Source: Alphaproteobacteria bacterium AO1-B
Lineage (GTDB): Bacteria > Pseudomonadota > Alphaproteobacteria > Rhizobiales > Stappiaceae
Direction of reading: 5' to 3'
Length of the DNA stretch: 64,000 bases
Assembly: GCA_001890945.1 (NCBI GenBank)
Contig: MLAX01000001.1
Span: 186,001-250,000, forward strand
Made by a program: the position numbers and the translations under genes. The notes beneath the pieces are model-generated. The model worked only from the letters and a program-made list of their open reading frames with translations, ran no database searches and had not been told where the DNA came from. Below, piece after piece: positions 1 to 64,000 of this stretch. How positions within the stretch are numbered: the stretch's first letter is position 1; every line of letters begins with the position of its first letter.

Positions 1-151
1 CGTGACATAGCTGATTGAAAGCTAACGTAGGCGTAAGCGGGAAGTTGCGGGCAAACTTTCTTCTGTTCAGGTTTGTGGGGACCTGATTGGGCTTGCGCCA
101 AATAAAAAATATTGGCTGTAAAAGCCAAATGACTAAGAAAGAATAACGCCA
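1..151. other. Leader region before the HTH regulator
   Basis: No coding sequence can be supported in this edge region. A small inverted repeat, TTGGCT (112-117) and AGCCAA (123-128), lies 24 bases before the regulator start. In rhizobia the gene before this regulator is usually lnt, but its end is not recognisable here. Confidence 0.3.
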
Positions 152-556
152 ATGCCCAGTAAGAAATCACCTAATCCAATCGATATCCATGTTGGAAGCC
201 GTGTGCGCTTGCGCCGCATGATGCTCGGCATGAGCCAAGAAAAACTTGGCGAAGCGCTAGGCATCACTTTCCAGCAGATCCAGAAATACGAAAAAGGCAC
301 CAATCGCATTGGAGCCAGCCGGTTGCAGCATATCGCAACTATTCTGAAAGTACCGGTTTCCTTCTTTTTTGAAGATGCGCCTGGAACGCCGGAAGAAGCT
401 GAAGGCTTTGGCGAAACCCAACCCACGTCTTATGTCGTGGATTTCCTTTCCTCGTCGGAAGGTCTGTCCCTCAACAAGGCATTTGTGCGCATAGAAGACC
501 CAAAGGTCCGCCGCCGCATTGTTGATCTGGTCAGGTCCCTCGCCGGCGACGAATAA
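152..556 (+). CDS. PhrR-like XRE-family transcriptional regulator
   Basis: A 134-residue Cro/CI-type DNA-binding protein. Residues about 14-70 form the helix-turn-helix: VGSRVRLRRMMLGMSQEKLG, then GITFQQIQKYEKGTNRI and SRLQHIATIL. The charged C-terminal part is typical of short rhizobial XRE regulators of about 130-140 residues. Its place directly before metK matches the PhrR locus of Sinorhizobium, where the homologue was described as acid-inducible. That context, not sequence identity, is why I call it PhrR-like. The ATG has only a weak purine-rich region before it. Its target is unknown, and metK or its own promoter are only guesses. Confidence 0.85.
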   Translation: MPSKKSPNPIDIHVGSRVRLRRMMLGMSQEKLGEALGITFQQIQKYEKGTNRIGASRLQHIATILKVPVSFFFEDAPGTPEEAEGFGETQPTSYVVDFLSSSEGLSLNKAFVRIEDPKVRRRIVDLVRSLAGDE

Positions 557-610
557 TAAAAACAACCATCTTCTTGACGTGGCCCCAAACTTCTTAGATT
601 GATGGCACCT

Positions 611-636
611 GAAGCGGCGATCGTACTCGCCGCTTC
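611..636 (+). terminator. Strong hairpin between the HTH gene and metK
   Basis: A perfect 9-bp stem, GAAGCGGCG (611-619) and CGCCGCTTC (628-636), with an 8-base loop, followed by TTTGTATT. It could end the upstream transcript or act as an attenuator for metK, whose start lies 31 bases beyond. The T tract is weak, and I could not match any known SAM riboswitch class. Confidence 0.5.
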
Positions 637-667
637 TTTGTATTCATTCCCAGAAGGACGATCGCCA

Positions 668-1840
668 ATGGCACGTCAAAATTACCTGTTCACGTCTGAG
701 TCCGTCTCCGAAGGTCACCCAGACAAGGTTTGCGACCGTATTTCTGACGCGGTTGTAGATGCCTACCTCAAAGAAATGCCTGAAGCCCGTGTTGCCGCTG
801 AGACGCTGGCGACTACCAACCGGATCGTGATTGCCGGTGAAACCCGCGGGCCTGCTACCATCACCAACGAATACATCGCGCATCTGGCGCGTATGGCCGT
901 CAAAGACATCGGCTATGAGCAGGACGGCTTCCATTGGGAAGACTGCGATATCGCCGTGCATTTGCATGCCCAGTCTGCTCACATTGCTCAAGGCGTTGAT
1001 GCTGGCGGCAACAAGGATGAGGGTGCGGGCGATCAGGGCATCATGTTTGGTTACGCATGCCGCGAGACCGAAGAGTTGATGCCGGCGCCAATTCTCTTTT
1101 CACACAAGATCCTGAAAACGCTGGCAGAAGCCCGTAAAACCGGCAAGGAGCCGGTGCTTGGTCCGGATGCGAAGAGCCAGGTGACTGTTCGCTACGAAAA
1201 CGGCAAGCCGGTCGGTGTCACGTCCATCGTCCTGTCGACGCAACATTTGGACCCGGCGCTCACCTCGCCTGATGTCAAAGCAATCGTCGAGCCATACATC
1301 CTGTCCTCCTTGCCGGACGGCTGGGTCACGGATGAAACAGTTTGGCATGTTAATCCGACGGGAGCGTTCGTTATTGGCGGTCCGGACGGCGATGCAGGTC
1401 TCACAGGCCGCAAGATCATCGTCGATACTTACGGCGGCGCTGCCCCACACGGCGGTGGCGCGTTCTCCGGTAAGGATCCGACAAAGGTTGACCGGTCTGC
1501 AGCCTACGCCGCCCGCTATCTGGCAAAGAACGTTGTCGCGGCCGATTTGGCCGATCGGTGCACGATCCAGTTGTCGTACGCAATTGGCGTGTCCGATCCG
1601 CTGTCGGTCTACGTCGATTTCCACGGCACTGGCCGATGCGACGAAGCCAAATTGGAAACAGCGCTGCGCGACGTGATGGGCCTCAGCCCGCGCGGCATTC
1701 GCGAGCATTTGCAGCTGAACAATCCGATTTATGAGCGCACCGCAGCTTATGGTCACTTTGGTCGGCAGCCGGATGCCGATGGCGGGTTCAGCTGGGAAAA
1801 AACAGACCTGGTTGACGAACTGCGCTCGCTTGCAGGATAA
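668..1840 (+). CDS. metK: S-adenosylmethionine synthetase
   Basis: Makes S-adenosylmethionine from methionine and ATP in the cytoplasm. The 390-residue protein has [19 protein letters not shown] near the N terminus, [16 protein letters not shown] in the middle and [19 protein letters not shown] in the C-terminal domain, all hallmarks of the family. I use the ATG of MARQNYLF because AGAAGGA lies 9 bases before it. A longer in-frame reading from 599 runs through the upstream hairpin and is unlikely. The gene is flanked by hairpins on both sides and followed by trmB, the usual rhizobial order. Confidence 0.97.
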
Positions 1841-1875
1841 GCCGGACCCAGAACGGTCCACTCACCAGAATGAAG

Positions 1876-1900
1876 ATCGCCGGCCTTCGAGGCCGGCGAT
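1876..1900 (+). terminator. Hairpin between metK and trmB
   Basis: Arms ATCGCCGGCC (1876-1885) and GGCCGGCGAT (1891-1900) form a 10-bp stem around TTCGA, followed by TTGGTTTG. It ends only 13 bases before the trmB start. It may terminate part of the metK transcripts or protect their 3' end. Confidence 0.5.
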
Positions 1901-1913
1901 TTGGTTTGAAGCA

Positions 1914-2600
1914 ATGAATGATCGATACGAAGGTTCTTTTTTTGGACGCCGGAAAGGCAAGCCGCTCACCCCGCGCCGGGAAGCACTCATGGCAGATGTT
2001 CTGCCGGAGCTTTCTCTGGATCTTACAACGCCGCCGCCTGCCGACTTGCAGGACCTCTTCAAGGCAAAGGTTACAACTGTCTGTTTGGAGGTGGGCTTCG
2101 GCGGTGGTGAGCATTTGTTGCACCGGGCCCGGACCAATCCGGAAACCGGGTTTATAGGCATTGAGCCGTTTGTTGGAAGCATGGCAAAAGCCGTTGCTGC
2201 CGTCACGGATGAAAACCTTCAAAACGTTCGGCTTTATGACGACGATGCGGTCAATGTCTTAGATTGGGTGCCGGAAGCTTCGCTCGATCTCGCATACCAG
2301 CTTTATCCGGATCCTTGGCCAAAGAAGCGCCATTGGAAGCGGCGTTTTATCAATGGACAGAACCTTGATCGGTATGCACGCGCCTTGAAGCCTGGAGCCG
2401 AATTCCGGTTTGCCAGCGACATCGACACCTACATCGATTGGACGCTGCGCCATTGCCGCGACCATCCGGCCTTTGACTGGGCCGCGGAAACCGCATCTGA
2501 CTGGAAAACCCCTTGGGAAGGTTGGCCCGGCACACGGTATGAGGCCAAGGCGATCCGAGAGGGGCGCATTGGCCGGTATCTCACCTTCTTAAGGCGGTAG
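1914..2600 (+). CDS. trmB: tRNA (guanine-N7-)-methyltransferase
   Basis: Methylates G46 of tRNA using S-adenosylmethionine. The 228-residue product has the SAM-binding motif [11 protein letters not shown] near residue 60 and the family signature [16 protein letters not shown] near residues 120-136, which carries the substrate-binding residues. The reading frame extends upstream to 1731 inside metK, but [18 protein letters not shown] is the normal TrmB N terminus, so ATG 1914 is used. No clear Shine-Dalgarno is seen. It is likely co-transcribed with metK by read-through of the short hairpin-containing gap. Confidence 0.95.
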
Positions 2601-2898
2601 AGCCTGTACCAGAGCAGTGTCAGCTGGAGCAGTGACTGCCGGGCACATGCAGACTCTTTTCTAGCATTCACCCCAAGCCCCTTGCCTTTGAGGGGTGTTT
2701 GGCGTTATACAGCCGGTGTTTCATCTCAAACGGCTTATATGAGCTCTTGAGGGTGGGCCCGCCGGGGACCCGCTCTTTTTTGCTTAACCCCCTGCCGGAA
2801 ACCGAATGTGATCTTGCCGGGCAGCGCCTGAGTTTAACTCTAAGCTTGATGCCCAACTGAAACAAAACTGCCTCAAATTGGCAGAATGGAGCCGGGTA
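2601..2898 (+). promoter_or_regulatory. Intergenic leader before rimP with two hairpins
   Basis: No gene is seen in these 298 bases. CACCCC (2669-2674) can pair with GGGGTG (2692-2697), which is followed by a short T-rich stretch and could end the metK-trmB transcript. A second G+C-rich imperfect hairpin near 2748-2774 runs into TTTTTT (about 2775-2780). The promoter for the rimP-nusA-infB operon probably lies here, but no convincing -35/-10 pair can be named. Confidence 0.4.
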
Positions 2899-3495
2899 TT
2901 GAGCGACCAAGAACCGAGAATTGTCACCGAACAAGGGCTTGATGCCCGTGTTACGGCAATTGTTGAGCCGGTTATTGAAGATCTCGGCTACCGGCTCGTG
3001 CGCACCAGGATCAGCGCGGCAAACGGATGCACGCTGCAGATCATGGCCGAGCGCCCGGACGGCACCATGACGGTGGATGATTGTGAAACAATCAGCCGGG
3101 CTGTGTCGCCTGCTTTGGATGTCGAAGATCCGATCAACCGGGCGTATCACCTTGAAGTGTCGTCTCCCGGCATTGATCGGCCGCTTGTGCGCGCCGGTGA
3201 TTTCGACCGCTGGGCCGGTCATGAAATGAAAGTCGAGATGGACGTCATGCAAGACGGCCGCAAGCGGTTCCGCGGAACGCTTCTCGGCGTTGAGGGCGCA
3301 TCGGCAAAAATGCGCTTGCCTGATGCTCCCGAAGGTGAAGCAGATACAGTTCTGCTTCCGATGGAAGATATTGGCGAAGCCAAACTGGTCTTGACCGATG
3401 ACTTGATTACGGCAGCTCTTCAGGCCGAAAAAGCGGCCTTGGCCGCACGCGGCGAAAGCGCCGATGAGTTGACACAGGATAACACGCCGAACTGA
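2899..3495 (+). CDS. rimP: Ribosome maturation factor RimP
   Basis: Acts in late assembly of the 30S subunit. The 198-residue protein has the typical [18 protein letters not shown] and [14 protein letters not shown] segments of the N-terminal domain, then the SH3-like C-terminal domain ending near LVLTDDLI, and a variable tail. I choose TTG 2899 because GGAG lies 7-8 bases before it and the product then begins [13 protein letters not shown], as in relatives. An upstream TTG at 2878 has no ribosome-binding site. It is followed by nusA in the conserved operon. Confidence 0.94.
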
Positions 3496-3560
3496 GCCTG
3501 AGCTCGTTGGCACTTGGATGAACGCGCCCGACCCGACCCTTGGCGCAAGAGGAGTGGATT

Positions 3561-5213
3561 ATGGCAATCAGCGCAAACCGGCTTGAACTGCTGCAAATTG
3601 CGGACGCAGTTGCTCGGGAAAAGTCGATCGACCGGATGATCGTCATCAATGCAATGGAAGATGCCATCCAGAAGGCAGCCCGCTCGCGTTATGGCACGGA
3701 AACGGAAGTTCGCGCAGAGATCAATCCGAAAACCGGGGATATCCGATTGCAGCGTCTGCTTCAGGTTGTGGAAGCTGTCGAGAACGTCTCCACCGAGATT
3801 TCTCTGGACGATGCCACAGCGCGCAATCCGGAAGCCGGTCTGGGTGATTTCATCGCCGAGCCGCTGCCGCCGCTGGACTTCGGCCGCATTGCCGCTCAGT
3901 CTGCAAAGCAGGTTATCGTTCAAAAGGTTCGCGAAGCAGAGCGTGATCGTCAGTATGACGAATTCAAGGACCGTGTTGGCGAAGTCATCAACGGGGTAGT
4001 CAAGCGGGCGGAATACGGCAACGTCATTGTCGATCTTGGCCGGGGCGAAGGAATTGTTCGCCGCGATGAGCTGATCCCGCGTGAGATCTTCCGCACGGGC
4101 GACCGTATCCGGGCAATCATTTACGACGTGCGCCGCGAGCAACGCGGTCCGCAGATCTTCCTGTCCCGGACCCATCCGCAGTTCATGGCCAAGCTGTTTG
4201 CCCAGGAAGTTCCGGAAATCTATGACGGTGTCATCGAGATCAAATCTGTCGCTCGTGACCCAGGGTCCCGCGCAAAGATCGCTGTAATCTCGAAAGACAG
4301 CTCCATCGACCCGGTTGGTGCGTGTGTGGGTATGCGTGGTTCCCGTGTGCAGGCCGTTGTTGGCGAGCTTCAGGGCGAGAAGATCGACATTATTCCATGG
4401 AATGACGAGGCAGCCACGTTCATCGTCAACGCGCTGCAGCCGGCCGAAGTTGCCAAGGTTGTTCTCGATGAGGATGCCGAGCGTATTGAAGTTGTCGTTC
4501 CGGATGACCAACTTTCACTAGCGATCGGGCGCCGTGGTCAGAATGTGCGACTAGCATCCCAGTTGACCGGCTGGGCGATCGATATAATGACAGAGCAGGA
4601 AGAATCCGAGCGCCGCAGCAAGGAATTCCAGGAACGGTCTCAACTGTTCATGGACGCCCTCAATGTGGATGAAATGGTTGGTCAGCTGCTGGCGACCGAA
4701 GGGTTCACGTCTGTTGAAGAAGTTGCCTATGTAGAGATCGAAGAAATCTCCATGATCGAAGGCTTTGACGACGACACGGCAGTTGAAATCCAGGCGCGCG
4801 CCCGGGACTATCTGAATGAGCTGGAAGCAAAGCTTGACGAAGAGCGGATCGAACTCGGCGTTTCAGACGAGTTGCGCTCGATTGATGGTCTGACAAGCGC
4901 TATGCTGGTGGCTCTCGGCAAAGACGACGTCAAGACGATGGAAGACCTTGCCGGTTGCGCTGCGGACGATCTGGTTGGTTGGACCGAGCGCAAAGACGGC
5001 GAGACCAAGCGGTATGATGGTGCGCTGTCCGCTTATGATGTTTCCCGCGCCGACGCGGAAAACATGGTAATGGCAGCCCGTCTGGCGGCCGGCTGGATTA
5101 CCGAAGAAGAACTCGCTGCCCAAATGGCAGAAGAGGAAGCGGAATCGGAAGAGATCGAAGCTGAAGAGGAAGCCGTTGAGGAAGCGCCGACGGGTGCGAT
5201 CCTGAACGGATAA
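3561..5213 (+). CDS. nusA: Transcription termination/antitermination factor NusA
   Basis: Binds RNA polymerase and nascent RNA, and controls pausing, termination and antitermination. The 550-residue protein has the N-terminal polymerase-binding domain (to about 125), an S1 domain (about 130-200), two KH domains (GACVGMRGSRVQAVV and LAIGRRGQNVRLASQLTGW) and two helical acidic repeats. It ends in a very acidic tail rich in EEE. AAGAGGAG lies 6 bases before ATG 3561, which gives the usual MAISANRLELLQIADAVA start. Confidence 0.97.
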   Translation: MAISANRLELLQIADAVAREKSIDRMIVINAMEDAIQKAARSRYGTETEVRAEINPKTGDIRLQRLLQVVEAVENVSTEISLDDATARNPEAGLGDFIAEPLPPLDFGRIAAQSAKQVIVQKVREAERDRQYDEFKDRVGEVINGVVKRAEYGNVIVDLGRGEGIVRRDELIPREIFRTGDRIRAIIYDVRREQRGPQIFLSRTHPQFMAKLFAQEVPEIYDGVIEIKSVARDPGSRAKIAVISKDSSIDPVGACVGMRGSRVQAVVGELQGEKIDIIPWNDEAATFIVNALQPAEVAKVVLDEDAERIEVVVPDDQLSLAIGRRGQNVRLASQLTGWAIDIMTEQEESERRSKEFQERSQLFMDALNVDEMVGQLLATEGFTSVEEVAYVEIEEISMIEGFDDDTAVEIQARARDYLNELEAKLDEERIELGVSDELRSIDGLTSAMLVALGKDDVKTMEDLAGCAADDLVGWTERKDGETKRYDGALSAYDVSRADAENMVMAARLAAGWITEEELAAQMAEEEAESEEIEAEEEAVEEAPTGAILNG

Positions 5214-5360
5214 TTCCATCGGCTGGACTTGCGAGGCCAAGTGCCTCTAGTGAGCGGTAACGCCTTTGCGGCGACCGCTCAAACAAGACTGAAAGTGGTC
5301 AACGCGGTTTGCGTCGCTGCCTGAGCATCGGGCGCATGGTTGATCGAGAGGAGTGGCAGC

Positions 5361-5996
5361 GTGCCAAGGAAGAATGAGCCAACCGAACGGCAATGCGCCG
5401 TCACCCGGGAGGTTCAGCCCGTCAGCTCGCTGATCCGGTTTGTGCTTGATCCAGAGGGTCAGGTTGTCCCGGATCTGAAAAGGGTTCTGCCGGGGCGCGG
5501 TGTATGGGTAACAGCGTCGAGCGATGTCGTCTCTGTTGCCGAGAAAGACCGGAAGAAAGTGTTTGGCCGGGGCTTCAAGACCGAAGTCAGCGTCGAACCT
5601 GGATTGGCCGAGCGTGTCGATGCGCTCATGGAAAAAAGTGCGCTTCAAGCGCTTTCCATGACGCGCAAGGCCGGCGAGCTGATCACCGGTTATTCGAAAG
5701 TTGACGCAGCCTTGCGGCGGGATCCCGTCGCAGGACTGATCCATGCCTCGGATGCTGCAGAAGACGGGGTACGGAAACTGGCGGCTGTGGCCGCGGGTAG
5801 AAATGAAGAAGCAAACGGATGCCAAATCGTCCGTTTGTTCGATTCGGACCAATTGGATTTGGCATTGGGCCGGTCAAATGTGATACATGCTGCACTGCTT
5901 GCGGGGCAGGCCAGCGAAAATTTCCTGTCACGGGTACGTGACTTGGAGCGTTTTCGCGGCTATTCCGTCGCAGACGACGAAAAGAGCAACGCATAG
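5361..5996 (+). CDS. YlxR/L7Ae-type RNA-binding fusion protein
   Basis: A 211-residue protein between nusA and infB. The N-terminal half is a YlxR (DUF448) domain with [12 protein letters not shown] and LPGRGVWV. The C-terminal half is an L7Ae/YlxQ-like RNA-binding fold, visible from [18 protein letters not shown] onward. These are separate genes in many Firmicutes but fused in alphaproteobacteria. GAGAGGAG lies 7 bases before GTG 5361, so this start is preferred to the TTG at 5340. A role in ribosome or RNA metabolism is inferred from domains and operon position. Confidence 0.9.
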
Positions 5997-6025
5997 CAGG
6001 GCGGTTGCGCAGGACTGAAGGCAAT

Positions 6026-8764
6026 ATGAGCGATACGAAAAATCCGGGCGACAAGACAATCAGCGTTGAGCGTGGCAAGACGCTTGGCCTAAAGCGTGGT
6101 GGTGGCGATTCAGGAACTGTTCGCCAGTCCTTTTCGCATGGCCGGTCAAAGGCCGTCGTCGTGGAAAAGAAAAAGCGCCGTGTCGTCCTGCCGGGCCAAG
6201 AGCCGAAACCGGAAGCTCCGGCTCCGGTTACGCAACGCCTTGAAACACCTTCCGAGGTGCCGCCGCGCAAGCCGGACGCACCGGCGGGCCGCCCGGGGCG
6301 CAAGCCAGGTGGCGGACAGCGTCAAAAAGGCAATGGCAATGTGCTGCGCACGCTGACGCCTGAAGAAGCGAAAGCGCGTCAGGCTGCACTGCTGATGGCC
6401 AAGGAGCGCGAGGTTGAAGAAGCCAAGGTCCGCGAGGAAGAGGCCAAGCGCCGCGCCGCCGCAGAAGCTCAGCGCAAGCAGGAAGAAGAAGTTCGCGCTA
6501 AGGCAGAAGCCGAAGAGCGGCAAAAACGCGAAGCCGAAGAAGCTCAGGCAGCTGCGGAGCAGGCAAAGGTTGCCGAAACTCCGAAAGTTGAAGAAGCTCC
6601 GGCTGAAGCGCCTGCCGCAAAGGCTGCGCCGCAAGAACGTCCAGCTCAGCGCCGCGAAGTTCGCAAAGCGCCGGGCCGCGACGACAGCAAGCCGCGCAAC
6701 CTGAATGACATGGGCCGCCGGAAGACAGAAACTCCGGCCAGCCCGAAACCGGAAGAGCGTCCGGCCGCTGGTGCAGATGATCGCGGCGCAGCCAACAAAA
6801 ACCTGCGCGCGGTTAAACGTCCCAAACAGGCCCCGGCTCCGGCTCCGGCACGTCCGAAGGGTGGCGACGATCGCCGCCGTTCGAAGCTGACGATTTCTGC
6901 CGCTACCGGTGGTCACGATGGGCAGCGGACACGCTCGCTTGCATCCATGCGCCGCCGTCAGGAAAAGGCAAAGCGCGGCCAGCAGCAGGTTGTTCGCGAG
7001 AAGGTCATGCGGGAAGTCACTCTTCCGGAAGCGATCACCATTCAGGAACTCGCCAACCGCATGGCAGAGCGCGCTGTTGACGTGATCAAGCTTCTTATGA
7101 AGCAAGGCCAAATGCTCAAGATCAACGATGTAATTGACGCCGATACGGCCGAACTCATCGCTGAAGAAATGGGCCATACGGTTAAGCGCGTTTCCGAAGC
7201 CGATGTTGAAGAAGGTCTCTTCTCTTCGGACGACGATGAGGGCACCTTGCAGCCGCGTCCGCCGGTGGTGACAATCATGGGTCACGTCGACCATGGTAAG
7301 ACATCGCTTCTGGATGCTGTCCGCAAGGCCAAAGTCGCAACCGGTGAAGCAGGTGGCATCACTCAGCATATTGGTGCCTATCAGGTCGAGCAGGACGGCA
7401 ACAAGATCACCTTCATCGATACTCCGGGCCACGCGGCGTTCAGCCAGATGCGTGCACGCGGTGCGAAGTCGACCGACATTGTGATCCTGGTGGTTGCCGC
7501 CGATGATGGCGTCATGCCGCAGACCAAGGAAGCGATTGCGCACGCCAAGGCAGCGGATGTTCCGATCATTATCGCCATCAATAAGATGGACAAGCCGGAT
7601 GCAGATCCCAACCGGGTTCGTACCGAGCTTTTGAGCGAAGAGATCGTTACTGAATCCATGGGTGGTGACGTCATCGACGTTGAGGTCTCGGCCAAATCCG
7701 GTCAAAACCTCGACAAGCTTCTGGAAATGATCCTGTTGCAGTCCGAAGTTCTGGAACTTCAGGCCAACCCGGATCGGACCGCGGAAGGTATCGTCATCGA
7801 AGCACAGCTCGATCGTGGCCGTGGTCCGGTTGCGACTGTTCTGGTGCAGAAGGGTACTCTCAAGCCGGGTGACATTCTGGTTGCCGGTTCCGAGTGGGGC
7901 CGTGTCCGCGCGATGCTTGACGAAAATGGCAAGCAGGTCAGTGAAGCTGGCCCGGCGAAACCGGTCGAGGTCCTCGGCTTCCAGGGAACGCCGGCTGCCG
8001 GTGACATGGTTGCAGTGGTTGAAAACGAAGCCCGTGCCCGTGAGATCACCGACTATCGTCAGCGCCAGATCCGCGAGAAGGCATCTGTCGTTGCATCCGG
8101 GACACGTGGCTCGCTTGAGCAAATGATGAACCGTCTGCAGGAAACGGGCCGCAAGGAGTTCCCGCTGGTTCTGAAAGCCGACGTGCAGGGGTCTGCAGAG
8201 GCCATTGCACATGCGTTGAACGAGCTTGGAACCGACGAAGTCGGTGCGCGCATTCTGCTGTCCGGCGTGGGCGGCATCACGGAAAGCGACATCACGCTGG
8301 CGGCGGCATCCAAAGCGCCGATCCTTGGCTTCAACGTGCGTGCGAACAAGCAGGCCCGTGAAGCGGCTCAGCGCGACGGCATCGAGATCCGTTACTACAA
8401 CGTGATTTATGATCTCGTCGACGACATCAAGGCAGCTATGTCCGGCCTTCTGTCGCCAGAGCGCCGCGAGACCTTCCTTGGCAATGCGGAGATCAAAGAG
8501 ATCTTCCACATCTCCAAGGTTGGCAAGGTTGCGGGCTGTCTGGTTACCGAGGGCGTTGTGGAGCGCGGCGCGCAAGTCCGCCTCATCCGCGACGACGTGG
8601 TCATCCACGAAGGCGAGCTGGGCACGCTCAAGCGCTTCAAGGACGAGGTCAAGTCTGTCGAATCCGGTCAGGAATGCGGCATGAACTTCACCAAGTACCA
8701 GGACATGCGTCCGGGCGATGTTATCGAGTGTTTCCGCGTCGAGCACATCAAACGTACGCTCTGA
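6026..8764 (+). CDS. infB: Translation initiation factor IF-2
   Basis: The GTPase that brings initiator tRNA to the 30S subunit. The 912-residue protein has a long, charged, Ala/Glu/Lys-rich N-terminal extension (about 30-310), an IF2_N region near [21 protein letters not shown], and a G domain from about residue 418 with [17 protein letters not shown] and NKMD. Beta-barrel domains and the C-terminal fMet-tRNA-binding domain follow. The start [20 protein letters not shown] is typical for rhizobia, with AAGG before ATG 6026. A 917-codon antisense reading frame across the gene is a codon-usage shadow. Confidence 0.97.
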
Positions 8765-8791
8765 TCGCCGGTTACTGATTGGAAAAGATGC

Positions 8792-8823
8792 GCGCCGGCG
8801 GGACTTCAAGGTCACGCCGGCGC
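8792..8823 (+). other. Intra-operon hairpin between infB and rbfA
   Basis: A perfect 9-bp stem, GCGCCGGCG (8792-8800) and CGCCGGCGC (8815-8823), with a 14-base loop and no T tract. It looks more like an RNA stability or processing element than a terminator, and could set the IF-2 to RbfA ratio. Confidence 0.5.
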
Positions 8824-8862
8824 CCTTGCATTTGGAGTCGCGACGGCTCGTTAGGAATTGAA

Positions 8863-9273
8863 ATGGCGAAACATTCTGGAAAGGACAGTCAGGGGCCATC
8901 GCAGCGCCAGCTGAAGGTGGGTGAAACGGTCCGTAAGGAGCTGTCAGACATTTTCACACGCGGCCGGTTTTCCGATCCGGACCTTGACGGCGTGATCATA
9001 ACGATCCCGGAAGTCCGCATGACACCGGATCTGCGTTTGGCGACGTGCCTCGTGATGCCGCTGGGCGGTGTGAATGCTGAAAAGGTTGAGAAGGCCTTGA
9101 ACCGGAGCACAAAATATCTCCGAGGTCAGGTCTCCCGCCGGCTGACAATGAAATACATGCCCGATCTGCGCTTTGTCCTTGATACGCGCTTTGACGACGA
9201 CGACCGCATCGACACGCTTCTTCATTCTCCGGATGTTGCCCGGGATCTGGACGGTCCGCAGGAAGATCAGTGA
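8863..9273 (+). CDS. rbfA: Ribosome-binding factor A
   Basis: Binds the 30S subunit and assists 16S rRNA 5'-end maturation and cold adaptation. The 136-residue protein has the KH-like RbfA fold: RQLKVGETVRKELSDIF, then MTPDLRLATCLVMPLGG and LRGQVSRRLTMKYMPDLRF, ending in FDDDDRIDTLL. A TAGGAA sequence precedes ATG 8863. The frame continues upstream to 8779, but that segment crosses the infB-rbfA hairpin and does not resemble RbfA. Confidence 0.95.
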   Translation: MAKHSGKDSQGPSQRQLKVGETVRKELSDIFTRGRFSDPDLDGVIITIPEVRMTPDLRLATCLVMPLGGVNAEKVEKALNRSTKYLRGQVSRRLTMKYMPDLRFVLDTRFDDDDRIDTLLHSPDVARDLDGPQEDQ

Positions 9274-9355
9274 ATTGCTTGGAAAGCCTATAGGGCGTCA
9301 CGTTCGGCAGTGATGACCGCAAGGTGGACAGAGGCGTTACGAACAAGAAGAAAAA

Positions 9356-10300
9356 ATGGCCCGCAAACAGCAATTCAAAAGAAAAAAGAACACGATCAAC
9401 GGTTGGCTGGTGTTGGACAAGCCCTATGGCATCACGTCCAACGAGGCCCTCGGTAAGATCAAACGGATCTTTTCACCGCAAAAGGTCGGTCATGCCGGCA
9501 CTTTGGATCCGCGAGCCTCTGGCCTGCTGCCGGTGGCCTTCGGGGAAGCGACCAAGACCGTTCCCTTCGTGATGGACGGGCGCAAGGTTTACCGGTTTGA
9601 GGTGACCTGGGGTGCGGAAACCAACACCGATGACACCGAAGGTGAGATCGTTGCAACATCGGATGTGCGTCCGGATGCCGACTCGATCAAAGCCGTTCTC
9701 CCGGAATTCGTCGGCGAAATCATGCAGGTTCCGCCCAAATTTTCCGCGATCAAGGTCGCAGGCGAGCGGGCCTATGATCTCGCCCGTGACGGTGAAGAGG
9801 TCGAACTGGAAGCCCGACCGATTGATATGCACCGGCTGGACCTTGTGGAATGCCCGGATGAAAACCGCGCTGTTTTCGAAGCGGAATGCGGCAAGGGCAC
9901 CTATGTACGGGCGCTCGCCCGGGATATCGGCCGGCGTCTTGGCACACGCGGCCATGTGACCGAACTGCGCCGTTTGCTGGTGGGACCATTCGGCGAAGAG
10001 GATCTGATCAAGCTCGACGAAATCCTTCAGATGGCAGAGGAGCTTGTAGAGGGAGCAGGTGTTGATGACCTGGTGGAAGAATTTGTCTTGCCGGTCCGCG
10101 AGGCAATGGATGAGCTGGTCGAAGTCACGGTCTCTGACGACGATGCCGCCAAGATAAAAAAGGGGATGGCCGTGCTCCTGCGTGGCCGGGACGCCCCGTT
10201 GAACTGTGATGTCGCCTTTGCCAGCCACGCAAGTGTTCCCGTCGCCATCGGTGCGATCGAAAAGGGCCGCTTTCAGCCGAGCCGGGTGTTTCATCTTTAG
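9356..10300 (+). CDS. truB: tRNA pseudouridine(55) synthase
   Basis: Converts U55 of tRNA to pseudouridine. The 314-residue protein carries the catalytic motif GHAGTLDPRASGLLP, with the active Asp at about residue 51, then YRFEVTWGAETNTDD, VPPKFSAIKVAGERAYDLAR and GTYVRALARDIG. The C-terminal PUA-like part ends at SRVFHL. The start follows an A-rich run, with AAGAAG before the ATG. truB is usually followed at once by rpsO; here an amine oxidase gene intervenes. Confidence 0.96.
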   Translation: MARKQQFKRKKNTINGWLVLDKPYGITSNEALGKIKRIFSPQKVGHAGTLDPRASGLLPVAFGEATKTVPFVMDGRKVYRFEVTWGAETNTDDTEGEIVATSDVRPDADSIKAVLPEFVGEIMQVPPKFSAIKVAGERAYDLARDGEEVELEARPIDMHRLDLVECPDENRAVFEAECGKGTYVRALARDIGRRLGTRGHVTELRRLLVGPFGEEDLIKLDEILQMAEELVEGAGVDDLVEEFVLPVREAMDELVEVTVSDDDAAKIKKGMAVLLRGRDAPLNCDVAFASHASVPVAIGAIEKGRFQPSRVFHL

Positions 10301-10388
10301 GGTCAAGCCTGCGATCACAGCCTGACGTTTCGGCTAAACCGTGCCATGATGCCCAGGCACAAACGGCAACGACCGGGTGGAGGGCACT

Positions 10389-11783
10389 ATGAAGCGCGGG
10401 CGGAAGATCTTTACGGATACTCGCGGGCGGGCAACGCGGCGCCAAGTGCTGAAAACTGGTGCTGCTTTGGCGCTAACTTCGCCGTTTCTGAATGCAAGTT
10501 TAGCGAAAGCCCAAAACGACGACTTCGATGTGATTGTGATTGGGGCCGGAATTGCAGGCCTCGCTGCAGCAAGGCGACTCCAGGATCTTGGATACGCGGT
10601 TGTTGTCCTGGAGGCGACGTCTGCCGTCGGTGGGCGGATCCGGACAGATTGGTCTTTGGGCGCGCCATTTGAGGTCGGTGCCGGCTGGATCCACAGGCCT
10701 GAGGGAAATCCGGTTTCAAAACTCGCAGATGCGATCGACGCGCCGACTTACATTACATCGGATGAAAGCTATCAGGTCTATGCCCAAGATGGCGCTGCTG
10801 TTTCGAGATCCACGATCAACTCCAAGTACCGTGACCTGATGCGCCTCTATAAGCGCATTGACGATACGTTCGACAATGATCAGCCGCTGTCTGAGGCGAT
10901 CCGCCGTGTCTCCAAGGATAGCCTGCGGGATCCGGTGCTTCGCTGGATGATGAGTGCCTACACGGAGTTCTCGACTGGCGGTCCCATTGAAAAACTGTCC
11001 GCCTACTATTTCGACGAGGACGATGAATATGACGGGGCGGATGTGATCCTGACAGAGGGTTACGACCAGATCCCAAAGAGCCTTGCGGACGGTCTGGAAG
11101 TTCGTTTTGATACGGTTGTTGAAGCGATTGAATACGAAGAAGGCGATGGCGCAGCGGTCTACACGTCAAAGGGAACATTCGAATCCTATTTCGTGATCTG
11201 TACCGTGCCCCTTGGAGTTCTTAAGAAAGCAACGATCGCGTTTGACCCGCCCCTTCCCGAAGCGCATCAGAAAAGCATCAACGAAATTGGCTTTGGGAGT
11301 GTCACCAAACTGGCGCTGAAGTTTGAGCAGCCATTTTGGCCCGAAGATGTGCAGTATTTCGGGTACATGAGCGAACCAAAAGGGCGCTGGAACTATTTTC
11401 TCAATTACCGCACCTTCAGCCCTGAAAACATTTTGCTGGGGGTGAGCGTTGGTGATTATCCGTTTGTTGCCGAGGCAATGAGCGATCCCGATATGATCAG
11501 CGATTGCATGGGTGCGCTCCGCGCGATGTTCGGCGAAGACATTCCTGCGCCGATTGGTCATATGGCGACACGCTGGTCGAAAGACCCGCATACGTTCGGC
11601 GCATATTCCTATTCTGCGGTCGGAAACACGCCAGCCGATTTTGACCGTTTTGCAACGCCTGTTGCCAACACCATCCTTTTTGCCGGCGAGCACGCAACCT
11701 TCGATTTTCATGGCACGACCCACGGCGCATACCTGACCGGACTGGCAGCGGCAAACCTGATTGAAGATGAGCTTGCGGAATAA
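10389..11783 (+). CDS. Tat-exported FAD-dependent amine oxidase
   Basis: A 464-residue flavoprotein of the monoamine/polyamine oxidase family. The first about 35 residues are a Tat signal peptide (RRQVLKTGAALALTS, cleavage after LAKA), so it is probably exported folded with FAD. The dinucleotide fold VIVIGAGIAGLAAARRL and GGRIRTDW follow, then GAGWIH, and the C-terminal FAD motif LFAGEHATFDFHGTTHGAYL. The substrate, likely an amine or polyamine, cannot be read from sequence. GGAGGG lies before ATG 10389. It sits between truB and rpsO, normally neighbours, with over 250 bases before the rpsO start. Confidence 0.88.
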   Translation: MKRGRKIFTDTRGRATRRQVLKTGAALALTSPFLNASLAKAQNDDFDVIVIGAGIAGLAAARRLQDLGYAVVVLEATSAVGGRIRTDWSLGAPFEVGAGWIHRPEGNPVSKLADAIDAPTYITSDESYQVYAQDGAAVSRSTINSKYRDLMRLYKRIDDTFDNDQPLSEAIRRVSKDSLRDPVLRWMMSAYTEFSTGGPIEKLSAYYFDEDDEYDGADVILTEGYDQIPKSLADGLEVRFDTVVEAIEYEEGDGAAVYTSKGTFESYFVICTVPLGVLKKATIAFDPPLPEAHQKSINEIGFGSVTKLALKFEQPFWPEDVQYFGYMSEPKGRWNYFLNYRTFSPENILLGVSVGDYPFVAEAMSDPDMISDCMGALRAMFGEDIPAPIGHMATRWSKDPHTFGAYSYSAVGNTPADFDRFATPVANTILFAGEHATFDFHGTTHGAYLTGLAAANLIEDELAE

Positions 11784-12036
11784 AACTGACTAACCGGGTC
11801 AGTCGTGCGTTCAATGAACTTCTTTGATTGGCGTATGTGGGACACCACTTGAGATTTTTCTGGATTTTCGTACGGTTTTCCGTCATATTCCGCCGCCATT
11901 GGGCATTGAAGCTCAGTACGTCCCTTCAAAACCTTTGCTGACCGACATCTTGGCTCTGGCGCAGGAGGGATCAGGCCGGAAATCCGGCATGTCAACGCGC
12001 CCGGTCAACGGGCCCCACCTCTTGAAAGGAAGAGCG

Positions 12037-12306
12037 ATGTCGATCACTGCAGAGCGCAAAGCTGAGCTCATCAAAGAATACGCCACCAAGGAAGGCGACA
12101 CCGGTTCTCCGGAAGTACAGGTCGCGATCCTGACCGAGCGGATCAACAACCTCACCGAACACTTCAAAGGTCATGGCAAGGACAACCACTCCCGCCGCGG
12201 TCTTCTGAAGATGGTTGCGCAGCGCCGGTCCCTTCTGGACTACACGCGTGGCAAAAGCGAAGAGCGTTACAAGACCCTCATCGAGCGTCTTGGCATTCGC
12301 CGCTAA
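12037..12306 (+). CDS. rpsO: 30S ribosomal protein S15
   Basis: An 89-residue primary-binding protein of the 30S platform. The sequence [20 protein letters not shown], then [35 protein letters not shown] and a terminal IERLGIRR are diagnostic. GAAAGGA lies just before ATG 12037. The frame extends upstream to 11824, but that segment is not coding. A strong terminator follows. The roughly 250-base upstream gap after the amine oxidase probably holds an rpsO promoter and leader. Confidence 0.97.
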
Positions 12307-12328
12307 GGCTTGTTTTAGACTTGATCAA

Positions 12329-12360
12329 CGCGGTGGGCTTGCCCGCCGCGTTTTTCTTTT
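12329..12360 (+). terminator. Intrinsic terminator of rpsO
   Basis: Stem CGCGGTGGG (12329-12337) with CCCGCCGCG (12342-12350), 9 bp including one G-U pair, 4-base loop, then TTTTTCTTTTT. Confidence 0.9.
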
Positions 12361-12558
12361 TGCCAAAGGGCTTTTTCTTGAGTTCCTAAGGCTTTTGAGT
12401 GTTTCCCTTTTGGCAGCAAACGCTCTATAGAAACCTCGTGACATGTCATGGGGCAGGATTGCCAGCGTCTTTTCGATTTCACTGAAAAGATACTTGCCGT
12501 CTTGCCCATGACCTGTCCGCCGGTAACCGGCCCATCCGGGGCCGACCGGGAATGTGTT

Positions 12559-12595
12559 TGCCCCAGATGGACCGCTGAGGAATAGCGGCGGGGCA
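12559..12595 (+). promoter_or_regulatory. Two-step hairpin in the pnp leader
   Basis: Outer arms TGCCCC (12559-12564) and GGGGCA (12590-12595) enclose inner arms CCGCT (12572-12576) and AGCGG (12584-12588). The structure ends 24 bases before the pnp start. In enterobacteria a leader hairpin cut by RNase III lets PNPase control its own mRNA. The same role here is inference from position and shape. Confidence 0.45.
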
Positions 12596-12619
12596 GACAG
12601 GCTATGTTAAGGACAGATG

Positions 12620-14743
12620 ATGTTTGATATTCATCGTGTAGAAGTCGACTGGGGCGGACGTCCGCTCATTCTCGAAACGGGTAAGGTTGCCCGTCAGGCT
12701 GATGGGTCCGTTATGGCGACCTACGGTGAAACCAAGGTCCTAGCGACCGTTGTTTCCGCCAAAGAGCCGCGGGCCGGCCAAGACTTTTTCCCGCTCACCG
12801 TGAACTACCAGGAAAAGGCATTCGCCGCCGGTAAGATCCCGGGTGGCTACTTCAAGCGCGAAGGCCGTCCGTCTGAGCACGAGACCCTCACATCCCGTTT
12901 GATTGACCGCCCGATCCGTCCGCTGTTTGCTGACGGTTACAAGAACGACACCCAGGTCGTGATCACCGTGCTGTCGCACGACATGGAAAACGCACCGGAC
13001 ATCCTGGCCATGGTCGCAGCTTCTGCTGCCCTGACCCTGTCCGGCGTTCCGTTCATGGGCCCGATCGGCGGCGCGCGCGTTGGTTACATCAACGGCGAAT
13101 ACGTTCTGAACCCGCTGGTCGACGACATGCCGGAATCCGCTTTGGACCTGGTTGTCGCAGGAACCTCCGATGCGGTTCTGATGGTTGAGTCCGAAGCCAA
13201 GGAACTCGACGAAGAAACAATGCTCGGTGCGGTCATGTTCGGCCACAAGGGCTTCCAGACTGTCATCGACGCGATCATCAAGCTGGCGGAAGCCGGTGCG
13301 AAAGAGCCGCGCGAATTCGTTGCTGCCGATCATTCCGAACTGTTCGGCAAGGTCAAGGCAATCGCGGCTGACGATCTGACTGCAGCTTACAAGATCACAG
13401 CAAAAACCGAGCGCAAGAACGCGGTTGATGCAGCCAAGGCCAAGGTTGTCGAGGCGCTGATCACCAACGCTGCCGAAGGTGAAGCGGTCGAGGCGAACGT
13501 CCTCGGTGAGCAGTTCAAGAAGCTAGAAGCGGAAATCGTCCGCGGCGGCATCCTGGACACCGGTACCCGCATCGACGGCCGCGATCTCTCCACTGTTCGC
13601 CAGATTTCCTCGGAAGTCGGCATTCTGCCGCGCGCACACGGCTCGTCCCTATTCACCCGCGGTGAAACACAGGGTCTTGTTGTTGCAACCCTCGGCACCG
13701 GTGAAGACGAGCAGTTCATCGATCTTCTGGAAGGCACCGTGAAGTCTCACTTTATGCTGCATTACAACTTCCCGCCGTACTCTGTCGGTGAAACCGGTCG
13801 CATGGGTTCTCCGGGACGCCGCGAAATCGGTCACGGCAAGCTGGCGTGGCGCGCAATCAACCCGATGCTTCCGGCGCATCATGAGTTCCCGTACACCCTG
13901 CGGGTTGTCTCCGAGATCACCGAATCCAACGGGTCGTCCTCAATGGCAACCGTTTGCGGCACATCCCTGTCGCTGATGGATGCCGGCGTGCCGCTGAAGT
14001 CACCGGTTGCCGGTATCGCCATGGGTCTGATCAAGGAAGGCGAACGTTTCGCGGTCCTGTCCGATATCCTGGGCGATGAAGATCACCTTGGCGACATGGA
14101 CTTCAAGGTTGCTGGTTCTGAGAACGGCATCACCGCGCTACAGATGGACATCAAGATCGACGGTATCACCGAAGAGATCATGAAGGTTGCTCTGGAGCAG
14201 GCCAAAGGCGGCCGGATCCACATTCTCGGCGAAATGGCAAATGCCATCACCGAGGCACGCTCCGAGCTTGGTGAGCATGCACCACGCATCGAAATGATGA
14301 AGATCCCGGTCGACAAGATCCGTGAAGTCATCGGTTCGGGCGGCAAGGTCATTCGCGAGATCGTTGAGAAGACCGGCGCGAAGGTCAACATCGAGGACGA
14401 CGGCACCGTCAAGATCGCCTCTTCCGATGGCAAAGCCATCAAGGCGGCTGTCAACTGGATCAACTCCATTGCAGCTGAGCCTGAAGTTGGCGTGATCTAC
14501 GAAGGCACCGTTGTGAAATGCGTTGACTTCGGCGCGTTCGTCAACTTCTTCGGCGCAAAAGACGGCTTGGTACACATCTCCCAGCTGGCTCCGAAGAAAG
14601 TTGCCAAGGTCACCGATGTGGTCAAGGAAGGCGACAAGGTCTGGGTCAAGCTCATGGGCTTCGACGAGCGTGGCAAGGTCCGCCTATCCATGAAGGTTGT
14701 TGACCAGGAAACTGGTCAGGAAATCCCGAAAGACGCCGAATAA
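12620..14743 (+). CDS. pnp: Polyribonucleotide nucleotidyltransferase (PNPase)
   Basis: Phosphorolytic 3'-5' exoribonuclease of the RNA degradosome. The 707-residue product has two RNase PH-like domains (first begins [16 protein letters not shown]; second holds [20 protein letters not shown]), a KH domain with [12 protein letters not shown] and an S1 domain ([19 protein letters not shown]). AAGGA lies 6 bases before ATG 12620; an adjacent ATG at 12617 is also possible. It is separated from rpsO by a terminator and its own leader, so it probably has its own promoter. Confidence 0.97.
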
Positions 14744-14768
14744 GCTTCAAAAGCTTCTTAAATAGAAG

Positions 14769-14800
14769 ACGCAGGTGCCAATCGGTACCTGCGTTTTTTT
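14769..14800 (+). terminator. Intrinsic terminator of pnp
   Basis: An 11-bp stem, ACGCAGGTGCC (14769-14779) and GGTACCTGCGT (14784-14794) with one G-U pair, loop AATC, followed by seven T. Confidence 0.93.
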
Positions 14801-14837
14801 GTGCCCCAAGTGGACAGGTCAACGTGTTTACGTGGGT

Positions 14838-17591
14838 CTAACTGACCTTCAACTGCAGTTCGGTCTTAAACGGTTCTTCGGCCAGGAATTGGAAGAAATC
14901 TTCTCTTGGCATCGGTTTGCCGAAGTAAAAGCCCTGAATCTGACGGCACCCCATGCGCATCAAAATGGTGTTCTGTTTGCGGGTCTCTACGCCCTCACAG
15001 ACCACACTGATCGACAACGCATTTGCCATGGTCACAATGGCACTGACCAGCGCCTGATCGTCCGTGTCTGTCTCAATATCCTTTATGAAGGAGCGGTCGA
15101 TTTTGAGGGTATCGATCGGCAGTCGCTTGAGATAGCTCAAGGACGAGTATCCAGTCCCGAAATCATCAAGTGACAGTTTGATGCCCAGGGTTTTGATAGC
15201 CATCATGATGGCAACCGGATCGATTTGGCTGTCATCAAACATAACGCTCTCAGTGATCTCCAATGTCAGCTGGTCCGGCCGCATGCCCGCGTTGTCGAGA
15301 GTGGATTTCAAGAGGTCAACAAAGCCGTCTTCCCGGCATTGGCGCGGCGATATGTTCACCCCGATACTCTGAAGAGTGTGTCCGCGCGCACGGCAATCTG
15401 AAAAGAATGCGCAGGCCTTTTTCAGAACAAGCTTTCCAAGTGGGACAATCAAGCCCGTTTCTTCAGCGACGGGAATGAACTCTCCCGGCGACACAAAGCC
15501 GAGTTCAGGATCGGTCCATCGCGCGAGGGCTTCGCAACCCGACACAGTACCAGTGGCGCAATTGATTATCGGTTGGATATAGATCTCAATCGCATCATTC
15601 TCGATGGCTTTTCGAAGAGCGGCTTCGAGCATCAGTGCCCGCGTCATTCGATCATTCGTTTGCTTTGAGAAGAACCGGAAAGCATTGCCGCCATCGGTCT
15701 TCGTTTGATGCATGGCGGATTCGGCCTGTTTCAAAAGCGCGATATCTGTAAAGCCGTCCAGCGGAAATACAGAAATGCCGATACTGGCCGTCAAAACCGC
15801 ATCTTGCCCGTTGCCGACATCAATTCTTTTGGAAACAGCGCCTAAGATTCTCTGGGCGACCCTTTCTGTCTCCCAGTCATCTTCGGTGTCAGTCAGGAGC
15901 ACGGCAAACTCATCACCGCCAAGGCGGGATACTGTATTGCTGGGGTCAACGGTTTCCTGAATACGATTTCCAACCTCACGCAGGATCGGATCGCCGAGAT
16001 CATGACCATGGAGATCGTTCACCGTTTTGAATCTGTCCACATCGACAACAAGTACCGCACCGGCCTTTTCTGTCCTGTCTCGGTGGACGAGACTTTGGCG
16101 CAGACGGTCTCTGAACAGACTGCGGTTCGGAAGACCTGTAAGAGCGTCATAGTTTGCATGTTTTTCAATCAGCTCTTCTTGTTCCTTGCGTTCCGTAATG
16201 TCTGTGATCGTGCTGTGAATGGCAGTGACGCCGTTCCAGGTGGTCATGCGAACATGTTGCTCAAGCCAGACCGACTCTCCTGAAGCTGCTCTGCCCAAGA
16301 CTTCATAAACGGCCGGCGCGATGCCACCCTCTTGCCGTATCCGGCGATAGGTTCGCATGCGCTCATGTTCTTCGGGAGCATAGATATCCCATATCGACTG
16401 ACCAATCAGTCTGTCCGCATCACCCGGTTCGTATCCCAGGATTTTGAGTAATGCGTCATTGACGTAAAGGATCTTGGCATCGGAATGGATCACAATCCCC
16501 TGCAGCGATCCGTCAATGAGTTCTCGGAATTGGGCATTCGTCTTTTGAACGGCATCAAAGGCGCTGTCAAAAAGTGTGCCGAGGCGGTTGTATTCTGCAA
16601 TCCGACCGGGTTCGTACTTGGCGCCTGATCCCTTAGCCGCCCGTCCACCTGCGTAATCCACGAGAGCGTTGAGGTTTGCGGCGGTAAACTGATTGATCAG
16701 GAATGCGGCTGAAAACGACGCAATCCCAATGTAGAGGAGAAATGGAAAGAAGATGTCCAGATAGGTGGATTCTATATTTTCGACAATGTCGCTTTTGGAC
16801 TGCGTGATAATCTTTATCGGGTCTGTGCCAGTTTCGCCTAGGAGAACCGTGCTTGATGTCAGTGTGCCGTCATGAAGGCGGAACGCCTGCACGCCGAGCT
16901 CATCAAGTGTGTTCGAGAGTTCTTCGTTATTGGCAAACTTGCCGTATGAGGCCAGCGAAGCAGTCCCAGAGATGATCGCAATATCTCCTGTGCCTAGGAC
17001 ACTTGAGAGGTTGTCGAGAAGCGCGTAAGCATCGTTGAACAGGGATCCACCGACAAGCCGGGCAATGACACGGCCGGTTTCTGGATCCACCACTGGTATG
17101 GAAATGACCGTGAGTTTCGTTGCGGGCTCGGCGCTGCCGTCGCTGTAGAAGCGCCAAACATCTGGTGGCATCGTTCTCAGAGTTTGTCCCGGTAGTACGG
17201 AGCCGACGTCAACAAGGGCAAGACTGGAATTCAGCCATCCCATCTGCCGTTCATGATCGAGTATAAGCACGTCAGGGACGACAGCCGATGCATTTTGGCC
17301 GACGACCTCCATGATCCTTGCAGCCTTCCGGGCATCGTAATCAATAACCGACTGAATGAAATCATCGTTCAGGGCAATCGTACGCAGCTGGCTTTCGATG
17401 TCCTTCAAATAGGACTCGAAAACCAATGTCGTGAGGGACTGTTCGCGCTTTGCATTGCGTTCAGCTTCCAACTCAGCGACGGACAAACTTCCAAGGTAGG
17501 TGATGCCAAAAAGCGCAACAGCAGTTGCCATGAGGCCGACCACAAACAGGCCTCCGACCAACCAGCTGAACTTCACACCTTTTGTCTTCAT
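14838..17591 (-). CDS. LuxQ-like sensor with PAS, GGDEF and EAL output
   Basis: A 917-residue inner-membrane protein. TM1 is about residues 9-32 and TM2 about 277-300, with a periplasmic region of about 245 residues between them. That region contains VDPETGRV and FNDAYALLDNL, which resemble the Vibrio LuxQ periplasmic domain as I recall it (DPSTGEV and DNNFALMEKL). After TM2 come a PAS domain (about 355-465), a GGDEF domain (YDALTGLPNR; GGDEF at 558-562) and an EAL domain (EAL at 687-689, NISPRQ, EITES, DDFGTGYSSL, KIDRSFI). Both catalytic signatures look intact, and there is no RxxD I-site five residues before GGDEF. It starts inside the stop of luxP (ATGA overlap). Inferred role: AI-2-controlled synthesis or breakdown of cyclic-di-GMP. 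Confidence 0.88.
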   Translation of the reverse strand: MKTKGVKFSWLVGGLFVVGLMATAVALFGITYLGSLSVAELEAERNAKREQSLTTLVFESYLKDIESQLRTIALNDDFIQSVIDYDARKAARIMEVVGQNASAVVPDVLILDHERQMGWLNSSLALVDVGSVLPGQTLRTMPPDVWRFYSDGSAEPATKLTVISIPVVDPETGRVIARLVGGSLFNDAYALLDNLSSVLGTGDIAIISGTASLASYGKFANNEELSNTLDELGVQAFRLHDGTLTSSTVLLGETGTDPIKIITQSKSDIVENIESTYLDIFFPFLLYIGIASFSAAFLINQFTAANLNALVDYAGGRAAKGSGAKYEPGRIAEYNRLGTLFDSAFDAVQKTNAQFRELIDGSLQGIVIHSDAKILYVNDALLKILGYEPGDADRLIGQSIWDIYAPEEHERMRTYRRIRQEGGIAPAVYEVLGRAASGESVWLEQHVRMTTWNGVTAIHSTITDITERKEQEELIEKHANYDALTGLPNRSLFRDRLRQSLVHRDRTEKAGAVLVVDVDRFKTVNDLHGHDLGDPILREVGNRIQETVDPSNTVSRLGGDEFAVLLTDTEDDWETERVAQRILGAVSKRIDVGNGQDAVLTASIGISVFPLDGFTDIALLKQAESAMHQTKTDGGNAFRFFSKQTNDRMTRALMLEAALRKAIENDAIEIYIQPIINCATGTVSGCEALARWTDPELGFVSPGEFIPVAEETGLIVPLGKLVLKKACAFFSDCRARGHTLQSIGVNISPRQCREDGFVDLLKSTLDNAGMRPDQLTLEITESVMFDDSQIDPVAIMMAIKTLGIKLSLDDFGTGYSSLSYLKRLPIDTLKIDRSFIKDIETDTDDQALVSAIVTMANALSISVVCEGVETRKQNTILMRMGCRQIQGFYFGKPMPREDFFQFLAEEPFKTELQLKVS

Positions 17592-18733
17592 TTTGAGTAC
17601 CGGAAGGCCCGCGCCTTCAATTCTTGAATATCTCCAGCAGAGTTCTCCTTGGTGACAAGCGCGAACTCACCGGAGAACACCACCGGGATCTGGTCACTGT
17701 TTCCTGTCTGGTCCAAGACAATCGCCTCAGCCATGGCAACACCGTTGTCATCGTTCATCCGCATTACCGTGACATCCAGCTTTCCTTCCAGGATGGCATC
17801 CAGTTCGGCAGCGCCCCCACCCCATCCGTTGGTCATGACGGTTCCCTGGTTGTCACTTGCAGCGATGGCGTCCATGACACCGAGAGCGATGTCAGTTGAG
17901 CACGCATAGATGAACGATAGGTTTTGTTGTTCTTGAAGAATGCTTTCTGTCGCCTGCCGCGATTTTTCCCGGTCATACCCAACGTAGTAGGAGGCCTTGA
18001 GGTTCATGGCTTCCGGATCTGAATAAGCCTGCAAGAAAGTGTTGCCCCGTGCCCGGCTGACGTATCCGCGAGGCCCGAACAGAATTGCAAAGTTCTGTTT
18101 TTGGCCGAGCTTGGTCTTGTAGTAGTCGATGAGAAGCTGGGTACCGGCCACATGATCGAAACCGACGTAAAGAAAGGGCTGCCGTTCTCTCCAAACTTTC
18201 AGTGGCGTCGTAATGTTTTGAAGGATAACTTTAGGTTTTCCTCGGGCAATGAGACGTTGAACGATCGGCTTGTGGCGTAGAACGTCCAGAGTGAAAACCA
18301 GATAATCCGGATTGCTCGCCAGAGCCTGCGTGATCAACGCTGCCTGGCCGCCCGCATCCGATGAGGATCCGGAAAAATAAGATTCGATCCTGTGAGGTAT
18401 ACCAATCTCGTTCATCCGCGCTTCAAACGACGCGAGACTGCGGCGCCAGTAATCTGAAACCTGGCTGCCAGGATAAATGATTGCGATTTTAACCGGATTG
18501 ACTTTGGTTTGCAGTCTGATCGCCGGCGCCGAGACGCGCCGCGCAAAGCCTTCTGCAACAGACCGTTGTTTTTTATTCAGCGCGGTAAATTCGGTGAGCG
18601 ACCAGAATTCGTCCAAACTCGTGTCTTGAGCTGTAGCTGTCGTCAAATATGCAAGGCTCAGAACTACAGAGACTGCCAAAGACGTAAGTAACGATCTTCG
18701 GATGGCTTTGCGCAAAATTTTGAATTGGCCCAT
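17588..18733 (-). CDS. luxP: LuxP-type periplasmic autoinducer-2 binding protein
   Basis: A 381-residue periplasmic sugar-binding-fold protein with a signal peptide (about 1-35, ending TTATAQ). The match to Vibrio LuxP is extensive: YPGSQVSDYW, VILQNITTP, PFLYVGFDH, FIYACSTDIALG, NGWGGGAAELDAI and VTVMRMNDD. Residues known to contact furanosyl-borate AI-2 in Vibrio harveyi LuxP have counterparts here: Q91, S93, W96, N173, R229, T280, D281, W304 and R325. The start is taken at MGQFKILRK, which gives a normal signal peptide; no strong ribosome-binding site is seen, and a TTG at 18811 is less likely. It is translationally coupled to the LuxQ-like GGDEF/EAL gene. A ribose/galactose-type transport protein is the alternative, but no transporter genes adjoin. 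Confidence 0.92.
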   Translation of the reverse strand: MGQFKILRKAIRRSLLTSLAVSVVLSLAYLTTATAQDTSLDEFWSLTEFTALNKKQRSVAEGFARRVSAPAIRLQTKVNPVKIAIIYPGSQVSDYWRRSLASFEARMNEIGIPHRIESYFSGSSSDAGGQAALITQALASNPDYLVFTLDVLRHKPIVQRLIARGKPKVILQNITTPLKVWRERQPFLYVGFDHVAGTQLLIDYYKTKLGQKQNFAILFGPRGYVSRARGNTFLQAYSDPEAMNLKASYYVGYDREKSRQATESILQEQQNLSFIYACSTDIALGVMDAIAASDNQGTVMTNGWGGGAAELDAILEGKLDVTVMRMNDDNGVAMAEAIVLDQTGNSDQIPVVFSGEFALVTKENSAGDIQELKARAFRYSK

Positions 18734-19082
18734 AACAAAACCACTCGACAGAAATACTGAGCGGAAACAACTGGCATTCATTGTGATTGTGGTTTTATAT
18801 GATGCAATCAAAAAAGACGCTTTTTGTTGTTGTGTCTGATCACTTTATCGAAACGCTATTATAAGAGGTCAAACAAATACTTAATTAAACGAATTATTGT
18901 TTGTTTTTTATCATGTCAATTTCGGCCATTCTGCAATCGATCAGTTAATATCGGTTGGGCCTAACTTCTGTCCCAAGTTACGGACCAGACATTGAAGCGC
19001 CCGTGTTTGTTGCGTTCGCATCAGACATTTGCCTGCAGTTACGAACCTGCTATACCGCTGCCAACTTTGAAGGGAACAAGGT
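18734..19082. promoter_or_regulatory. A+T-rich divergent intergenic region between luxP and dapB
   Basis: These 349 bases hold no gene. The part from 18780 to 18930 is much richer in A+T than its surroundings, with runs such as AAAAAAG and TTGTTTGTTTTTT. Promoters for luxP (leftward) and dapB (rightward) should lie here. No specific operator stood out. Confidence 0.5.
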
Positions 19083-19895
19083 ATGGGTTCAATGCGCTTG
19101 GTCGTGGTTGGTGCAGGTGGCCGGATGGGGCGGGCCTTGACCCGGGCCGTCACAGATGCTGCGGGAGCAGACGTGGTTGCGGCCATTGAGCAAGAGGGAT
19201 CGCCTTTCCTAGGTCAGGATGTGGGTGAGCTTGCCGGCGTTGGCGCTTTGAATGTCCATGTGACCGATGATCCGTTGTCTGCATTTGCGAAAGCCGACGG
19301 GGTCTTGGATTTTACAGCGCCAAAAGCGAGCATTTGGTTTGCTGAGTTGGCGGCCCAGGCGCGGATCGTTCATGTGATCGGAACGACTGGTTGGACGCCG
19401 GAGGAGGAAACACCTCTTCGCGCCGCTGCAAGGCACGCACGGATTATCAAATCCGGCAACATGAGCCTCGGCGTCAACTTGCTGGCGAGCCTTGTGCGCA
19501 AGGCAGCAGCGGCGTTGGATGCAGACTTTGATATCGAAGTTCTGGAAATGCATCACAAACACAAGGTCGATGCGCCGTCCGGCACCGCTTTGCTTCTCGG
19601 CGAAGCTGCCGCAGAAGGCCGCGGGATCGATCTCCAGACCCATTCAGTTCGAAGCCGTGACGGTATTATGGACCCGCGAAAGACCGGCGATATCGGTTTT
19701 GCGACCCTTCGGGGCGGATCCGTCATAGGAGAGCACTCCGTGATTTTCGCCGGTGAAGGCGAGCGGATTGAGCTGACGCACCGCGCCGAAGACCGGCAGC
19801 TGTTCGCACGCGGCGCGGTCAAGGCGGCCCTGTGGGGCTTCGACCAGAAACCCGGATTTTATTCCATGGCCGACGTCCTCGGCCTGGACACCTGA
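19083..19895 (+). CDS. dapB: 4-hydroxy-tetrahydrodipicolinate reductase
   Basis: NAD(P)H-dependent step of lysine and diaminopimelate synthesis. The 270-residue protein has the nucleotide-binding [28 protein letters not shown] and SGNMSLGVN, and the signature [16 protein letters not shown] that holds the substrate-binding His and Lys. GAAGGG lies before ATG 19083. Another in-frame ATG three codons on is possible. gpmA follows after 33 bases. Confidence 0.96.
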
Positions 19896-19928
19896 TCAAT
19901 TCAAGATGATCCACCCAAGGAGATCTTT

Positions 19929-20549
19929 ATGGAACGCCTGCTAGTGCTTGTCCGCCACGGACAGAGCGAATGGAACCTGAAAAACCTGTTCACAGGCTGG
20001 AAAGACCCGGGTTTGACCGACCAGGGCGTTGCCGAAGCGCATAAGGCGGGCGAGCAGCTGCGGGATCTGAAACTGAATTTCGATCTGGCCTTTACGTCGG
20101 TGTTGTCTCGTGCGCAGAAAACGCTCGGGATCATTCTCGATGAGCTTGACCAAACCGGCCTCGAAACTTTCAAGGATCAGGCTCTGAACGAGCGTGACTA
20201 TGGCGATTTGACTGGCATGAACAAAGATGAGGCCCGGGAAAAGTTCGGCGAGGAACAGGTTCACATCTGGCGCCGGTCGTACGACATTCCGCCTCCGGGA
20301 GGCGAGAGCCTTAAAATGACTGCTGAACGTGTTCTGCCGTACTACAAAGCCGAGATATTGCCGCGCGTCTTGTCTGGCAAGCGCACGATCGTTGCAGCCC
20401 ACGGCAATTCGCTGCGTTCGCTCATCATGGAACTGGAAGGGCTGAGCCCGGAAGAGATTCTGAAGCGGGAGCTCGGGACCGGCACGCCGATCATCTATCG
20501 CCTGGATGAAGACGGAAAAGTCATCAGCGTCCAGGATCTGGCCGCCTGA
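19929..20549 (+). CDS. gpmA: 2,3-bisphosphoglycerate-dependent phosphoglycerate mutase
   Basis: Interconverts 3- and 2-phosphoglycerate in glycolysis. The 206-residue protein begins with [12 protein letters not shown], where His10 is the phosphorylated residue, followed by [37 protein letters not shown] and the second catalytic His in [12 protein letters not shown]. This is the short alphaproteobacterial form. AAGGAG lies before ATG 19929. It probably shares a transcript with dapB. Confidence 0.96.
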
Positions 20550-20570
20550 GGATTACAAAAGTCATGAGAA

Positions 20571-20598
20571 AAAAGGCGGCCGACGGGCCGCCCTTTTT
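20571..20598. terminator. Bidirectional terminator between gpmA and the adenosine kinase gene
   Basis: Stem GGCGGCC (20575-20581) with GGCCGCC (20586-20592), 4-base loop, preceded by A residues and followed by CTTTTT, so it can serve both converging genes. Confidence 0.88.
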
Positions 20599-20600
20599 AT

Positions 20601-21602
20601 TCAAACTTCAAACCCGTTCTGCGCTGCAAGGTTTTTCAGCGGCCGCTCGGGGCGGGCGCCGACATGCTTGATTACGCTGGAGGCGCAGATGCAGCCGAGC
20701 TCAGCGGCATTGGTGAGCGAGTAATCTCGTGCGAGTCCAAACAGAAAGCCGGCGGCAAAGAGGTCGCCGGCACCGGTGAGGTCAACGACATTGTCAACTT
20801 GCTGGGCGGGAACCTTAACGGTTTCCTCGGGTGTGATGATCATCGCGCCCTCTTTGCCGAGCGTAAGGGCGGTCATTGCGCCGCTTTCACGCGCGGCAGA
20901 AATGGCGGTGTCCAAGTCTCCCGTCTGATAAAGCGCCTTAATTTCATGTTCATTGGCGAACATCAGATCGACGACGCCGTCTGACAGCAGGCCGGTAAAC
21001 TCATCCCGGTAACGATCAACACAGAAAGAGTCGGACAAGGTGATTGCCACTTTCCGATCATGCTTGTGCGCGATCTCTGCAGCTGCGAGGAAAGCTTTTT
21101 TTGCCTCTTCCGGATCCCACAAGTAGCCTTCCATGTAGGTGACCGCGGCGGCGGCAACTACGTCTTCATCAACATCTGACGGGCTGAACTCCGTGCACGC
21201 GCCAAGATATGTGTTCATGGTGCGCTCTCCGTCCGGAGTGATCAGGATCATTGAGCGGGCAGTGGGCTTCCATTCACGAAGGCGCGGGGTGTTGTAGTAA
21301 ACACCTGTGCCGTTCATGTCGTGATAGTAGCTGTCGCCGAGTTCGTCTTCGGCGACTTTTCCAAAATAAGCCGGGCGGCCCCCGAGAGAGGCAATTCCAG
21401 CCGCCGTGTTGCCTGCGCTGCCGCCGGAGATGCGGACCGTTTGGCCCATCTTGTTAAACAAGGCCACAGCTTCATCGGTCTCGATGAGCCGCATGGACCC
21501 TTTGACCAGGCCCTCCTGGAGAAGAAAGTCTTCCTCGACATGGGCAAATACATCACAAATAGCATTGCCGATGCACAGGGCATCAAAACGAATTTCGGTC
21601 AT
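20601..21602 (-). CDS. PfkB-family adenosine kinase
   Basis: A 333-residue ribokinase-fold sugar/nucleoside kinase. It has the N-terminal GNAICDVFAH and GGSAGNTAAGIASLGG, and the C-terminal anion-hole motif DLTGAGDLFAAGFLFG with the catalytic Asp. The pattern fits the alphaproteobacterial group annotated as adenosine kinase, which would recycle adenosine to AMP. Substrate assignment rests on family resemblance only. AGAGGA lies before the ATG. It lies just downstream of the prephenate dehydratase gene on the same strand. Confidence 0.85.
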   Translation of the reverse strand: MTEIRFDALCIGNAICDVFAHVEEDFLLQEGLVKGSMRLIETDEAVALFNKMGQTVRISGGSAGNTAAGIASLGGRPAYFGKVAEDELGDSYYHDMNGTGVYYNTPRLREWKPTARSMILITPDGERTMNTYLGACTEFSPSDVDEDVVAAAAVTYMEGYLWDPEEAKKAFLAAAEIAHKHDRKVAITLSDSFCVDRYRDEFTGLLSDGVVDLMFANEHEIKALYQTGDLDTAISAARESGAMTALTLGKEGAMIITPEETVKVPAQQVDNVVDLTGAGDLFAAGFLFGLARDYSLTNAAELGCICASSVIKHVGARPERPLKNLAAQNGFEV

Positions 21603-21640
21603 TGGGTCCTCTAGGGGTCCTGAAAGAATGGGCGTCGCCC

Positions 21641-22531
21641 TTAAGATTGCGGATTGGGTCTTAAGGCCCGGTTAGCTTCCGGTTCACGAATTTTGTCGCG
21701 GAACGGGCTCGCGCGGTAAACGCCAACGATCTTGAGCTCCGCGCAGAAGAAGGCAAGCTCTTCCAAAGCGAGTGCAACATGCGGGTCGTTTGGGTGCCCT
21801 TCGATGTCTGCGTAGAACATGGACGCGAAGAATTGTCCCTCCAGCTGGTAGGATTCCAGCTTGGTCATGTTCACATTGTTCGTCGCAAAGCCGCCGAGTG
21901 CCTTGTATAGAGCGGCCGGCACGTTCCGGACCCGGAAGATGAAGGTGCTGATTACCGGTTGGCCGTTGTGGGCTGCCTCCATCTTGTCGCGGGACAGGAT
22001 CACAAACCGCGTGGTGTTGTGTGCCTCGTCTTCCACATCTTCACGCAGGATGTCGAGACCGTAGATATCTGCGGCCATCCGTGGGGCGAGTGCTGCATGG
22101 GTGGGATCGCCCAGCTCGGCAATCTGACGAGCGGAGCCGGCGGTGTCAGCGCCAACAACAGCGTTCAAACCCAGCTCGCGGATGATGTTCCGGCATTGCC
22201 CCAGCGCATGGACGTGGCTTTGTACCGTTGTAAGGTTTTCAACCTTGGTCCCTTTTGGAGCCATCAACTGGAACCGGATCGGCATGAAGTACTCGCCGAT
22301 GATGTGCAAATTGGAACCAGGTAGAAGATGGTGAATGTCCGCGACACGGCCCGCGACCGAATTTTCGATCGGGATCATCGCCAGGTCGGCTTTGCCGTCC
22401 GCCATTGCCGAAAAACAGTCTTCAAACGTCGCGCAGGGAATGGCTTCGTAGTCGGGATAAACGTCACGGCAGGCCATGTGGGAATTGGCGCCGGTTTCGC
22501 CCTGGAAGACGATTTTTTTCGCATTGCTCAT
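21641..22531 (-). CDS. pheA: Prephenate dehydratase
   Basis: Converts prephenate to phenylpyruvate in phenylalanine synthesis. The 296-residue monofunctional enzyme has a PDT domain (FQGETGANSHMA, MIPIENSVAGRV, the NTTRFVIL motif with the key Thr-Arg-Phe) and an ACT domain for feedback by phenylalanine (GGFATNNVNMTKLESY). No chorismate mutase domain is present, as usual in alphaproteobacteria. It lies downstream of kdsB, 27 bases apart, on the same strand. Confidence 0.95.
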   Translation of the reverse strand: MSNAKKIVFQGETGANSHMACRDVYPDYEAIPCATFEDCFSAMADGKADLAMIPIENSVAGRVADIHHLLPGSNLHIIGEYFMPIRFQLMAPKGTKVENLTTVQSHVHALGQCRNIIRELGLNAVVGADTAGSARQIAELGDPTHAALAPRMAADIYGLDILREDVEDEAHNTTRFVILSRDKMEAAHNGQPVISTFIFRVRNVPAALYKALGGFATNNVNMTKLESYQLEGQFFASMFYADIEGHPNDPHVALALEELAFFCAELKIVGVYRASPFRDKIREPEANRALRPNPQS

Positions 22532-22558
22532 TGATGTGTCCAGCTTTGGTGCGGCGTT

Positions 22559-23293
22559 TTATAAGGATTGATAGGCTAATCGAGCCCGTTCTAGATCTTC
22601 AGGTGTGTTCACGTCCATAGGCGCGGAGGCAATCTCCGATACATCAATGCGTATACCGGCCTCGAGCGCGCGCAATTGTTCCAATTTTTCCCGCTTTTCC
22701 AGTGGCGACGGCGACAGCGAGACAAAACGCTCCAGCGCGGCGCGGCGATAGGCATAGATGCCGATGTGCTGATAAAGCGAACCGTCGCCACCCGGCGCGG
22801 TTGCGCGGGTAAAATATAGCGCCCGGTTGTGCCCGTGTCCGTTCGGTGTCGTGACTGCTTTGACGAAGTTCGGGTCGTCGCGGAACCGATCATCCCGGAT
22901 TTCGGTCATGATAGTGCCAATGTCTACGCCTGAGACCGAAAGGGGGGCGAAGGCAGCCCGAATCGCTTCAGGCTCAATCAGGGGCACATCGCCCTGAACA
23001 TTCAATACAGTGTCGTGCTTCTGGTCGGGGTCCAGGGTCTGCGCTGCTTCAAAGATGCGGTCTGAACCAGATTCGTGGTCGTCCCGGGTCATAACAGCAG
23101 TTCCGCCATGATCCCGGACCGCCTCTGCGATACTCGTGTCATCAGTCGCAACGGCGACTGGTCCGATATCTGCGTTGAGGGCCTGCTCGAGTACCCGGAC
23201 AATCATTGGTTTTCCGCAAATATCCGCCAACGGCTTCCGGGGCAGTCGTGTTGCGGCCAGTCGGGCCGGAACAATAACAAGTGCAGAGCTCAA
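22559..23293 (-). CDS. kdsB: 3-deoxy-manno-octulosonate cytidylyltransferase
   Basis: Activates KDO with CTP for lipopolysaccharide inner-core synthesis. The 244-residue protein shows VIVPARLAATRLPRKPLADI, VATDD, LNVQGDVPLIEP and QHIGIYAYRRAALERF. I choose TTG 23293 because AAGGAG lies 7 bases before it and the length is normal. The frame extends another 24 codons upstream without any sign of coding. It is divergent from the cytochrome c gene. Confidence 0.95.
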   Translation of the reverse strand: MSSALVIVPARLAATRLPRKPLADICGKPMIVRVLEQALNADIGPVAVATDDTSIAEAVRDHGGTAVMTRDDHESGSDRIFEAAQTLDPDQKHDTVLNVQGDVPLIEPEAIRAAFAPLSVSGVDIGTIMTEIRDDRFRDDPNFVKAVTTPNGHGHNRALYFTRATAPGGDGSLYQHIGIYAYRRAALERFVSLSPSPLEKREKLEQLRALEAGIRIDVSEIASAPMDVNTPEDLERARLAYQSL

Positions 23294-23493
23294 TCCAGTC
23301 TCCTTTGGCGGGTTTTTTGGCCGGAAAACTGTGTTTTTCCGGGGGCGCGTCCGAATGTCGTACACGTTGCCCTTTTAAAGCTATGGACAGCGAGGTCAAA
23401 AAATTTGTAGGTTCCGGCAAAATTCGAGGAGCTGATAGGGTTCGTGACCTCAAGTTACGGGCCCGGACGCGTATGAGCTTGGAGCCGGAGAGA

Positions 23494-24045
23494 ATGGATT
23501 CCTTCACGCTGAACAAGGCCGCTGGTGCGGTTCTTATGGTGCTTATTCTGACTATGGGTTTGGGAATTGTGTCTGACATAATTTTCAAGCCGACGATCCC
23601 GGGCAAACCCGGCTATGAAATTGTCGTGGCCGCTGCGGAAGATTCAACGTCAGAAGTGACACCGGAGCCAGACGTCGTTCCGATTGGCGAGTTGCTCATG
23701 GCCGCTGCCGCCAGCGACGGGGAAAGTGCCGCTCGTAAATGCGCAGCATGTCATACGTTCGAGCAGGGCGGTGCAAACAAGGTCGGCCCGAACCTGTGGG
23801 AAATCGTGGGTCGTAAACCGGGCGGTGTCGACGGTGTGAACTATTCCAGCGCGATGGTTGCTTATGGCGAGGAAAACCCGGAGTGGACCTATGAAGGTCT
23901 CTACAACTTCCTGGCTTCTCCGAAGAACTACATTCCTGGCACGTCCATGGGCTTTGCAGGTATCCGCAAGTCTGAAGAGCGGGCTGACCTGATTGCCTAC
24001 ATGCGCGAGCAGGCTGCTACACCAAAGCCGCTTCCGGGAGAATAA
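23494..24045 (+). CDS. Membrane-anchored c-type cytochrome (CycM-like)
   Basis: A 183-residue protein with an N-terminal membrane anchor (about 10-28, AGAVLMVLILTMGLGIV) and a periplasmic class I cytochrome domain. The heme site is CAACH, and the axial Met is probably in PGTSMGFAGI. Similar alphaproteobacterial proteins carry electrons between the bc1 complex and cytochrome oxidase. ATG 23494, giving MDSFTLNKAAGAVL, matches relatives; longer readings back to 23281 overlap the kdsB start. A clear terminator follows. Confidence 0.9.
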   Translation: MDSFTLNKAAGAVLMVLILTMGLGIVSDIIFKPTIPGKPGYEIVVAAAEDSTSEVTPEPDVVPIGELLMAAAASDGESAARKCAACHTFEQGGANKVGPNLWEIVGRKPGGVDGVNYSSAMVAYGEENPEWTYEGLYNFLASPKNYIPGTSMGFAGIRKSEERADLIAYMREQAATPKPLPGE

Positions 24046-24084
24046 TCCCAATAAGCACTGGTGAAATGCTGTGACTACATTTGG

Positions 24085-24110
24085 AAGCCGGGCAATTGCC
24101 CGGCTTTTTT
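24085..24110 (+). terminator. Intrinsic terminator of the cytochrome c gene
   Basis: Perfect 9-bp stem AAGCCGGGC (24085-24093) and GCCCGGCTT (24098-24106), loop AATT, then a T run to 24110. Confidence 0.93.
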
Positions 24111-24201
24111 ATTGCGATTTGAAGAAAAATTAAGTTTTGTGACGTTACGTATCATTTAGGTAATATTGGCAGGAACGACAATCCAATTGGATTGGGCAAT
24201 C

Positions 24202-25632
24202 ATGAACGCACTGCGTCAATTCTTTGTACATAGCAATGGGGCGTGGGTTGCTTCGCTGACGGCGGTGATTTGCTTTCTGGCTGGGATCGCGGTTACGGCG
24301 CATGTCGGGTACACGGTGCGCAGCGAAATCATGTCCCAAAACAAACGTCAGGCCGTTGCCAATCTTTCAGAAGTCCGCGCCAAGCTGGAAGGCGAACTCA
24401 ACCGCACAGTTGCCTATGGTATCGGTCTGCGGGCCAATGTTATTGAGTCCTCGAAAGAGCCGTTCAATGCGCGAAAATACGATGCGATCGCTTCTGATTT
24501 GATTGATGAAAATCCAGTCATAAGATCGATCGGACTTGCGCCGGACAATGTCCTGCAAGCTGTCTATCCGTATCAGCCCAACCAGTCGGCCATCGGCTTG
24601 GACTACCGATTGAACACAAGCCAATGGCCTGCAATCAGACAGGCCATGCTCTCTCGAGAGATTGTCATTGCCGGGCCCTTGGAACTCGTACAGGGCGGTC
24701 GGGCGCTTTTGATCCGGATCCCTGTGTTCCCGCCGGCCGAACTCGGACAGCCCATGCCGGAGCGCCCGTACTGGGGTGTGCTGTCTCTTGTGGTCGATGA
24801 AGCGGGTCTGATGCAAGCTGCTGGCATCTCTGACACTGTCAAACAGCTGCGGATTGGTATCGTGGACAAAGCTGCTGCCACGCCGGAAAAGGCGCATATA
24901 TTCGGAAGCTTCGGCTTGATGGATATTGACAGTGTAGGGCTCCCATTGAACCTGCCCGGCGGTTTGACATGGGAAGTGCTGGGCTATCCAGAGAACGGTT
25001 GGAACAGCAACGAACGCAGCATCTGGATCACTCAGCTCGTCGGAAGTTTGATTTCGCTTCTGTTCGGCGCCATGGCCTTTTTGCTGATCAGCGAGGTTTA
25101 CAAGGTTCGCTCAATGGCTTTGCACGACCCGCTGACCGGGTTGGCCAATCGGCGGCTCTTGGAAGACAGGATGCTCCAATTGGCGGTCATGTCCGATCGG
25201 ACCGGGTCCGGCTTTGAGATCTTCTATGTCGACCTTGATGCTTTCAAACCGATCAATGACAATTATGGGCATGCGGCCGGGGATCAGTTGCTGGTCGAAA
25301 TCGGTCATCGGCTACAGCAGCAGACACGGCAGACAGATACGGTTGCCCGTGTGGGGGGGGATGAGTTCATCGTTTTGACCCCTGGAAACATGCGCCGCCT
25401 TGAACGGGAAGCGTTCCTGGAGCGCTTGGGTGAACGTCTTTCAGAGGTTTTTGAATTCTCAGGTGTGCGCATCGGTGTGAGCGCCAGTATCGGCAGTGCA
25501 AGCTTTCCAAGCGATGCAGGCACCATTGACGATCTGCTCAGAGTTGCCGACAGCCGGATGTACAGCCAAAAGACCAAGGGGCGGAAAGAATCGGAAACCG
25601 TCTCCGGCAACGAACTTCCGCAAACCGGTTAA
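24202..25632 (+). CDS. CHASE-domain diguanylate cyclase
   Basis: A 476-residue inner-membrane protein with TM1 at about 13-35, a periplasmic CHASE-type sensor domain (about 40-270), TM2 at about 275-297 and a C-terminal GGDEF domain (HDPLTGLANRRLLEDR; GGDEF at 385-389). RQTD (376-379) lies exactly five residues before GGDEF, so the I-site for product inhibition is present. It should make cyclic-di-GMP in response to an unknown external signal. The ATG has no strong ribosome-binding site, and an in-frame TTG at 24166 is an alternative start. Confidence 0.88.
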   Translation: MNALRQFFVHSNGAWVASLTAVICFLAGIAVTAHVGYTVRSEIMSQNKRQAVANLSEVRAKLEGELNRTVAYGIGLRANVIESSKEPFNARKYDAIASDLIDENPVIRSIGLAPDNVLQAVYPYQPNQSAIGLDYRLNTSQWPAIRQAMLSREIVIAGPLELVQGGRALLIRIPVFPPAELGQPMPERPYWGVLSLVVDEAGLMQAAGISDTVKQLRIGIVDKAAATPEKAHIFGSFGLMDIDSVGLPLNLPGGLTWEVLGYPENGWNSNERSIWITQLVGSLISLLFGAMAFLLISEVYKVRSMALHDPLTGLANRRLLEDRMLQLAVMSDRTGSGFEIFYVDLDAFKPINDNYGHAAGDQLLVEIGHRLQQQTRQTDTVARVGGDEFIVLTPGNMRRLEREAFLERLGERLSEVFEFSGVRIGVSASIGSASFPSDAGTIDDLLRVADSRMYSQKTKGRKESETVSGNELPQTG

Positions 25633-25734
25633 ATTTCTGTCATGTCACGCTTAATGGGTGGTTTTTTGGCCACCGCTCCCTACACTGTTTCCATACCGCG
25701 AACTGCGGCCCGGACAACAGCAACGGAGCAAGTG

Positions 25735-27615
25735 ATGCGAGCCGTTTGGCGTGCAAACGAAAAACCAGCGGTGACGGCAATACTGACAGGAGTTTTGTTG
25801 CTGGTCGCTGCAATCGCCAATCCCGCAGTGGCGCAAGATCCTCAGTGGAAACATGCTGCGGCTTTGAATGGCACGCCGAAATATGGCCCTGACGCCGAAC
25901 ATTTTGACTATGTAAACCCGGATGCGCCGAAAGGCGGCACAGTGCGCCTCGCAGCCCGCGGCGGGTTCGACACCTTCAACTTCCTGCCGCCCAAAGGCCA
26001 GCCTGCGCCTGGGATCCTGAACATTTACGAAAGCCTGATGGAACCGTCTCTCGATGAAGACGACATCAGTGCGCAGTACGGTGTTCTGGCAGATGGCGTC
26101 AGATATCCGGACGACTATTCTTGGGTCGAATACCGAATGAACCCGAACGCCAAATGGCATGACGGGCAGCCGGTGACGGCCGAAGATGTCATCTGGTCGT
26201 TTGAGAAATCAATCGAACTCAATCCGCAACGGAAGTTTTACTACAAGAACGTCACCGATGCCGAAATCGTTGGCGGCAATATCGTTCGGTTCACGTTCGA
26301 CACATCCGGCAACCGGGAACTTCCCAAGATCATGGGACAGCTCACGATTCTGCCAAAGCATTGGTGGGAAGGAACCAATGACAAGGGTGAGCCTCGGGAT
26401 CTCTCCAAGAGTTCGCTGGAGCCGCCCCTGGGATCCGGTCAATACCGGATCAAGGATTTTTCGGCCAACCGGCAAGTGATCTACGAACGGGTCGACAATT
26501 ATTGGGGTGGGGATTTGCCGATCCGGGCCGGAACAGGAAACTTTGACGAGATCCGGTACGTCATCTTTCTGGACGATGCGGTTCAGTTCGAAGGCTTCAA
26601 AGGCGATCAATACGATTTTCATACCGAACGCAGCTCTAGCCAATGGGCAAAGCGGTATGATTTTCCAGCGCTCCGCGACGGGCGGGTCGTGCGCGAGATC
26701 TTTCCCGACCGATCCACCGGCGTGATGCAGGGATACTTCCTGAACCTCAGAAGAGACAAGTTCAAGAACCCGGACGTGCGCCGGGCGCTGAACTACGCCT
26801 ATGATTTTGAAACCACCAACGAAATCATCTCTGCCAATCTTCTGAAACGCGTGAATTCCTATTTTTCAGGCACGGAACTGGCCTCGTCAGGTCTGCCGAC
26901 CGGAAAGGAACTGGAAATTCTGGAGGAAGTTCGCGATCAGGTGCCGCCGGAAGTCTTTACCGAAGAATTCAAGAACCCGGTCGGGGGTTCCCCGCAAAAC
27001 GTCCGGGCCAATTTGCGTGAGGCCGTCAAGCTTCTGCGCGGTGCCGGTTACAAACTCGACGGGCGCCAGATGGTCGACGAGGCGACCGGTGAGCAGCTCA
27101 CAATCGAGTTTCTTTACCGCGATAAGGCCAGTGAGCGCTCTCTGCTTCCCTACGCGAAAAATCTGGAGAGCATCGGCATCAACGCTGTCTTGCGTCTTGT
27201 GGATACGTCCCAGTTCATCAATCGGGTACGAGCGCGCGACTTCGATGCGACGACCTTGGCGATCGGGCAGTCCCTGTCACCGGGGAACGAGCAACGGGAG
27301 TATTGGGGGTCTGTTTCTGCCGACAATGCGAGCTCGGCCAACTACGGCGGCATCAAAAACCCAGCCATCGATCACCTGATCGACAAGGTGATCTTCGCAG
27401 AAGATCGTGAGACCCTTGTTGCTGCGACCCACGCCCTGGACCGTGTCCTGTTATGGAACCACTACGTGGTGCCGCAGTTCTACGTCGATGAGACCCGAAC
27501 AGCGCGTTGGGACCGGTTCTCTCACCCTGAAAACATGCCGGAATACAGCACCGGGTTCCCGGAGATCTGGTGGTATGACGAAGAAAAGGCAGCAAAAACC
27601 GGAGCAGTACAATGA
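25735..27615 (+). CDS. Oligopeptide-type ABC transporter substrate-binding protein (first copy)
   Basis: A 626-residue periplasmic protein of the SBP_bac_5 family, similar to YejA. It has a Sec signal peptide (about 1-35, ending NPAVA), the shared FDYVNPDAPKGG segment after it, and the family core WHDGQPVTAEDVIWSFEKS. It would bind peptides or similar ligands and deliver them to the YejBEF-type permease encoded downstream. ACGGAG lies before ATG 25735. Its stop overlaps the next start by 4 bases, so the two binding proteins are made together. Confidence 0.9.
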   Translation: MRAVWRANEKPAVTAILTGVLLLVAAIANPAVAQDPQWKHAAALNGTPKYGPDAEHFDYVNPDAPKGGTVRLAARGGFDTFNFLPPKGQPAPGILNIYESLMEPSLDEDDISAQYGVLADGVRYPDDYSWVEYRMNPNAKWHDGQPVTAEDVIWSFEKSIELNPQRKFYYKNVTDAEIVGGNIVRFTFDTSGNRELPKIMGQLTILPKHWWEGTNDKGEPRDLSKSSLEPPLGSGQYRIKDFSANRQVIYERVDNYWGGDLPIRAGTGNFDEIRYVIFLDDAVQFEGFKGDQYDFHTERSSSQWAKRYDFPALRDGRVVREIFPDRSTGVMQGYFLNLRRDKFKNPDVRRALNYAYDFETTNEIISANLLKRVNSYFSGTELASSGLPTGKELEILEEVRDQVPPEVFTEEFKNPVGGSPQNVRANLREAVKLLRGAGYKLDGRQMVDEATGEQLTIEFLYRDKASERSLLPYAKNLESIGINAVLRLVDTSQFINRVRARDFDATTLAIGQSLSPGNEQREYWGSVSADNASSANYGGIKNPAIDHLIDKVIFAEDRETLVAATHALDRVLLWNHYVVPQFYVDETRTARWDRFSHPENMPEYSTGFPEIWWYDEEKAAKTGAVQ

Positions 27616-29504
27616 CGAACCGTCAGGGGCTGGACCGACGGCAGGTCTTGAAGCTCTCCGCAGCAACAGCACTTGCGGCTGCATCCGGACCGCTTTTCTC
27701 ACGGGCAGCATATTCAGCCGGTGAGAGCACAGGCCCACGTCATGGCCTTTCAGTGTTTGGAGACCTGAAATATGGGCCGGACTTCACGCACTTTGACTAC
27801 GTAAACCCGGATGCGCCTAAGGGCGGAACCTTTAATTTTCAAGCGCCTTACTGGTCCTTCAATCAGAATGTTTTGACTTACAACACCTTCAATTCTTTCA
27901 TTTTGAAAGGCGATGCGCCGCCGCGGATGGAGCTGTGTTTCGACACTCTCATGGTCAGGGCCTATGATGAACCGGATGCGGTTTATGGGCTCGTCGCAGA
28001 AAGTGTTGAGGTGTCAGAGGATGGCAATCGCTTCATCTTCAATTTGCGGCCTGAAGCAAAGTTTCATGATGGCTCAAAGCTGACAGCCGAAGACGTTGCT
28101 TTCTCCATGCTGCTGCTCAAAGAGCACGGCCATCCGAACATCAGTCAGCCGATGCGGGTTCTGACCGATGCGGAAGTTCTCGACGAACATCGCGTCGCTC
28201 TTCAGTTTGATGGGACACAGTCCCGCAATTATCCGCTCGGCGTCGCCGCCGGTTACCCGATCTTTTCAAAACGCTACTACACGGCCTACGACTTTGAGCA
28301 GAGTACGCTGACCCCGCCGCTGTCGTCGGGCCCTTATAAGGTTGGCAAACACGCTGTCGGGCGTTTTGTCGAATACCATAAGGTCGATGACTATTGGGCC
28401 AATGACCTTCCCGTGCTGCGCGGACAGAAAAACTTCCAGATCGTGCGAGTGGAATTCTTCCGAGAGCGCCAGGTTGCTTTTGAGGCCTTCAAAAAAGGAA
28501 CCGTCCGCTACCGCGAGGAATTTTCGTCAAAGAACTGGGCGACCGAATACAATTTCCCGGCGGTCGAAGATGGCAGGGTGGTGACAAAGGTCTTTCCGGA
28601 CGGCCGTCCCTCTGGCGCGCAAGGCTGGTTCCTCAACACGCGCCGCGAGAAGTTCAAGGACGCGCGTGTGCGCGAAGCCCTTGGCTACGCGTTTGACTTC
28701 GAATGGTCCAACAAGAACCTCTTTTACGATCTTTATCAAAGAACGCAGTCGTACTTCGAAAACTCGGAGATGAAGGCCGAAGGCGTGCCCCAGGGCGCGG
28801 AGCTGGCTTTGTTGGAGCCTTACCGGGATCAGCTGCCGGAAGCTGTCTTCGGGGAGCCCGTGACGCCACCGGTCAGCGATGGGTCGGGCTTCGACCGTGG
28901 ACTGCTGCGCCGGGCCAATGAGCTTTTGCGGGAGGCAGGATACACGCGCGACGGATCAAATCTTGTCGGACCAGACGGCAAACTGTTTACTATCGAATTT
29001 CTGAACAACACAACGTCGTTTGAACGGATCGTCAATCCATTCATCAAGAACCTGAAGCGGCTCGGTGTCGACGCAACTTTCCGGGTCGTGGACGGAGCCC
29101 AGTATCAGGCCCGCTTGAACGAGTTCGACTTCGACATAGCCAGCCGCCGGTTTGCCTTCAGTGCCACATTGTCTGATCCGATCCGGGAGTACTGGACCAC
29201 CCGCTCAGCCAGTGTGCCGGGAAGCAGCAATCTTGCCGGCATTTCCGATCCCGTGATTGATGCCTTGACCGACAAAGTCCTGGCGGCGCAGTCCAAGGAG
29301 GAAATGGTCACCGCAGCCCGAGCGATCGACCGTGTCTTGCGTGCCGGTTACTATTGGATCCCGCAATGGTACAAGAACACCCATTCGGTGGCCATCTGGG
29401 ACATGTTCGGTTTTCCACCGGAACCGCCAAAGTATTTCTTCCCCGTGGAAGATCTTTGGTGGATAGATCCGGAAAAAGCCAAAATCATTGAAGATGCCGG
29501 TTAG
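27612..29504 (+). CDS. Oligopeptide-type ABC transporter substrate-binding protein (second copy, Tat signal)
   Basis: A 630-residue SBP_bac_5/YejA-like protein. It shares FDYVNPDAPKGG and the overall plan with the preceding gene but differs through most of its length. The signal peptide is of Tat type (DRRQVLKLSAATALAAASG), unlike the Sec signal of its partner. Core residues include FHDGSKLTAEDVAFSM and the conserved GYAFDFEW segment. Two related receptors before one permease suggest a wider or split ligand range, which is inference. Its ATG overlaps the upstream stop (ATGA). Confidence 0.9.
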   Translation: MTNRQGLDRRQVLKLSAATALAAASGPLFSRAAYSAGESTGPRHGLSVFGDLKYGPDFTHFDYVNPDAPKGGTFNFQAPYWSFNQNVLTYNTFNSFILKGDAPPRMELCFDTLMVRAYDEPDAVYGLVAESVEVSEDGNRFIFNLRPEAKFHDGSKLTAEDVAFSMLLLKEHGHPNISQPMRVLTDAEVLDEHRVALQFDGTQSRNYPLGVAAGYPIFSKRYYTAYDFEQSTLTPPLSSGPYKVGKHAVGRFVEYHKVDDYWANDLPVLRGQKNFQIVRVEFFRERQVAFEAFKKGTVRYREEFSSKNWATEYNFPAVEDGRVVTKVFPDGRPSGAQGWFLNTRREKFKDARVREALGYAFDFEWSNKNLFYDLYQRTQSYFENSEMKAEGVPQGAELALLEPYRDQLPEAVFGEPVTPPVSDGSGFDRGLLRRANELLREAGYTRDGSNLVGPDGKLFTIEFLNNTTSFERIVNPFIKNLKRLGVDATFRVVDGAQYQARLNEFDFDIASRRFAFSATLSDPIREYWTTRSASVPGSSNLAGISDPVIDALTDKVLAAQSKEEMVTAARAIDRVLRAGYYWIPQWYKNTHSVAIWDMFGFPPEPPKYFFPVEDLWWIDPEKAKIIEDAG

Positions 29505-29524
29505 AAAATAACAGACACTCTCTA

Positions 29525-29541
29525 AGCTCGGTTTTCGAGCT
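29525..29541 (+). other. Small hairpin between binding protein and permease genes
   Basis: AGCTCG (29525-29530) and CGAGCT (29536-29541) around GTTTT. Such hairpins often stabilise the abundant binding-protein part of ABC operon mRNAs; the role here is inferred. Confidence 0.45.
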
Positions 29542-29568
29542 GAGACGCAAAGGGATAAAAAGACCCCT

Positions 29569-30690
29569 ATGGGCGCTTATATTCTCCGCCGTTTGTTGCT
29601 CATGATCCCGACCCTTGTCGGGATCATGGCAATCAATTTTTTCATCATCCAGTTTGCACCCGGTGGACCGGTTGAGCGCGTCATTGCGCAGATCTCCGGC
29701 ACAGATGTCGATGCGACATCGCGCATCAGCGGTGGCGGCAGCGATATGGGAAACATCGGCAATGAATCGTCCGGCGCAAGCGCGGGCGGTGGTGACAGTG
29801 TTACGTCCAAATATCGCGGCGCTCAGGGGCTGGATCCGGAATTCATCAAGGAGCTGGAAGCGCAATTCGGCTTCGACAAGCCGCCGCTGGAACGGTTCCT
29901 GAACATGCTCTGGAATTATGCGCGGTTTGATTTCGGTGAGAGTTACTTCCGAGACATTCGCATCCTCGACCTGATCGCCGAAAAACTGCCCGTGTCGATC
30001 TCGCTCGGTCTGTGGATGACGCTGATTTCCTATGCGGTCTCGATCCCGCTTGGCATCCGCAAGGCGGTAAGCGATGGCTCGCGCTTTGATGTTTGGACCT
30101 CCGGGGTGATTGTGGTCGCCTATGCAATTCCCGGGTTCTTGTTTGCGGTTCTCTTGATCGTCCTCTTCGCCGGCGGGTCCTTCTGGGACATCTTCCCGCT
30201 GAGGGGATTGGTGTCCGACAATTGGGAGAGCCTGTCCTGGCCGGAACGGATCCTTGATTATTTCTGGCACCTGGCCTTGCCACTGACAGCGATGGTTCTG
30301 TCGGCTTTTGCGACAACGACGCTGCTCACCAAAAATTCCTTCCTGGATGAGATCCGCAAGCAATATGTGATCACCGCGCGCGCAAAAGGGTTGACGGAAA
30401 GCCAGGTTCTTTACGGCCATGTGTTCCGGAATGCGATGCTGATCGTTGTGGCCGGTTTCCCGGGGGCTTTCATCTCGTCCTTCTTTGCCGGTTCGCTGTT
30501 GATTGAGACGATCTTCTCGCTGGATGGTCTCGGGCTGCTCGGTTTTGAATCCATCATCAATCGCGATTACGCGGTGGTCTTTGCAACGCTGTACATTTTC
30601 TCGCTGATGGGACTTCTGGTGAACCTCATCTCTGACCTCACCTACACCTGGATCGATCCGCGGATCGATTTTGAAAGCCGGGAGGTGTGA
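29569..30690 (+). CDS. yejB: ABC transporter permease YejB
   Basis: A 373-residue BPD_transp_1 permease of the microcin C/oligopeptide (Yej) group. The N terminus [20 protein letters not shown] is the usual first membrane helix. A long Gly/Ser-rich periplasmic insert follows (about 45-85), then five further helices and the EAA-type loop [32 protein letters not shown] that contacts the ATPase. It pairs with YejE in the inner membrane. The yejE start follows the stop by only 4 bases. Confidence 0.93.
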
Positions 30691-30694
30691 GGCA

Positions 30695-31879
30695 ATGGAC
30701 AGTCGTCTGAACAAGGATCTCGAAAACGCCGGCTACGATGTGTTGAACCCGCTGGCGGAGGAAACGGCACCACCGCCCAAAAAGATGCGACTGTCGCCGA
30801 TCAACCAGCGGCGCCTCGCCAACTTTAAGGCCAATCGCCGGGGATACTGGTCGCTCTGGATTTTTCTGGTGCTTTTCGTGCTCGCCATGGGCGCCGAGTT
30901 CCTGACCAACGACCGGCCCATCCTCGTCTCCTACAACGGTGAGATACTGGCCCCGGTCTTTGTCGATTACCCGGAAGAAAAGTTTGGCGGCTTTCTGGCA
31001 ATCACCGACTATCGGGATCCGTTCATCCAGGAAGAGATCGAGGCCAACGGCTGGATGCTCTGGCCGCCGGTGCGGTACTCCTACCGGACCGTGAACCATG
31101 AAATACCAGTGCCCGCTCCGGCGCCGCCGTCGTGGATGCTGGACAAGGAAGAGCGGTGTCAGCGCTACCCGATGGGTGCGGACGATCCGAACTGCGTCGT
31201 GGGCAACTGGAACTGGCTCGGCACAGACGATCAGGGCCGCGATGTTCTAGCGCGTCTAGTCTACGGCTTCCGCATCTCGGTCTTGTTTGGTCTGGCCCTG
31301 ACACTGGCATCCTCGGTAATTGGCATCGCGGCTGGAGCCGTGCAGGGCTATTATGGTGGCTGGGTAGACCTGATCTTCCAGCGCTTTATCGAGATCTGGA
31401 CAGCCATTCCGACGCTGTATCTCATCCTGATTGTGTCCTCGGTTCTCATTCCTGGTTTCTGGACGCTTTTCACAATCCTGCTCGCCTTCTCTTGGGTGGC
31501 GCTGGTGGGCGTCGTGCGCGCCGAGTTTCTGCGTGGCCGCAACTTTGAATACATATCGGCGGCACGCGCGCTGGGTGTGTCCAATGGCGTGATCATGTGG
31601 CGGCACCTGTTGCCGAATGCGATGGTTGCCACTCTGACCTTCATGCCCTTCATCCTGAACGGATCCATCTCGACGTTGACGGCGCTGGACTTCCTCGGCT
31701 TTGGTCTGCCGCCTGGGTCCGCATCGCTTGGCGAACTGCTCGCACAGGGCAAGAACAACCTTCAGGCGCCGTGGCTGGGCATCACCGGGTTCTTGGTGAT
31801 CTCGCTGATGCTGAGTTTGTTGATCTTCATTGGCGAAGCCGTGCGCGATGCGTTCGATCCGCGCAAAAGCCTGGCATAA
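30695..31879 (+). CDS. yejE: ABC transporter permease YejE
   Basis: A 394-residue inner-membrane permease and partner of YejB. After a cytoplasmic N terminus (NQRRLANFKANRRGYWSLWIF) comes TM1, then a large periplasmic region with YPEEKFGGFLAITDYRDPF and the NWLGTDDQGRDVLARLVYG segment typical of DppC/OppC-like permeases, then the transmembrane core. The EAA loop reads RGRNFEYISAARALGVSNG. GGGAGGTG lies before ATG 30695, so the longer frame from 30671 is not used. Confidence 0.93.
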   Translation: MDSRLNKDLENAGYDVLNPLAEETAPPPKKMRLSPINQRRLANFKANRRGYWSLWIFLVLFVLAMGAEFLTNDRPILVSYNGEILAPVFVDYPEEKFGGFLAITDYRDPFIQEEIEANGWMLWPPVRYSYRTVNHEIPVPAPAPPSWMLDKEERCQRYPMGADDPNCVVGNWNWLGTDDQGRDVLARLVYGFRISVLFGLALTLASSVIGIAAGAVQGYYGGWVDLIFQRFIEIWTAIPTLYLILIVSSVLIPGFWTLFTILLAFSWVALVGVVRAEFLRGRNFEYISAARALGVSNGVIMWRHLLPNAMVATLTFMPFILNGSISTLTALDFLGFGLPPGSASLGELLAQGKNNLQAPWLGITGFLVISLMLSLLIFIGEAVRDAFDPRKSLA

Positions 31880-31889
31880 GGAGGCCGAG

Positions 31890-33521
31890 ATGACCAAAGA
31901 CACGCTCGTCTCCATTCAGGATCTCTCCGTTGCTTTCACGCAGGGCGGCAGGGAAACACTTGCAGTCGACCGTATCTCCTTTGACATCAACAAGGGGGAA
32001 ACCGTTGCGCTGGTTGGCGAAAGTGGGTCTGGAAAATCTGTCTCGGCTTTGTCAGTCCTGAAACTTCTGCCGTACCCGGCTGCCTCTCACCCGACCGGCA
32101 AAATCGTCAAGGATGGCGTTGACCTCCTGCAGGCAAATGCCAACGAGATGCGCAAGGTGCGCGGCAACGAGATCTCGATGATCTTTCAGGAGCCGATGAC
32201 CTCGCTCAACCCCTTGCATACGGTCGAGCGCCAGATCTCTGAGATTCTGAGAGTGCACCGGGGCATGAGCGACACCCAGTCCCGCGCACGGGTTCTGGAG
32301 CTCATGAATCAGGTCGGCATCCGGGATCCGGAATCCCGCCTTGGGTCTTATCCGCACCAGCTTTCTGGCGGGCAGCGGCAGCGTGTCATGATCGCGATGG
32401 CGCTTGCGAACGAACCGGACCTTTTGATCGCTGACGAACCGACAACCGCGCTCGACGTGACCGTGCAAGCGCAGATCCTGGAACTTTTGAAGGATCTGCA
32501 ACGCCAGCAGGGCATGGCCATGCTGTTCATCACCCATGACCTCGGCATCGTCCGCAAATTTGCGGACCGGGTTTGCGTCATGACCGGCGGAAAGATCGTT
32601 GAGCAGGGCCCGGTCGCCGAGATTTTCGACAATCCGCAACACGACTACACCAAGCATCTGCTGGCGGCAGAGCCTAAAGGCAACCCGCCGGAAACGGACA
32701 AGACCAAGCCGATCGTCGTGCAGGCGGACGACCTGAAGGTCTGGTTCCCGATCAAGCGCGGGTTCTTGCGCCGGACCGTGGATCATGTGAAGGCCGTTGA
32801 CGGCATTGATGTCACAGTGCGCGAAGGGCAAACGCTCGGGATCGTGGGTGAAAGCGGATCGGGTAAGACCACGCTCGGGCTTGCGATTTTGAGGATGATT
32901 TCCTCCACCGGCCGCATCGCATTCAATGGTCAGGACATTCAGGAAAACTCCTGGAAGGAAATGCGGCCACTGCGCCGCGACATGCAGATCGTGTTTCAGG
33001 ACCCGTTTGGGGCACTTTCCCCGCGTATGTCTGTCGCAGACATTGTTGGAGAGGGCCTTCAGGTGCACTTCCCGGGCATCTCTTCGGAAGAGCGGGACCG
33101 GAAAGTCGCTGGCGCGCTGGAAGAGGTAGGACTGGACGCTTCCACGCGTCACCGCTACCCGCATGAGTTCTCAGGTGGTCAGCGCCAGCGCATCTCCATT
33201 GCCCGTGCGATGGTGCTAGAGCCAAAGTTCGTCATGCTGGACGAACCGACGTCAGCACTGGATATGAGTGTTCAGGCGCAGGTGGTCGATCTCTTGCGGG
33301 ACCTGCAAAAGGCGCATGGATTGGCATACCTCTTCATATCTCATGACTTGAAAGTGGTGCGGGCCCTCGCCAACGAAGTAGTCGTTATGCGTCAGGGCAA
33401 GGTGGTGGAATCCGGCCCGGCTGAAAAGATCTTCGACGCGCCGGAAACCGATTACACAAAAGCGCTTATGGCAGCAGCATTCCGGCTGGAGACGGCACCG
33501 GAAGGTGTCGTCAGTGTCTGA
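31890..33521 (+). CDS. yejF: ABC transporter ATP-binding protein YejF (two ATPase domains)
   Basis: A 543-residue double ATPase powering the YejBE permease. The first domain has Walker [12 protein letters not shown], signature [15 protein letters not shown] and Walker [13 protein letters not shown]. The second has [29 protein letters not shown] and [19 protein letters not shown] lies 5 bases before ATG 31890. It is the last gene of the binding-protein/permease operon. In E. coli the Yej system imports microcin C-like peptides; the natural substrate here is unknown. Confidence 0.95.
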
Positions 33522-33548
33522 TCTTTTAACACCGCGTTGGTCAGTGGG

Positions 33549-34298
33549 ATGACCACGCGCATCGCCGCTATTGAATTGAACGTCTCTGATCCGGCGAGAC
33601 TGGCAGATTTTTATTGCCGGACTTTGGGGATGATCCGATCTGACCGGGATGGCCATGTCGCTGTTGGTTATGGGGCCGATGGTGCTGTTCTTCTGCTGAA
33701 ACAATCAAACAGTTCAGATCTTTATCGGCACGAACGCTCCGACCGCTACTGGAAAATCGGGGTGACGCTGCCGGACCTTGACTGCGCCCATGCCGTCTTG
33801 GCCGCACAGGGTATTTCCGCATCTGCACCGCATCAATTCCACGATGTTGGTTATCTGAGCCATCTTGAAGACCCGGAAGGTCATATAATCGAGTTGCTTC
33901 AGCACACTTTTGAGGGTGTTCCAAAGACAGATACCGGGGATCCGGAGCGTCCACTCGGCGGTGGGGCGGAGATTGGATTGGTCACGCTCAGATCCACCGA
34001 CATTGAAGCAGATCTTGCGCAGTGTGAGGAAGAATTTGGCCTGCGTTACCTGGTGCGCGAACAACTGCCAGAACTCGGGTTCGATCTTTATTTCTTGGGA
34101 AAACGGAACGAGACAGCGCCAGACCCAAATCCGGATGCGCTGATTAACCGTCCGTGGATCTATCAGCGCCCTTATACCGTGCTAGAATTTCAGTACATCC
34201 GGAATGGCATTGATGTACAGTGGCCAATGCCCACGCAAAAGGGATACACTTGTATCAGAGTGGACGGCCGGGGCTCTCCCGATCAAGGTTTTGTCTGA
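33549..34298 (+). CDS. VOC-family (glyoxalase/dioxygenase-like) protein
   Basis: A 249-residue protein with two vicinal-oxygen-chelate modules. The first (IAAIELNVSDPARLADFYCRTLGM ... EDPEGHIIELLQ) is the clearer; the second begins near IGLVTLRSTDIEADLAQCEEEFGL. The arrangement resembles CatE-like extradiol dioxygenases or glyoxalases, but the substrate cannot be assigned and not all metal ligands can be confirmed by eye. It starts 27 bases after yejF and may be transcribed from the same promoter. Confidence 0.75.
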   Translation: MTTRIAAIELNVSDPARLADFYCRTLGMIRSDRDGHVAVGYGADGAVLLLKQSNSSDLYRHERSDRYWKIGVTLPDLDCAHAVLAAQGISASAPHQFHDVGYLSHLEDPEGHIIELLQHTFEGVPKTDTGDPERPLGGGAEIGLVTLRSTDIEADLAQCEEEFGLRYLVREQLPELGFDLYFLGKRNETAPDPNPDALINRPWIYQRPYTVLEFQYIRNGIDVQWPMPTQKGYTCIRVDGRGSPDQGFV

Positions 34299-34327
34299 CC
34301 AGACAGACAGATTTCGAAGAGCAGTGC

Positions 34328-34954
34328 TCAAACCGCGTCGGGGCAGCGCTCCAGACCGTCTTCACCACCTATTTCCGCCATCTGCTCTTCCAGATCGAAA
34401 TTGCGGACGAGAGTTATAAACCCGCCCAATTCGGCAGCCTTTAAGAAGGTGCTGACACGAATTTCAGACGGCCTTTCATCGGTCAGAAGGCAGCCAGTCA
34501 CACCGATGCTCAAATTGCCCTCAACCTTCTCCCGGTCGCTTTTGGACATAGAGGCCATGTGCTTTTGAAAACTGCGGAAGAACGGCACGTTTTCCTCCGG
34601 AATCTGATAGACTTCCAGGTGATAACCGGTCTGCAGTTCCTGCGATAATTCAGCCTTGTCCGCCTTGGATTCTGTTTCCTCAAAGGCAAGCTTTTCTTCC
34701 ATCAAGACAGTGCCATCTGCCTTGCGTTTGATCGTCAGGGCCATGGTCGCCCCATCTTCGGGAATACGGATTGCATCCGGGTATTTAACCGCCAGCCGCA
34801 AGGCACCCGGGTCCGTTTCCAGCATGTCGAATTGGCTGAGCTTAGCAAGGGTTGCCAGAGGAACGTGGCCACACGCCGACATCAAACTGCCAAGCAGGAG
34901 GACTAGAACCAGCTTTGCAATTCCCGATAGAGCGGGCGTTTTGTGAGCGAACAT
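34328..34954 (-). CDS. Putative lipoprotein of unknown function
   Basis: A 208-residue protein with an N-terminal hydrophobic stretch ending in the lipobox LMSACG, so it should be lipidated at Cys near residue 28 and held in the outer or inner membrane. The rest is soluble and rich in Glu and Lys, with no domain I recognise. GGGAG lies 8 bases before ATG 34954. It converges with the VOC gene and is followed upstream by a short A+T-rich gap next to the transglycosylase gene. Confidence 0.75.
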   Translation of the reverse strand: MFAHKTPALSGIAKLVLVLLLGSLMSACGHVPLATLAKLSQFDMLETDPGALRLAVKYPDAIRIPEDGATMALTIKRKADGTVLMEEKLAFEETESKADKAELSQELQTGYHLEVYQIPEENVPFFRSFQKHMASMSKSDREKVEGNLSIGVTGCLLTDERPSEIRVSTFLKAAELGGFITLVRNFDLEEQMAEIGGEDGLERCPDAV

Positions 34955-35033
34955 CAATATCTCCCGAAAAATCGGGACGATAATTATCGCAAAACAATAA
35001 GAAATAAAATCAAAAAATTAATTATAGTGTCAA

Positions 35034-36248
35034 TTACCCTACCCAGCAGGTCGCAAAGAAACCATTCTTCTCTTGATCTTTACCGATGGAGCGACGGGTC
35101 TTGAAACCGATGAGACCATCTGCACCGCCAACATCATGACCATCGCCTTCAAGGCGCAATTGAAGATTGCGCACAGCGCCTCGTGTGGTGTCCTTCATCG
35201 GTTTCCAATTGCCTACAAAGCTTTTGTTCGAGCCATACCGGTCTGCAAGGTGACCGACGAACAGCGCGTAGGTGTCGCTCTCGTTGTATTCCTTGATGAC
35301 ATAGAAATTTTCGGTGGCGATGAAAGCCGGACCATAGCGGCCGGCCGGCAGCAAGATGTTGCCTGGTTGATTGATCTCGTGATTTGGGAACGGACGTCCA
35401 CTAACCCGTGTGACACCTTCAGCTACAAATCTTGAGATCGGTTGCCGGTTGTCCGGCCCTTCGCGGGTGCAGGAGACCGTATTCGGCAAGCGTACCTCGT
35501 AGCCCCAGTCCCGACCGCTTACCCAGCCATGTTTGGCCAGGTAGTTTGCGATTGACGCCATTGTATCCACTTCCGACGTCCAAATGTTTCGCCGTCCATC
35601 GCCGTCAAAGTCGACGGCATATTTCAGATATGAAGACGGCAAAAACTGGGGTTGTCCCATGGCGCCACCCCAGGAGCTGCGCAAGGTTTTTCTGGAAACG
35701 TCGCCGGTTTGCAGGATTTGCAAGGCAGCAATCAATTCGCCTTTGAAGAAATCAGCCCGCTGACCCATGAAGGCCCGGGTTGCCAGAACACGAACGGCAT
35801 CATGTGGGATCTTGGCACCGCCATAGCCAGATTCCCTGGCCCAGATCGCAAGTATGATCCGTTTCGGAACACCATAACGCGCTTCTATGTTTTGAAGAGT
35901 TGACGCGTGCTTTTGCATAAGCCGGCGGCCGCCGGGCACGAGTGCATTGAACTGGTTGTCGCGGAAATAGCGCGCAGGCGAGCGGAACTCAGCCTGGAAA
36001 TTGAACTTGGGAGGAGCACCCTTGCCGCCCGGGCCAACGAGGCCCGGCAGCGATATATCTGGTGTCAGTCCTCTCAGTTCCCTGTCCAAGGTTGCTTGTG
36101 AGACGCCCGCTTGTCTTGCCGCTGGGACTACGGCCGAAGCCAGGAACTGACGGAATTGCTGGTCGTACTGGCCGGCGATTGCCACACCTGATGGCAAGAT
36201 TGAAAGGCTGAGGGCGAGCGTGGCAAGGCGCAGCGCTTTGGCAATCAC
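35034..36248 (-). CDS. MltB-like lytic murein transglycosylase
   Basis: A 404-residue periplasmic enzyme that cleaves peptidoglycan with formation of 1,6-anhydro-muramyl ends. It has a signal peptide (about 1-25, ending GVAIAG) and a MltB/SLT_2 domain with the catalytic Glu in ILAIWARESGYGG. The substrate-binding motifs SSWGGAMGQPQFLPSSYLKYAVDFDGDG and MASIANYLAKHGW follow. A C-terminal PG_binding_1 module (AVRNLQLRLEGDGHDVGGADGLIGFKTRRSI) completes it. This layout is normal for Rhizobiales. Confidence 0.93.
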   Translation of the reverse strand: MIAKALRLATLALSLSILPSGVAIAGQYDQQFRQFLASAVVPAARQAGVSQATLDRELRGLTPDISLPGLVGPGGKGAPPKFNFQAEFRSPARYFRDNQFNALVPGGRRLMQKHASTLQNIEARYGVPKRIILAIWARESGYGGAKIPHDAVRVLATRAFMGQRADFFKGELIAALQILQTGDVSRKTLRSSWGGAMGQPQFLPSSYLKYAVDFDGDGRRNIWTSEVDTMASIANYLAKHGWVSGRDWGYEVRLPNTVSCTREGPDNRQPISRFVAEGVTRVSGRPFPNHEINQPGNILLPAGRYGPAFIATENFYVIKEYNESDTYALFVGHLADRYGSNKSFVGNWKPMKDTTRGAVRNLQLRLEGDGHDVGGADGLIGFKTRRSIGKDQEKNGFFATCWVG

Positions 36249-36312
36249 GGCTTAGTCTCCATACATCGGGAGTACAGAGACTATCACGAAGACAAGCTTC
36301 AACCGACAGCTG

Positions 36313-36891
36313 TTAGAGTTCTGTCCAAGCCAAACTTGAGCCAGACTGCGATGTCAGCCAGTCCTTGTCGAACCGGTACCAGCTACCCCCACGCTTCTGA
36401 TCATGTGCCCGTGAGATAGGTGCGCCCATTAGGTGGCACATCAACAGGGTTCCGACCGCGCCGTGTCCGGTGAAGAGAACAGGATCTTCTTCTTTCACTG
36501 AGCGCAGAACGGCTCGGATGCCGGTGACAATGCGCATTTGTGCGTCAATCGCCCGCTCCCAGCCGCGGATGGATTCGTCCGGGTTGGCAAAAAACTGATC
36601 TGCGGTCCGCTCAAATTCTTCCCGTGCCAGATATCCGGTCGCGGAGCGGTCATTTTCGTGGAGCGCCTTCAAGACCAGAGGCTTCAGCTCGAGGTGTCCT
36701 CCGACAATTTCGGCGGTTTCGACGGCCTTGACCTCGCCGCTGGAGACAATGCGCTGAAAGTCTTTGGCAAATGGCAGATCCGCGGCGAGGGCAGCGCGGT
36801 CGCGGCCAATTTCGGACAGCCGCCACTCCTGAATAGGGACATCCGGATCGATCTCGACTTCCGGATGGGTCAGATAAACACACCAAGTCAT
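36313..36891 (-). CDS. Histidine phosphatase family protein
   Basis: A 192-residue phosphoglycerate-mutase-like protein. The usual RHG motif is replaced by THP (YLTHPEVEI), which keeps the phospho-accepting His but loses the Arg. The second His is in LFTGHGAVGTLL, and GWERAIDAQMRI fits the fold. This variant recurs in rhizobial homologues, so it is probably a family trait and not damage. Activity is uncertain. Its ATG overlaps the nudC stop by 4 bases, so it is translationally coupled to an NAD pyrophosphatase. Confidence 0.8.
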   Translation of the reverse strand: MTWCVYLTHPEVEIDPDVPIQEWRLSEIGRDRAALAADLPFAKDFQRIVSSGEVKAVETAEIVGGHLELKPLVLKALHENDRSATGYLAREEFERTADQFFANPDESIRGWERAIDAQMRIVTGIRAVLRSVKEEDPVLFTGHGAVGTLLMCHLMGAPISRAHDQKRGGSWYRFDKDWLTSQSGSSLAWTEL

Positions 36892-37835
36892 AAGGATGTC
36901 TCCTCTAGCCAGCCGGTAATGAGTTCATATGCGATGGAAATGGACGGCGGGATCATGTGCCCCTCCGGATGGGTGCCCTCAATCATTTGGCGGACCTCGT
37001 CGCGGCTGCACCACTTGCAGGCCTCGAGTTCGTCATCTTCGATGACGATGTCTGTCGACAGCGCATCACCGATGCAGCCGAGCATCAAATTGGCCGGAAA
37101 AGGCCAGGGTTGGTTGGAAATCAAACGGACTTCTCCGACCTCAATGCTGGACTCTTCCAGCGTTTCCCGCCGCACAGCCTGTTCGATCGTTTCTCCCGGC
37201 TCCATAAACCCCGCAAGTGTCGTGTAGATCCCTTCTGGCAATCGCGGCGGGCGCCCCAGCAGGGCCCGGTCTCCGTCTGTGATCAGCATAATGACGCAGG
37301 GATCCGTTCGCGGAAAATGATGCGCTCCGCACGCGGGGCAATCGCGGCGGTATCCACCTTCGCTCATGACCGTTTTTCCACCGCATTGCGAGCAATGCCG
37401 GTGCGTTCGATGCCAGTGGATCAGGGCGCGGGCTTGCGCCAATGCGCCGAGTTCTTCTGGCGGGAATGTCCGTTGGATGGCGAGCTGCCGTAGATCCTGC
37501 AGATGCAGGCTGGGCATCTCCGCCAACTCTTCATCCTGTTGGGCGAGTGTCGTTGCAAAAACGGCTCGGCCTGTTTCAGGCCGCAATCCCAAGAAGACCA
37601 TTTCTTCGCGTGACGCGTTTAAGGTCAAAGCACCTTTGAGCGTGTGTCCGAACTGCGGAGGGGAACCAGCCGGAAAGACCAGCGTCCGCGGCGTCGACAA
37701 AACAATTTCAGTATCCGGTCTATCCAGGAGCCCGCTTAAGTAGGCGCGGTCGCCGCGACGCGTTGACTGGCGGTCGAGTGTGTTCCCGAGAAAACTCATT
37801 TCCATCGCTGGCAATTCGGCATCAGGCGCACGCAT
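36888..37835 (-). CDS. nudC: NADH pyrophosphatase / RNA decapping hydrolase
   Basis: A 315-residue Nudix hydrolase that splits NAD(H) and, in studied members, removes NAD caps from RNA. A four-cysteine zinc site (CSQCGG and CPACGA) is followed by the Nudix box GFMEPGETIEQAVRRETLEES and the NudC-type QPWPFPANLMLG segment that marks NAD specificity. AAGGA lies about 8 bases before ATG 37835. The preceding TTG is not needed. It overlaps the downstream histidine phosphatase gene. Confidence 0.94.
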   Translation of the reverse strand: MRAPDAELPAMEMSFLGNTLDRQSTRRGDRAYLSGLLDRPDTEIVLSTPRTLVFPAGSPPQFGHTLKGALTLNASREEMVFLGLRPETGRAVFATTLAQQDEELAEMPSLHLQDLRQLAIQRTFPPEELGALAQARALIHWHRTHRHCSQCGGKTVMSEGGYRRDCPACGAHHFPRTDPCVIMLITDGDRALLGRPPRLPEGIYTTLAGFMEPGETIEQAVRRETLEESSIEVGEVRLISNQPWPFPANLMLGCIGDALSTDIVIEDDELEACKWCSRDEVRQMIEGTHPEGHMIPPSISIAYELITGWLEETSL

Positions 37836-37877
37836 CAAGTAATCCTTGGATTTGGGAGAGTCTCGTAAGGGGCCGGG

Positions 37878-38303
37878 TCAGTCGAAATCGGTTTTCGCTG
37901 CAAAACTGTCCCGCAGGCGGTTTATCAAGTGTTCATCCGCAGCGGCTTCGTAAGGTTTGGGAGAAACTACCCCCCAAATCGGCCCGGGCCAAGCCGCGTC
38001 ATCTCGGAAGCGGGCAATGACGTGAACGTGGAGTTGAGAGACCTGGTTACCGAGAGCGCCAACGTTCAGTTTCTCGCATTCAGTTGCCGAGCGCAAAACT
38101 CGGCTGGCCAGCGCAATTTCCCGCATCAGCTGAAGCTGGTCATCTTCTTCCAAATCGATGATCTCAACCAGATCCGGCTTGCGCGGCACCAACAGCAGCC
38201 ACGGATAATTGGCGTCCTTCATCAGCCGAACAGTCGATAACGGCAAATCCAGAACCGGGATGCTGTCTCCTTCAAGACGCGGATTGAGATCGAAAAAGGT
38301 CAT
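37878..38303 (-). CDS. HIT-family protein
   Basis: A 141-residue histidine-triad nucleotide-binding-fold protein. The triad region reads QLHVHVIARF, where the first His of the HxHxH pattern is Gln, common in this alphaproteobacterial subgroup. PWLLLVPRKPDLVEIIDL and GPIWGV support the family. The frame continues upstream to 38468, but conservation begins at MTFFDLNPRLEGDS, so ATG 38303 is used despite no clear ribosome-binding site. It may hydrolyse a nucleotide-linked substrate that is not known. Confidence 0.85.
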   Translation of the reverse strand: MTFFDLNPRLEGDSIPVLDLPLSTVRLMKDANYPWLLLVPRKPDLVEIIDLEEDDQLQLMREIALASRVLRSATECEKLNVGALGNQVSQLHVHVIARFRDDAAWPGPIWGVVSPKPYEAAADEHLINRLRDSFAAKTDFD

Positions 38304-38589
38304 AAGGTCAAACCGATACAGATAAAGGCCATCGGGGCGTGAAGAGACTGAATTAGAATTTGTTATCTCACCATACGTCCAGTGCAGACGGGAAAGAAAC
38401 CTCTTTTCACGCGGGAGCCATATGGCGCTACGAAAAACATAGCTGGCGATATTTCCGTCAAATGTCAATCTTGGATGGCGTCACAAGACAATGAGGCGGA
38501 GTGTCTGCGAACTGCTGGCACTTTTCCGGCAAAGAAAAAGCCGGATTTGCCTCTTGCCAACCACCCCATGAGTCCTGATATAAGGCGCT

Positions 38590-38690
38590 CGGGAGGTTGG
38601 TGGTGGACGAGCCACTCGCCAACCGGGTCAGATCCGGAAGGAAGCAGCCCTAACGAGCCTCGGCACGGGTCGCCGTGCCAGCCTCCCACC
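38590..38690 (+). ncRNA. ffs: Signal recognition particle RNA (4.5S)
   Basis: The conserved domain IV core GGGTCAGATCCGGAAGGA, continuing GCAGCCC, lies at 38625-38650. This is the Ffh-binding hairpin with its GGAA tetraloop. Flanking arms GGGAGG (38591-38596) and CCTCCC (38682-38687) close the long helix, giving an RNA of about 100 nucleotides. Ends are approximate by several bases. A T-rich terminator follows, and dnaX lies downstream, a neighbourhood common in rhizobia. Confidence 0.95.
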
Positions 38691-38714
38691 CTTCAGTGTA
38701 AGGATAAGCATAAG

Positions 38715-38743
38715 GCACCGCCGGAATTCCGCGGTGCTTTTTT
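38715..38743 (+). terminator. Intrinsic terminator of the SRP RNA gene
   Basis: Stem GCACCGC (38715-38721) and GCGGTGC (38731-38737) followed by six T. Confidence 0.9.
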
Positions 38744-38840
38744 GATTTTCGGGCCGCTCCCGGGATGTGCCTGTTGGCCTTTCCAGGAAAACCGATAAAA
38801 CCCTGTCCACCTTTTGAAAAAAATCGGTATGGTGCGGCTC

Positions 38841-40778
38841 ATGGATGACACTGGCTTTCCGCAAGAAGACACTGAAACCGGCCTTGGGCTGACCGGCGGG
38901 ACAGGAACGGCGCCTGGCGCGGCCGAGGGCGGCGCTTACCGTGTGTTGGCGCGCAAATACCGCCCGAAAACCTTTGAAGATTTGGTGGGGCAGGAGCCCA
39001 TGGTTCAAACGCTTGAAAATGCGTTTGATACCGGCCGGATCGCGCAAGCCTGGATGCTGACCGGTGTGCGCGGGGTTGGCAAAACCACGACCGCTCGCAT
39101 TCTCGCCCGGGGTCTCAACTATGAGGTCCCTGGCGAAGCGGACAAGCCGACCGTGAAACTCACGCAGGAAGGCACGCACTGCAAGGCCATCATGGAAGGC
39201 CGCCATGTCGATGTCATCGAGATGGACGCTGCCTCTCACACCGGCATCAATGACATTCGCGAGATCATCGATGCTGCCCGCTACCGCCCGGCAACGGCGC
39301 GGTACAAGGTCTACATTATCGATGAGGTGCACATGCTCTCCAACGCAGCCTTCAACGGGCTGTTGAAGACGCTGGAAGAACCGCCGGAGCATGTGAAGTT
39401 CATTTTCGCGACGACAGAAATCCGGAAAGTCCCGATCACGGTCCTGTCCCGTTGTCAGCGCTTTGACCTGCGCCGGATCGACCAGTCCAAGCTGATTGGC
39501 TTGCTCCGCCGGATTTCCAATGCCGAGGGCATCCAGATCTCCGATGAGGCCCTGATGCTGATCGCCAGAGCTGGTGAGGGCTCGGCACGTGATTCGCTAT
39601 CGCTGCTCGATCAGGCGATGGCCCATGGCTCAGGCGCTATCGAAGCTGACGATCTGCGCCAGATGCTCGGACTTGCGGACCGCGCGCGGGTGATTGATCT
39701 CTTCGGCCACCTTATGGCCGGCCGGATCGAGGACGCACTAGCCGAGCTGCAGGCACAATATGAAATTGGTGCGGATCCGGCGATCGTTCTGACAGATCTT
39801 GCCGATTTCACACACCTCGTGACACGTATGAAGGTCGCGCCGAAATCGGCTGACGAGGCCTCGGTGACGGAAGCTGAGCGCGCCCGTGGTCAGGAGTTTG
39901 CCGAAAAGATCTCCGTCCGGCTTTTGTCACGCGTTTGGCAGATCCTGCTCAAAGGCGTTCAAGAAGTTCAGGCCGCCTCAAAACCATTGGCCGCGGCCGA
40001 TATGGTGCTGGTGCGTCTTGCCTATGCGGCGGACTTGCCAGATCCGGGCGAATTGATGGCGCAGATCCAGAATGGCCAAATGCCGGCATCCGGCGGGGCG
40101 CCGGCAGGTGCCTCTGGCGGCGGCACAGCTCCGTCCGGCGGTGGTGGACAGGCAATGGCTGTTGGCGCGCGGGCGATGCCACACGGCACCCCACAAGGTG
40201 GCCCGGTCATGCAGGCCTCTGGCCGGCCGCAGCTTTCCGCCATCCAGGGCGGCATGCCGCAATCAGCGCCTGCACAACAAAAAGCGCCGCAGAGTGCACC
40301 GGAGCCGGAGCCCGCTCAGCCGCAATCTGCTTACAATCTAAAAAATCTGCATGACTGCGTCGCCTTGGCTTCGGAAAAGCGCGACATCCCGATGAAAGTG
40401 GCGATCCAGCGGCAGATGCGGCTGGTGAAATTCGAGCCGGGCAAGATCGAGATCCAGCCGACCGACGATGCGCCTGCCGATATTGCTGGAGAGTTCGGCC
40501 GCAAACTGACCGAATGGACAGGCCAGCGCTGGTTTGTCGTTGTGTCGCGGACGCAAGGCCGTCCCACGATCCACGAAGAGCAGGAAGCCAACCAGCAGCA
40601 GCTTCTGTCAGATGCCAAGTCCCATCCGACTGTCGCGGCGCTTTTGGCCCAGTTTCCAGGCGCCAAGGTGATCGACGTGAAGGTGCAGGCTTCTGAAGAA
40701 GACGAAGCTGCCATGGCCGACCCTCTGGTCAACGATCCCTTGCTGAATGAAGCGCTGGGCAACGACGACGAAGACTAG
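38841..40778 (+). CDS. dnaX: DNA polymerase III subunit tau/gamma
   Basis: Clamp-loader ATPase that assembles the replisome. The 645-residue protein has YRPKTFEDLVGQEPMVQTLENAF, Walker A GVRGVGKTTTARIL, Walker B region YIIDEVHMLS, sensor ATTEIRKVPITVLSRCQRF, the collar region, a Gly/Ala/Gln-rich linker (about 420-510) and a tau-like C terminus. The four-Cys zinc module of E. coli DnaX is reduced to one Cys (GTHCKAIMEGRHVDV), as I recall from rhizobial homologues. In-frame starts at 38829 and 38814 are also possible. Whether a short gamma form is made cannot be told. Confidence 0.95.
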   Translation: MDDTGFPQEDTETGLGLTGGTGTAPGAAEGGAYRVLARKYRPKTFEDLVGQEPMVQTLENAFDTGRIAQAWMLTGVRGVGKTTTARILARGLNYEVPGEADKPTVKLTQEGTHCKAIMEGRHVDVIEMDAASHTGINDIREIIDAARYRPATARYKVYIIDEVHMLSNAAFNGLLKTLEEPPEHVKFIFATTEIRKVPITVLSRCQRFDLRRIDQSKLIGLLRRISNAEGIQISDEALMLIARAGEGSARDSLSLLDQAMAHGSGAIEADDLRQMLGLADRARVIDLFGHLMAGRIEDALAELQAQYEIGADPAIVLTDLADFTHLVTRMKVAPKSADEASVTEAERARGQEFAEKISVRLLSRVWQILLKGVQEVQAASKPLAAADMVLVRLAYAADLPDPGELMAQIQNGQMPASGGAPAGASGGGTAPSGGGGQAMAVGARAMPHGTPQGGPVMQASGRPQLSAIQGGMPQSAPAQQKAPQSAPEPEPAQPQSAYNLKNLHDCVALASEKRDIPMKVAIQRQMRLVKFEPGKIEIQPTDDAPADIAGEFGRKLTEWTGQRWFVVVSRTQGRPTIHEEQEANQQQLLSDAKSHPTVAALLAQFPGAKVIDVKVQASEEDEAAMADPLVNDPLLNEALGNDDED

Positions 40779-40895
40779 GGGCAGTTGCTGTCTGGATTGC
40801 TCAAGCTTGCGCTTCGGCAATTGTTCTTCTAAACGCAGACCCCAAATAGTGAGAAACGGCGGGGACCGCCGGCCAGGTTTTCAAGGAGAGACCCG

Positions 40896-41216
40896 ATGGA
40901 CTTCCTCAAGATGATGAAGCAGGCCAAGGAAATGCAGGAGCAGATGGGCTCTTTGCAGGGACAGATCGAAGACATCGAAGCGGAAGGTTCTTCCGGAGCG
41001 GGCCTGGTCACCGTGCGCCTCAACGGCAAAGGCGAGCTCAAAAGCCTCACAATCGACCCGTCTCTGATGAAAGAGGGCGAGGGCGAGATCCTTGAAGACC
41101 TGATCATCGCCGCGCACACCGACGGCCGGGTGAAGATCGATCAGGCAATTCAGGAAAAGACCCAGGAAATGATGGGCGGCCTCGGCCTTCCGGCCGGCAT
41201 GAAATTGCCGTTCTAA
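40896..41216 (+). CDS. YbaB/EbfC nucleoid-associated protein
   Basis: A 106-residue small DNA-binding protein that forms tweezer-like dimers. The N terminus [31 protein letters not shown] is the long helix, and [23 protein letters not shown] the beta core. It lies between dnaX and recR, the near-universal position, suggesting a link to replication or repair. AGGAGAG lies before ATG 40896. Confidence 0.95.
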
Positions 41217-41256
41217 GGTTTTTGGGAATGGGCCTAGCGCCGCGCTCTTGCCTATT

Positions 41257-41367
41257 CCGTCATCCTCGGGCCTGACCCGAGGATCCATGCCGTTATCTCT
41301 CCGCGCACACCTGAATTGCGGATAAGTCACGGAATGGATTGCCGGATCAGGTCCGGCAATGACGACG
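41257..41367. repeat. Palindromic dispersed intergenic repeat of the alphaproteobacterial type
   Basis: Two inverted units flank a 45-base spacer. The left unit (41257-41288) contains stem CCTCGGG/CCCGAGG; the right unit (41334-41367) contains the 9-bp stem ATTGCCGGA/TCCGGCAAT. The outer ends (CCGTCATCC... and ...ATGACGACGG) are themselves inverted. Translated leftward it gives the phrases AGPDPAIH and MDPRVRPEDD, familiar from spurious alphaproteobacterial ORFs caused by such repeats. It separates ybaB from recR. Confidence 0.85.
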
Positions 41368-41409
41368 GTGGGTGTCGCCTCGATTTCAATAACATCGGAT
41401 CGGAAAAAC

Positions 41410-42018
41410 ATGGCGCAGAAGCAGGTTGCGGGACCGGAAATCGAGCGGTTGATCCAGTTGCTGGCCAAGCTGCCGGGGCTTGGGCCGCGCTCGGCGCGCC
41501 GTGCAGCATTGCACCTCATCAAGAAAAAGGACCAGCTTCTGGTCCCGCTGTCTGAGGCGATGGGCGTTGCGGTCCGCGACATTGGCGTCTGTTCGGTGTG
41601 CGGTACGGTCGACACGTCCGACCCTTGCACGATCTGTTCGGATGACAAGCGGGACCCGAGCGTTCTGGTCGTTGTCGAAGACGTGTCCGATCTCTGGGCG
41701 CTGGAGCGCGCTGGTGCCGTCAATGCCCGCTATCATGTGCTCGGCGGAACACTCTCCCCTCTGGATGGCGTTGGCCCGGATGATCTGAACCTTGCCTCCC
41801 TGATCGACCGTTGCGGCGCGCCGGAAATTCAGGAAGTCATTCTGGCAGTCAGCGCGACCGTCGAAGGCCAGACAACAGCCCATTACATCATGGACCAGCT
41901 TGGCCATTTGGATGTTCATGTCACCAAGCTGGCCCACGGCGTCCCCGTTGGCGGTGAGCTCGATTATTTGGATGAGGGCACACTTGCCCAGGCGCTGAAG
42001 GCCAGGACACGATTCTAG
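41410..42018 (+). CDS. recR: Recombination protein RecR
   Basis: With RecO, loads RecA during gap repair. The 202-residue protein has the helix-hairpin-helix [23 protein letters not shown], the zinc finger [16 protein letters not shown] and the Toprim domain ([32 protein letters not shown]). The frame runs upstream to 41359 into the palindromic repeat, but [18 protein letters not shown] is the expected N terminus, so ATG 41410 is used. In most relatives ybaB and recR are nearly adjacent; here the repeat lies between them. Confidence 0.95.
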
Positions 42019-42030
42019 CAAAAATCAAAG

Positions 42031-42483
42031 ATGCTTAGTATGGGTTTGAAATGTCAATTTGGAGCACCTCAATTTGGTTGGTTGCCAATTCAAATTGCTT
42101 TTGACGACTTCCAGCTTCAGACGCACATTTCCTGCATTCCTGAAAATTCAATAGACGTACTTATATTGGCGATGATGGGCGCTATGGATGGCGGGAAAGC
42201 AGAGGTGCAGTTAAATACAGAGCCTTCATTATATTATGTTCGGTTTGCGCCTCATGAAAACGCCAAATATCTTCTACGTATTGAGTATTCTGAAAGTGGT
42301 AGCTCTTCTACACTTGAACGTGAATTACTATTGGAGACGACCGGGGATGAAAGCGAAATCATACTGCCGTTTTGGCGTGCATGTAGGCAGTTCGAGAGTA
42401 TGACATACAAAGATGCGCATTGGCCAAGATGTAGTAGCAATATGCTTACGGCTTTGAGCAAGCGGATTAAGTCGAAATCCTAA
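42031..42483 (+). CDS. Hypothetical protein, A+T-rich orphan
   Basis: A 150-residue soluble protein that I do not recognise. It begins MLSMGLKCQFGAPQFGWLPIQI, and the pattern GAPQ-GWLP followed by a mixed beta-strand body and a late FWRAC...HWP segment is reminiscent of immunity-like orphan proteins, a weak impression only. Codon use is more A/T-rich than its neighbours (TTA, ATA, TAT, AGT codons are common), suggesting recent acquisition. No ribosome-binding site is evident; starts at 42031 or 42040 are possible. It follows recR by 12 bases. Confidence 0.6.
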   Translation: MLSMGLKCQFGAPQFGWLPIQIAFDDFQLQTHISCIPENSIDVLILAMMGAMDGGKAEVQLNTEPSLYYVRFAPHENAKYLLRIEYSESGSSSTLERELLLETTGDESEIILPFWRACRQFESMTYKDAHWPRCSSNMLTALSKRIKSKS

Positions 42484-42505
42484 AATAACCCATTAAGTTC
42501 AAGCG

Positions 42506-43252
42506 CTACTGTTCGAGCCTGAACAACCGGCAATAGCCGCCATTTGGGATCGCGAACAACTCCTCCGCCGCTGAAAAACCCGCTGCGCGACCGGCAGTGA
42601 GCCAGCCGTGTGCGGTCTCCGGAAAATCGCAAGTCTCGATATGGGTCATCAGGCGTTCAAACTGTTCCCCAGTGAGTGGCGGCGACCAATTTTTCCGGAA
42701 TTGCTGTCTGTTTTGCCGGTTGAAGATTTCGAGGGATATGCCCTCCGGCAAGACAGGTTCGAAGGAGAAGAACACGCCCTTGGCGCTCAGCGCAGAGTGG
42801 ATGGCTGAGAAAACATGCGTCTTTTCTTCACTGCTCTGGAAATGATGCAAACACAGCCCGCACCAGATCACGTCATATATGCCCGGGTTTTCAGAGAGCG
42901 TAGTGAGTATATCAGTTTGCTGCAGCTGTGCGTCAAAGGGCGCGTCATTCAGGTTCTTTCTGGCGATCTCAAGAGCTTGCGGTGACAAGTCAACGCCGAG
43001 ATAGTGGTCGACAGTGGTTTTCCGAAGGGCACGGGACATGACATCCGCATCACCGCAGGCAAGATCCAGAAACCGGAAGCCACTGGAAAACCGCGCCGCC
43101 ATTTCTTGAATCAGGATTTCCGAAACTTCTTGATGAAAGAGCAGATTATTGTCGACCAGCGTCCGGTAAATCTGCCAGTCGGTTTCGAAAATGGTTGCCG
43201 GATCCAGATCTGTCGCGACAGGTGTTGCGGCTGGATCGTGCGCGTTGATCAT
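42506..43252 (-). CDS. Class I SAM-dependent methyltransferase
   Basis: A 248-residue methyltransferase with motif I FLDLACGDADVMSRAL, the acidic strand YLGVDLSPQALEIA, QQTDIL and the post-III segment YDVIWCGLCLHHF. The substrate is unknown. It converges with the orphan gene at 42.0-42.5 kb and is divergent from the GNAT gene, with about 105 bases between. Confidence 0.85.
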   Translation of the reverse strand: MINAHDPAATPVATDLDPATIFETDWQIYRTLVDNNLLFHQEVSEILIQEMAARFSSGFRFLDLACGDADVMSRALRKTTVDHYLGVDLSPQALEIARKNLNDAPFDAQLQQTDILTTLSENPGIYDVIWCGLCLHHFQSSEEKTHVFSAIHSALSAKGVFFSFEPVLPEGISLEIFNRQNRQQFRKNWSPPLTGEQFERLMTHIETCDFPETAHGWLTAGRAAGFSAAEELFAIPNGGYCRLFRLEQ

Positions 43253-43357
43253 TGGTAAATCAGCAATCTATGAGGGTTGTATTAGAGAGTACACCCTAGG
43301 ATACATTTAATGACGGAGAAACGAAAGCAGCCTTGATCACCATATGTGACCTGAGGA

Positions 43358-43972
43358 ATGATGACACGAACGCAAGTATCCCCGCTTGTTGCTCAAGGAT
43401 TGTTGCTCATGTTCCCGAACGCAGTGTTGCAAGCACCGGCGCCAATCATGACCCGCAGGCTGTGTCTGAGGGCGCCGAAGCTTGAGGATTCGTTCGACAT
43501 CGATCCGATCTACAATGATTTTGATGTCGCCCGCTGGATCAATGTCCCTCATCCGTGTCCGACCGGATTTGCCCTTGAGCGGTTTCAGCGGTTTCTGACC
43601 TTTCCGCCGCACGAACGCTGTTTCATCCTTTCGAAAAAATCAGACAAAAAACAAAAAGCCATTGGCCTCATTCTGGCGAACTGGGCGGACGGCGATAAAC
43701 CGCCGATCATCGGCTTCTTTCTAGCGTCGAGATTTCACGGCAAGGGGTTCATGGGCGAAGCGCTGGATGTGGCCCTCAAGGAGCTGTTTCAGCTGACCGG
43801 CGCCGATGAGATTCGAGCATCTTTTTATGACGGCAACATCGCCTCGGACGTTCTGCTGAAAAAGAAGGGGTTTAAGCCGGTTGGAACCAGCCGCGACTTC
43901 AATCGCGCTACCGGCAAGACCGAGCAGCAGACGGATCTCATTCTTCCCCGATCTGTTTTTGAGGCTGAGTGA
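43358..43972 (+). CDS. GNAT-family N-acetyltransferase
   Basis: A 204-residue protein of the RimJ/RimL-like group (Acetyltransf_3). It has TRRLCLRAPKLED at the start of the fold, the acetyl-CoA-binding region FFLASRFHGKGFMGEALDVAL and the C-terminal SFYDGNIASDVLLKKKGFKPVG. The acceptor is unknown. The first ATG is very close to GAGGA, so an ATG three codons or more downstream (43361, 43409 or 43448) may be the true start; the fold begins only near residue 31. Confidence 0.8.
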   Translation: MMTRTQVSPLVAQGLLLMFPNAVLQAPAPIMTRRLCLRAPKLEDSFDIDPIYNDFDVARWINVPHPCPTGFALERFQRFLTFPPHERCFILSKKSDKKQKAIGLILANWADGDKPPIIGFFLASRFHGKGFMGEALDVALKELFQLTGADEIRASFYDGNIASDVLLKKKGFKPVGTSRDFNRATGKTEQQTDLILPRSVFEAE

Positions 43973-44051
43973 TCCTTTTTCTCGTCCACTTGCGCGGGGT
44001 CAGATCCACACTTATGTCGAGGCTGTCGATCACAAACCCTTGAAGGCAAGA

Positions 44052-44720
44052 ATGTTCCAATCCGCCAGCCGTGCCATGTCCCAGGTGTTCGAGCGCCCGT
44101 TTCGCGCTGTCTTCTGGAAAATGCTTGGCTTTACGCTGGCCGTTCTCGTGGTCATTTGGATTGCGTTGCAAGGATTGCTCGCGGGGTTCGTCGCGCTGCC
44201 TTATCCGTGGCTCGAAACGGCTCTGTCCGTTCTGACTGGCATCGGGGCTATTTTCGCGCTTGGGTTTCTGATTGCACCGATTTCTGCGCTGTTTGCCGGT
44301 CTGTTTCAGGACGAGATCGCGGATATCGTGGAGGCACGGGATTATCCCGGAGACCGGCCCGGCGAGGCTCTGCCGCTTTCCAAATCAATCCCTCAGACGA
44401 TCAAGTTCACCGGTGTTGTGATCCTTGGCAACCTCTTCGCGCTCGTGTTGCTTTTGGTGCCGGGGATCAACCTCGTGGCGTTTTTCCTCGTGAACGGGTA
44501 TCTGCTCGGTCGGGAATTCTTCGAGTTCGCGGCCATGCGCTTCATGCCACCGGCGGAGGCGCGGGCTTTCAGAAAAGCCCGCGGGGGCACGGTCTTTGTG
44601 GGTGGGTTGGTCATTGCCGGGCTGTTGGCTGTTCCGATCCTGAATCTGGTGACACCGATCTTTGCCACCCTGTTCATGATGCATCTTTACAAGCGGCTTG
44701 CATCCAAGGCCGCGATCTGA
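44052..44720 (+). CDS. EI24/CysZ-like integral membrane protein
   Basis: A 222-residue inner-membrane protein with about four hydrophobic segments ([80 protein letters not shown]). The loop [20 protein letters not shown] and [18 protein letters not shown] match the EI24 (CysZ-related) family. CysZ transports sulfate, but this role is not shown for alphaproteobacterial members. AAGG precedes ATG 44052; the longer frame from 43881 overlaps the GNAT gene and is unlikely. Confidence 0.82.
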
Positions 44721-44748
44721 CCTAGTCTGCCCTCAAAACGAGGGCAAA

Positions 44749-45666
44749 ATGCAAGACCTGCTCAATACCATCGCGGACGCGGCGCTCAAGTCGGAAGACA
44801 AGGGGCGGGTCGCGACCTACATTCCCGAGCTTGCCAAGATCGATCCCAACCAATTCGGGATTTCGATTGCGTTAGCGAATGGAGATGTCTTTTCCGCCGG
44901 CGACGCGCATGTCCCGTTTTCCATCCAGTCGGTGTCCAAGGTTTTCGCCCTGGCCCTTGCTCTTGGCCGGGTAGGGGATCAGCTCTGGCACCGTGTCGGA
45001 CGGGAGCCGTCAGGTCTCTCCTTCAACTCGATTCTGCTTTTGGAGAAAGAGGAGGGCATCCCACGCAATCCGTTTATCAATGCCGGTGCGCTGGTTGCGA
45101 CCGATACCTATCTTGCCGGCTCGTCCCCGCGAGAGGCCCTCGGCGAGTTGGTGCGCTTCATCCGTGCAGCAACGGATGACGACAGCATTCATATCAATGA
45201 GAGTGTCGCAAGCTCAGAACTTGCCACCGGGCATCGAAACTTTTCGCTCGCGCATTATCTGGCGTCTTTCGGCAATCTTCGCGCATCGGTCGACAAGGTT
45301 TTGGGGACCTATTGCCACCAATGCGCTGTCGAAATGACATGTGCGCAGCTCGCGCTTGCCGGTCGGTTTCTTCTCGAAGGGCCGGATATGCCAAAGCTTG
45401 TGTCCAGCGAACGGCGGCGGCGCATCAACGCCTTGATGATGACCTGCGGTCACTATGACGGATCGGGTGACTTCGCGTTCCGTGTCGGACTTCCGGGCAA
45501 GAGCGGCGTCGGTGGCGGGATCCTGGTGATTGCTCCGGGGCGGGCGTCGATTGCGGTGTGGTCGCCGGGACTAAACAAATACGGCAACTCCAAGCTCGGG
45601 ACTGAGGCGATGGAACGAATTGCGCACGAGACCGGATGGTCCGTATTCGGGATGCCGCAAGCCTAA
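44749..45666 (+). CDS. glsA: Glutaminase
   Basis: Hydrolyses glutamine to glutamate and ammonia. The 305-residue protein has the beta-lactamase-like catalytic [11 protein letters not shown] (Ser-x-x-Lys), [13 protein letters not shown], the [14 protein letters not shown] segment and the glycine loop [12 protein letters not shown]. The start follows the EI24 stop by 28 bases, so the genes may be co-transcribed. In E. coli glutaminase works with GadC in glutamine-dependent acid resistance. gadBC lies about 15 kb away here, so any link is only inference. Confidence 0.95.
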
Positions 45667-45832
45667 TCAAAAATACGCAAGTGACGCAAACGGAAAGCGC
45701 TCCTTGCAGTGAGTCGTTTCTTGCTCTGACTGAAAAAATACTGCGCTGTCTACGTCTCAAACGGTGCCAATGCGCGGCAAACCGGCGCTATATCTGGTTT
45801 TATGACAGTCACCTAACCCATTTAACCGATTC

Positions 45833-45861
45833 ATAGGTCGTTTTTCGCGATATAGACCTAT
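45833..45861 (+). promoter_or_regulatory. Widely spaced inverted repeat upstream of sdhC
   Basis: ATAGGTC (45833-45839) and GACCTAT (45855-45861) are perfect inverted half-sites with centres 22 bases apart, about two helical turns. It lies in the roughly 300-base gap between glsA and sdhC that must hold the sdh promoter. The rest of the gap (45667-45832) shows nothing I can name. Confidence 0.4.
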
Positions 45862-45922
45862 AGGATATTTTGACGTACGGCGGCGTTGGCGCTAGAACCC
45901 CTCTAGACAACGCCTTGAAATG

Positions 45923-45944
45923 CTTACGTTTGCGTAAACGTAAG
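45923..45944 (+). promoter_or_regulatory. Perfect 22-base inverted repeat just upstream of sdhC
   Basis: CTTACGTTT (45923-45931) and AAACGTAAG (45936-45944) around GCGT, ending 26 bases before the sdhC start and 13 before its GGGAGAGGA. It could be an operator or an RNA hairpin in the leader. Part of it resembles the TTTACGT-N2-ACGTAAA box of MerR-type LiuR regulators, with two mismatches. Confidence 0.5.
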
Positions 45945-45970
45945 AATGCGTCGCACGGGAGAGGAAATCC

Positions 45971-46369
45971 ATGTCGAACGCCGATTTGCGGGGCAATCGC
46001 CCGCTGTCGCCCCATCTTCAGATTTATAAACCCATTCTGACGATGGTTATGTCGATCTTGCACCGCATCACCGGAGCGGCGCTGTATTTCGGCACCATTC
46101 TTCTGGCCTGGTGGCTGATCGCAGCTGCTGCGGGCCCGGCCTATTTTGATTTCGTCAACGCGATCTACGGTTCGATTTTCGGCCGGCTGGTTCTGTTCGG
46201 CTTCACCTGGGCGCTTGTGCATCACATGCTGGGCGGCATCCGCCACTTCATTTGGGACATGGGTGCCGGGTTTGAAAAAGATGCCCGCGAGTGGCTCGCC
46301 AAGGCGACGATCATCGGTTCTGTTTCCCTGACGCTGATCCTTTGGATCATCGGCTACGCAGTTCGCTAA
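45971..46369 (+). CDS. sdhC: Succinate dehydrogenase cytochrome b556 subunit
   Basis: A 132-residue membrane anchor of complex II with three transmembrane helices. SILHRITG (Ser28, Arg32) forms part of the ubiquinone site, and a His in [14 protein letters not shown] is the heme b ligand. GGGAGAGGA lies before the ATG. It is the first gene of the sdh operon, with sdhD 10 bases downstream. Confidence 0.96.
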
Positions 46370-46379
46370 GGAGACCGTC

Positions 46380-46763
46380 ATGAGCGATATGCGCACGCCC
46401 CTCGGCAAAGTTCTCGGCCTCGGTTCTGCCAAGGACGGTACTGATCATTTCTGGAAACAACGCCTGACTGCAGTTGCAAACGTGTTTCTGATCTCCTTCT
46501 TCGTGATCCTGGTGATTTCGATGCAAGGATCCTCGCACGGTGATGTTGTCGAGACTCTGCAGAACCCGCTGGTCTCCATCATCCTTTTGCTGGTGATCCT
46601 GTCCGGCGTCTATCACATGAAGCTCGGGATGCAGGTCATCATTGAGGATTACATTCACGGCGAAGCCCTGAAGTTCCTCTCGGTAATGGCCAACACATTC
46701 TTCTGTGTCTTCATCGGTTTCGGCTGCATCTTTGCAGTGCTTAAGATTGGCTTTGGAGGTTAA
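46380..46763 (+). CDS. sdhD: Succinate dehydrogenase hydrophobic membrane anchor
   Basis: A 127-residue second anchor of complex II with three helices ([77 protein letters not shown]). The [16 protein letters not shown] region supplies the second heme-side and quinone-side residues. AAGGAGA lies at the end of sdhC before ATG 46380. Confidence 0.95.
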
Positions 46764-46768
46764 CCCGT

Positions 46769-48595
46769 ATGGCCAAGACCTACGAATTTGTCGACCACAC
46801 ATATGATGTAGTTGTTGTTGGCGCCGGTGGTGCTGGTTTGCGCGCAACGCTTGGCATGGCCGAGCAGGGACTGCGCACCGCTTGCATCACCAAGGTGTTT
46901 CCGACCCGCTCGCACACCGTTGCTGCCCAGGGCGGCATTGCCGCCTCTTTGACCAACATGACGCCGGACTGCTGGGAATGGCACATGTACGACACGGTCA
47001 AGGGCTCCGACTGGCTCGGGGACACCGACGCCATGGAGTATCTCGCCCGCGAAGCGCCCAAGGCGGTTTATGAGCTGGAACACTACGGCGTTCCATTCTC
47101 CCGGACCGAAGACGGCCGTATTTATCAGCGCCCGTTTGGCGGTCACATGCAGAACTATGGCGAAGGTCCTCCAGTACAGCGCACCTGCGCAGCTGCTGAC
47201 CGGACCGGTCACGCGATCCTGCACACGCTTTACGGCCAGTCCCTGCGCCACAACGCGGAATTCTACATCGAGTATTTCGCACTTGACCTGATCATGTCTG
47301 AAGATGGCGTGTGCCAGGGCGTGATTGCTTGGAACCTTGACGATGGCACCATCCACCGCTTTGCGGCGAAGATGGTTGTGCTGGCGACCGGCGGATATGG
47401 CCGATCCTATTTCTCTGCCACCTCCGCGCATACCTGTACGGGTGATGGCGGCGGCATGGTGGCCCGCGCTGGTCTGCCGCTTCAGGATATGGAATTCGTC
47501 CAGTTCCACCCGACCGGGATCTATGGCTCCGGCTGCCTGATCACGGAAGGGGCCCGCGGCGAAGGCGGTTATCTGGTCAACTCCGAAGGCGAGCGCTTCA
47601 TGGAGCGTTATGCACCGTCCGCGAAAGATCTGGCATCGCGCGATGTTGTGTCCCGTTGCATGACCATGGAGATCCGTGAAGGCCGAGGTGTCGGCAAGAA
47701 CAAGGATCACATCTTCCTGCATCTGGACCACCTGGATCCGGCGATCCTCGCCGAGCGTCTGCCGGGGATCTCGGAAAGCGCGAAGATCTTTGCCGGTGTT
47801 GATGTCACCAAGGAGCCGATCCCGGTTATCCCGACGGTGCACTACAACATGGGCGGCATTCCGACCAACTATTGGGGCGAAGTGCTCAACGCCAACTCCG
47901 ATCATCCTGACCGCATCCAGCCGGGCTTGATGGCGGTCGGCGAAGCTGGCTGTGCATCCGTTCATGGTGCCAACCGCCTTGGCTCCAACTCACTGATCGA
48001 CTTGGTGGTCTTTGGCCGTGCAGCAGCGATCAAAGCCGGTGAGGTTGTCGATCCGAAGGAAGCCGTTCCATCGCCGAATGAAGCATCTTGTGAGCGGATC
48101 ATGGATCGTTTCGACAAGCTCCGGAACGCCAGTGGTTCCACACCAACAGCCGAGCTGCGCGACCAGATGCAGCGTGCCATGCAGGAAGATGCAGCGGTTT
48201 TCCGGACCCAGGAAACGTTGGCTCAGGGCTGCAAGCGGCTCGATGACATCTGGAAGGGCATGAGCGATCTGAAGGTTTCTGACCGCTCCATGATCTGGAA
48301 CTCCGATCTGGTGGAAACGCTGGAGCTGGAGAACCTGATGGCGAACGCGATCACCACCGTTTACGGCGCCGAAGCTCGGAAAGAGTCCCGCGGTGCGCAT
48401 GCCCGCGAAGACTACAAGGACGGCGACTTTGCCGGCCGGAACGACGCGGATTGGCGCAAGCATACACTGGCGTGGGTCAACGAGGCGGGCGACGTCAAGC
48501 TGGACTACCGTCCGGTCGTGACCGAGCCGCTGACCCCGTTCCAGAACGGCGGCATCGATCCGAAGAAGATCGCGCCGAAAGCACGCGTCTACTGA
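46769..48595 (+). CDS. sdhA: Succinate dehydrogenase flavoprotein subunit
   Basis: A 608-residue catalytic subunit that oxidises succinate to fumarate. It has the FAD fold [31 protein letters not shown] with the His that binds FAD covalently, [22 protein letters not shown] with the active-site Arg region, and the fumarate reductase/SDH C-terminal domain ([28 protein letters not shown]). The stop is followed not by sdhB but by two FkbM methyltransferase genes. Confidence 0.97.
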
Positions 48596-48615
48596 TCGGA
48601 ACGAAGTTGGCTCCA

Positions 48616-49506
48616 ATGGCGGCAATCCTGGATACAAGCAGTCCATTCGGCACTTACCGTGCCGGATGGCTTGCCAAAGCTGCTTGGCGAGCGGCCGATG
48701 CCCATCGGCTGCCCGACTGGCTGCGCTACAAGATCCGCCATTTTGTCGCCGACCGGTTTCCTGGCCCCTATGACACAAGCGCTGAAGGTCTCACCTTCCG
48801 GATCTATCCGGGTGTCAACCGGGACGACTGGAAGATCGTTGCCAAGGACCGGTTGTCGGAAAAGGCTGAGCGCAAGATGCTGGCACAACACTTCAACAAG
48901 GACGCTGTTTTTGTCGATTTGGGTGCAAACATCGGAACTCATACGCTCTCCGCAGCAGAACTCTGCGGCCGGGTAATTGCGGTGGAAGCCAATCCAGATA
49001 TTGCAGCAAAGCTGGCCTACAATGTTGAACTGAACAAGCTCGACAATGTCTCGGTCATGTCAGTTGCCGCTGGTCCTGAAGAAGGCACGTTCGATCTGGT
49101 GATCTGCCCGTCCAATTTGAACCTGTCGACATTGTCAGAGGGCCTTGCGCCTTCGCTGAAAAAGTCTGAATGGACGACCACGTCGATCCGGGTCAGTCCG
49201 CTGGCGGTAATCCTTCAGGAGGCCGGTGTGGACCAAGTGGACGTCCTGAAACTGGATGTCGAAGGTTATGAAGATCAGGCGATCCTGCCTTATTTCCGGA
49301 CGCAGCCGCGTCACAAGTGGCCGCGCGTGGTGATGATCGAAGTCGATCACCAGCAGGAGTGGAAAGAGGATTGCCTCGCAGAAATGGCGACGATCGGATA
49401 CCGGGAAATCGGAACAACCGGTGCCAATATCATGCTGGAATTGACTGAAATGCCGGGTGAAAGCGATGAGGCTCCGGCATCCGGAATTAAGGAGCTCGCC
49501 GAATGA
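48616..49506 (+). CDS. FkbM-family methyltransferase (first of a tandem pair)
   Basis: A 296-residue SAM-dependent methyltransferase. The core has motif I FVDLGANIGTHTLSAAEL, VIAVEANPDIAAKLAYNV, and the FkbM-type ending VDVLKLDVEGYEDQAILPYF and WPRVVMIEVDH. The N-terminal segment (LDTSSPFGTY ... FPGPYDTSAEGLTFRIYPG) is shared with the next gene. Such proteins methylate sugar or other hydroxyls, but the substrate is unknown. ATG 48616 is 20 bases after sdhA with no clear ribosome-binding site; a TTG at 48607 is possible. It overlaps the next gene by 4 bases and lies inside the sdh operon. Confidence 0.86.
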   Translation: MAAILDTSSPFGTYRAGWLAKAAWRAADAHRLPDWLRYKIRHFVADRFPGPYDTSAEGLTFRIYPGVNRDDWKIVAKDRLSEKAERKMLAQHFNKDAVFVDLGANIGTHTLSAAELCGRVIAVEANPDIAAKLAYNVELNKLDNVSVMSVAAGPEEGTFDLVICPSNLNLSTLSEGLAPSLKKSEWTTTSIRVSPLAVILQEAGVDQVDVLKLDVEGYEDQAILPYFRTQPRHKWPRVVMIEVDHQQEWKEDCLAEMATIGYREIGTTGANIMLELTEMPGESDEAPASGIKELAE

Positions 49507-50348
49507 AGAGGGACGCAATGGTGCTCGACACCAGAAGCCCGTTCGGCACCTATCCGCCGATTGGCTTGGTCCGGACGGCATGGCGGCTGGCAAGTCAGGC
49601 CAGGCTGCCGAAAGGCTTGCGCAGATATGTGCGCCTGTTTCTGGGCAAAATCTTCACAGGTCCCTACGATTTGGAAGCCGATGGCCTGAAATTCCGGGTG
49701 TACCCCTCCGACAATTACGATGACCGCAAGGTTCTGATCAAAGGCCGGTTGCCTGAGGTGGAAGAACACAAGCTCATCAAACCTTTCTTGTCCGACGATG
49801 CGGTGTTTGTCGATGTCGGAGCGAATATCGGGGTCTACACGGTTTTTGCCGCCCATCATGGGGCCCGTGTGATTGCGCTGGAACCCAACGCCCATTCGGT
49901 CGACAAGCTGCAGTGTAACATTGACGCCAACGGCCTCCAGAACGTCACCATTGTGCCGACTGCCGCTGGTCCGCGCGAAGATGTGCTCGAGCTTTATTCG
50001 GAAACTTCCAATCGCGGTTTTGGCACACTCGACAAGCGGGTCACCAACGGCGAATGGGGTGGAGACTGGGCTCCCTCGACCGTGAAGATGCGTCCGCTGA
50101 CAACGATCGTTGATGAAGCGGGCGTGAAGAAAATAGACGTCTTGAAAATCGATGTGGAAGGCTTTGAAGACCGGGTTCTTCTCCCCTTCCTGCGTCACGC
50201 GGAAAAGAGCCTTTGGCCGCGCGTGATCCTGCTTGAAACGAATTGCCGGCCCTATTGGTCCGAGGATTGCCTAACGGAACTGGCAAACCGGTCCTACAAG
50301 GTCACCGGCCGAACGAACGACAACATGATCTTTGAGTTGGCCGCCTGA
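49503..50348 (+). CDS. FkbM-family methyltransferase (second of a tandem pair)
   Basis: A 281-residue paralogue of the preceding product. It shares LDTRSPFGTY, the TGPYDLEADGLKFRVYPS segment, motif I FVDVGANIGVYTVFAAHH, VIALEPNAHSVDKLQCNI, VDVLKIDVEGFEDRVLLPFL and WPRVILLETN. Its ATG overlaps the previous stop (ATGA), with GGAG 8 bases before. A second ATG at 49518, also preceded by GAGGG, would align better with the sister protein. sdhB starts 73 bases downstream, so the pair is probably carried on the sdh transcript. Confidence 0.86.
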   Translation: MKRDAMVLDTRSPFGTYPPIGLVRTAWRLASQARLPKGLRRYVRLFLGKIFTGPYDLEADGLKFRVYPSDNYDDRKVLIKGRLPEVEEHKLIKPFLSDDAVFVDVGANIGVYTVFAAHHGARVIALEPNAHSVDKLQCNIDANGLQNVTIVPTAAGPREDVLELYSETSNRGFGTLDKRVTNGEWGGDWAPSTVKMRPLTTIVDEAGVKKIDVLKIDVEGFEDRVLLPFLRHAEKSLWPRVILLETNCRPYWSEDCLTELANRSYKVTGRTNDNMIFELAA

Positions 50349-50421
50349 GCGGTGAATTCAAGAAATTGGCCCGACAGCCTTATCTGGCGCGAACTAGGGC
50401 CCAACGCGGAGCATTGAAAAG

Positions 50422-51204
50422 ATGGTTCAGCTGACGCTACCCCGGAACTCACAAGTGACGGACGGCAAGGTTTGGGACAAGCCGGAAGGGGCAACCAACC
50501 TGACCGAATACCGGATCTACCGCTGGAACCCGGATGAGGGCAAAAACCCGCGCGTGGACACCTACTTCGTCGATCGTGACGACTGCGGTCCGATGGTGCT
50601 GGATGGTCTCATCTACATCAAGAATAAGATCGACCCGACCCTGACGTTCCGCCGGTCCTGCCGCGAAGGAATTTGTGGCTCCTGCGCGATGAACATCGAC
50701 GGCACCAACACCCTGGCCTGCACCAAGGGCATGGAAGAGATCGCTGGCGACGTGGTGAAGATCTATCCGCTGCCGCACATGCCGGTGGTGAAGGATCTGG
50801 TTCCGGACATGACCCGGTTTTATGCCCAGCACCGCTCCATTGAGCCGTGGCTGAAAACGGTGACCCCGGCTCCGGAAAAGGAATGGCGCCAGTCCCATGA
50901 GGATCGTCAGAAGCTGGACGGCCTTTACGAGTGCATTCTCTGCGCCTGCTGCTCCACCTCCTGCCCGAGCTACTGGTGGAACGGCGACCGCTACCTCGGC
51001 CCGGCTATCTTGTTGCAGGCTTACCGCTGGCTGATCGACAGCCGGGACGAAGCAACCGGCGAGCGTCTCGATAACCTCGAAGACCCGTTCCGCCTCTACC
51101 GGTGCCACACCATCATGAACTGCTCCCAGGCCTGCCCGAAAGGTCTGAACCCTGCGAAAGCCATCGCCGAAATCAAGAAGATGATGGTCGAACGCCGCGT
51201 CTAA
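50422..51204 (+). CDS. sdhB: Succinate dehydrogenase iron-sulfur subunit
   Basis: A 260-residue electron-transfer subunit of complex II. The [2Fe-2S] ligands are in [16 protein letters not shown] and LACT. The [4Fe-4S] and [3Fe-4S] ligands are in [16 protein letters not shown] and [17 protein letters not shown]. The [19 protein letters not shown] terminus is typical. It lies 1.8 kb from sdhA because of the two FkbM genes. A terminator follows. Confidence 0.97.
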
Positions 51205-51241
51205 CACTGTCGAAGCGTTTGCTTCGGGAACCGAAAAGTAG

Positions 51242-51275
51242 AAAACCGCTTCGGAGGAGTTCGGGGCGGTTTTTT
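51242..51275 (+). terminator. Intrinsic terminator of the sdh operon
   Basis: AAAACCGC (51242-51249) and GCGGTTTT (51266-51273) close a hairpin with a partly pairing 16-base loop, followed by T residues to 51275. Confidence 0.85.
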
Positions 51276-51439
51276 GTTCGGTCTGAAGGGTGCTTTTGGA
51301 TCTAATATAAAAATCAGCGATTTGCTCTCCGGCTGCGCAGTTTTCGCACACCCTGTCCGGTTTTGATCGCTTCCTGAACCGCAGATGGCTCTTAAGTTGA
51401 CGTGCCAGATCCGGACTGGCGGCGGTGTCCCGCGCATTT

Positions 51440-51455
51440 TGTGATCCTCATCACA
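51440..51455 (+). promoter_or_regulatory. CRP-type palindrome upstream of hcp
   Basis: TGTGATCCTCATCACA fits TGTGA-N6-TCACA exactly. It could equally be read as a relaxed FNR-type site (GTGAT-N4-ATCAC). It lies about 146 bases upstream of the sigma-54 promoter. The same half-sites occur upstream of gadB. Confidence 0.5.
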
Positions 51456-51493
51456 CGGCCTGTGTGCACGTTCCTGCGCGCCCTCTGGAAGAG

Positions 51494-51511
51494 TGTGCAG
51501 AAATCTGCACA
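51494..51511 (+). promoter_or_regulatory. Candidate activator site upstream of the hcp sigma-54 promoter
   Basis: TGTGCAG (51494-51500) and CTGCACA (51505-51511) form a perfect 18-base palindrome with centre about 84 bases before the -24 element. That is a suitable distance for a sigma-54 enhancer-binding activator. The regulator is not in the window. Confidence 0.5.
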
Positions 51512-51585
51512 GTTGGCAAAATCGTTAACCCCGGATCAAATCGATAATCACTATAAAACAGTGAGATAAAGAAAATTCCCGAAAC

Positions 51586-51601
51586 TGGCACACCCGTTGC
51601 A
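51586..51601 (+). promoter_or_regulatory. Sigma-54 (RpoN) promoter of hcp
   Basis: TGGCAC (51586-51591), five bases, then TTGCA (51597-51601). The invariant GG and GC are exactly 10 bases apart, matching the consensus TGGCACG-N4-TTGCA except for one position. The predicted transcript begins near 51612, giving a leader of about 80 bases to hcp. Confidence 0.8.
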
Positions 51602-51693
51602 AAGTTGTTGGCATCGGCACCGAACGGAAATCTAACGGCGCCCCAGACTTCGAAAGTTACAGACCAACCGCTTTAAGAGCAGGAGACGGAAAA

Positions 51694-52206
51694 ATGGCAA
51701 ACGTTGCATACATGACCATCAGCGGGTCCACCCAAGGTGAAATCACCTCCGATGCTACAACGGCAGACTCTATCGGCAACAATTGGCAGGAAGGCCATGA
51801 GGGTGAATCCCTGGTCTACAAGTTCGAGAGCAACGCAATTGTTCCGCGTGACCCGAACTCAGGTACCGCCATCGGCACCCGCCGCCACCAGCCGACAACC
51901 ATCATCAAGCCGTTGGACAAGGCGTCGCCGTTGATGTGGCAGGCATTGGCCACCGGTGAATCATTGGAGATCACCATCAACTTCTGGCGCACGTCGACTT
52001 CTGGCGTTCAGGAGCACTACTACACGATCAAGTACACCGATGCGGTTTTGGTTGAAGGTAAAACCATCTTGCCGGACGTCTTCGATGATGCGAACGCATC
52101 CCGCGGCGATCAGGAGCAGTGGTCCTTCACTTACCGCAAGGCGGAGTGGACACACGAAAAGGCCGGCACATCCGCTTCTGACGACTGGCGCGCTCCGGTC
52201 ACCTGA
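51694..52206 (+). CDS. hcp: Hcp-family type VI secretion tube protein (orphan)
   Basis: A 170-residue Hcp/TssD homologue. Family marks include MTISGSTQGEITSDAT, EGHEGESLVYKFES, VPRDPNSGTAIGTRRHQP, LDKASPLMWQALATGE, VQEHYYTIKYTDA and the C terminus FTYRKAEWTHEKAGTSASDDW. Hcp forms the hexameric inner tube of the type VI machine and is secreted. No other type VI gene is in the window, so this is a solitary copy whose machine must be elsewhere. GGAGACGG lies before the ATG. It is preceded by a sigma-54 promoter and followed by a strong terminator, forming a single-gene unit. Confidence 0.92.
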   Translation: MANVAYMTISGSTQGEITSDATTADSIGNNWQEGHEGESLVYKFESNAIVPRDPNSGTAIGTRRHQPTTIIKPLDKASPLMWQALATGESLEITINFWRTSTSGVQEHYYTIKYTDAVLVEGKTILPDVFDDANASRGDQEQWSFTYRKAEWTHEKAGTSASDDWRAPVT

Positions 52207-52226
52207 TCGGCCTTTGGTCTTTAACG

Positions 52227-52257
52227 AAAACCCCGGTCACTTTGGCCGGGGTTTTTG
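52227..52257 (+). terminator. Intrinsic terminator of hcp
   Basis: A 10-bp stem, AAAACCCCGG (52227-52236) and CCGGGGTTTT (52246-52255), ending in T residues. Confidence 0.92.
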
Positions 52258-52355
52258 TTTGTCTATGCTCTTAAAATACAAAGGGCGCGAGGATACCGGC
52301 CGAACCGGGATACCTGCGCCTTTTAGGATACTTCAATTGGCTTGCCCCGCTCCCC

Positions 52356-52592
52356 TTACGCGGCCGTTTGAGCATCTGATGGCATATCGATGTCCTGCGG
52401 CTCGGATTGTTCAGCCTGTTTTTGTGCCATGGCCAGGAAGGGCGCTGCGATCAACGCCAGTCCATAGGCGGCCAACGCGAACATTGCCAAGAAGGCGATC
52501 ACGGTGAAGCCAAGGCCGGCCATCACACAGCCAACCAGGACGACGATGGCGCCGGCAAAGGTGGCAGTGGTTTTTTCAAGAATGGATTTCAT
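52356..52592 (-). CDS. Small membrane protein of unknown function
   Basis: A 78-residue protein with two hydrophobic helices (about 12-33, FAGAIVVLVGCVMAGLGFTVI, and about 35-55) and a short acidic C terminus. No family recognised. GGAGA lies before ATG 52592. It lies downstream of the sensor kinase on the same strand, with 79 bases between them that contain one of the TTTACA-N4-TGTAAA palindromes. It may therefore be a target or accessory of that two-component system. Confidence 0.65.
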   Translation of the reverse strand: MKSILEKTTATFAGAIVVLVGCVMAGLGFTVIAFLAMFALAAYGLALIAAPFLAMAQKQAEQSEPQDIDMPSDAQTAA

Positions 52593-52669
52593 TTCCAGTA
52601 TCTCCAGATTGTCCTGTCGTTTCGATAAACTGGATATGGAGACCCGGTTTTACGTTCCGCTCCGCCGGG

Positions 52670-52687
52670 CTTTACATTTTTGTAAAG
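52670..52687 (-). promoter_or_regulatory. TTTACA-N4-TGTAAA palindrome, copy 1
   Basis: CTTTACA (52670-52676), TTTT, TGTAAAG (52681-52687). It overlaps the stop codon of the sensor kinase gene and lies 78 bases upstream of the small membrane protein gene. Copy 2 is upstream of the PepSY gene. Confidence 0.6.
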
Positions 52688-53979
52688 TTGAGCGAGACGC
52701 GCAGACCGGACGGCTGGACTGAAGAAAGTTCGAGTTTCGCGGTGTGCCGGTCGGCGACGGCCCGCACCAGCGCAAGGCCAAGGCCTGTGCCCTCGCTTTC
52801 CCTGGCAGCGTCCAGACGCACCATGGGTTTGATGATCTCGTCATAGAGATCGGGGTCAACGCCAGGTCCATTGTCCAATACGCCGATTTCCGAACCACGT
52901 GCGAACAAGGTGATGTCCGAACCACCATGGACCAAGGCGTTCTGAATGAGGTTCGCAAGCGCCTGGATTAGCATGCTTCTGTCTGCCAGAACGCTTCCAC
53001 CGGCTATTGCCGAATGGACAAGCGATTTGCCCGAGTCCTCAACGACCGGGCCATAAATCTCCGCGACTTCGTCAATGAGGGCGTTCAGATCGACTTGTTC
53101 AAAGCCCTCCGTGCCGTGAGCTGCCTCGATCCTGGCAACCCGCATGATGGTGTCGAAGATGCCAGAAAGTCGTTCGGCTTCTTCCAGCGCTGCGCCGCGC
53201 TCTTCGCCGTTCGGCAGGCTTTCAAGTTGGGCGCGAAGGCGGGCAAGGGGCGTGCGCAGGTCATGCGCGATACTGGCGCTGAGATTGCGGGTCTGGGCGA
53301 CAAGGCGCTCCAGCTCTTGTGCGGTTCGGTCGATTTGCCCGGCAAGATCATCGAGATCATCACTGGAGCTGGCAACGCCGATGCGCGCTTCAAGATCTCC
53401 CGTCGCCAACCGATCCAGAACCCCCGCGATCCGGGCAAGGCGCCGCTGAACAAGGAAACCGGCGCCGAGCCCGATGACGAGCACCAGGACGAGCACCACC
53501 CCGGCAGTGCTCCAAAGCGCGTTGCCCAGGAGCTCCAGGGCGTCTTCGCTGGCATCAAGCGGAACAGCGATCAGAACCGGTTCCCCTTCCTTGTCCCGTG
53601 AAATCAGGACCCGCCAGTCTTCCGCGCGCCGGAAGTCCCGTTTGAGACTAACCGTGCCGCCACCTGTGCGCACGACCTTCTCAAATTCCTTCGGCAAGTC
53701 ACCGATTTCAGAAAGCGGGCGGATGATGACGGAGAATGTATCTGTTTCGGTGTCGTCGGCTTCGACCGTCGCGGCCAAACCTTCAAGGGCCGTGTCGACA
53801 CGGTTGAGAACAGCTTCCCGGCCAAAGGTCAGTGCCAAAAGAATGGCAACCGCCATGCCGACGGCAAAAATGGCAGTTAACAGCAACGCTAGCCGCAAGG
53901 TGGAGGAGCGGAGCAGCCATCGGACGCGGCGTGTCAGCGTGGCTCTAACTGTGTCGAGTACCTTACTTGCCGAAGACAT
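52672..53979 (-). CDS. Two-component sensor histidine kinase
   Basis: A 435-residue inner-membrane kinase. TM1 is about 28-50 and TM2 about 153-175, with a periplasmic sensor of about 100 residues between. HAMP (RRLARIAGVLDRLATGDLEARIG), the dimerisation helix with the phosphorylated His in SASIAHDLRTPLARLR, and a catalytic domain follow (NLIQNALVHGG, LDNGPGVD, GTGLGLALVRAV). The last motif replaces the usual phenylalanine-rich F box with IIKPMVRLD. It overlaps the response regulator gene by 17 bases and forms one operon with it. Confidence 0.94.
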   Translation of the reverse strand: MSSASKVLDTVRATLTRRVRWLLRSSTLRLALLLTAIFAVGMAVAILLALTFGREAVLNRVDTALEGLAATVEADDTETDTFSVIIRPLSEIGDLPKEFEKVVRTGGGTVSLKRDFRRAEDWRVLISRDKEGEPVLIAVPLDASEDALELLGNALWSTAGVVLVLVLVIGLGAGFLVQRRLARIAGVLDRLATGDLEARIGVASSSDDLDDLAGQIDRTAQELERLVAQTRNLSASIAHDLRTPLARLRAQLESLPNGEERGAALEEAERLSGIFDTIMRVARIEAAHGTEGFEQVDLNALIDEVAEIYGPVVEDSGKSLVHSAIAGGSVLADRSMLIQALANLIQNALVHGGSDITLFARGSEIGVLDNGPGVDPDLYDEIIKPMVRLDAARESEGTGLGLALVRAVADRHTAKLELSSVQPSGLRVSLNFTKM

Positions 53980-54646
53980 AACCCTCGCCCCGTCTGGTGC
54001 GGATCAGCTCATCGTCAAACGGTTTGTCGATCTTGGAGCGCAGCCGGCTGATATGGGTTTCCACGACCGAAGTCGTCGGATCAAAACTCATGTCCCAGAC
54101 CTGCTCCAAAAGCATTGTGCGGGTCACGAGGCGGCCGGGGCGCCTCATGAAATATTCCAGCAGTTTGAATTCTTTGGCCATCAGGTCGATCGCCTGTCCC
54201 TGGCGTTCGCAGCGGCGGGCCAAAAGGTCCAGACTGAGATCTCCATAGCGCAGTGTGGTGGGCTCGGCAGTGCTGGTTCCGCTACTGTCCCGTCGGCGGC
54301 CAAGAGCATTCACGCGGGCCGAAAGCTCTGCAAAGGCAAAGGGTTTGGTGAGATAATCATCACCGCCCGCGTCAAAACCCTCCACCCGTGCGTCCACTTC
54401 CCCAAGGGCGGTCAGGAACAGCGCCGGGGTGGTGTCTTCGGAGGCTCGCAAAGACTTCAACACGGAGAGGCCGTCGAGACCGGACACCATCCGGTCGAGG
54501 ATCAAAACGTCATAGTCCTGACCCATGGCAGCAAGAAGCGCTTCCTTGCCATCGGTGAAATGATCGACCACGTGGCCTTCTTCGCGCAGGCCGCCCGCCA
54601 CCCACGGCCCGAGTTGCCGGTCATCTTCCAAAAGCAGTATCCGCAT
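53963..54646 (-). CDS. OmpR/PhoB-family response regulator
   Basis: A 227-residue regulator. The receiver domain has ILLLEDDRQLG, the phospho-acceptor Asp in VLILDRM (about residue 51) and the Lys in DYLTKPFAFAEL. The winged-helix domain (about 130-225) includes LMAKEFKLLEYFMRRPGRLV and VVETHISRLRSKID, then IRTRRGEGYVF. It is the cognate partner of the overlapping kinase. The repeated palindromes upstream of PepSY and the small membrane gene are candidate binding sites. Confidence 0.95.
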   Translation of the reverse strand: MRILLLEDDRQLGPWVAGGLREEGHVVDHFTDGKEALLAAMGQDYDVLILDRMVSGLDGLSVLKSLRASEDTTPALFLTALGEVDARVEGFDAGGDDYLTKPFAFAELSARVNALGRRRDSSGTSTAEPTTLRYGDLSLDLLARRCERQGQAIDLMAKEFKLLEYFMRRPGRLVTRTMLLEQVWDMSFDPTTSVVETHISRLRSKIDKPFDDELIRTRRGEGYVFGK

Positions 54647-54734
54647 TGCAAATCCTTACCGCGTTGCATGGCGTCAAAACAGGAAAAAGGCCGCCATCCC
54701 AGGCAGCCTGTTCCCTAACACGTTCTGTTACGGA

Positions 54735-55064
54735 TTACCCGGCGCGTTTGTTGTCGCCTTTCTTGTAATCATCATCGTCGTCCTGTTCGATCTCCAGGAC
54801 CGTGCCAGACGCCGCGTCGATTTCAACTTCCATTTCAACACCGTCGGCCGTGACGATTTCGATCTCAAAGATTTCTTTGCCGTCTTCGCGCTCAAATTCG
54901 GTTTCCTGAACAGTTCCCGGAACCTCTTTCAGGGCGATTTCGATGGCCTGTGCTTCGCTTATGGCAGCAGGTGATGTCGCTGTTTGTGCAGCGACCGCGC
55001 CAACCGCACCTGTGGCCAGAACCATACCTGCAACAACCGTACCTGCGATGATCTTCATGTTCAT
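54735..55064 (-). CDS. PepSY-domain periplasmic protein
   Basis: A 109-residue exported protein with a signal peptide (about 1-25, ending AVAAQ). One PepSY module follows, seen in EAQAIEIALKEVPGTV, FEIEIVTADGVEMEVEIDA and GTVLEIEQDDDDD. PepSY proteins often accompany OmpR-type two-component systems and may sense or buffer envelope stress or metal. GGAGA precedes ATG 55064; an ATG two codons later is possible. It is the first gene of the leftward operon with the response regulator 88 bases downstream. Confidence 0.88.
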   Translation of the reverse strand: MNMKIIAGTVVAGMVLATGAVGAVAAQTATSPAAISEAQAIEIALKEVPGTVQETEFEREDGKEIFEIEIVTADGVEMEVEIDAASGTVLEIEQDDDDDYKKGDNKRAG

Positions 55065-55153
55065 TACGCGTCTCCATCTTTGTGTGTGAAAGGCTCCCTG
55101 CCTTCCGATGAAACAAAGATGGGACAGCCAGTTTGCAGGCCTCTTGAGCGAAG

Positions 55154-55169
55154 TTTACATTTGTGTAAA
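55154..55169 (-). promoter_or_regulatory. TTTACA-N4-TGTAAA palindrome, copy 2
   Basis: TTTACA (55154-55159), TTTG, TGTAAA (55164-55169), about 90 bases upstream of the PepSY gene. It matches copy 1 in both half-sites and spacing, suggesting an operator for the encoded response regulator. Confidence 0.6.
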
Positions 55170-55206
55170 GCGTAGAAGATTTCGATATTTTAGAGACTTA
55201 CGCACC

Positions 55207-56184
55207 TCAGTGCCCGCTGGCTTCTTCTTTCTTGCCTTTCACCATATGCCAGGCTGGTTCGATGACCTTCGTGACGATAGGGATCAGGATAAGTCCGAGG
55301 ATCAGCCCGAAAATTCCGTCCATTGTTGCTGTTGCGAACCAACCGAGGAAACCTTCGGCAACGCCAATGGTGTGGGCGATATTGTGCGCGATGTCGTGAA
55401 TGGTGTTGTAGAGGCCTTTCACGCCGAGTTCTTTCAAGCCGTGAATCACAATGGACCCACCGACCCAGAGCATGGCTGCCGTTCCGACCGTCATAAGAAA
55501 TTTCATGACGCCGGGCATTGCTTTCACGATGCCAATACCAATTGCGCGGGTCACACCGAACCGCCCCTCGCGGGACAAGTGCAGTCCAAAGTCATCTGCC
55601 TTCACGATCAGCGCAACCGAGCCATAGACCATGACCGTGATGCCGATCGCGACCACCGCCAGTGTGGAGGCCTCCATCCAGATATTGCTGTCCGGGATTT
55701 CGGACAGCGCAATGGTCATGATTTCGGCGGACAGGATGAAGTCTGTCTTGATTGCTCCGGAGACCTTCTGTTCTTCCAGATGGGTTGGGTCCTGCACCAG
55801 GTCTTTCGGTTGGTCCGCGTCGTGATGGCCGGGAACAAAGAGGTGATAGACCTTCTCCGCCCCCTCGAAACACAAATAGGCTCCGCCGAGCATCAACAAG
55901 GGCGTGATGATGCCGGGCAAAAATGTGTTGAGCAAAAGGCCCACGGGCAGCAGGAAGATCAGCTTGTTCTTTAGCGACCCTTTGGCAATGCGCCAGACAA
56001 TCGGCAACTCGCGGGCCGGGGAAAACCCGGCAACATATTTCGGCGTCACCGCTGCATCGTCAATGACAGCCCCGGCCGCTTTGGACCCAGCCTTGGCCGC
56101 TTGACCAATCACATCATCCACGGACGCTGCGGCCACCTTGGCAATTGCTGCCACATCGTCAAGTAGGGCGAGAAGACCGCTCAT
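55207..56184 (-). CDS. DUF808-family (YedI-like) membrane protein
   Basis: A 325-residue integral membrane protein of the DUF808 family. Marks are the N terminus MSGLLALLDDVAAIAKVAAASVDDV, GVIDDAAVTPKYV-like and KNKLIFLLPVGLLLNTF segments, AGAYLCFEG-type and EGAEKVYH motifs, and FILSAEIMTIALSEIP. Function unknown. AGGAG lies 6 bases before ATG 56184; the frame extends upstream to 56226 without support. It is separated from PepSY by copy 2 of the palindrome and may have its own promoter. Confidence 0.88.
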   Translation of the reverse strand: MSGLLALLDDVAAIAKVAAASVDDVIGQAAKAGSKAAGAVIDDAAVTPKYVAGFSPARELPIVWRIAKGSLKNKLIFLLPVGLLLNTFLPGIITPLLMLGGAYLCFEGAEKVYHLFVPGHHDADQPKDLVQDPTHLEEQKVSGAIKTDFILSAEIMTIALSEIPDSNIWMEASTLAVVAIGITVMVYGSVALIVKADDFGLHLSREGRFGVTRAIGIGIVKAMPGVMKFLMTVGTAAMLWVGGSIVIHGLKELGVKGLYNTIHDIAHNIAHTIGVAEGFLGWFATATMDGIFGLILGLILIPIVTKVIEPAWHMVKGKKEEASGH

Positions 56185-56309
56185 GGCCGCTCCTGAGTTA
56201 TTCTTCCTGTCAGTTGCGTTGACCATACAGTCTTTTCACGACAGGCCAAATGCCGGATGACAAGCAATACGATGAAAGAGAAGGGTGGTGAATGATGGAG
56301 GAAATTGGG

Positions 56310-56330
56310 AGTTTATTTGCCAGATAAACT
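56310..56330 (+). promoter_or_regulatory. Inverted repeat upstream of the chemoreceptor gene
   Basis: AGTTTAT (56310-56316) and ATAAACT (56324-56330) with a 7-base spacer, about 100 bases before the chemoreceptor start. A candidate operator, with nothing else to support it. Confidence 0.35.
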
Positions 56331-56427
56331 ACTCAAAAAAAACACTAATTCGTATTTGTCAGCTTTAAGTTTGTTTAATCAAATCATGCAAAGAGGGACC
56401 ATCCGTAATTTTCTCAGGTCAGTCATT

Positions 56428-58125
56428 ATGTTTCTCGACAATTTCAAAATCGGCTTCAAGATCTGGATCCCGGTTATCAGCTTGGCTGTCTTCACGCTGG
56501 CCTTGGTGACTTATGATCTCGTATCTCTGCGCTCGATCTTGTATGGCGAACGTACCCACAAGACCCAGACCGTCGTTGAAGTCACCAATTCGGTTCTGAA
56601 ATACTTTCATGAGCTGGAAGCCTCCGGCGAACTTTCCAAGGACGAAGCCCAGAAGTGGGCGCGTAACGTTGTTCGCGCCATCCACTACGATGGCAACAAC
56701 TACGCTTTCATTTTTGATCTGGACGGCACCCGCATTGTGAGTGCGAAGCAGTCTTCCGAGGGCAAGAGTGCGTGGAACTCACAAGACAAGACCGGCAAGT
56801 ATCACGTCCGGGAAATGATTGAGGTTGCCAAGTCTGGTGGCGGTGTCAGCAGCTATATGTGGAACCGCAAGGGAGAAGAAGAACTTCTTCAGAAGGCGAC
56901 CTGGTCGGAGGTCTTTCAGCCTTGGGGCTGGGTCACGGCGACTGGTGTGTATGTGGATGATGTGTCCGCCGCTTTCTGGTCCAAGGCCAGCGCCCTGATT
57001 GGCGTGCTCATTGTCGGAGGTCTGATTGCTGCAGCGATTGCCGTCGCCGCAATCCGCAATATTTCGGTACCGCTGAAGGGGCTGACATTGGGCATGAAGC
57101 AGCTCGCAGACGGCAAGACTGATTTCCCCATTGTGGGCACTGAACGGCGCGATGAAATCGGCGATATGGCCGAGGCCATGGAGACCTTTGTGGCCAATGA
57201 AAACATGCGGCGCGACCTGGAAGACCAGCAGACCAATCGTCAGGAGCTAGATCTCCAGCGGTCGCGGGCAATCCAGAACCTCTCGTCCGATTTTGATGTG
57301 CAGGTCTCCGGTCTGCTTGAGACGATTGGCGGGTCCGTTGAGAGCCTGCAGCATGCGTCGACCAATCTGAACTCTGGAGCTCAACAGACTACAAGCCAAA
57401 GTGAAGCGGTTGCATCGGCAGCAGCCATCGCATCGGCAAACACTGAAACAGTGGCTGCCGCGGCGGAGGAACTTGCGGTGTCTGTTTCGGAGATCAGCCG
57501 TCAGGTGTCGTCATCCAGCGAAATCGCCTCCGAGGCGGCAAGCCAGGCAGCTCAAACCAACCAGCGCATTCAGGGCCTTTCTGAGGCCGCTGCGAAAATC
57601 GGTGAGGTCGTCACGCTAATTCAAGCGATTGCCGAACAGACCAACCTGTTGGCGTTGAATGCGACCATTGAAGCGGCAAGAGCCGGCGAAGCAGGCAAGG
57701 GGTTCGCCGTGGTGGCTGCTGAAGTGAAGGAGCTGGCAACGCAAACTTCCAAAGCGACGGAAGAAATCTCTACCCAGATTTCGAGCATTCAAGGTGAAAC
57801 CCATCACGCTGTTGAGGCAATCGGGGCGATCACCAGCACAATCAGCAAGATTAATGAGATCACCACGAGCATTTCAGTGGCTGTGGAGCAGCAAGGTGCC
57901 GCGACCAACGATATTGCGTCCAACATTCAGCAGGCTGCTGCCGGAACGCAGCAGGTTTCTGACAACATCGGTGGAGTGTCGCAGGCTGCAACGGTGACCA
58001 ACCAGGCAGCAGATGTTGTCTTCACGGCTGCCAACAGCCTGGAAAAAGAAGCTCGGGAACTGCGCGAAAACGTTGGCGCATTCCTGAAAGGTGTCAAAGC
58101 CAACGCGACGACCGACGCTGCTTAG
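56428..58125 (+). CDS. Methyl-accepting chemotaxis protein with a single-Cache sensor
   Basis: A 565-residue receptor. TM1 is about 10-32, the periplasmic sensor (about 33-190) is of the sCache type ([24 protein letters not shown] and YMWNRKG...[23 protein letters not shown]), and TM2 is about 193-215. HAMP and a signalling domain follow, with the hairpin tip [30 protein letters not shown] written here as the conserved [19 protein letters not shown] core. It should direct CheA activity in response to a small ligand. ATG 56428 gives the usual [11 protein letters not shown] start; the frame runs on upstream without support. Confidence 0.93.
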
Positions 58126-58208
58126 ATCGCTTTCCGTATCCTTTGAATTGGCGGTGTGCAAATGCTGGCCGCCATTTCTAATTCACTGATCCTGAGTTGC
58201 GGGCCGGC

Positions 58209-59333
58209 TTACAAGTCCGGCACAGCCTTGTTTGACTTGGCCAAGTGACGCCGCACCCAAGCAACGGACCGCTCCGCAGCCTCCAAGGCGCCTTCCAGGA
58301 AACCACCGTTCTCCGGGGCGGTTTCGGTGCCTGACAGGAACAGCCGGTCATGCCAGGATTCAACAATTGGCAACGGTCCGTATTGCGGGTGGCTCGTCAG
58401 AGTTTCTTGATCTCGCTGAGTTGCCACCAACGGGTCCGTTGCCCAAACCTTCAAGAAGACCTTTGACGGGCGCCCAGCTTCGGGCCCAAAGAGCTCCTTC
58501 AACTGAGTGATCGCCCGTGAAACAAAGGCCTCACGATCTGCCGTATTTTGAATGTCGTGAGGGGAGACAAAACCAAACAATGCTGCCTCACCCTGAGGGT
58601 TTTCTTCCGCTGAAGCGTCGTGGATTTCGACCAAAGGACCGACATGGCTGATAGCATCGCCTGAAAAGCCCTGAGCGCGCCAAAAGGGTCGATCATAGAC
58701 AGCGATAAGTTTCGCATGTCCGGCCATCCACGTTGGAACTGCAGACATGTCCTGTTTCGTTTCAGCGACAAGATCCGGCACAAAGGCGATACGTGCAGCG
58801 GCCAATCGCGGAGGTAAGGCAAGGATGACTCGCCGGCAGGAAACGCGGAAGGGACCTTCAGGTGTCTTTCCCGACACTGTCAGGCCAGAGGTGTCCTGTT
58901 CAATTGCGGTGACGGCGTGCTGATAGGCAATTGTGCCGTCAGGAAGCCGGGCAGCCAAGCCGTCTGCAATGCGTGTCAGACCGCCAGGTATCCGTAAAGC
59001 ATCTCCCATCGTTGCAAAAGCGAGATCTCGGCGGATGCTGCCTGTCTGATCCTGAAATATGAGGTTTCCGGCTGAGTGCTGACGGATCAGGGGTAAATCA
59101 AGTTGTTCCGCCAACTGAAGCATTCTTTGATTATGCGGCCAGATCCATGCGGGGCCAAGATCATAGCGTAGATCAGGAGACGAGGGCCCAGGCAGAGACC
59201 GGATGCGTCCACCAGCCGTCTTGCTTGCTTCAAACACCCTTGCGTCGACGCCCAAGTTCGAAAGCAGAGCTGCCGTGGCCAATCCGCAGAGACCTGCCCC
59301 GATGATAGCAATGTCTGTCGAGTGTTCGGACAT
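58209..59333 (-). CDS. FAD-dependent amine oxidase-like protein
   Basis: A 374-residue flavoprotein with IAIIGAGLCGLATAALLSNLG and AGGRIRSLPG at the N terminus, DLGPAWIWPH, and the C-terminal FLSGTETAPENGGFLEGALEAA that closes the FAD site. There is no signal peptide, unlike the amine oxidase at 10.4 kb, so it is likely cytoplasmic. Substrate unknown. AGGTG lies before ATG 59333. It converges with the chemoreceptor gene, with about 80 bases between that include a weak hairpin (TGGCGG/CCGCCA). Confidence 0.85.
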   Translation of the reverse strand: MSEHSTDIAIIGAGLCGLATAALLSNLGVDARVFEASKTAGGRIRSLPGPSSPDLRYDLGPAWIWPHNQRMLQLAEQLDLPLIRQHSAGNLIFQDQTGSIRRDLAFATMGDALRIPGGLTRIADGLAARLPDGTIAYQHAVTAIEQDTSGLTVSGKTPEGPFRVSCRRVILALPPRLAAARIAFVPDLVAETKQDMSAVPTWMAGHAKLIAVYDRPFWRAQGFSGDAISHVGPLVEIHDASAEENPQGEAALFGFVSPHDIQNTADREAFVSRAITQLKELFGPEAGRPSKVFLKVWATDPLVATQRDQETLTSHPQYGPLPIVESWHDRLFLSGTETAPENGGFLEGALEAAERSVAWVRRHLAKSNKAVPDL

Positions 59334-59597
59334 CAGCGGCACCTATTGTGCGAGTATTATAAAATGCCCACAGGCAAACCACTCGCGTTCAGCGTCAATA
59401 TGGATCGCGTGATTGTTCAATCCAGTCTTTGTCAGATCTTCACATGGGAAAAGAGCTCGCAATATGGCGTAGTTAATAATTTGCGCCGAGAGCAGAAACA
59501 ATTTGCCTAAAGCCCTTAGCGCCAATTTTGGGAATTGTCCCTAGGGTGCCTTTTAACGCCACACAGTTGGCGATGGTACTGCAGGGAAAGAGTGGTC

Positions 59598-59798
59598 ATG
59601 TCTCAAACAGCGTCACAGTTTGAAACACTTGGAAATGCGTCTTATACGGAATTCGGTGAACCTCAAGGCCGGGCGGTTGAAAGCCGCTTTTATCCGATCA
59701 TGGGAAAGAACGTCAGCATACAGGCGATCGTCGAAGGGTCTCTGCTGGCTCAGATCGAACTGGACCCCATCCCGGAATACGGCATCTTCGCTGACTAG
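59598..59798 (+). CDS. Small hypothetical protein
   Basis: A 66-residue soluble protein beginning MSQTASQFETLGNASYTEFG and ending acidic. It has no membrane segment and no family I recognise. GGGAAAG lies about 8 bases before ATG 59598, and a clear terminator follows about 40 bases after the stop, so it looks like a genuine single-gene unit. The upstream gap (59334-59597) holds no other feature that I can name. Confidence 0.6.
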   Translation: MSQTASQFETLGNASYTEFGEPQGRAVESRFYPIMGKNVSIQAIVEGSLLAQIELDPIPEYGIFAD

Positions 59799-59839
59799 TG
59801 CAGTTGATCTGACTTTTTGTTGGTCTGATTCGAAAAAAG

Positions 59840-59876
59840 AAACCGCTCCGAAGGTGTCGCAGCGGTTTTCTTTTTT
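59840..59876. terminator. Terminator between the 66-residue gene and the membrane protein gene
   Basis: AAACCGCT (59840-59847) and AGCGGTTT (59861-59868), then TCTTTTTT. The A-rich left flank lets it serve the converging gene too. Confidence 0.88.
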
Positions 59877-59899
59877 AAGGCGTATCAGAAAGCTTAGGC

Positions 59900-60406
59900 T
59901 TATTTTTGACGCTCAATGACATCAAGAACACCGACCATCACGACGGCATAAAGCACGTGGCCAACCAAGGCGACCCAGGTGATGCCGGTAAAGTTCAGGA
60001 AGAACGGCAAACCGGCGATTGCCGTGATACCGCCGATGGCAAAGACCCACAGACCAACACCGTAGATCGAGGCTGGCAAGAGCCAATGCGTGTCGCCGAC
60101 AACACGTTGCCAGATCGGTGCGAAAACGTACATCCAGCCGATCGGATAGCCGACAAGGCCCACCAGATAGAAGTGAACAAAGTACCCTGCAAAGGCGTTG
60201 CTGGGCAGGCCGAGGCTTGCCAGAAGGCTTTGTGCCAAGCCGTGAGGTGAAAGATTTGCAAAACCCAATCCCGGGCTGATGACTTGCCCCCAAAGATCAA
60301 AAGCAATGGTGGCGAAAAAGCCTGAAATGAACATCAGGCCTACAGTGCTGACCGAAACAGCCGGTGCGGCTGCGGTCAGGTGTCTATCTGCTGTTAGTGT
60401 CGTCAT
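59900..60406 (-). CDS. Uncharacterised four-helix membrane protein
   Basis: A 168-residue protein with four predicted helices (VGLMFISGFFATIAFDLWGQ; VHFYLVGLVGYPIGWMYVFA; SIYGVGLWVFAIGGITAIAG; TWVALVGHVLYAVVMVGVLD). His residues lie near helix ends (YFVHFY, THW, GHVLY), which might bind metal or heme, an open guess. GGAGC precedes ATG 60406. About 240 bases separate it from gadC upstream; CCACATGTGG (60440-60449) is the only small palindrome noticed there. Confidence 0.7.
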   Translation of the reverse strand: MTTLTADRHLTAAAPAVSVSTVGLMFISGFFATIAFDLWGQVISPGLGFANLSPHGLAQSLLASLGLPSNAFAGYFVHFYLVGLVGYPIGWMYVFAPIWQRVVGDTHWLLPASIYGVGLWVFAIGGITAIAGLPFFLNFTGITWVALVGHVLYAVVMVGVLDVIERQK

Positions 60407-60645
60407 GATTTCTGCGCTCCCAAATCCGATTGCGATAGACCACATGTGGGAGCGAGATCACTGGCATTGAAATCAACGTGTGCCACGCTTCCGTGACCTG
60501 ATTTCCCTCAAAATATCAATGCGTTTTATGTGAAGCCGCTTCAAGGCAGCCCGGATTTCCAAGGTGTGCATCACCTGCCATGACAGGGGCGTGAGCAGCC
60601 GTGAAGCCGATTAGACCTTCAATTGACGCTACCGGCCCATAATCG

Positions 60646-62136
60646 TCAGGTTTGTTCGTCCGTTTTTGCCTGTTCTTGGACCCAGGACGGGCGCTTCAAA
60701 GCGTGGATCAGGATCGGCAGGCCAATGAAAACAACAAACCCGGCCGTTACCACACCGACATAGGTTGTGGGGCTGCCCACGGGGAGCTGGCTTGGCGGAA
60801 AGAACGAGGTGACAAACGCAAAGGCCACTCCGGCAAAGCCGATCCCGGCCACAGTGATCAATCCGCCGAGGCCACCGGGCACTTTGTAACTTCGCTCAGC
60901 GTGCGGTTGTGTTAGCCGCAGGCGAACTGCAGCCGCGTACATCATCATGTACATCACCAAGTATAGCGTGATCGTCATTGCCGACAGCAGGAAGAAGGCG
61001 ACGGAGACATTTTTCAAGACAAAGTAGAGCAGTGCCAAAACGGTGACGATGCCGCCTTGAATGAGCAGAATTGTTACCTGCACTCCGTTCTTGTTGGTCC
61101 GCGCAAGAAAAGGCGGCAACTCGCCGTCACGGGCAGTTCGGAGAAGACCGCGGCTTGGTCCGGTGATCCACGACATTACTCCGGCAAGAGCGCCAAGAGC
61201 GATCAACAGGGCAAGGATGGGCACGAGCGAGCCGAGACCAAACTCCTTCAGCGCGATCTGCAAGGCCTGCATCGGACCCTGATCGAGGGCAATCTCGTTC
61301 GCCGGAACAATCGATGCAAGCGCCAGGGAGCCCAATAGGAACAGCGCCACGATGATCACCACAGACAGAAGAATGGCTTTCGGAAAGTCTCGCGCAGGGT
61401 TCTTGAGTTCGTTGGCGTGAACCGCATGAACCTCTACACCAGCAAACAGGAGTACAATGCCGCCTAGAAAGGCCAGAGATGACAGGCCGGTGATGTGCGG
61501 AAAAAACCTCAAATGCGCATCGCCGCCGGGTACTGATGTGCTTTCCAAAAAGGCCATCGTTTGCCCATCCGCAATCCAGGCCGCACCGAGAGCGATGATC
61601 AGAAGTCCAGGGATCACCGTCCCGAGTAGAAACCCGGCCGAGGTGAACCGCGCCGCCGCGCTGGTGCCGGTCAGGGCAATAAAGGTTGCAAACCAATAGG
61701 CCGCGATGATGACCGACCCGGTATAGATGCCATCATCGGCAAGCTCGGGTCGTCCGATGACATAGGCAAGGGACGCAGCTGCGAAAGCAAGCACGGTCGG
61801 GTACCAGACCACGTTCTGGATCCATTGCAGCCAGATGGCGACAAAGCCCGCCCGGGCGCCAAACGGGGCTTTCACCCAATCGTAGATCCCGCCGGTTGAA
61901 TGGGCGAACATGCCGCCCAGTTCGGCAGCGACCAAAGCGGCTGGTATCAGGAAAATGAAGGCGGCGAAGCCGATGTAGAACAGCAGCGTCGTACCTTCAA
62001 CAGCCATCAATGGCAGGCCGCGCAGGCTGACCACGGCAGCGACTGTCATCATGGCAAGGCCGAGAACGGTGATTTTTCCGGTCGCTGAGCTGTCCTTGGC
62101 CGGGCGCTCCGTGCCAGCCTGAGCGGGATCTGACAT
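60646..62136 (-). CDS. gadC: APC-family amino acid antiporter (glutamate:GABA type)
   Basis: A 496-residue, 12-helix permease of the amino acid-polyamine-organocation superfamily. It begins in the membrane at KITVLGLAMMTVAAVVSLRGLPLMA and includes AELGGMFAHSTGGIYDWVKAPFG and FLGGIVLLFAGVEVHAVHANE, close to the GadC group. It follows gadB by only 4 bases, so a glutamate/GABA exchange role is likely. The extended C-terminal plug of E. coli GadC is not evident, so pH gating may differ. Confidence 0.87.
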   Translation of the reverse strand: MSDPAQAGTERPAKDSSATGKITVLGLAMMTVAAVVSLRGLPLMAVEGTTLLFYIGFAAFIFLIPAALVAAELGGMFAHSTGGIYDWVKAPFGARAGFVAIWLQWIQNVVWYPTVLAFAAASLAYVIGRPELADDGIYTGSVIIAAYWFATFIALTGTSAAARFTSAGFLLGTVIPGLLIIALGAAWIADGQTMAFLESTSVPGGDAHLRFFPHITGLSSLAFLGGIVLLFAGVEVHAVHANELKNPARDFPKAILLSVVIIVALFLLGSLALASIVPANEIALDQGPMQALQIALKEFGLGSLVPILALLIALGALAGVMSWITGPSRGLLRTARDGELPPFLARTNKNGVQVTILLIQGGIVTVLALLYFVLKNVSVAFFLLSAMTITLYLVMYMMMYAAAVRLRLTQPHAERSYKVPGGLGGLITVAGIGFAGVAFAFVTSFFPPSQLPVGSPTTYVGVVTAGFVVFIGLPILIHALKRPSWVQEQAKTDEQT

Positions 62137-62140
62137 CGGT

Positions 62141-63529
62141 CTATCGTCCGTGGTGGAAGGAGGCTTTGGCTTCCCGGTTGCTCATCGGATTTCGATCGAG
62201 AAATTCGATTGTCCGGCTCATATCCTCAATCAACAGTTCCATAAGATCGCGGCCGATCCCATGGCGAACCATAACCCGCTGAACAATGAGATCATGCCGG
62301 TTTGCCGGAAGCGGATACGAGGCAATTTGCCAACCGCGCATGCGCAACCGCTCCGACACGTCGTAGAGCGTGTAGCCGCGGTCAGCACTGTTCTTCAGGG
62401 AATAGCAGACAGCCGGCAGACCACCATCGCCATTGTAGAGCATGTCGAAATGCCCGGTCTTTTGCAGCTCAGCGGCCAAATACTGAGCTGTGTCGGCACA
62501 GGCGCCTTGAACTTCGGTATACCCTTTCCGGCCAAGGCGCAGGAACTGGTAGTATTGCGCCACGATCTCGCCAGCGGGCCGCGAAAAGTTGAGCGCAAAT
62601 GTTGGCACCTGGCCGCCCAGATAGTCGACGTTGAAAATCAATTCTTCCGGCAAGTCTTCCGGTTCCCGCCAGATGGCCCAGCCGACGCCGAGCGGGGACA
62701 AGCCATATTTGTGTCCGGATGCATTGATTGATTTCACACGTGGCAAGCGGAAATCCCAAACAACATCTTCGTGCAGGAACGGTGCAATGAACCCGCCAGA
62801 GGCTGCATCTACATGGATCGGGATATCAAGGCCGCGTTCAGCTTCGATCCGGTCGAGTTCTTTCGAGATTTCTTCGACGGGCTCATAAACGCCGGTAAAG
62901 GTCACGCCTAGGGTTGGCACAACGCCGATGGTGTTTTCATCAACTGCCTCAGCCACTTGTGCAGCGGTCATGCAAAGCTCGCCGTCAAGGATAGGGAGTT
63001 CCCGCAATTCGACATCGAAGTAACGCGCAAATTTGTGCCAGCAGATTTGTACCGGCCCACAGATCAAGTTGGGTTTGTCGGCCGGTTTGCCGGCGGCCTC
63101 CTGGCGCTTGCGCCATTTCCACTTGAGAGCCAGGCCGCCTAGCATCGCCGCTTCAGAGGACCCGGTCGTTGAACATCCAAGCGTGGTTTTTGCGTCCGGG
63201 GCGTTCCACAGATCGGCAAGAATGTGGACGCAGCGGTGCTCGATTTCGGCCGTCTGCGGGTACTCGTCCTGGTCGATCATATTTTTGTCGACGCAGTCCT
63301 GCATGAGCTGCTGGGCCTGTGGGGGCACATAGGTTGTGCAGAAAGTCGCCAGGTTTTGGCGAGAGTTGCCATCAAGAAGCAATTCGTCGTGGATCAGATT
63401 GTAAACCGTATCGGGGAGCGAAGAGTTCTCCGGCATCCGGAACTTTGGCAACGGCTGTTCGGACAAGTCGCGGGCATAAAGGTCAAAAACGTCGTCCCGC
63501 CGACCGGGTTGGGATTGATGCAATGCCAC
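62141..63529 (-). CDS. gadB: Glutamate decarboxylase
   Basis: A 462-residue PLP enzyme that converts glutamate to GABA and consumes a proton. Signatures include FRMPENSSLPDTVYNLIHDEL, TTGSSEAAMLGGLALKWKW, HVDAASGGFIAPF and the PLP lysine in SINASGHKYGLSPLGVGW. GTG 63529 is chosen because GGAGG lies 7 bases before it and the length equals that of E. coli GadB. The upstream in-frame ATG at 63643 is unsupported. With gadC it forms an acid-resistance or GABA-export operon. Confidence 0.95.
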   Translation of the reverse strand: MALHQSQPGRRDDVFDLYARDLSEQPLPKFRMPENSSLPDTVYNLIHDELLLDGNSRQNLATFCTTYVPPQAQQLMQDCVDKNMIDQDEYPQTAEIEHRCVHILADLWNAPDAKTTLGCSTTGSSEAAMLGGLALKWKWRKRQEAAGKPADKPNLICGPVQICWHKFARYFDVELRELPILDGELCMTAAQVAEAVDENTIGVVPTLGVTFTGVYEPVEEISKELDRIEAERGLDIPIHVDAASGGFIAPFLHEDVVWDFRLPRVKSINASGHKYGLSPLGVGWAIWREPEDLPEELIFNVDYLGGQVPTFALNFSRPAGEIVAQYYQFLRLGRKGYTEVQGACADTAQYLAAELQKTGHFDMLYNGDGGLPAVCYSLKNSADRGYTLYDVSERLRMRGWQIASYPLPANRHDLIVQRVMVRHGIGRDLMELLIEDMSRTIEFLDRNPMSNREAKASFHHGR

Positions 63530-63628
63530 TGGAAACCTCCCTGTGAATACAGGCGTGTGATGGATGCCCCATACGACCATAGAATTCAGATCATGTGCAA
63601 TGCCTACCCTGTGCAGTGCATGCTGTCC

Positions 63629-63644
63629 TGTGACCCGCGTCACA
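63629..63644 (-). promoter_or_regulatory. CRP-type palindrome upstream of gadBC
   Basis: TGTGACCCGCGTCACA fits TGTGA-N6-TCACA exactly and lies 100 bases before the gadB start, in the only upstream gap of the operon. It is the second such site in the window. Confidence 0.5.
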
Positions 63645-63685
63645 ACTGTGCCATTCGGTGGTGGCCACTAAAGATTCTATTGATG

Positions 63686-63722
63686 CGAAAAAAGAAAACG
63701 CCCCGGGCAGCTTCCCGGGGCG
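63686..63722 (-). terminator. Terminator of the gene at the right edge
   Basis: A 9-bp stem, CGCCCCGGG (63699-63707) and CCCGGGGCG (63714-63722). On the minus strand it is followed by TTTTCTTTTTT. Confidence 0.9.
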
Positions 63723-63765
63723 CTTGATTGAGCGGAGGAAATTCTCGGTTTGTGGGTGGCCTAGG

Positions 63766-64000
63766 TCAGCCTTTGGCCTTGCAGACCAACAGGGTGCTGT
63801 TGCACCAGCCGCGGAGGCCCGGCAAGCGGCCAAGGGTCCGGGTCAATCCGATTTCCGCCGGTTTCAGTGGGCCCCACTCGAATGTCTTGGAACGCAGGTG
63901 ATGGAAGAGTTTTCCATGCCGGTTATGTTCCTTGTACCAGGGGCTGAACATGGGGGTGTAGGGCAGGACGCTGAGGTAACCGATGCCATGGACTTCTTCG
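63766..64000 (-). CDS. C-terminal part of an unidentified protein (partial)
   Basis: The last 77 codons of a gene that begins beyond the window edge. The frame is open from base 64000 to the TGA at 63766-63768, reading EEVHGIGYLSVLPYTPMFSP at the edge and ending GWCNSTLLVCKAKG. A short ATG frame at 63951 is internal. The pattern resembles the C terminus of a SAM-dependent methyltransferase, but this is a weak impression. Its own terminator follows. Confidence 0.55.
   Translation of the reverse strand, partial: EEVHGIGYLSVLPYTPMFSPWYKEHNRHGKLFHHLRSKTFEWGPLKPAEIGLTRTLGRLPGLRGWCNSTLLVCKAKG

What the first reader, a model, noticed from the sequence alone, without database searches (positions are those of the whole stretch)
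14838..18733. LuxP-type AI-2 receptor coupled to a LuxQ-like sensor with GGDEF-EAL output
The leftward operon encodes a protein carrying every AI-2 contact residue that I recall from Vibrio harveyi LuxP (Q91, S93, W96, N173, R229, T280, D281, W304, R325). It overlaps, by ATGA, a membrane protein whose periplasmic part has LuxQ-like segments (VDPETGRV, FNDAYALLDNL). The output is not kinase/receiver but PAS-GGDEF-EAL with intact signatures. LuxPQ is classically a Vibrio phosphorelay, so in an alphaproteobacterium this suggests quorum-signal input turned directly into cyclic-di-GMP in one step, bypassing LuxU/LuxO. It may be an undescribed sensing architecture.
Basis: partly seen in the sequence, partly recalled or inferred. 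Interest (0 to 1): 0.93.

Follow-up and report, generated by a model that had tools for sequence, protein, structure and literature searches.

The report
LuxP–LuxQ-like receptor wired to cyclic-di-GMP
A marine Roseibium-like bacterium in whose genome no gene for making the bacterial signal AI-2 (luxS) was found carries, as two overlapping genes, a LuxP-type receptor with the nine AI-2 pocket residues and a predicted membrane sensor with a LuxQ-type domain joined to cyclic-di-GMP enzyme domains, so it would likely eavesdrop on other bacteria and turn what it hears directly into a change of cyclic-di-GMP.

The parts
17588..18733 (-). LuxP-type receptor gene, 381 aa
   Evidence: E about 4e-88 to V. 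harveyi LuxP chains; Peripla_BP_4
18632..18694 (-). hydrophobic N-terminal stretch of LuxP (residues 14-34), likely signal peptide
   Evidence: hydropathy scan; secretion inferred
17759..18463 (-). span holding the nine pocket residues Q91 S93 W96 N173 R229 T280 D281 W304 R325
   Evidence: seven of the nine checked in PMC9687752
17588..17591 (-). ATGA stop/start overlap of luxP and the sensor gene
   Evidence: the same 4-base overlap in 20 of 20 sensor-adjacent luxP loci of the family, the window's own included (coordinates, first-start ORFs)
14838..17591 (-). sensor gene, 917 aa: TM - LuxQ-periplasm - TM - PAS - GGDEF - EAL
   Evidence: Pfam; TM by hydropathy
17475..17576 (-). first predicted transmembrane stretch, residues 6-39
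   Evidence: hydropathy
16893..17474 (-). LuxQ-periplasm domain, residues 40-233 (modelled part 34-288)
17031..17096 (-). segment residues 166-187 (P..GRV..L.GG..FND) that separates A-type sensors from the LuxP-less paralogue B
   Evidence: N186 in 37 of 37 A-type rows, 1 of 18 B-type; P166 37 of 37 against 4 of 18
16686..16760 (-). second predicted transmembrane stretch, residues 278-302
   Evidence: hydropathy
16191..16499 (-). PAS domain, residues 365-467
15684..16157 (-). GGDEF domain, residues 479-636, GGDEF motif at residues 558-562; no RxxD seen at the usual I-site (position recalled)
14913..15623 (-). EAL domain, residues 657-893, with the E, N, E, D, D, K, E, Q set (catalytic roles recalled)

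Best explanation
The two genes encode a LuxP-type receptor, predicted to be periplasmic, and a predicted membrane sensor with a LuxQ-type domain and PAS-GGDEF-EAL output, which together would likely bind AI-2 made by other species and convert its presence directly into a change of cyclic-di-GMP. Predicted steps: AI-2, probably its borate form because both arginines of the pocket are kept, binds LuxP; LuxP sits on the LuxQ-like domain and changes the arrangement of the sensor dimer; the change passes through the membrane and the PAS domain to the GGDEF and EAL domains. The EAL phosphodiesterase is my bet for the main regulated activity, because its signature residues are also intact in two relatives whose GGDEF is degenerate; the direction of the AI-2 effect is open. 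With no luxS found, the cell would be a listener only. Shown by sequence or model: gene pair, overlap, domains, pocket residues, modelled fold, no luxS match. Inferred: secretion, AI-2 binding, complex formation, enzyme activity, response.
Against: No binding, complex or activity data. The sensor domain is only 14-17% identical to LuxQ in the structural alignments. In 2 Roseibium genomes the A-type sensor stands without luxP (L122, L124), so LuxP is not always kept. The periplasmic part did not evolve faster, relative to the output part, in sensors without luxP (ratio 2.02) than with it (2.35); per branch it was if anything slower (p 0.035), so no loss-of-constraint signal for LuxP contact was found. 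Outside Stappiaceae the residues at 186 and 166 are N and P in only about two thirds of 62 partners. One LuxP of the family (L134, same as L101) has lost the asparagine and both arginines of the pocket although its sensor stays.
Confidence: 0.72

Rival explanations
1. Same machine, other ligand: the LuxP-like protein binds a different sugar or diol, and the sensor reports on a nutrient rather than on AI-2.
For: LuxP is related to ribose-binding proteins; PMC524169 (passages) left open whether non-Vibrio homologues bind AI-2; a family member has lost N and both R of the pocket while keeping the pair (L134); LuxP-like proteins at about 30% identity keep most of the nine residues, so the pocket letters alone separate the kinds by little more than Q91 and D281.
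Against: All nine pocket residues kept, also in distant bacteria, whereas the 7 of 7 LuxP-like proteins at about 30% identity elsewhere in the family differ at both Q91 and D281. PMC12268683 (passages) reports that 3 randomly selected LuxP-type proteins showed AI-2 binding.
Confidence: 0.14
2. LuxP and the sensor are neighbours but LuxP is not the sensor's input; the LuxQ-like (Cache-clan) domain or the PAS domain senses its own ligand.
For: LuxP-less paralogues and two LuxP-less A-type sensors exist with mostly intact signature residues (one of 18, L116, is frameshifted); no rate signal.
Against: Overlap kept in 20 of 20; the luxP-sensor pairing holds across three phyla with different outputs; A-type rows keep N186 and P166 in 37 of 37 (2 of these lack luxP, 17 were not checked for it), the LuxP-less paralogue in 1 and 4 of 18.
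Confidence: 0.09
3. The output is not a net c-di-GMP enzyme but a c-di-GMP receptor or scaffold regulated by AI-2.
For: GGDEF-EAL proteins can be catalytically silent (general knowledge); two gammaproteobacterial relatives have a degenerate GGDEF.
Against: The GGDEF and EAL signature residues are intact in the window, and 25 of 27 positions examined do not vary in 18 of 18 paired Stappiaceae sensors.
Confidence: 0.05

Closest known systems
Vibrio LuxPQ
   Same: LuxP with the AI-2 pocket; LuxQ-type periplasmic domain; adjacent genes in the same order (Vibrio loci); predicted same fold
   Different: Output is PAS-GGDEF-EAL, no histidine kinase or receiver found; no luxS found in the genome
NspS-MbaA of Vibrio cholerae and Sinorhizobium meliloti
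   Same: Periplasmic binding protein controlling a GGDEF-EAL membrane enzyme, including in an alphaproteobacterium (PMC8967002 passages; PMC9993111 search listing with start of abstract)
   Different: Ligand there is a polyamine; here the binding protein is LuxP-type and the sensor domain LuxQ-type
[not shown]
   Same: AI-2 read out directly as c-di-GMP synthesis (PMC8846402 passages; PMC12268683 passages)
   Different: AI-2 binds the enzyme's own sensor domain; no LuxP, no LuxQ-type domain
LuxP homologues with PAS regulators in Oceanospirillales
   Same: LuxP next to a PAS-containing partner outside Vibrio (PMC2561040 passages)
   Different: In the passages seen, the two cited genera were described as having PAS-containing regulators; the Marinomonas MED121 partner matches a kinase here (L022)
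LuxQ-periplasm with a c-di-GMP domain, one case in a 2016 census
   Same: Same domain combination counted: 115 proteins, 112 kinases, 1 c-di-GMP enzyme (PMC4822843 Table 1)
   Different: Count only; no organism, LuxP partner or function in the passages seen

Membership tests
LuxP | Full-length homology to Vibrio LuxP above other sugar-binding proteins | tested here: met
   E 4e-88 over residues 40-380 against 5e-15 for the next kind
LuxP | AI-2 pocket residues of 1JX6 | tested here: met
   nine of nine; seven of the nine confirmed as contacts in passages of PMC9687752
LuxP | Binds AI-2 (borate form) | not testable with these tools
   needs protein
LuxQ hybrid sensor kinase | LuxQ-type periplasmic domain | tested here: met
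   [not shown]
LuxQ hybrid sensor kinase | HisKA, HATPase and receiver domains | tested here: not met
   none among the Pfam matches at E 0.001; NCBIfam LuxQ_Vibrio 91 bits against a cut-off of 1200, best stretch residues 17-387
LuxS/LuxPQ/LuxU/LuxO quorum circuit | luxS in the same genome | tested here: not met
   no match in a 99.99% complete genome; 5 of 14 control genomes ring
LuxS/LuxPQ/LuxU/LuxO quorum circuit | LuxU and LuxO | not tested
   no search made
Bifunctional GGDEF-EAL enzyme | GGDEF and EAL domains with signature residues | tested here: met
Bifunctional GGDEF-EAL enzyme | Measured cyclase and phosphodiesterase activity | not testable with these tools
   needs protein
dCACHE AI-2 receptor (CahR) | dCache_1 sensor domain | tested here: not met
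   no dCache_1 match at E 0.001 in the window's sensor
NspS-MbaA | Polyamine-type periplasmic binding protein | tested here: not met
   the binding protein here is Peripla_BP_4 and LuxP-like

The most novel reading that the evidence does not exclude
LuxP plus a LuxQ-type periplasmic domain is a portable AI-2 receptor cassette spread over three phyla, plugged into kinases, a SpoIIE-type phosphatase or GGDEF-EAL enzymes; luxS-less marine alphaproteobacteria use it to eavesdrop on AI-2 and to set c-di-GMP in one step, and in Roseibium a tandem duplicate of the sensor was freed from LuxP and took on a new input.
Probability: 0.55. Interest if true: 0.8.

Novelty: new variant of a known kind. Interest (0 to 1): 0.64.

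Why it matters
AI-2 is called a universal signal, yet LuxP reception has been treated as a Vibrio phosphorelay or, in a recent survey, as a protein with a sensor domain only, for transport (PMC12268683, passages). If true, LuxP is the input of a swappable receptor module, and marine bacteria that cannot make AI-2 by LuxS read it straight into the second messenger that governs attachment and motility. It gives a directly testable pair, natural LuxP-less paralogues, and a family member with a broken pocket as controls.

Tried and rejected
1. Loss of constraint after loss of luxP: branch lengths of the periplasmic and output parts on a fixed tree gave a ratio of 2.02 without luxP and 2.35 with it; per branch the LuxP-less ones were lower (p 0.035). 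No acceleration. The test mixed two paralogues, recognised only later.

2. My first reading of 18 LuxP-less Roseibium sensors as simple luxP deletions was wrong for most. G053 has both sensors in the order dapB, sensor B, luxP, sensor A, and B groups with 15 LuxP-less sensors (support 100), so these are a paralogue; the luxP-A pair is absent there as a unit. Two (L122, L124) are A-type sensors without luxP. L112 and L163 lie on the B side less firmly (83). The conserved-column result was recounted accordingly.

3. One origin of GGDEF-EAL coupling: the LuxP tree separates Stappiaceae from the gammaproteobacterial cases, but the test of one clade is borderline (p 0.0476), and the starred branches of the periplasmic-domain tree do not rule out one origin. 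Two origins are probable, not shown.

4. Remnants of luxP in the 18 LuxP-less loci: none by tblastn at E 1.

5. Promoter and terminator scan of 14700-19200: fewer sites than the mean of the shuffles; nothing usable.

6. Candidate luxPs elsewhere in the genus (L102-L105) are 31-33% identical with a changed pocket; in the two loci read more widely (L139, L140) they stand beside ABC-transporter-like genes, recognised by eye from translations. Not counted as LuxP.

7. The published contacts of LuxP with LuxQ could not be compared: PMC3468944 is not held. The role of segment 166-187 as a LuxP contact is a prediction.

8. Print status: that this pairing is not described rests on searches of an open-licence library, seen as listings plus passages of 15 papers; most subscription papers are not covered.
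Full report
What is there. The window lies in a 5.23-Mb, 99.99% complete genome whose closest named relatives are Labrenzia/Roseibium. Two leftward genes sit between dapB (starts 19083) and pnp (ends 14743); the names dapB and pnp are read by eye from the translations. luxP-like, 17588-18733, overlaps by ATGA the sensor gene, 14838-17591.

LuxP. The protein matches V. harveyi LuxP over residues 40-380 at E about 4e-88; the next kind, a sugar-binding protein, is at 5e-15. Seven of them are confirmed as AI-2 contacts of 1JX6 in passages of PMC9687752. The same nine letters occur in 77 of 80 named loci, 18 of 20 sensor-adjacent luxPs of the family and 113 of 120 database proteins (overlapping sets, all collected by similarity to LuxP). 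Two controls: of 20 other Peripla_BP_4 stretches taken from the genome (22 listed), 5 could be aligned and keep 0-3 of 9, and 15 gave no profile match and were not scored; 7 of 7 LuxP-like proteins at about 30% identity elsewhere in the family differ at Q91 and D281 but keep most of the other seven.

No sender found. luxS gave no match in the own genome or in the 87 family genomes searched, the own included, while 5 of 14 control genomes ring. SAH hydrolase, the alternative route, is present in the own genome. Of the genomes behind the 80 named loci, 78 were held; luxS is in 13 of 48 (one of them a partial match) and 24 of 30. By record title I count 28 alphaproteobacterial genomes among the 78; none gave a match. 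Several are MAGs and may be incomplete, and some are the same genomes as in the family search.

Distribution and partners. A scan of the genome collection (84,980 species) found 273 LuxP relatives, of which the best 80 were kept. 75 of 80 have a same-strand ORF of 250 aa or more just downstream; 74 of these align as sensors and one (L039) is a mutase. Of the other five, three are cut by the contig end (L014, L035, L069) and two (L058, L073) have no such ORF. I scanned 50 of the 75 with Pfam: 49 carry LuxQ-periplasm over its cut-off; the other is the mutase. Outputs of the 50: 33 histidine kinases, 10 GGDEF-EAL, 1 SpoIIE (L031), 5 that end in or after the PAS region (one, L052, in a draft genome), 1 mutase. 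The remaining 25 were sorted by motif only. GGDEF-EAL falls into Stappiaceae and into gammaproteobacteria (Oceanisphaera, Zobellella, Marinobacterium, Halomonas, Oceanospirillum). In the LuxP tree the Stappiaceae sit in a group with kinase-linked alphaproteobacterial LuxPs, which suggests an exchange of output, but one origin is only marginally rejected (p 0.0476).

History within the family. LuxQ-periplasm matches in 38 of 87 family genomes (36 over the cut-off): 24 of 45 of the window's genus, 14 of 14 of a second genus (taken as Stappia from the matching named loci) and 0 of 28 others. luxP stands directly before the sensor in 20 genomes (6 and 14), with a 4-base overlap in all 20. In the other 18 sensor-positive genomes of the window's genus no luxP was found within the 10 kb fetched; dapB-type and pnp-type motifs flank 17 of these 18, and the 18th shows the dapB motif. 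A profile search raised the sensor-positive genomes of the genus to 25 of 45 and showed two copies in G053: sensor B, luxP, sensor A in a row. B groups with 15 of the LuxP-less sensors (support 100), so these are a paralogue that does not go with LuxP; L112 and L163 lie on the same side (83); L122 and L124 are A-type sensors without luxP. N186 is kept in 37 of 37 A-type rows and 1 of 18 B-type rows, P166 in 37 and 4; the A set holds L122, L124 and 17 database proteins whose LuxP neighbour was not checked, and outside Stappiaceae N and P stand there in only about two thirds of 62 partners. The segment 166-187 is the best candidate for LuxP docking, as a prediction. A rate test gave no support for relaxed evolution without luxP.

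Known work. LuxP outside Vibrio was noted in 2008 (PMC2561040), 2024 (PMC11069264) and 2025 (PMC12268683), passages only; the last describes LuxP proteins as having only the sensor domain and as used for transport, and reports that 3 randomly selected LuxP-type proteins showed AI-2 binding. Direct AI-2-to-c-di-GMP sensing is known with a dCACHE cyclase (PMC8846402, passages), and through a two-component system in V. furnissii (PMC11796354, passages). NspS-MbaA is the model for a binding protein that steers a GGDEF-EAL enzyme (PMC8967002, passages). A 2016 table counts one LuxQ-periplasm protein with a c-di-GMP domain (PMC4822843). In searches (listings) and the passages read I found no description of LuxP paired with a GGDEF-EAL sensor.

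Verdict. The architecture is real and conserved, most likely an AI-2 listening device with c-di-GMP output. It is a new variant of LuxPQ-type sensing rather than a new kind, and its function is untested.

Noticed in passing
L041:7239-9080, L053:2943-4709, L026:2633-4228, L063:2646-4319: In Oceanimonas and Oceanisphaera the luxP partner has LuxQ-periplasm and PAS but the ORF ends without any output domain, although Oceanisphaera arctica (L027) has GGDEF-EAL there.
   Followed up: partly
L134:1782-2945 (G077): A Stappia-type LuxP that keeps the gene pair but has lost the pocket asparagine and both arginines: a possible change of ligand. The genome is 89% complete with 7% contamination.
   Followed up: partly
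L162:3264-6001 with L127 (G053): Tandem sensors around luxP: LuxP-less paralogue B, luxP, LuxP-paired sensor A, downstream of dapB.
   Followed up: yes
L031:8251-10488: Desulfococcaceae luxP partner with LuxQ-periplasm, PAS and a SpoIIE-type phosphatase output.
   Followed up: partly
L102-L108 (wider stretches L139-L141): LuxP-like binding proteins (about 30% identity) with most pocket residues kept; L139 and L140 show them beside ABC-transporter-like genes; possible importers of AI-2 or a related sugar.
   Followed up: partly
L037, L050, L067, L079: LuxP with a LuxQ-periplasm kinase in Arcobacter-type Campylobacterota, with luxS in each of the four genomes.
   Followed up: no
L039, L058, L073: luxP genes without a sensor gene directly downstream, two of them in MAGs labelled Methylocystaceae.
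   Followed up: no
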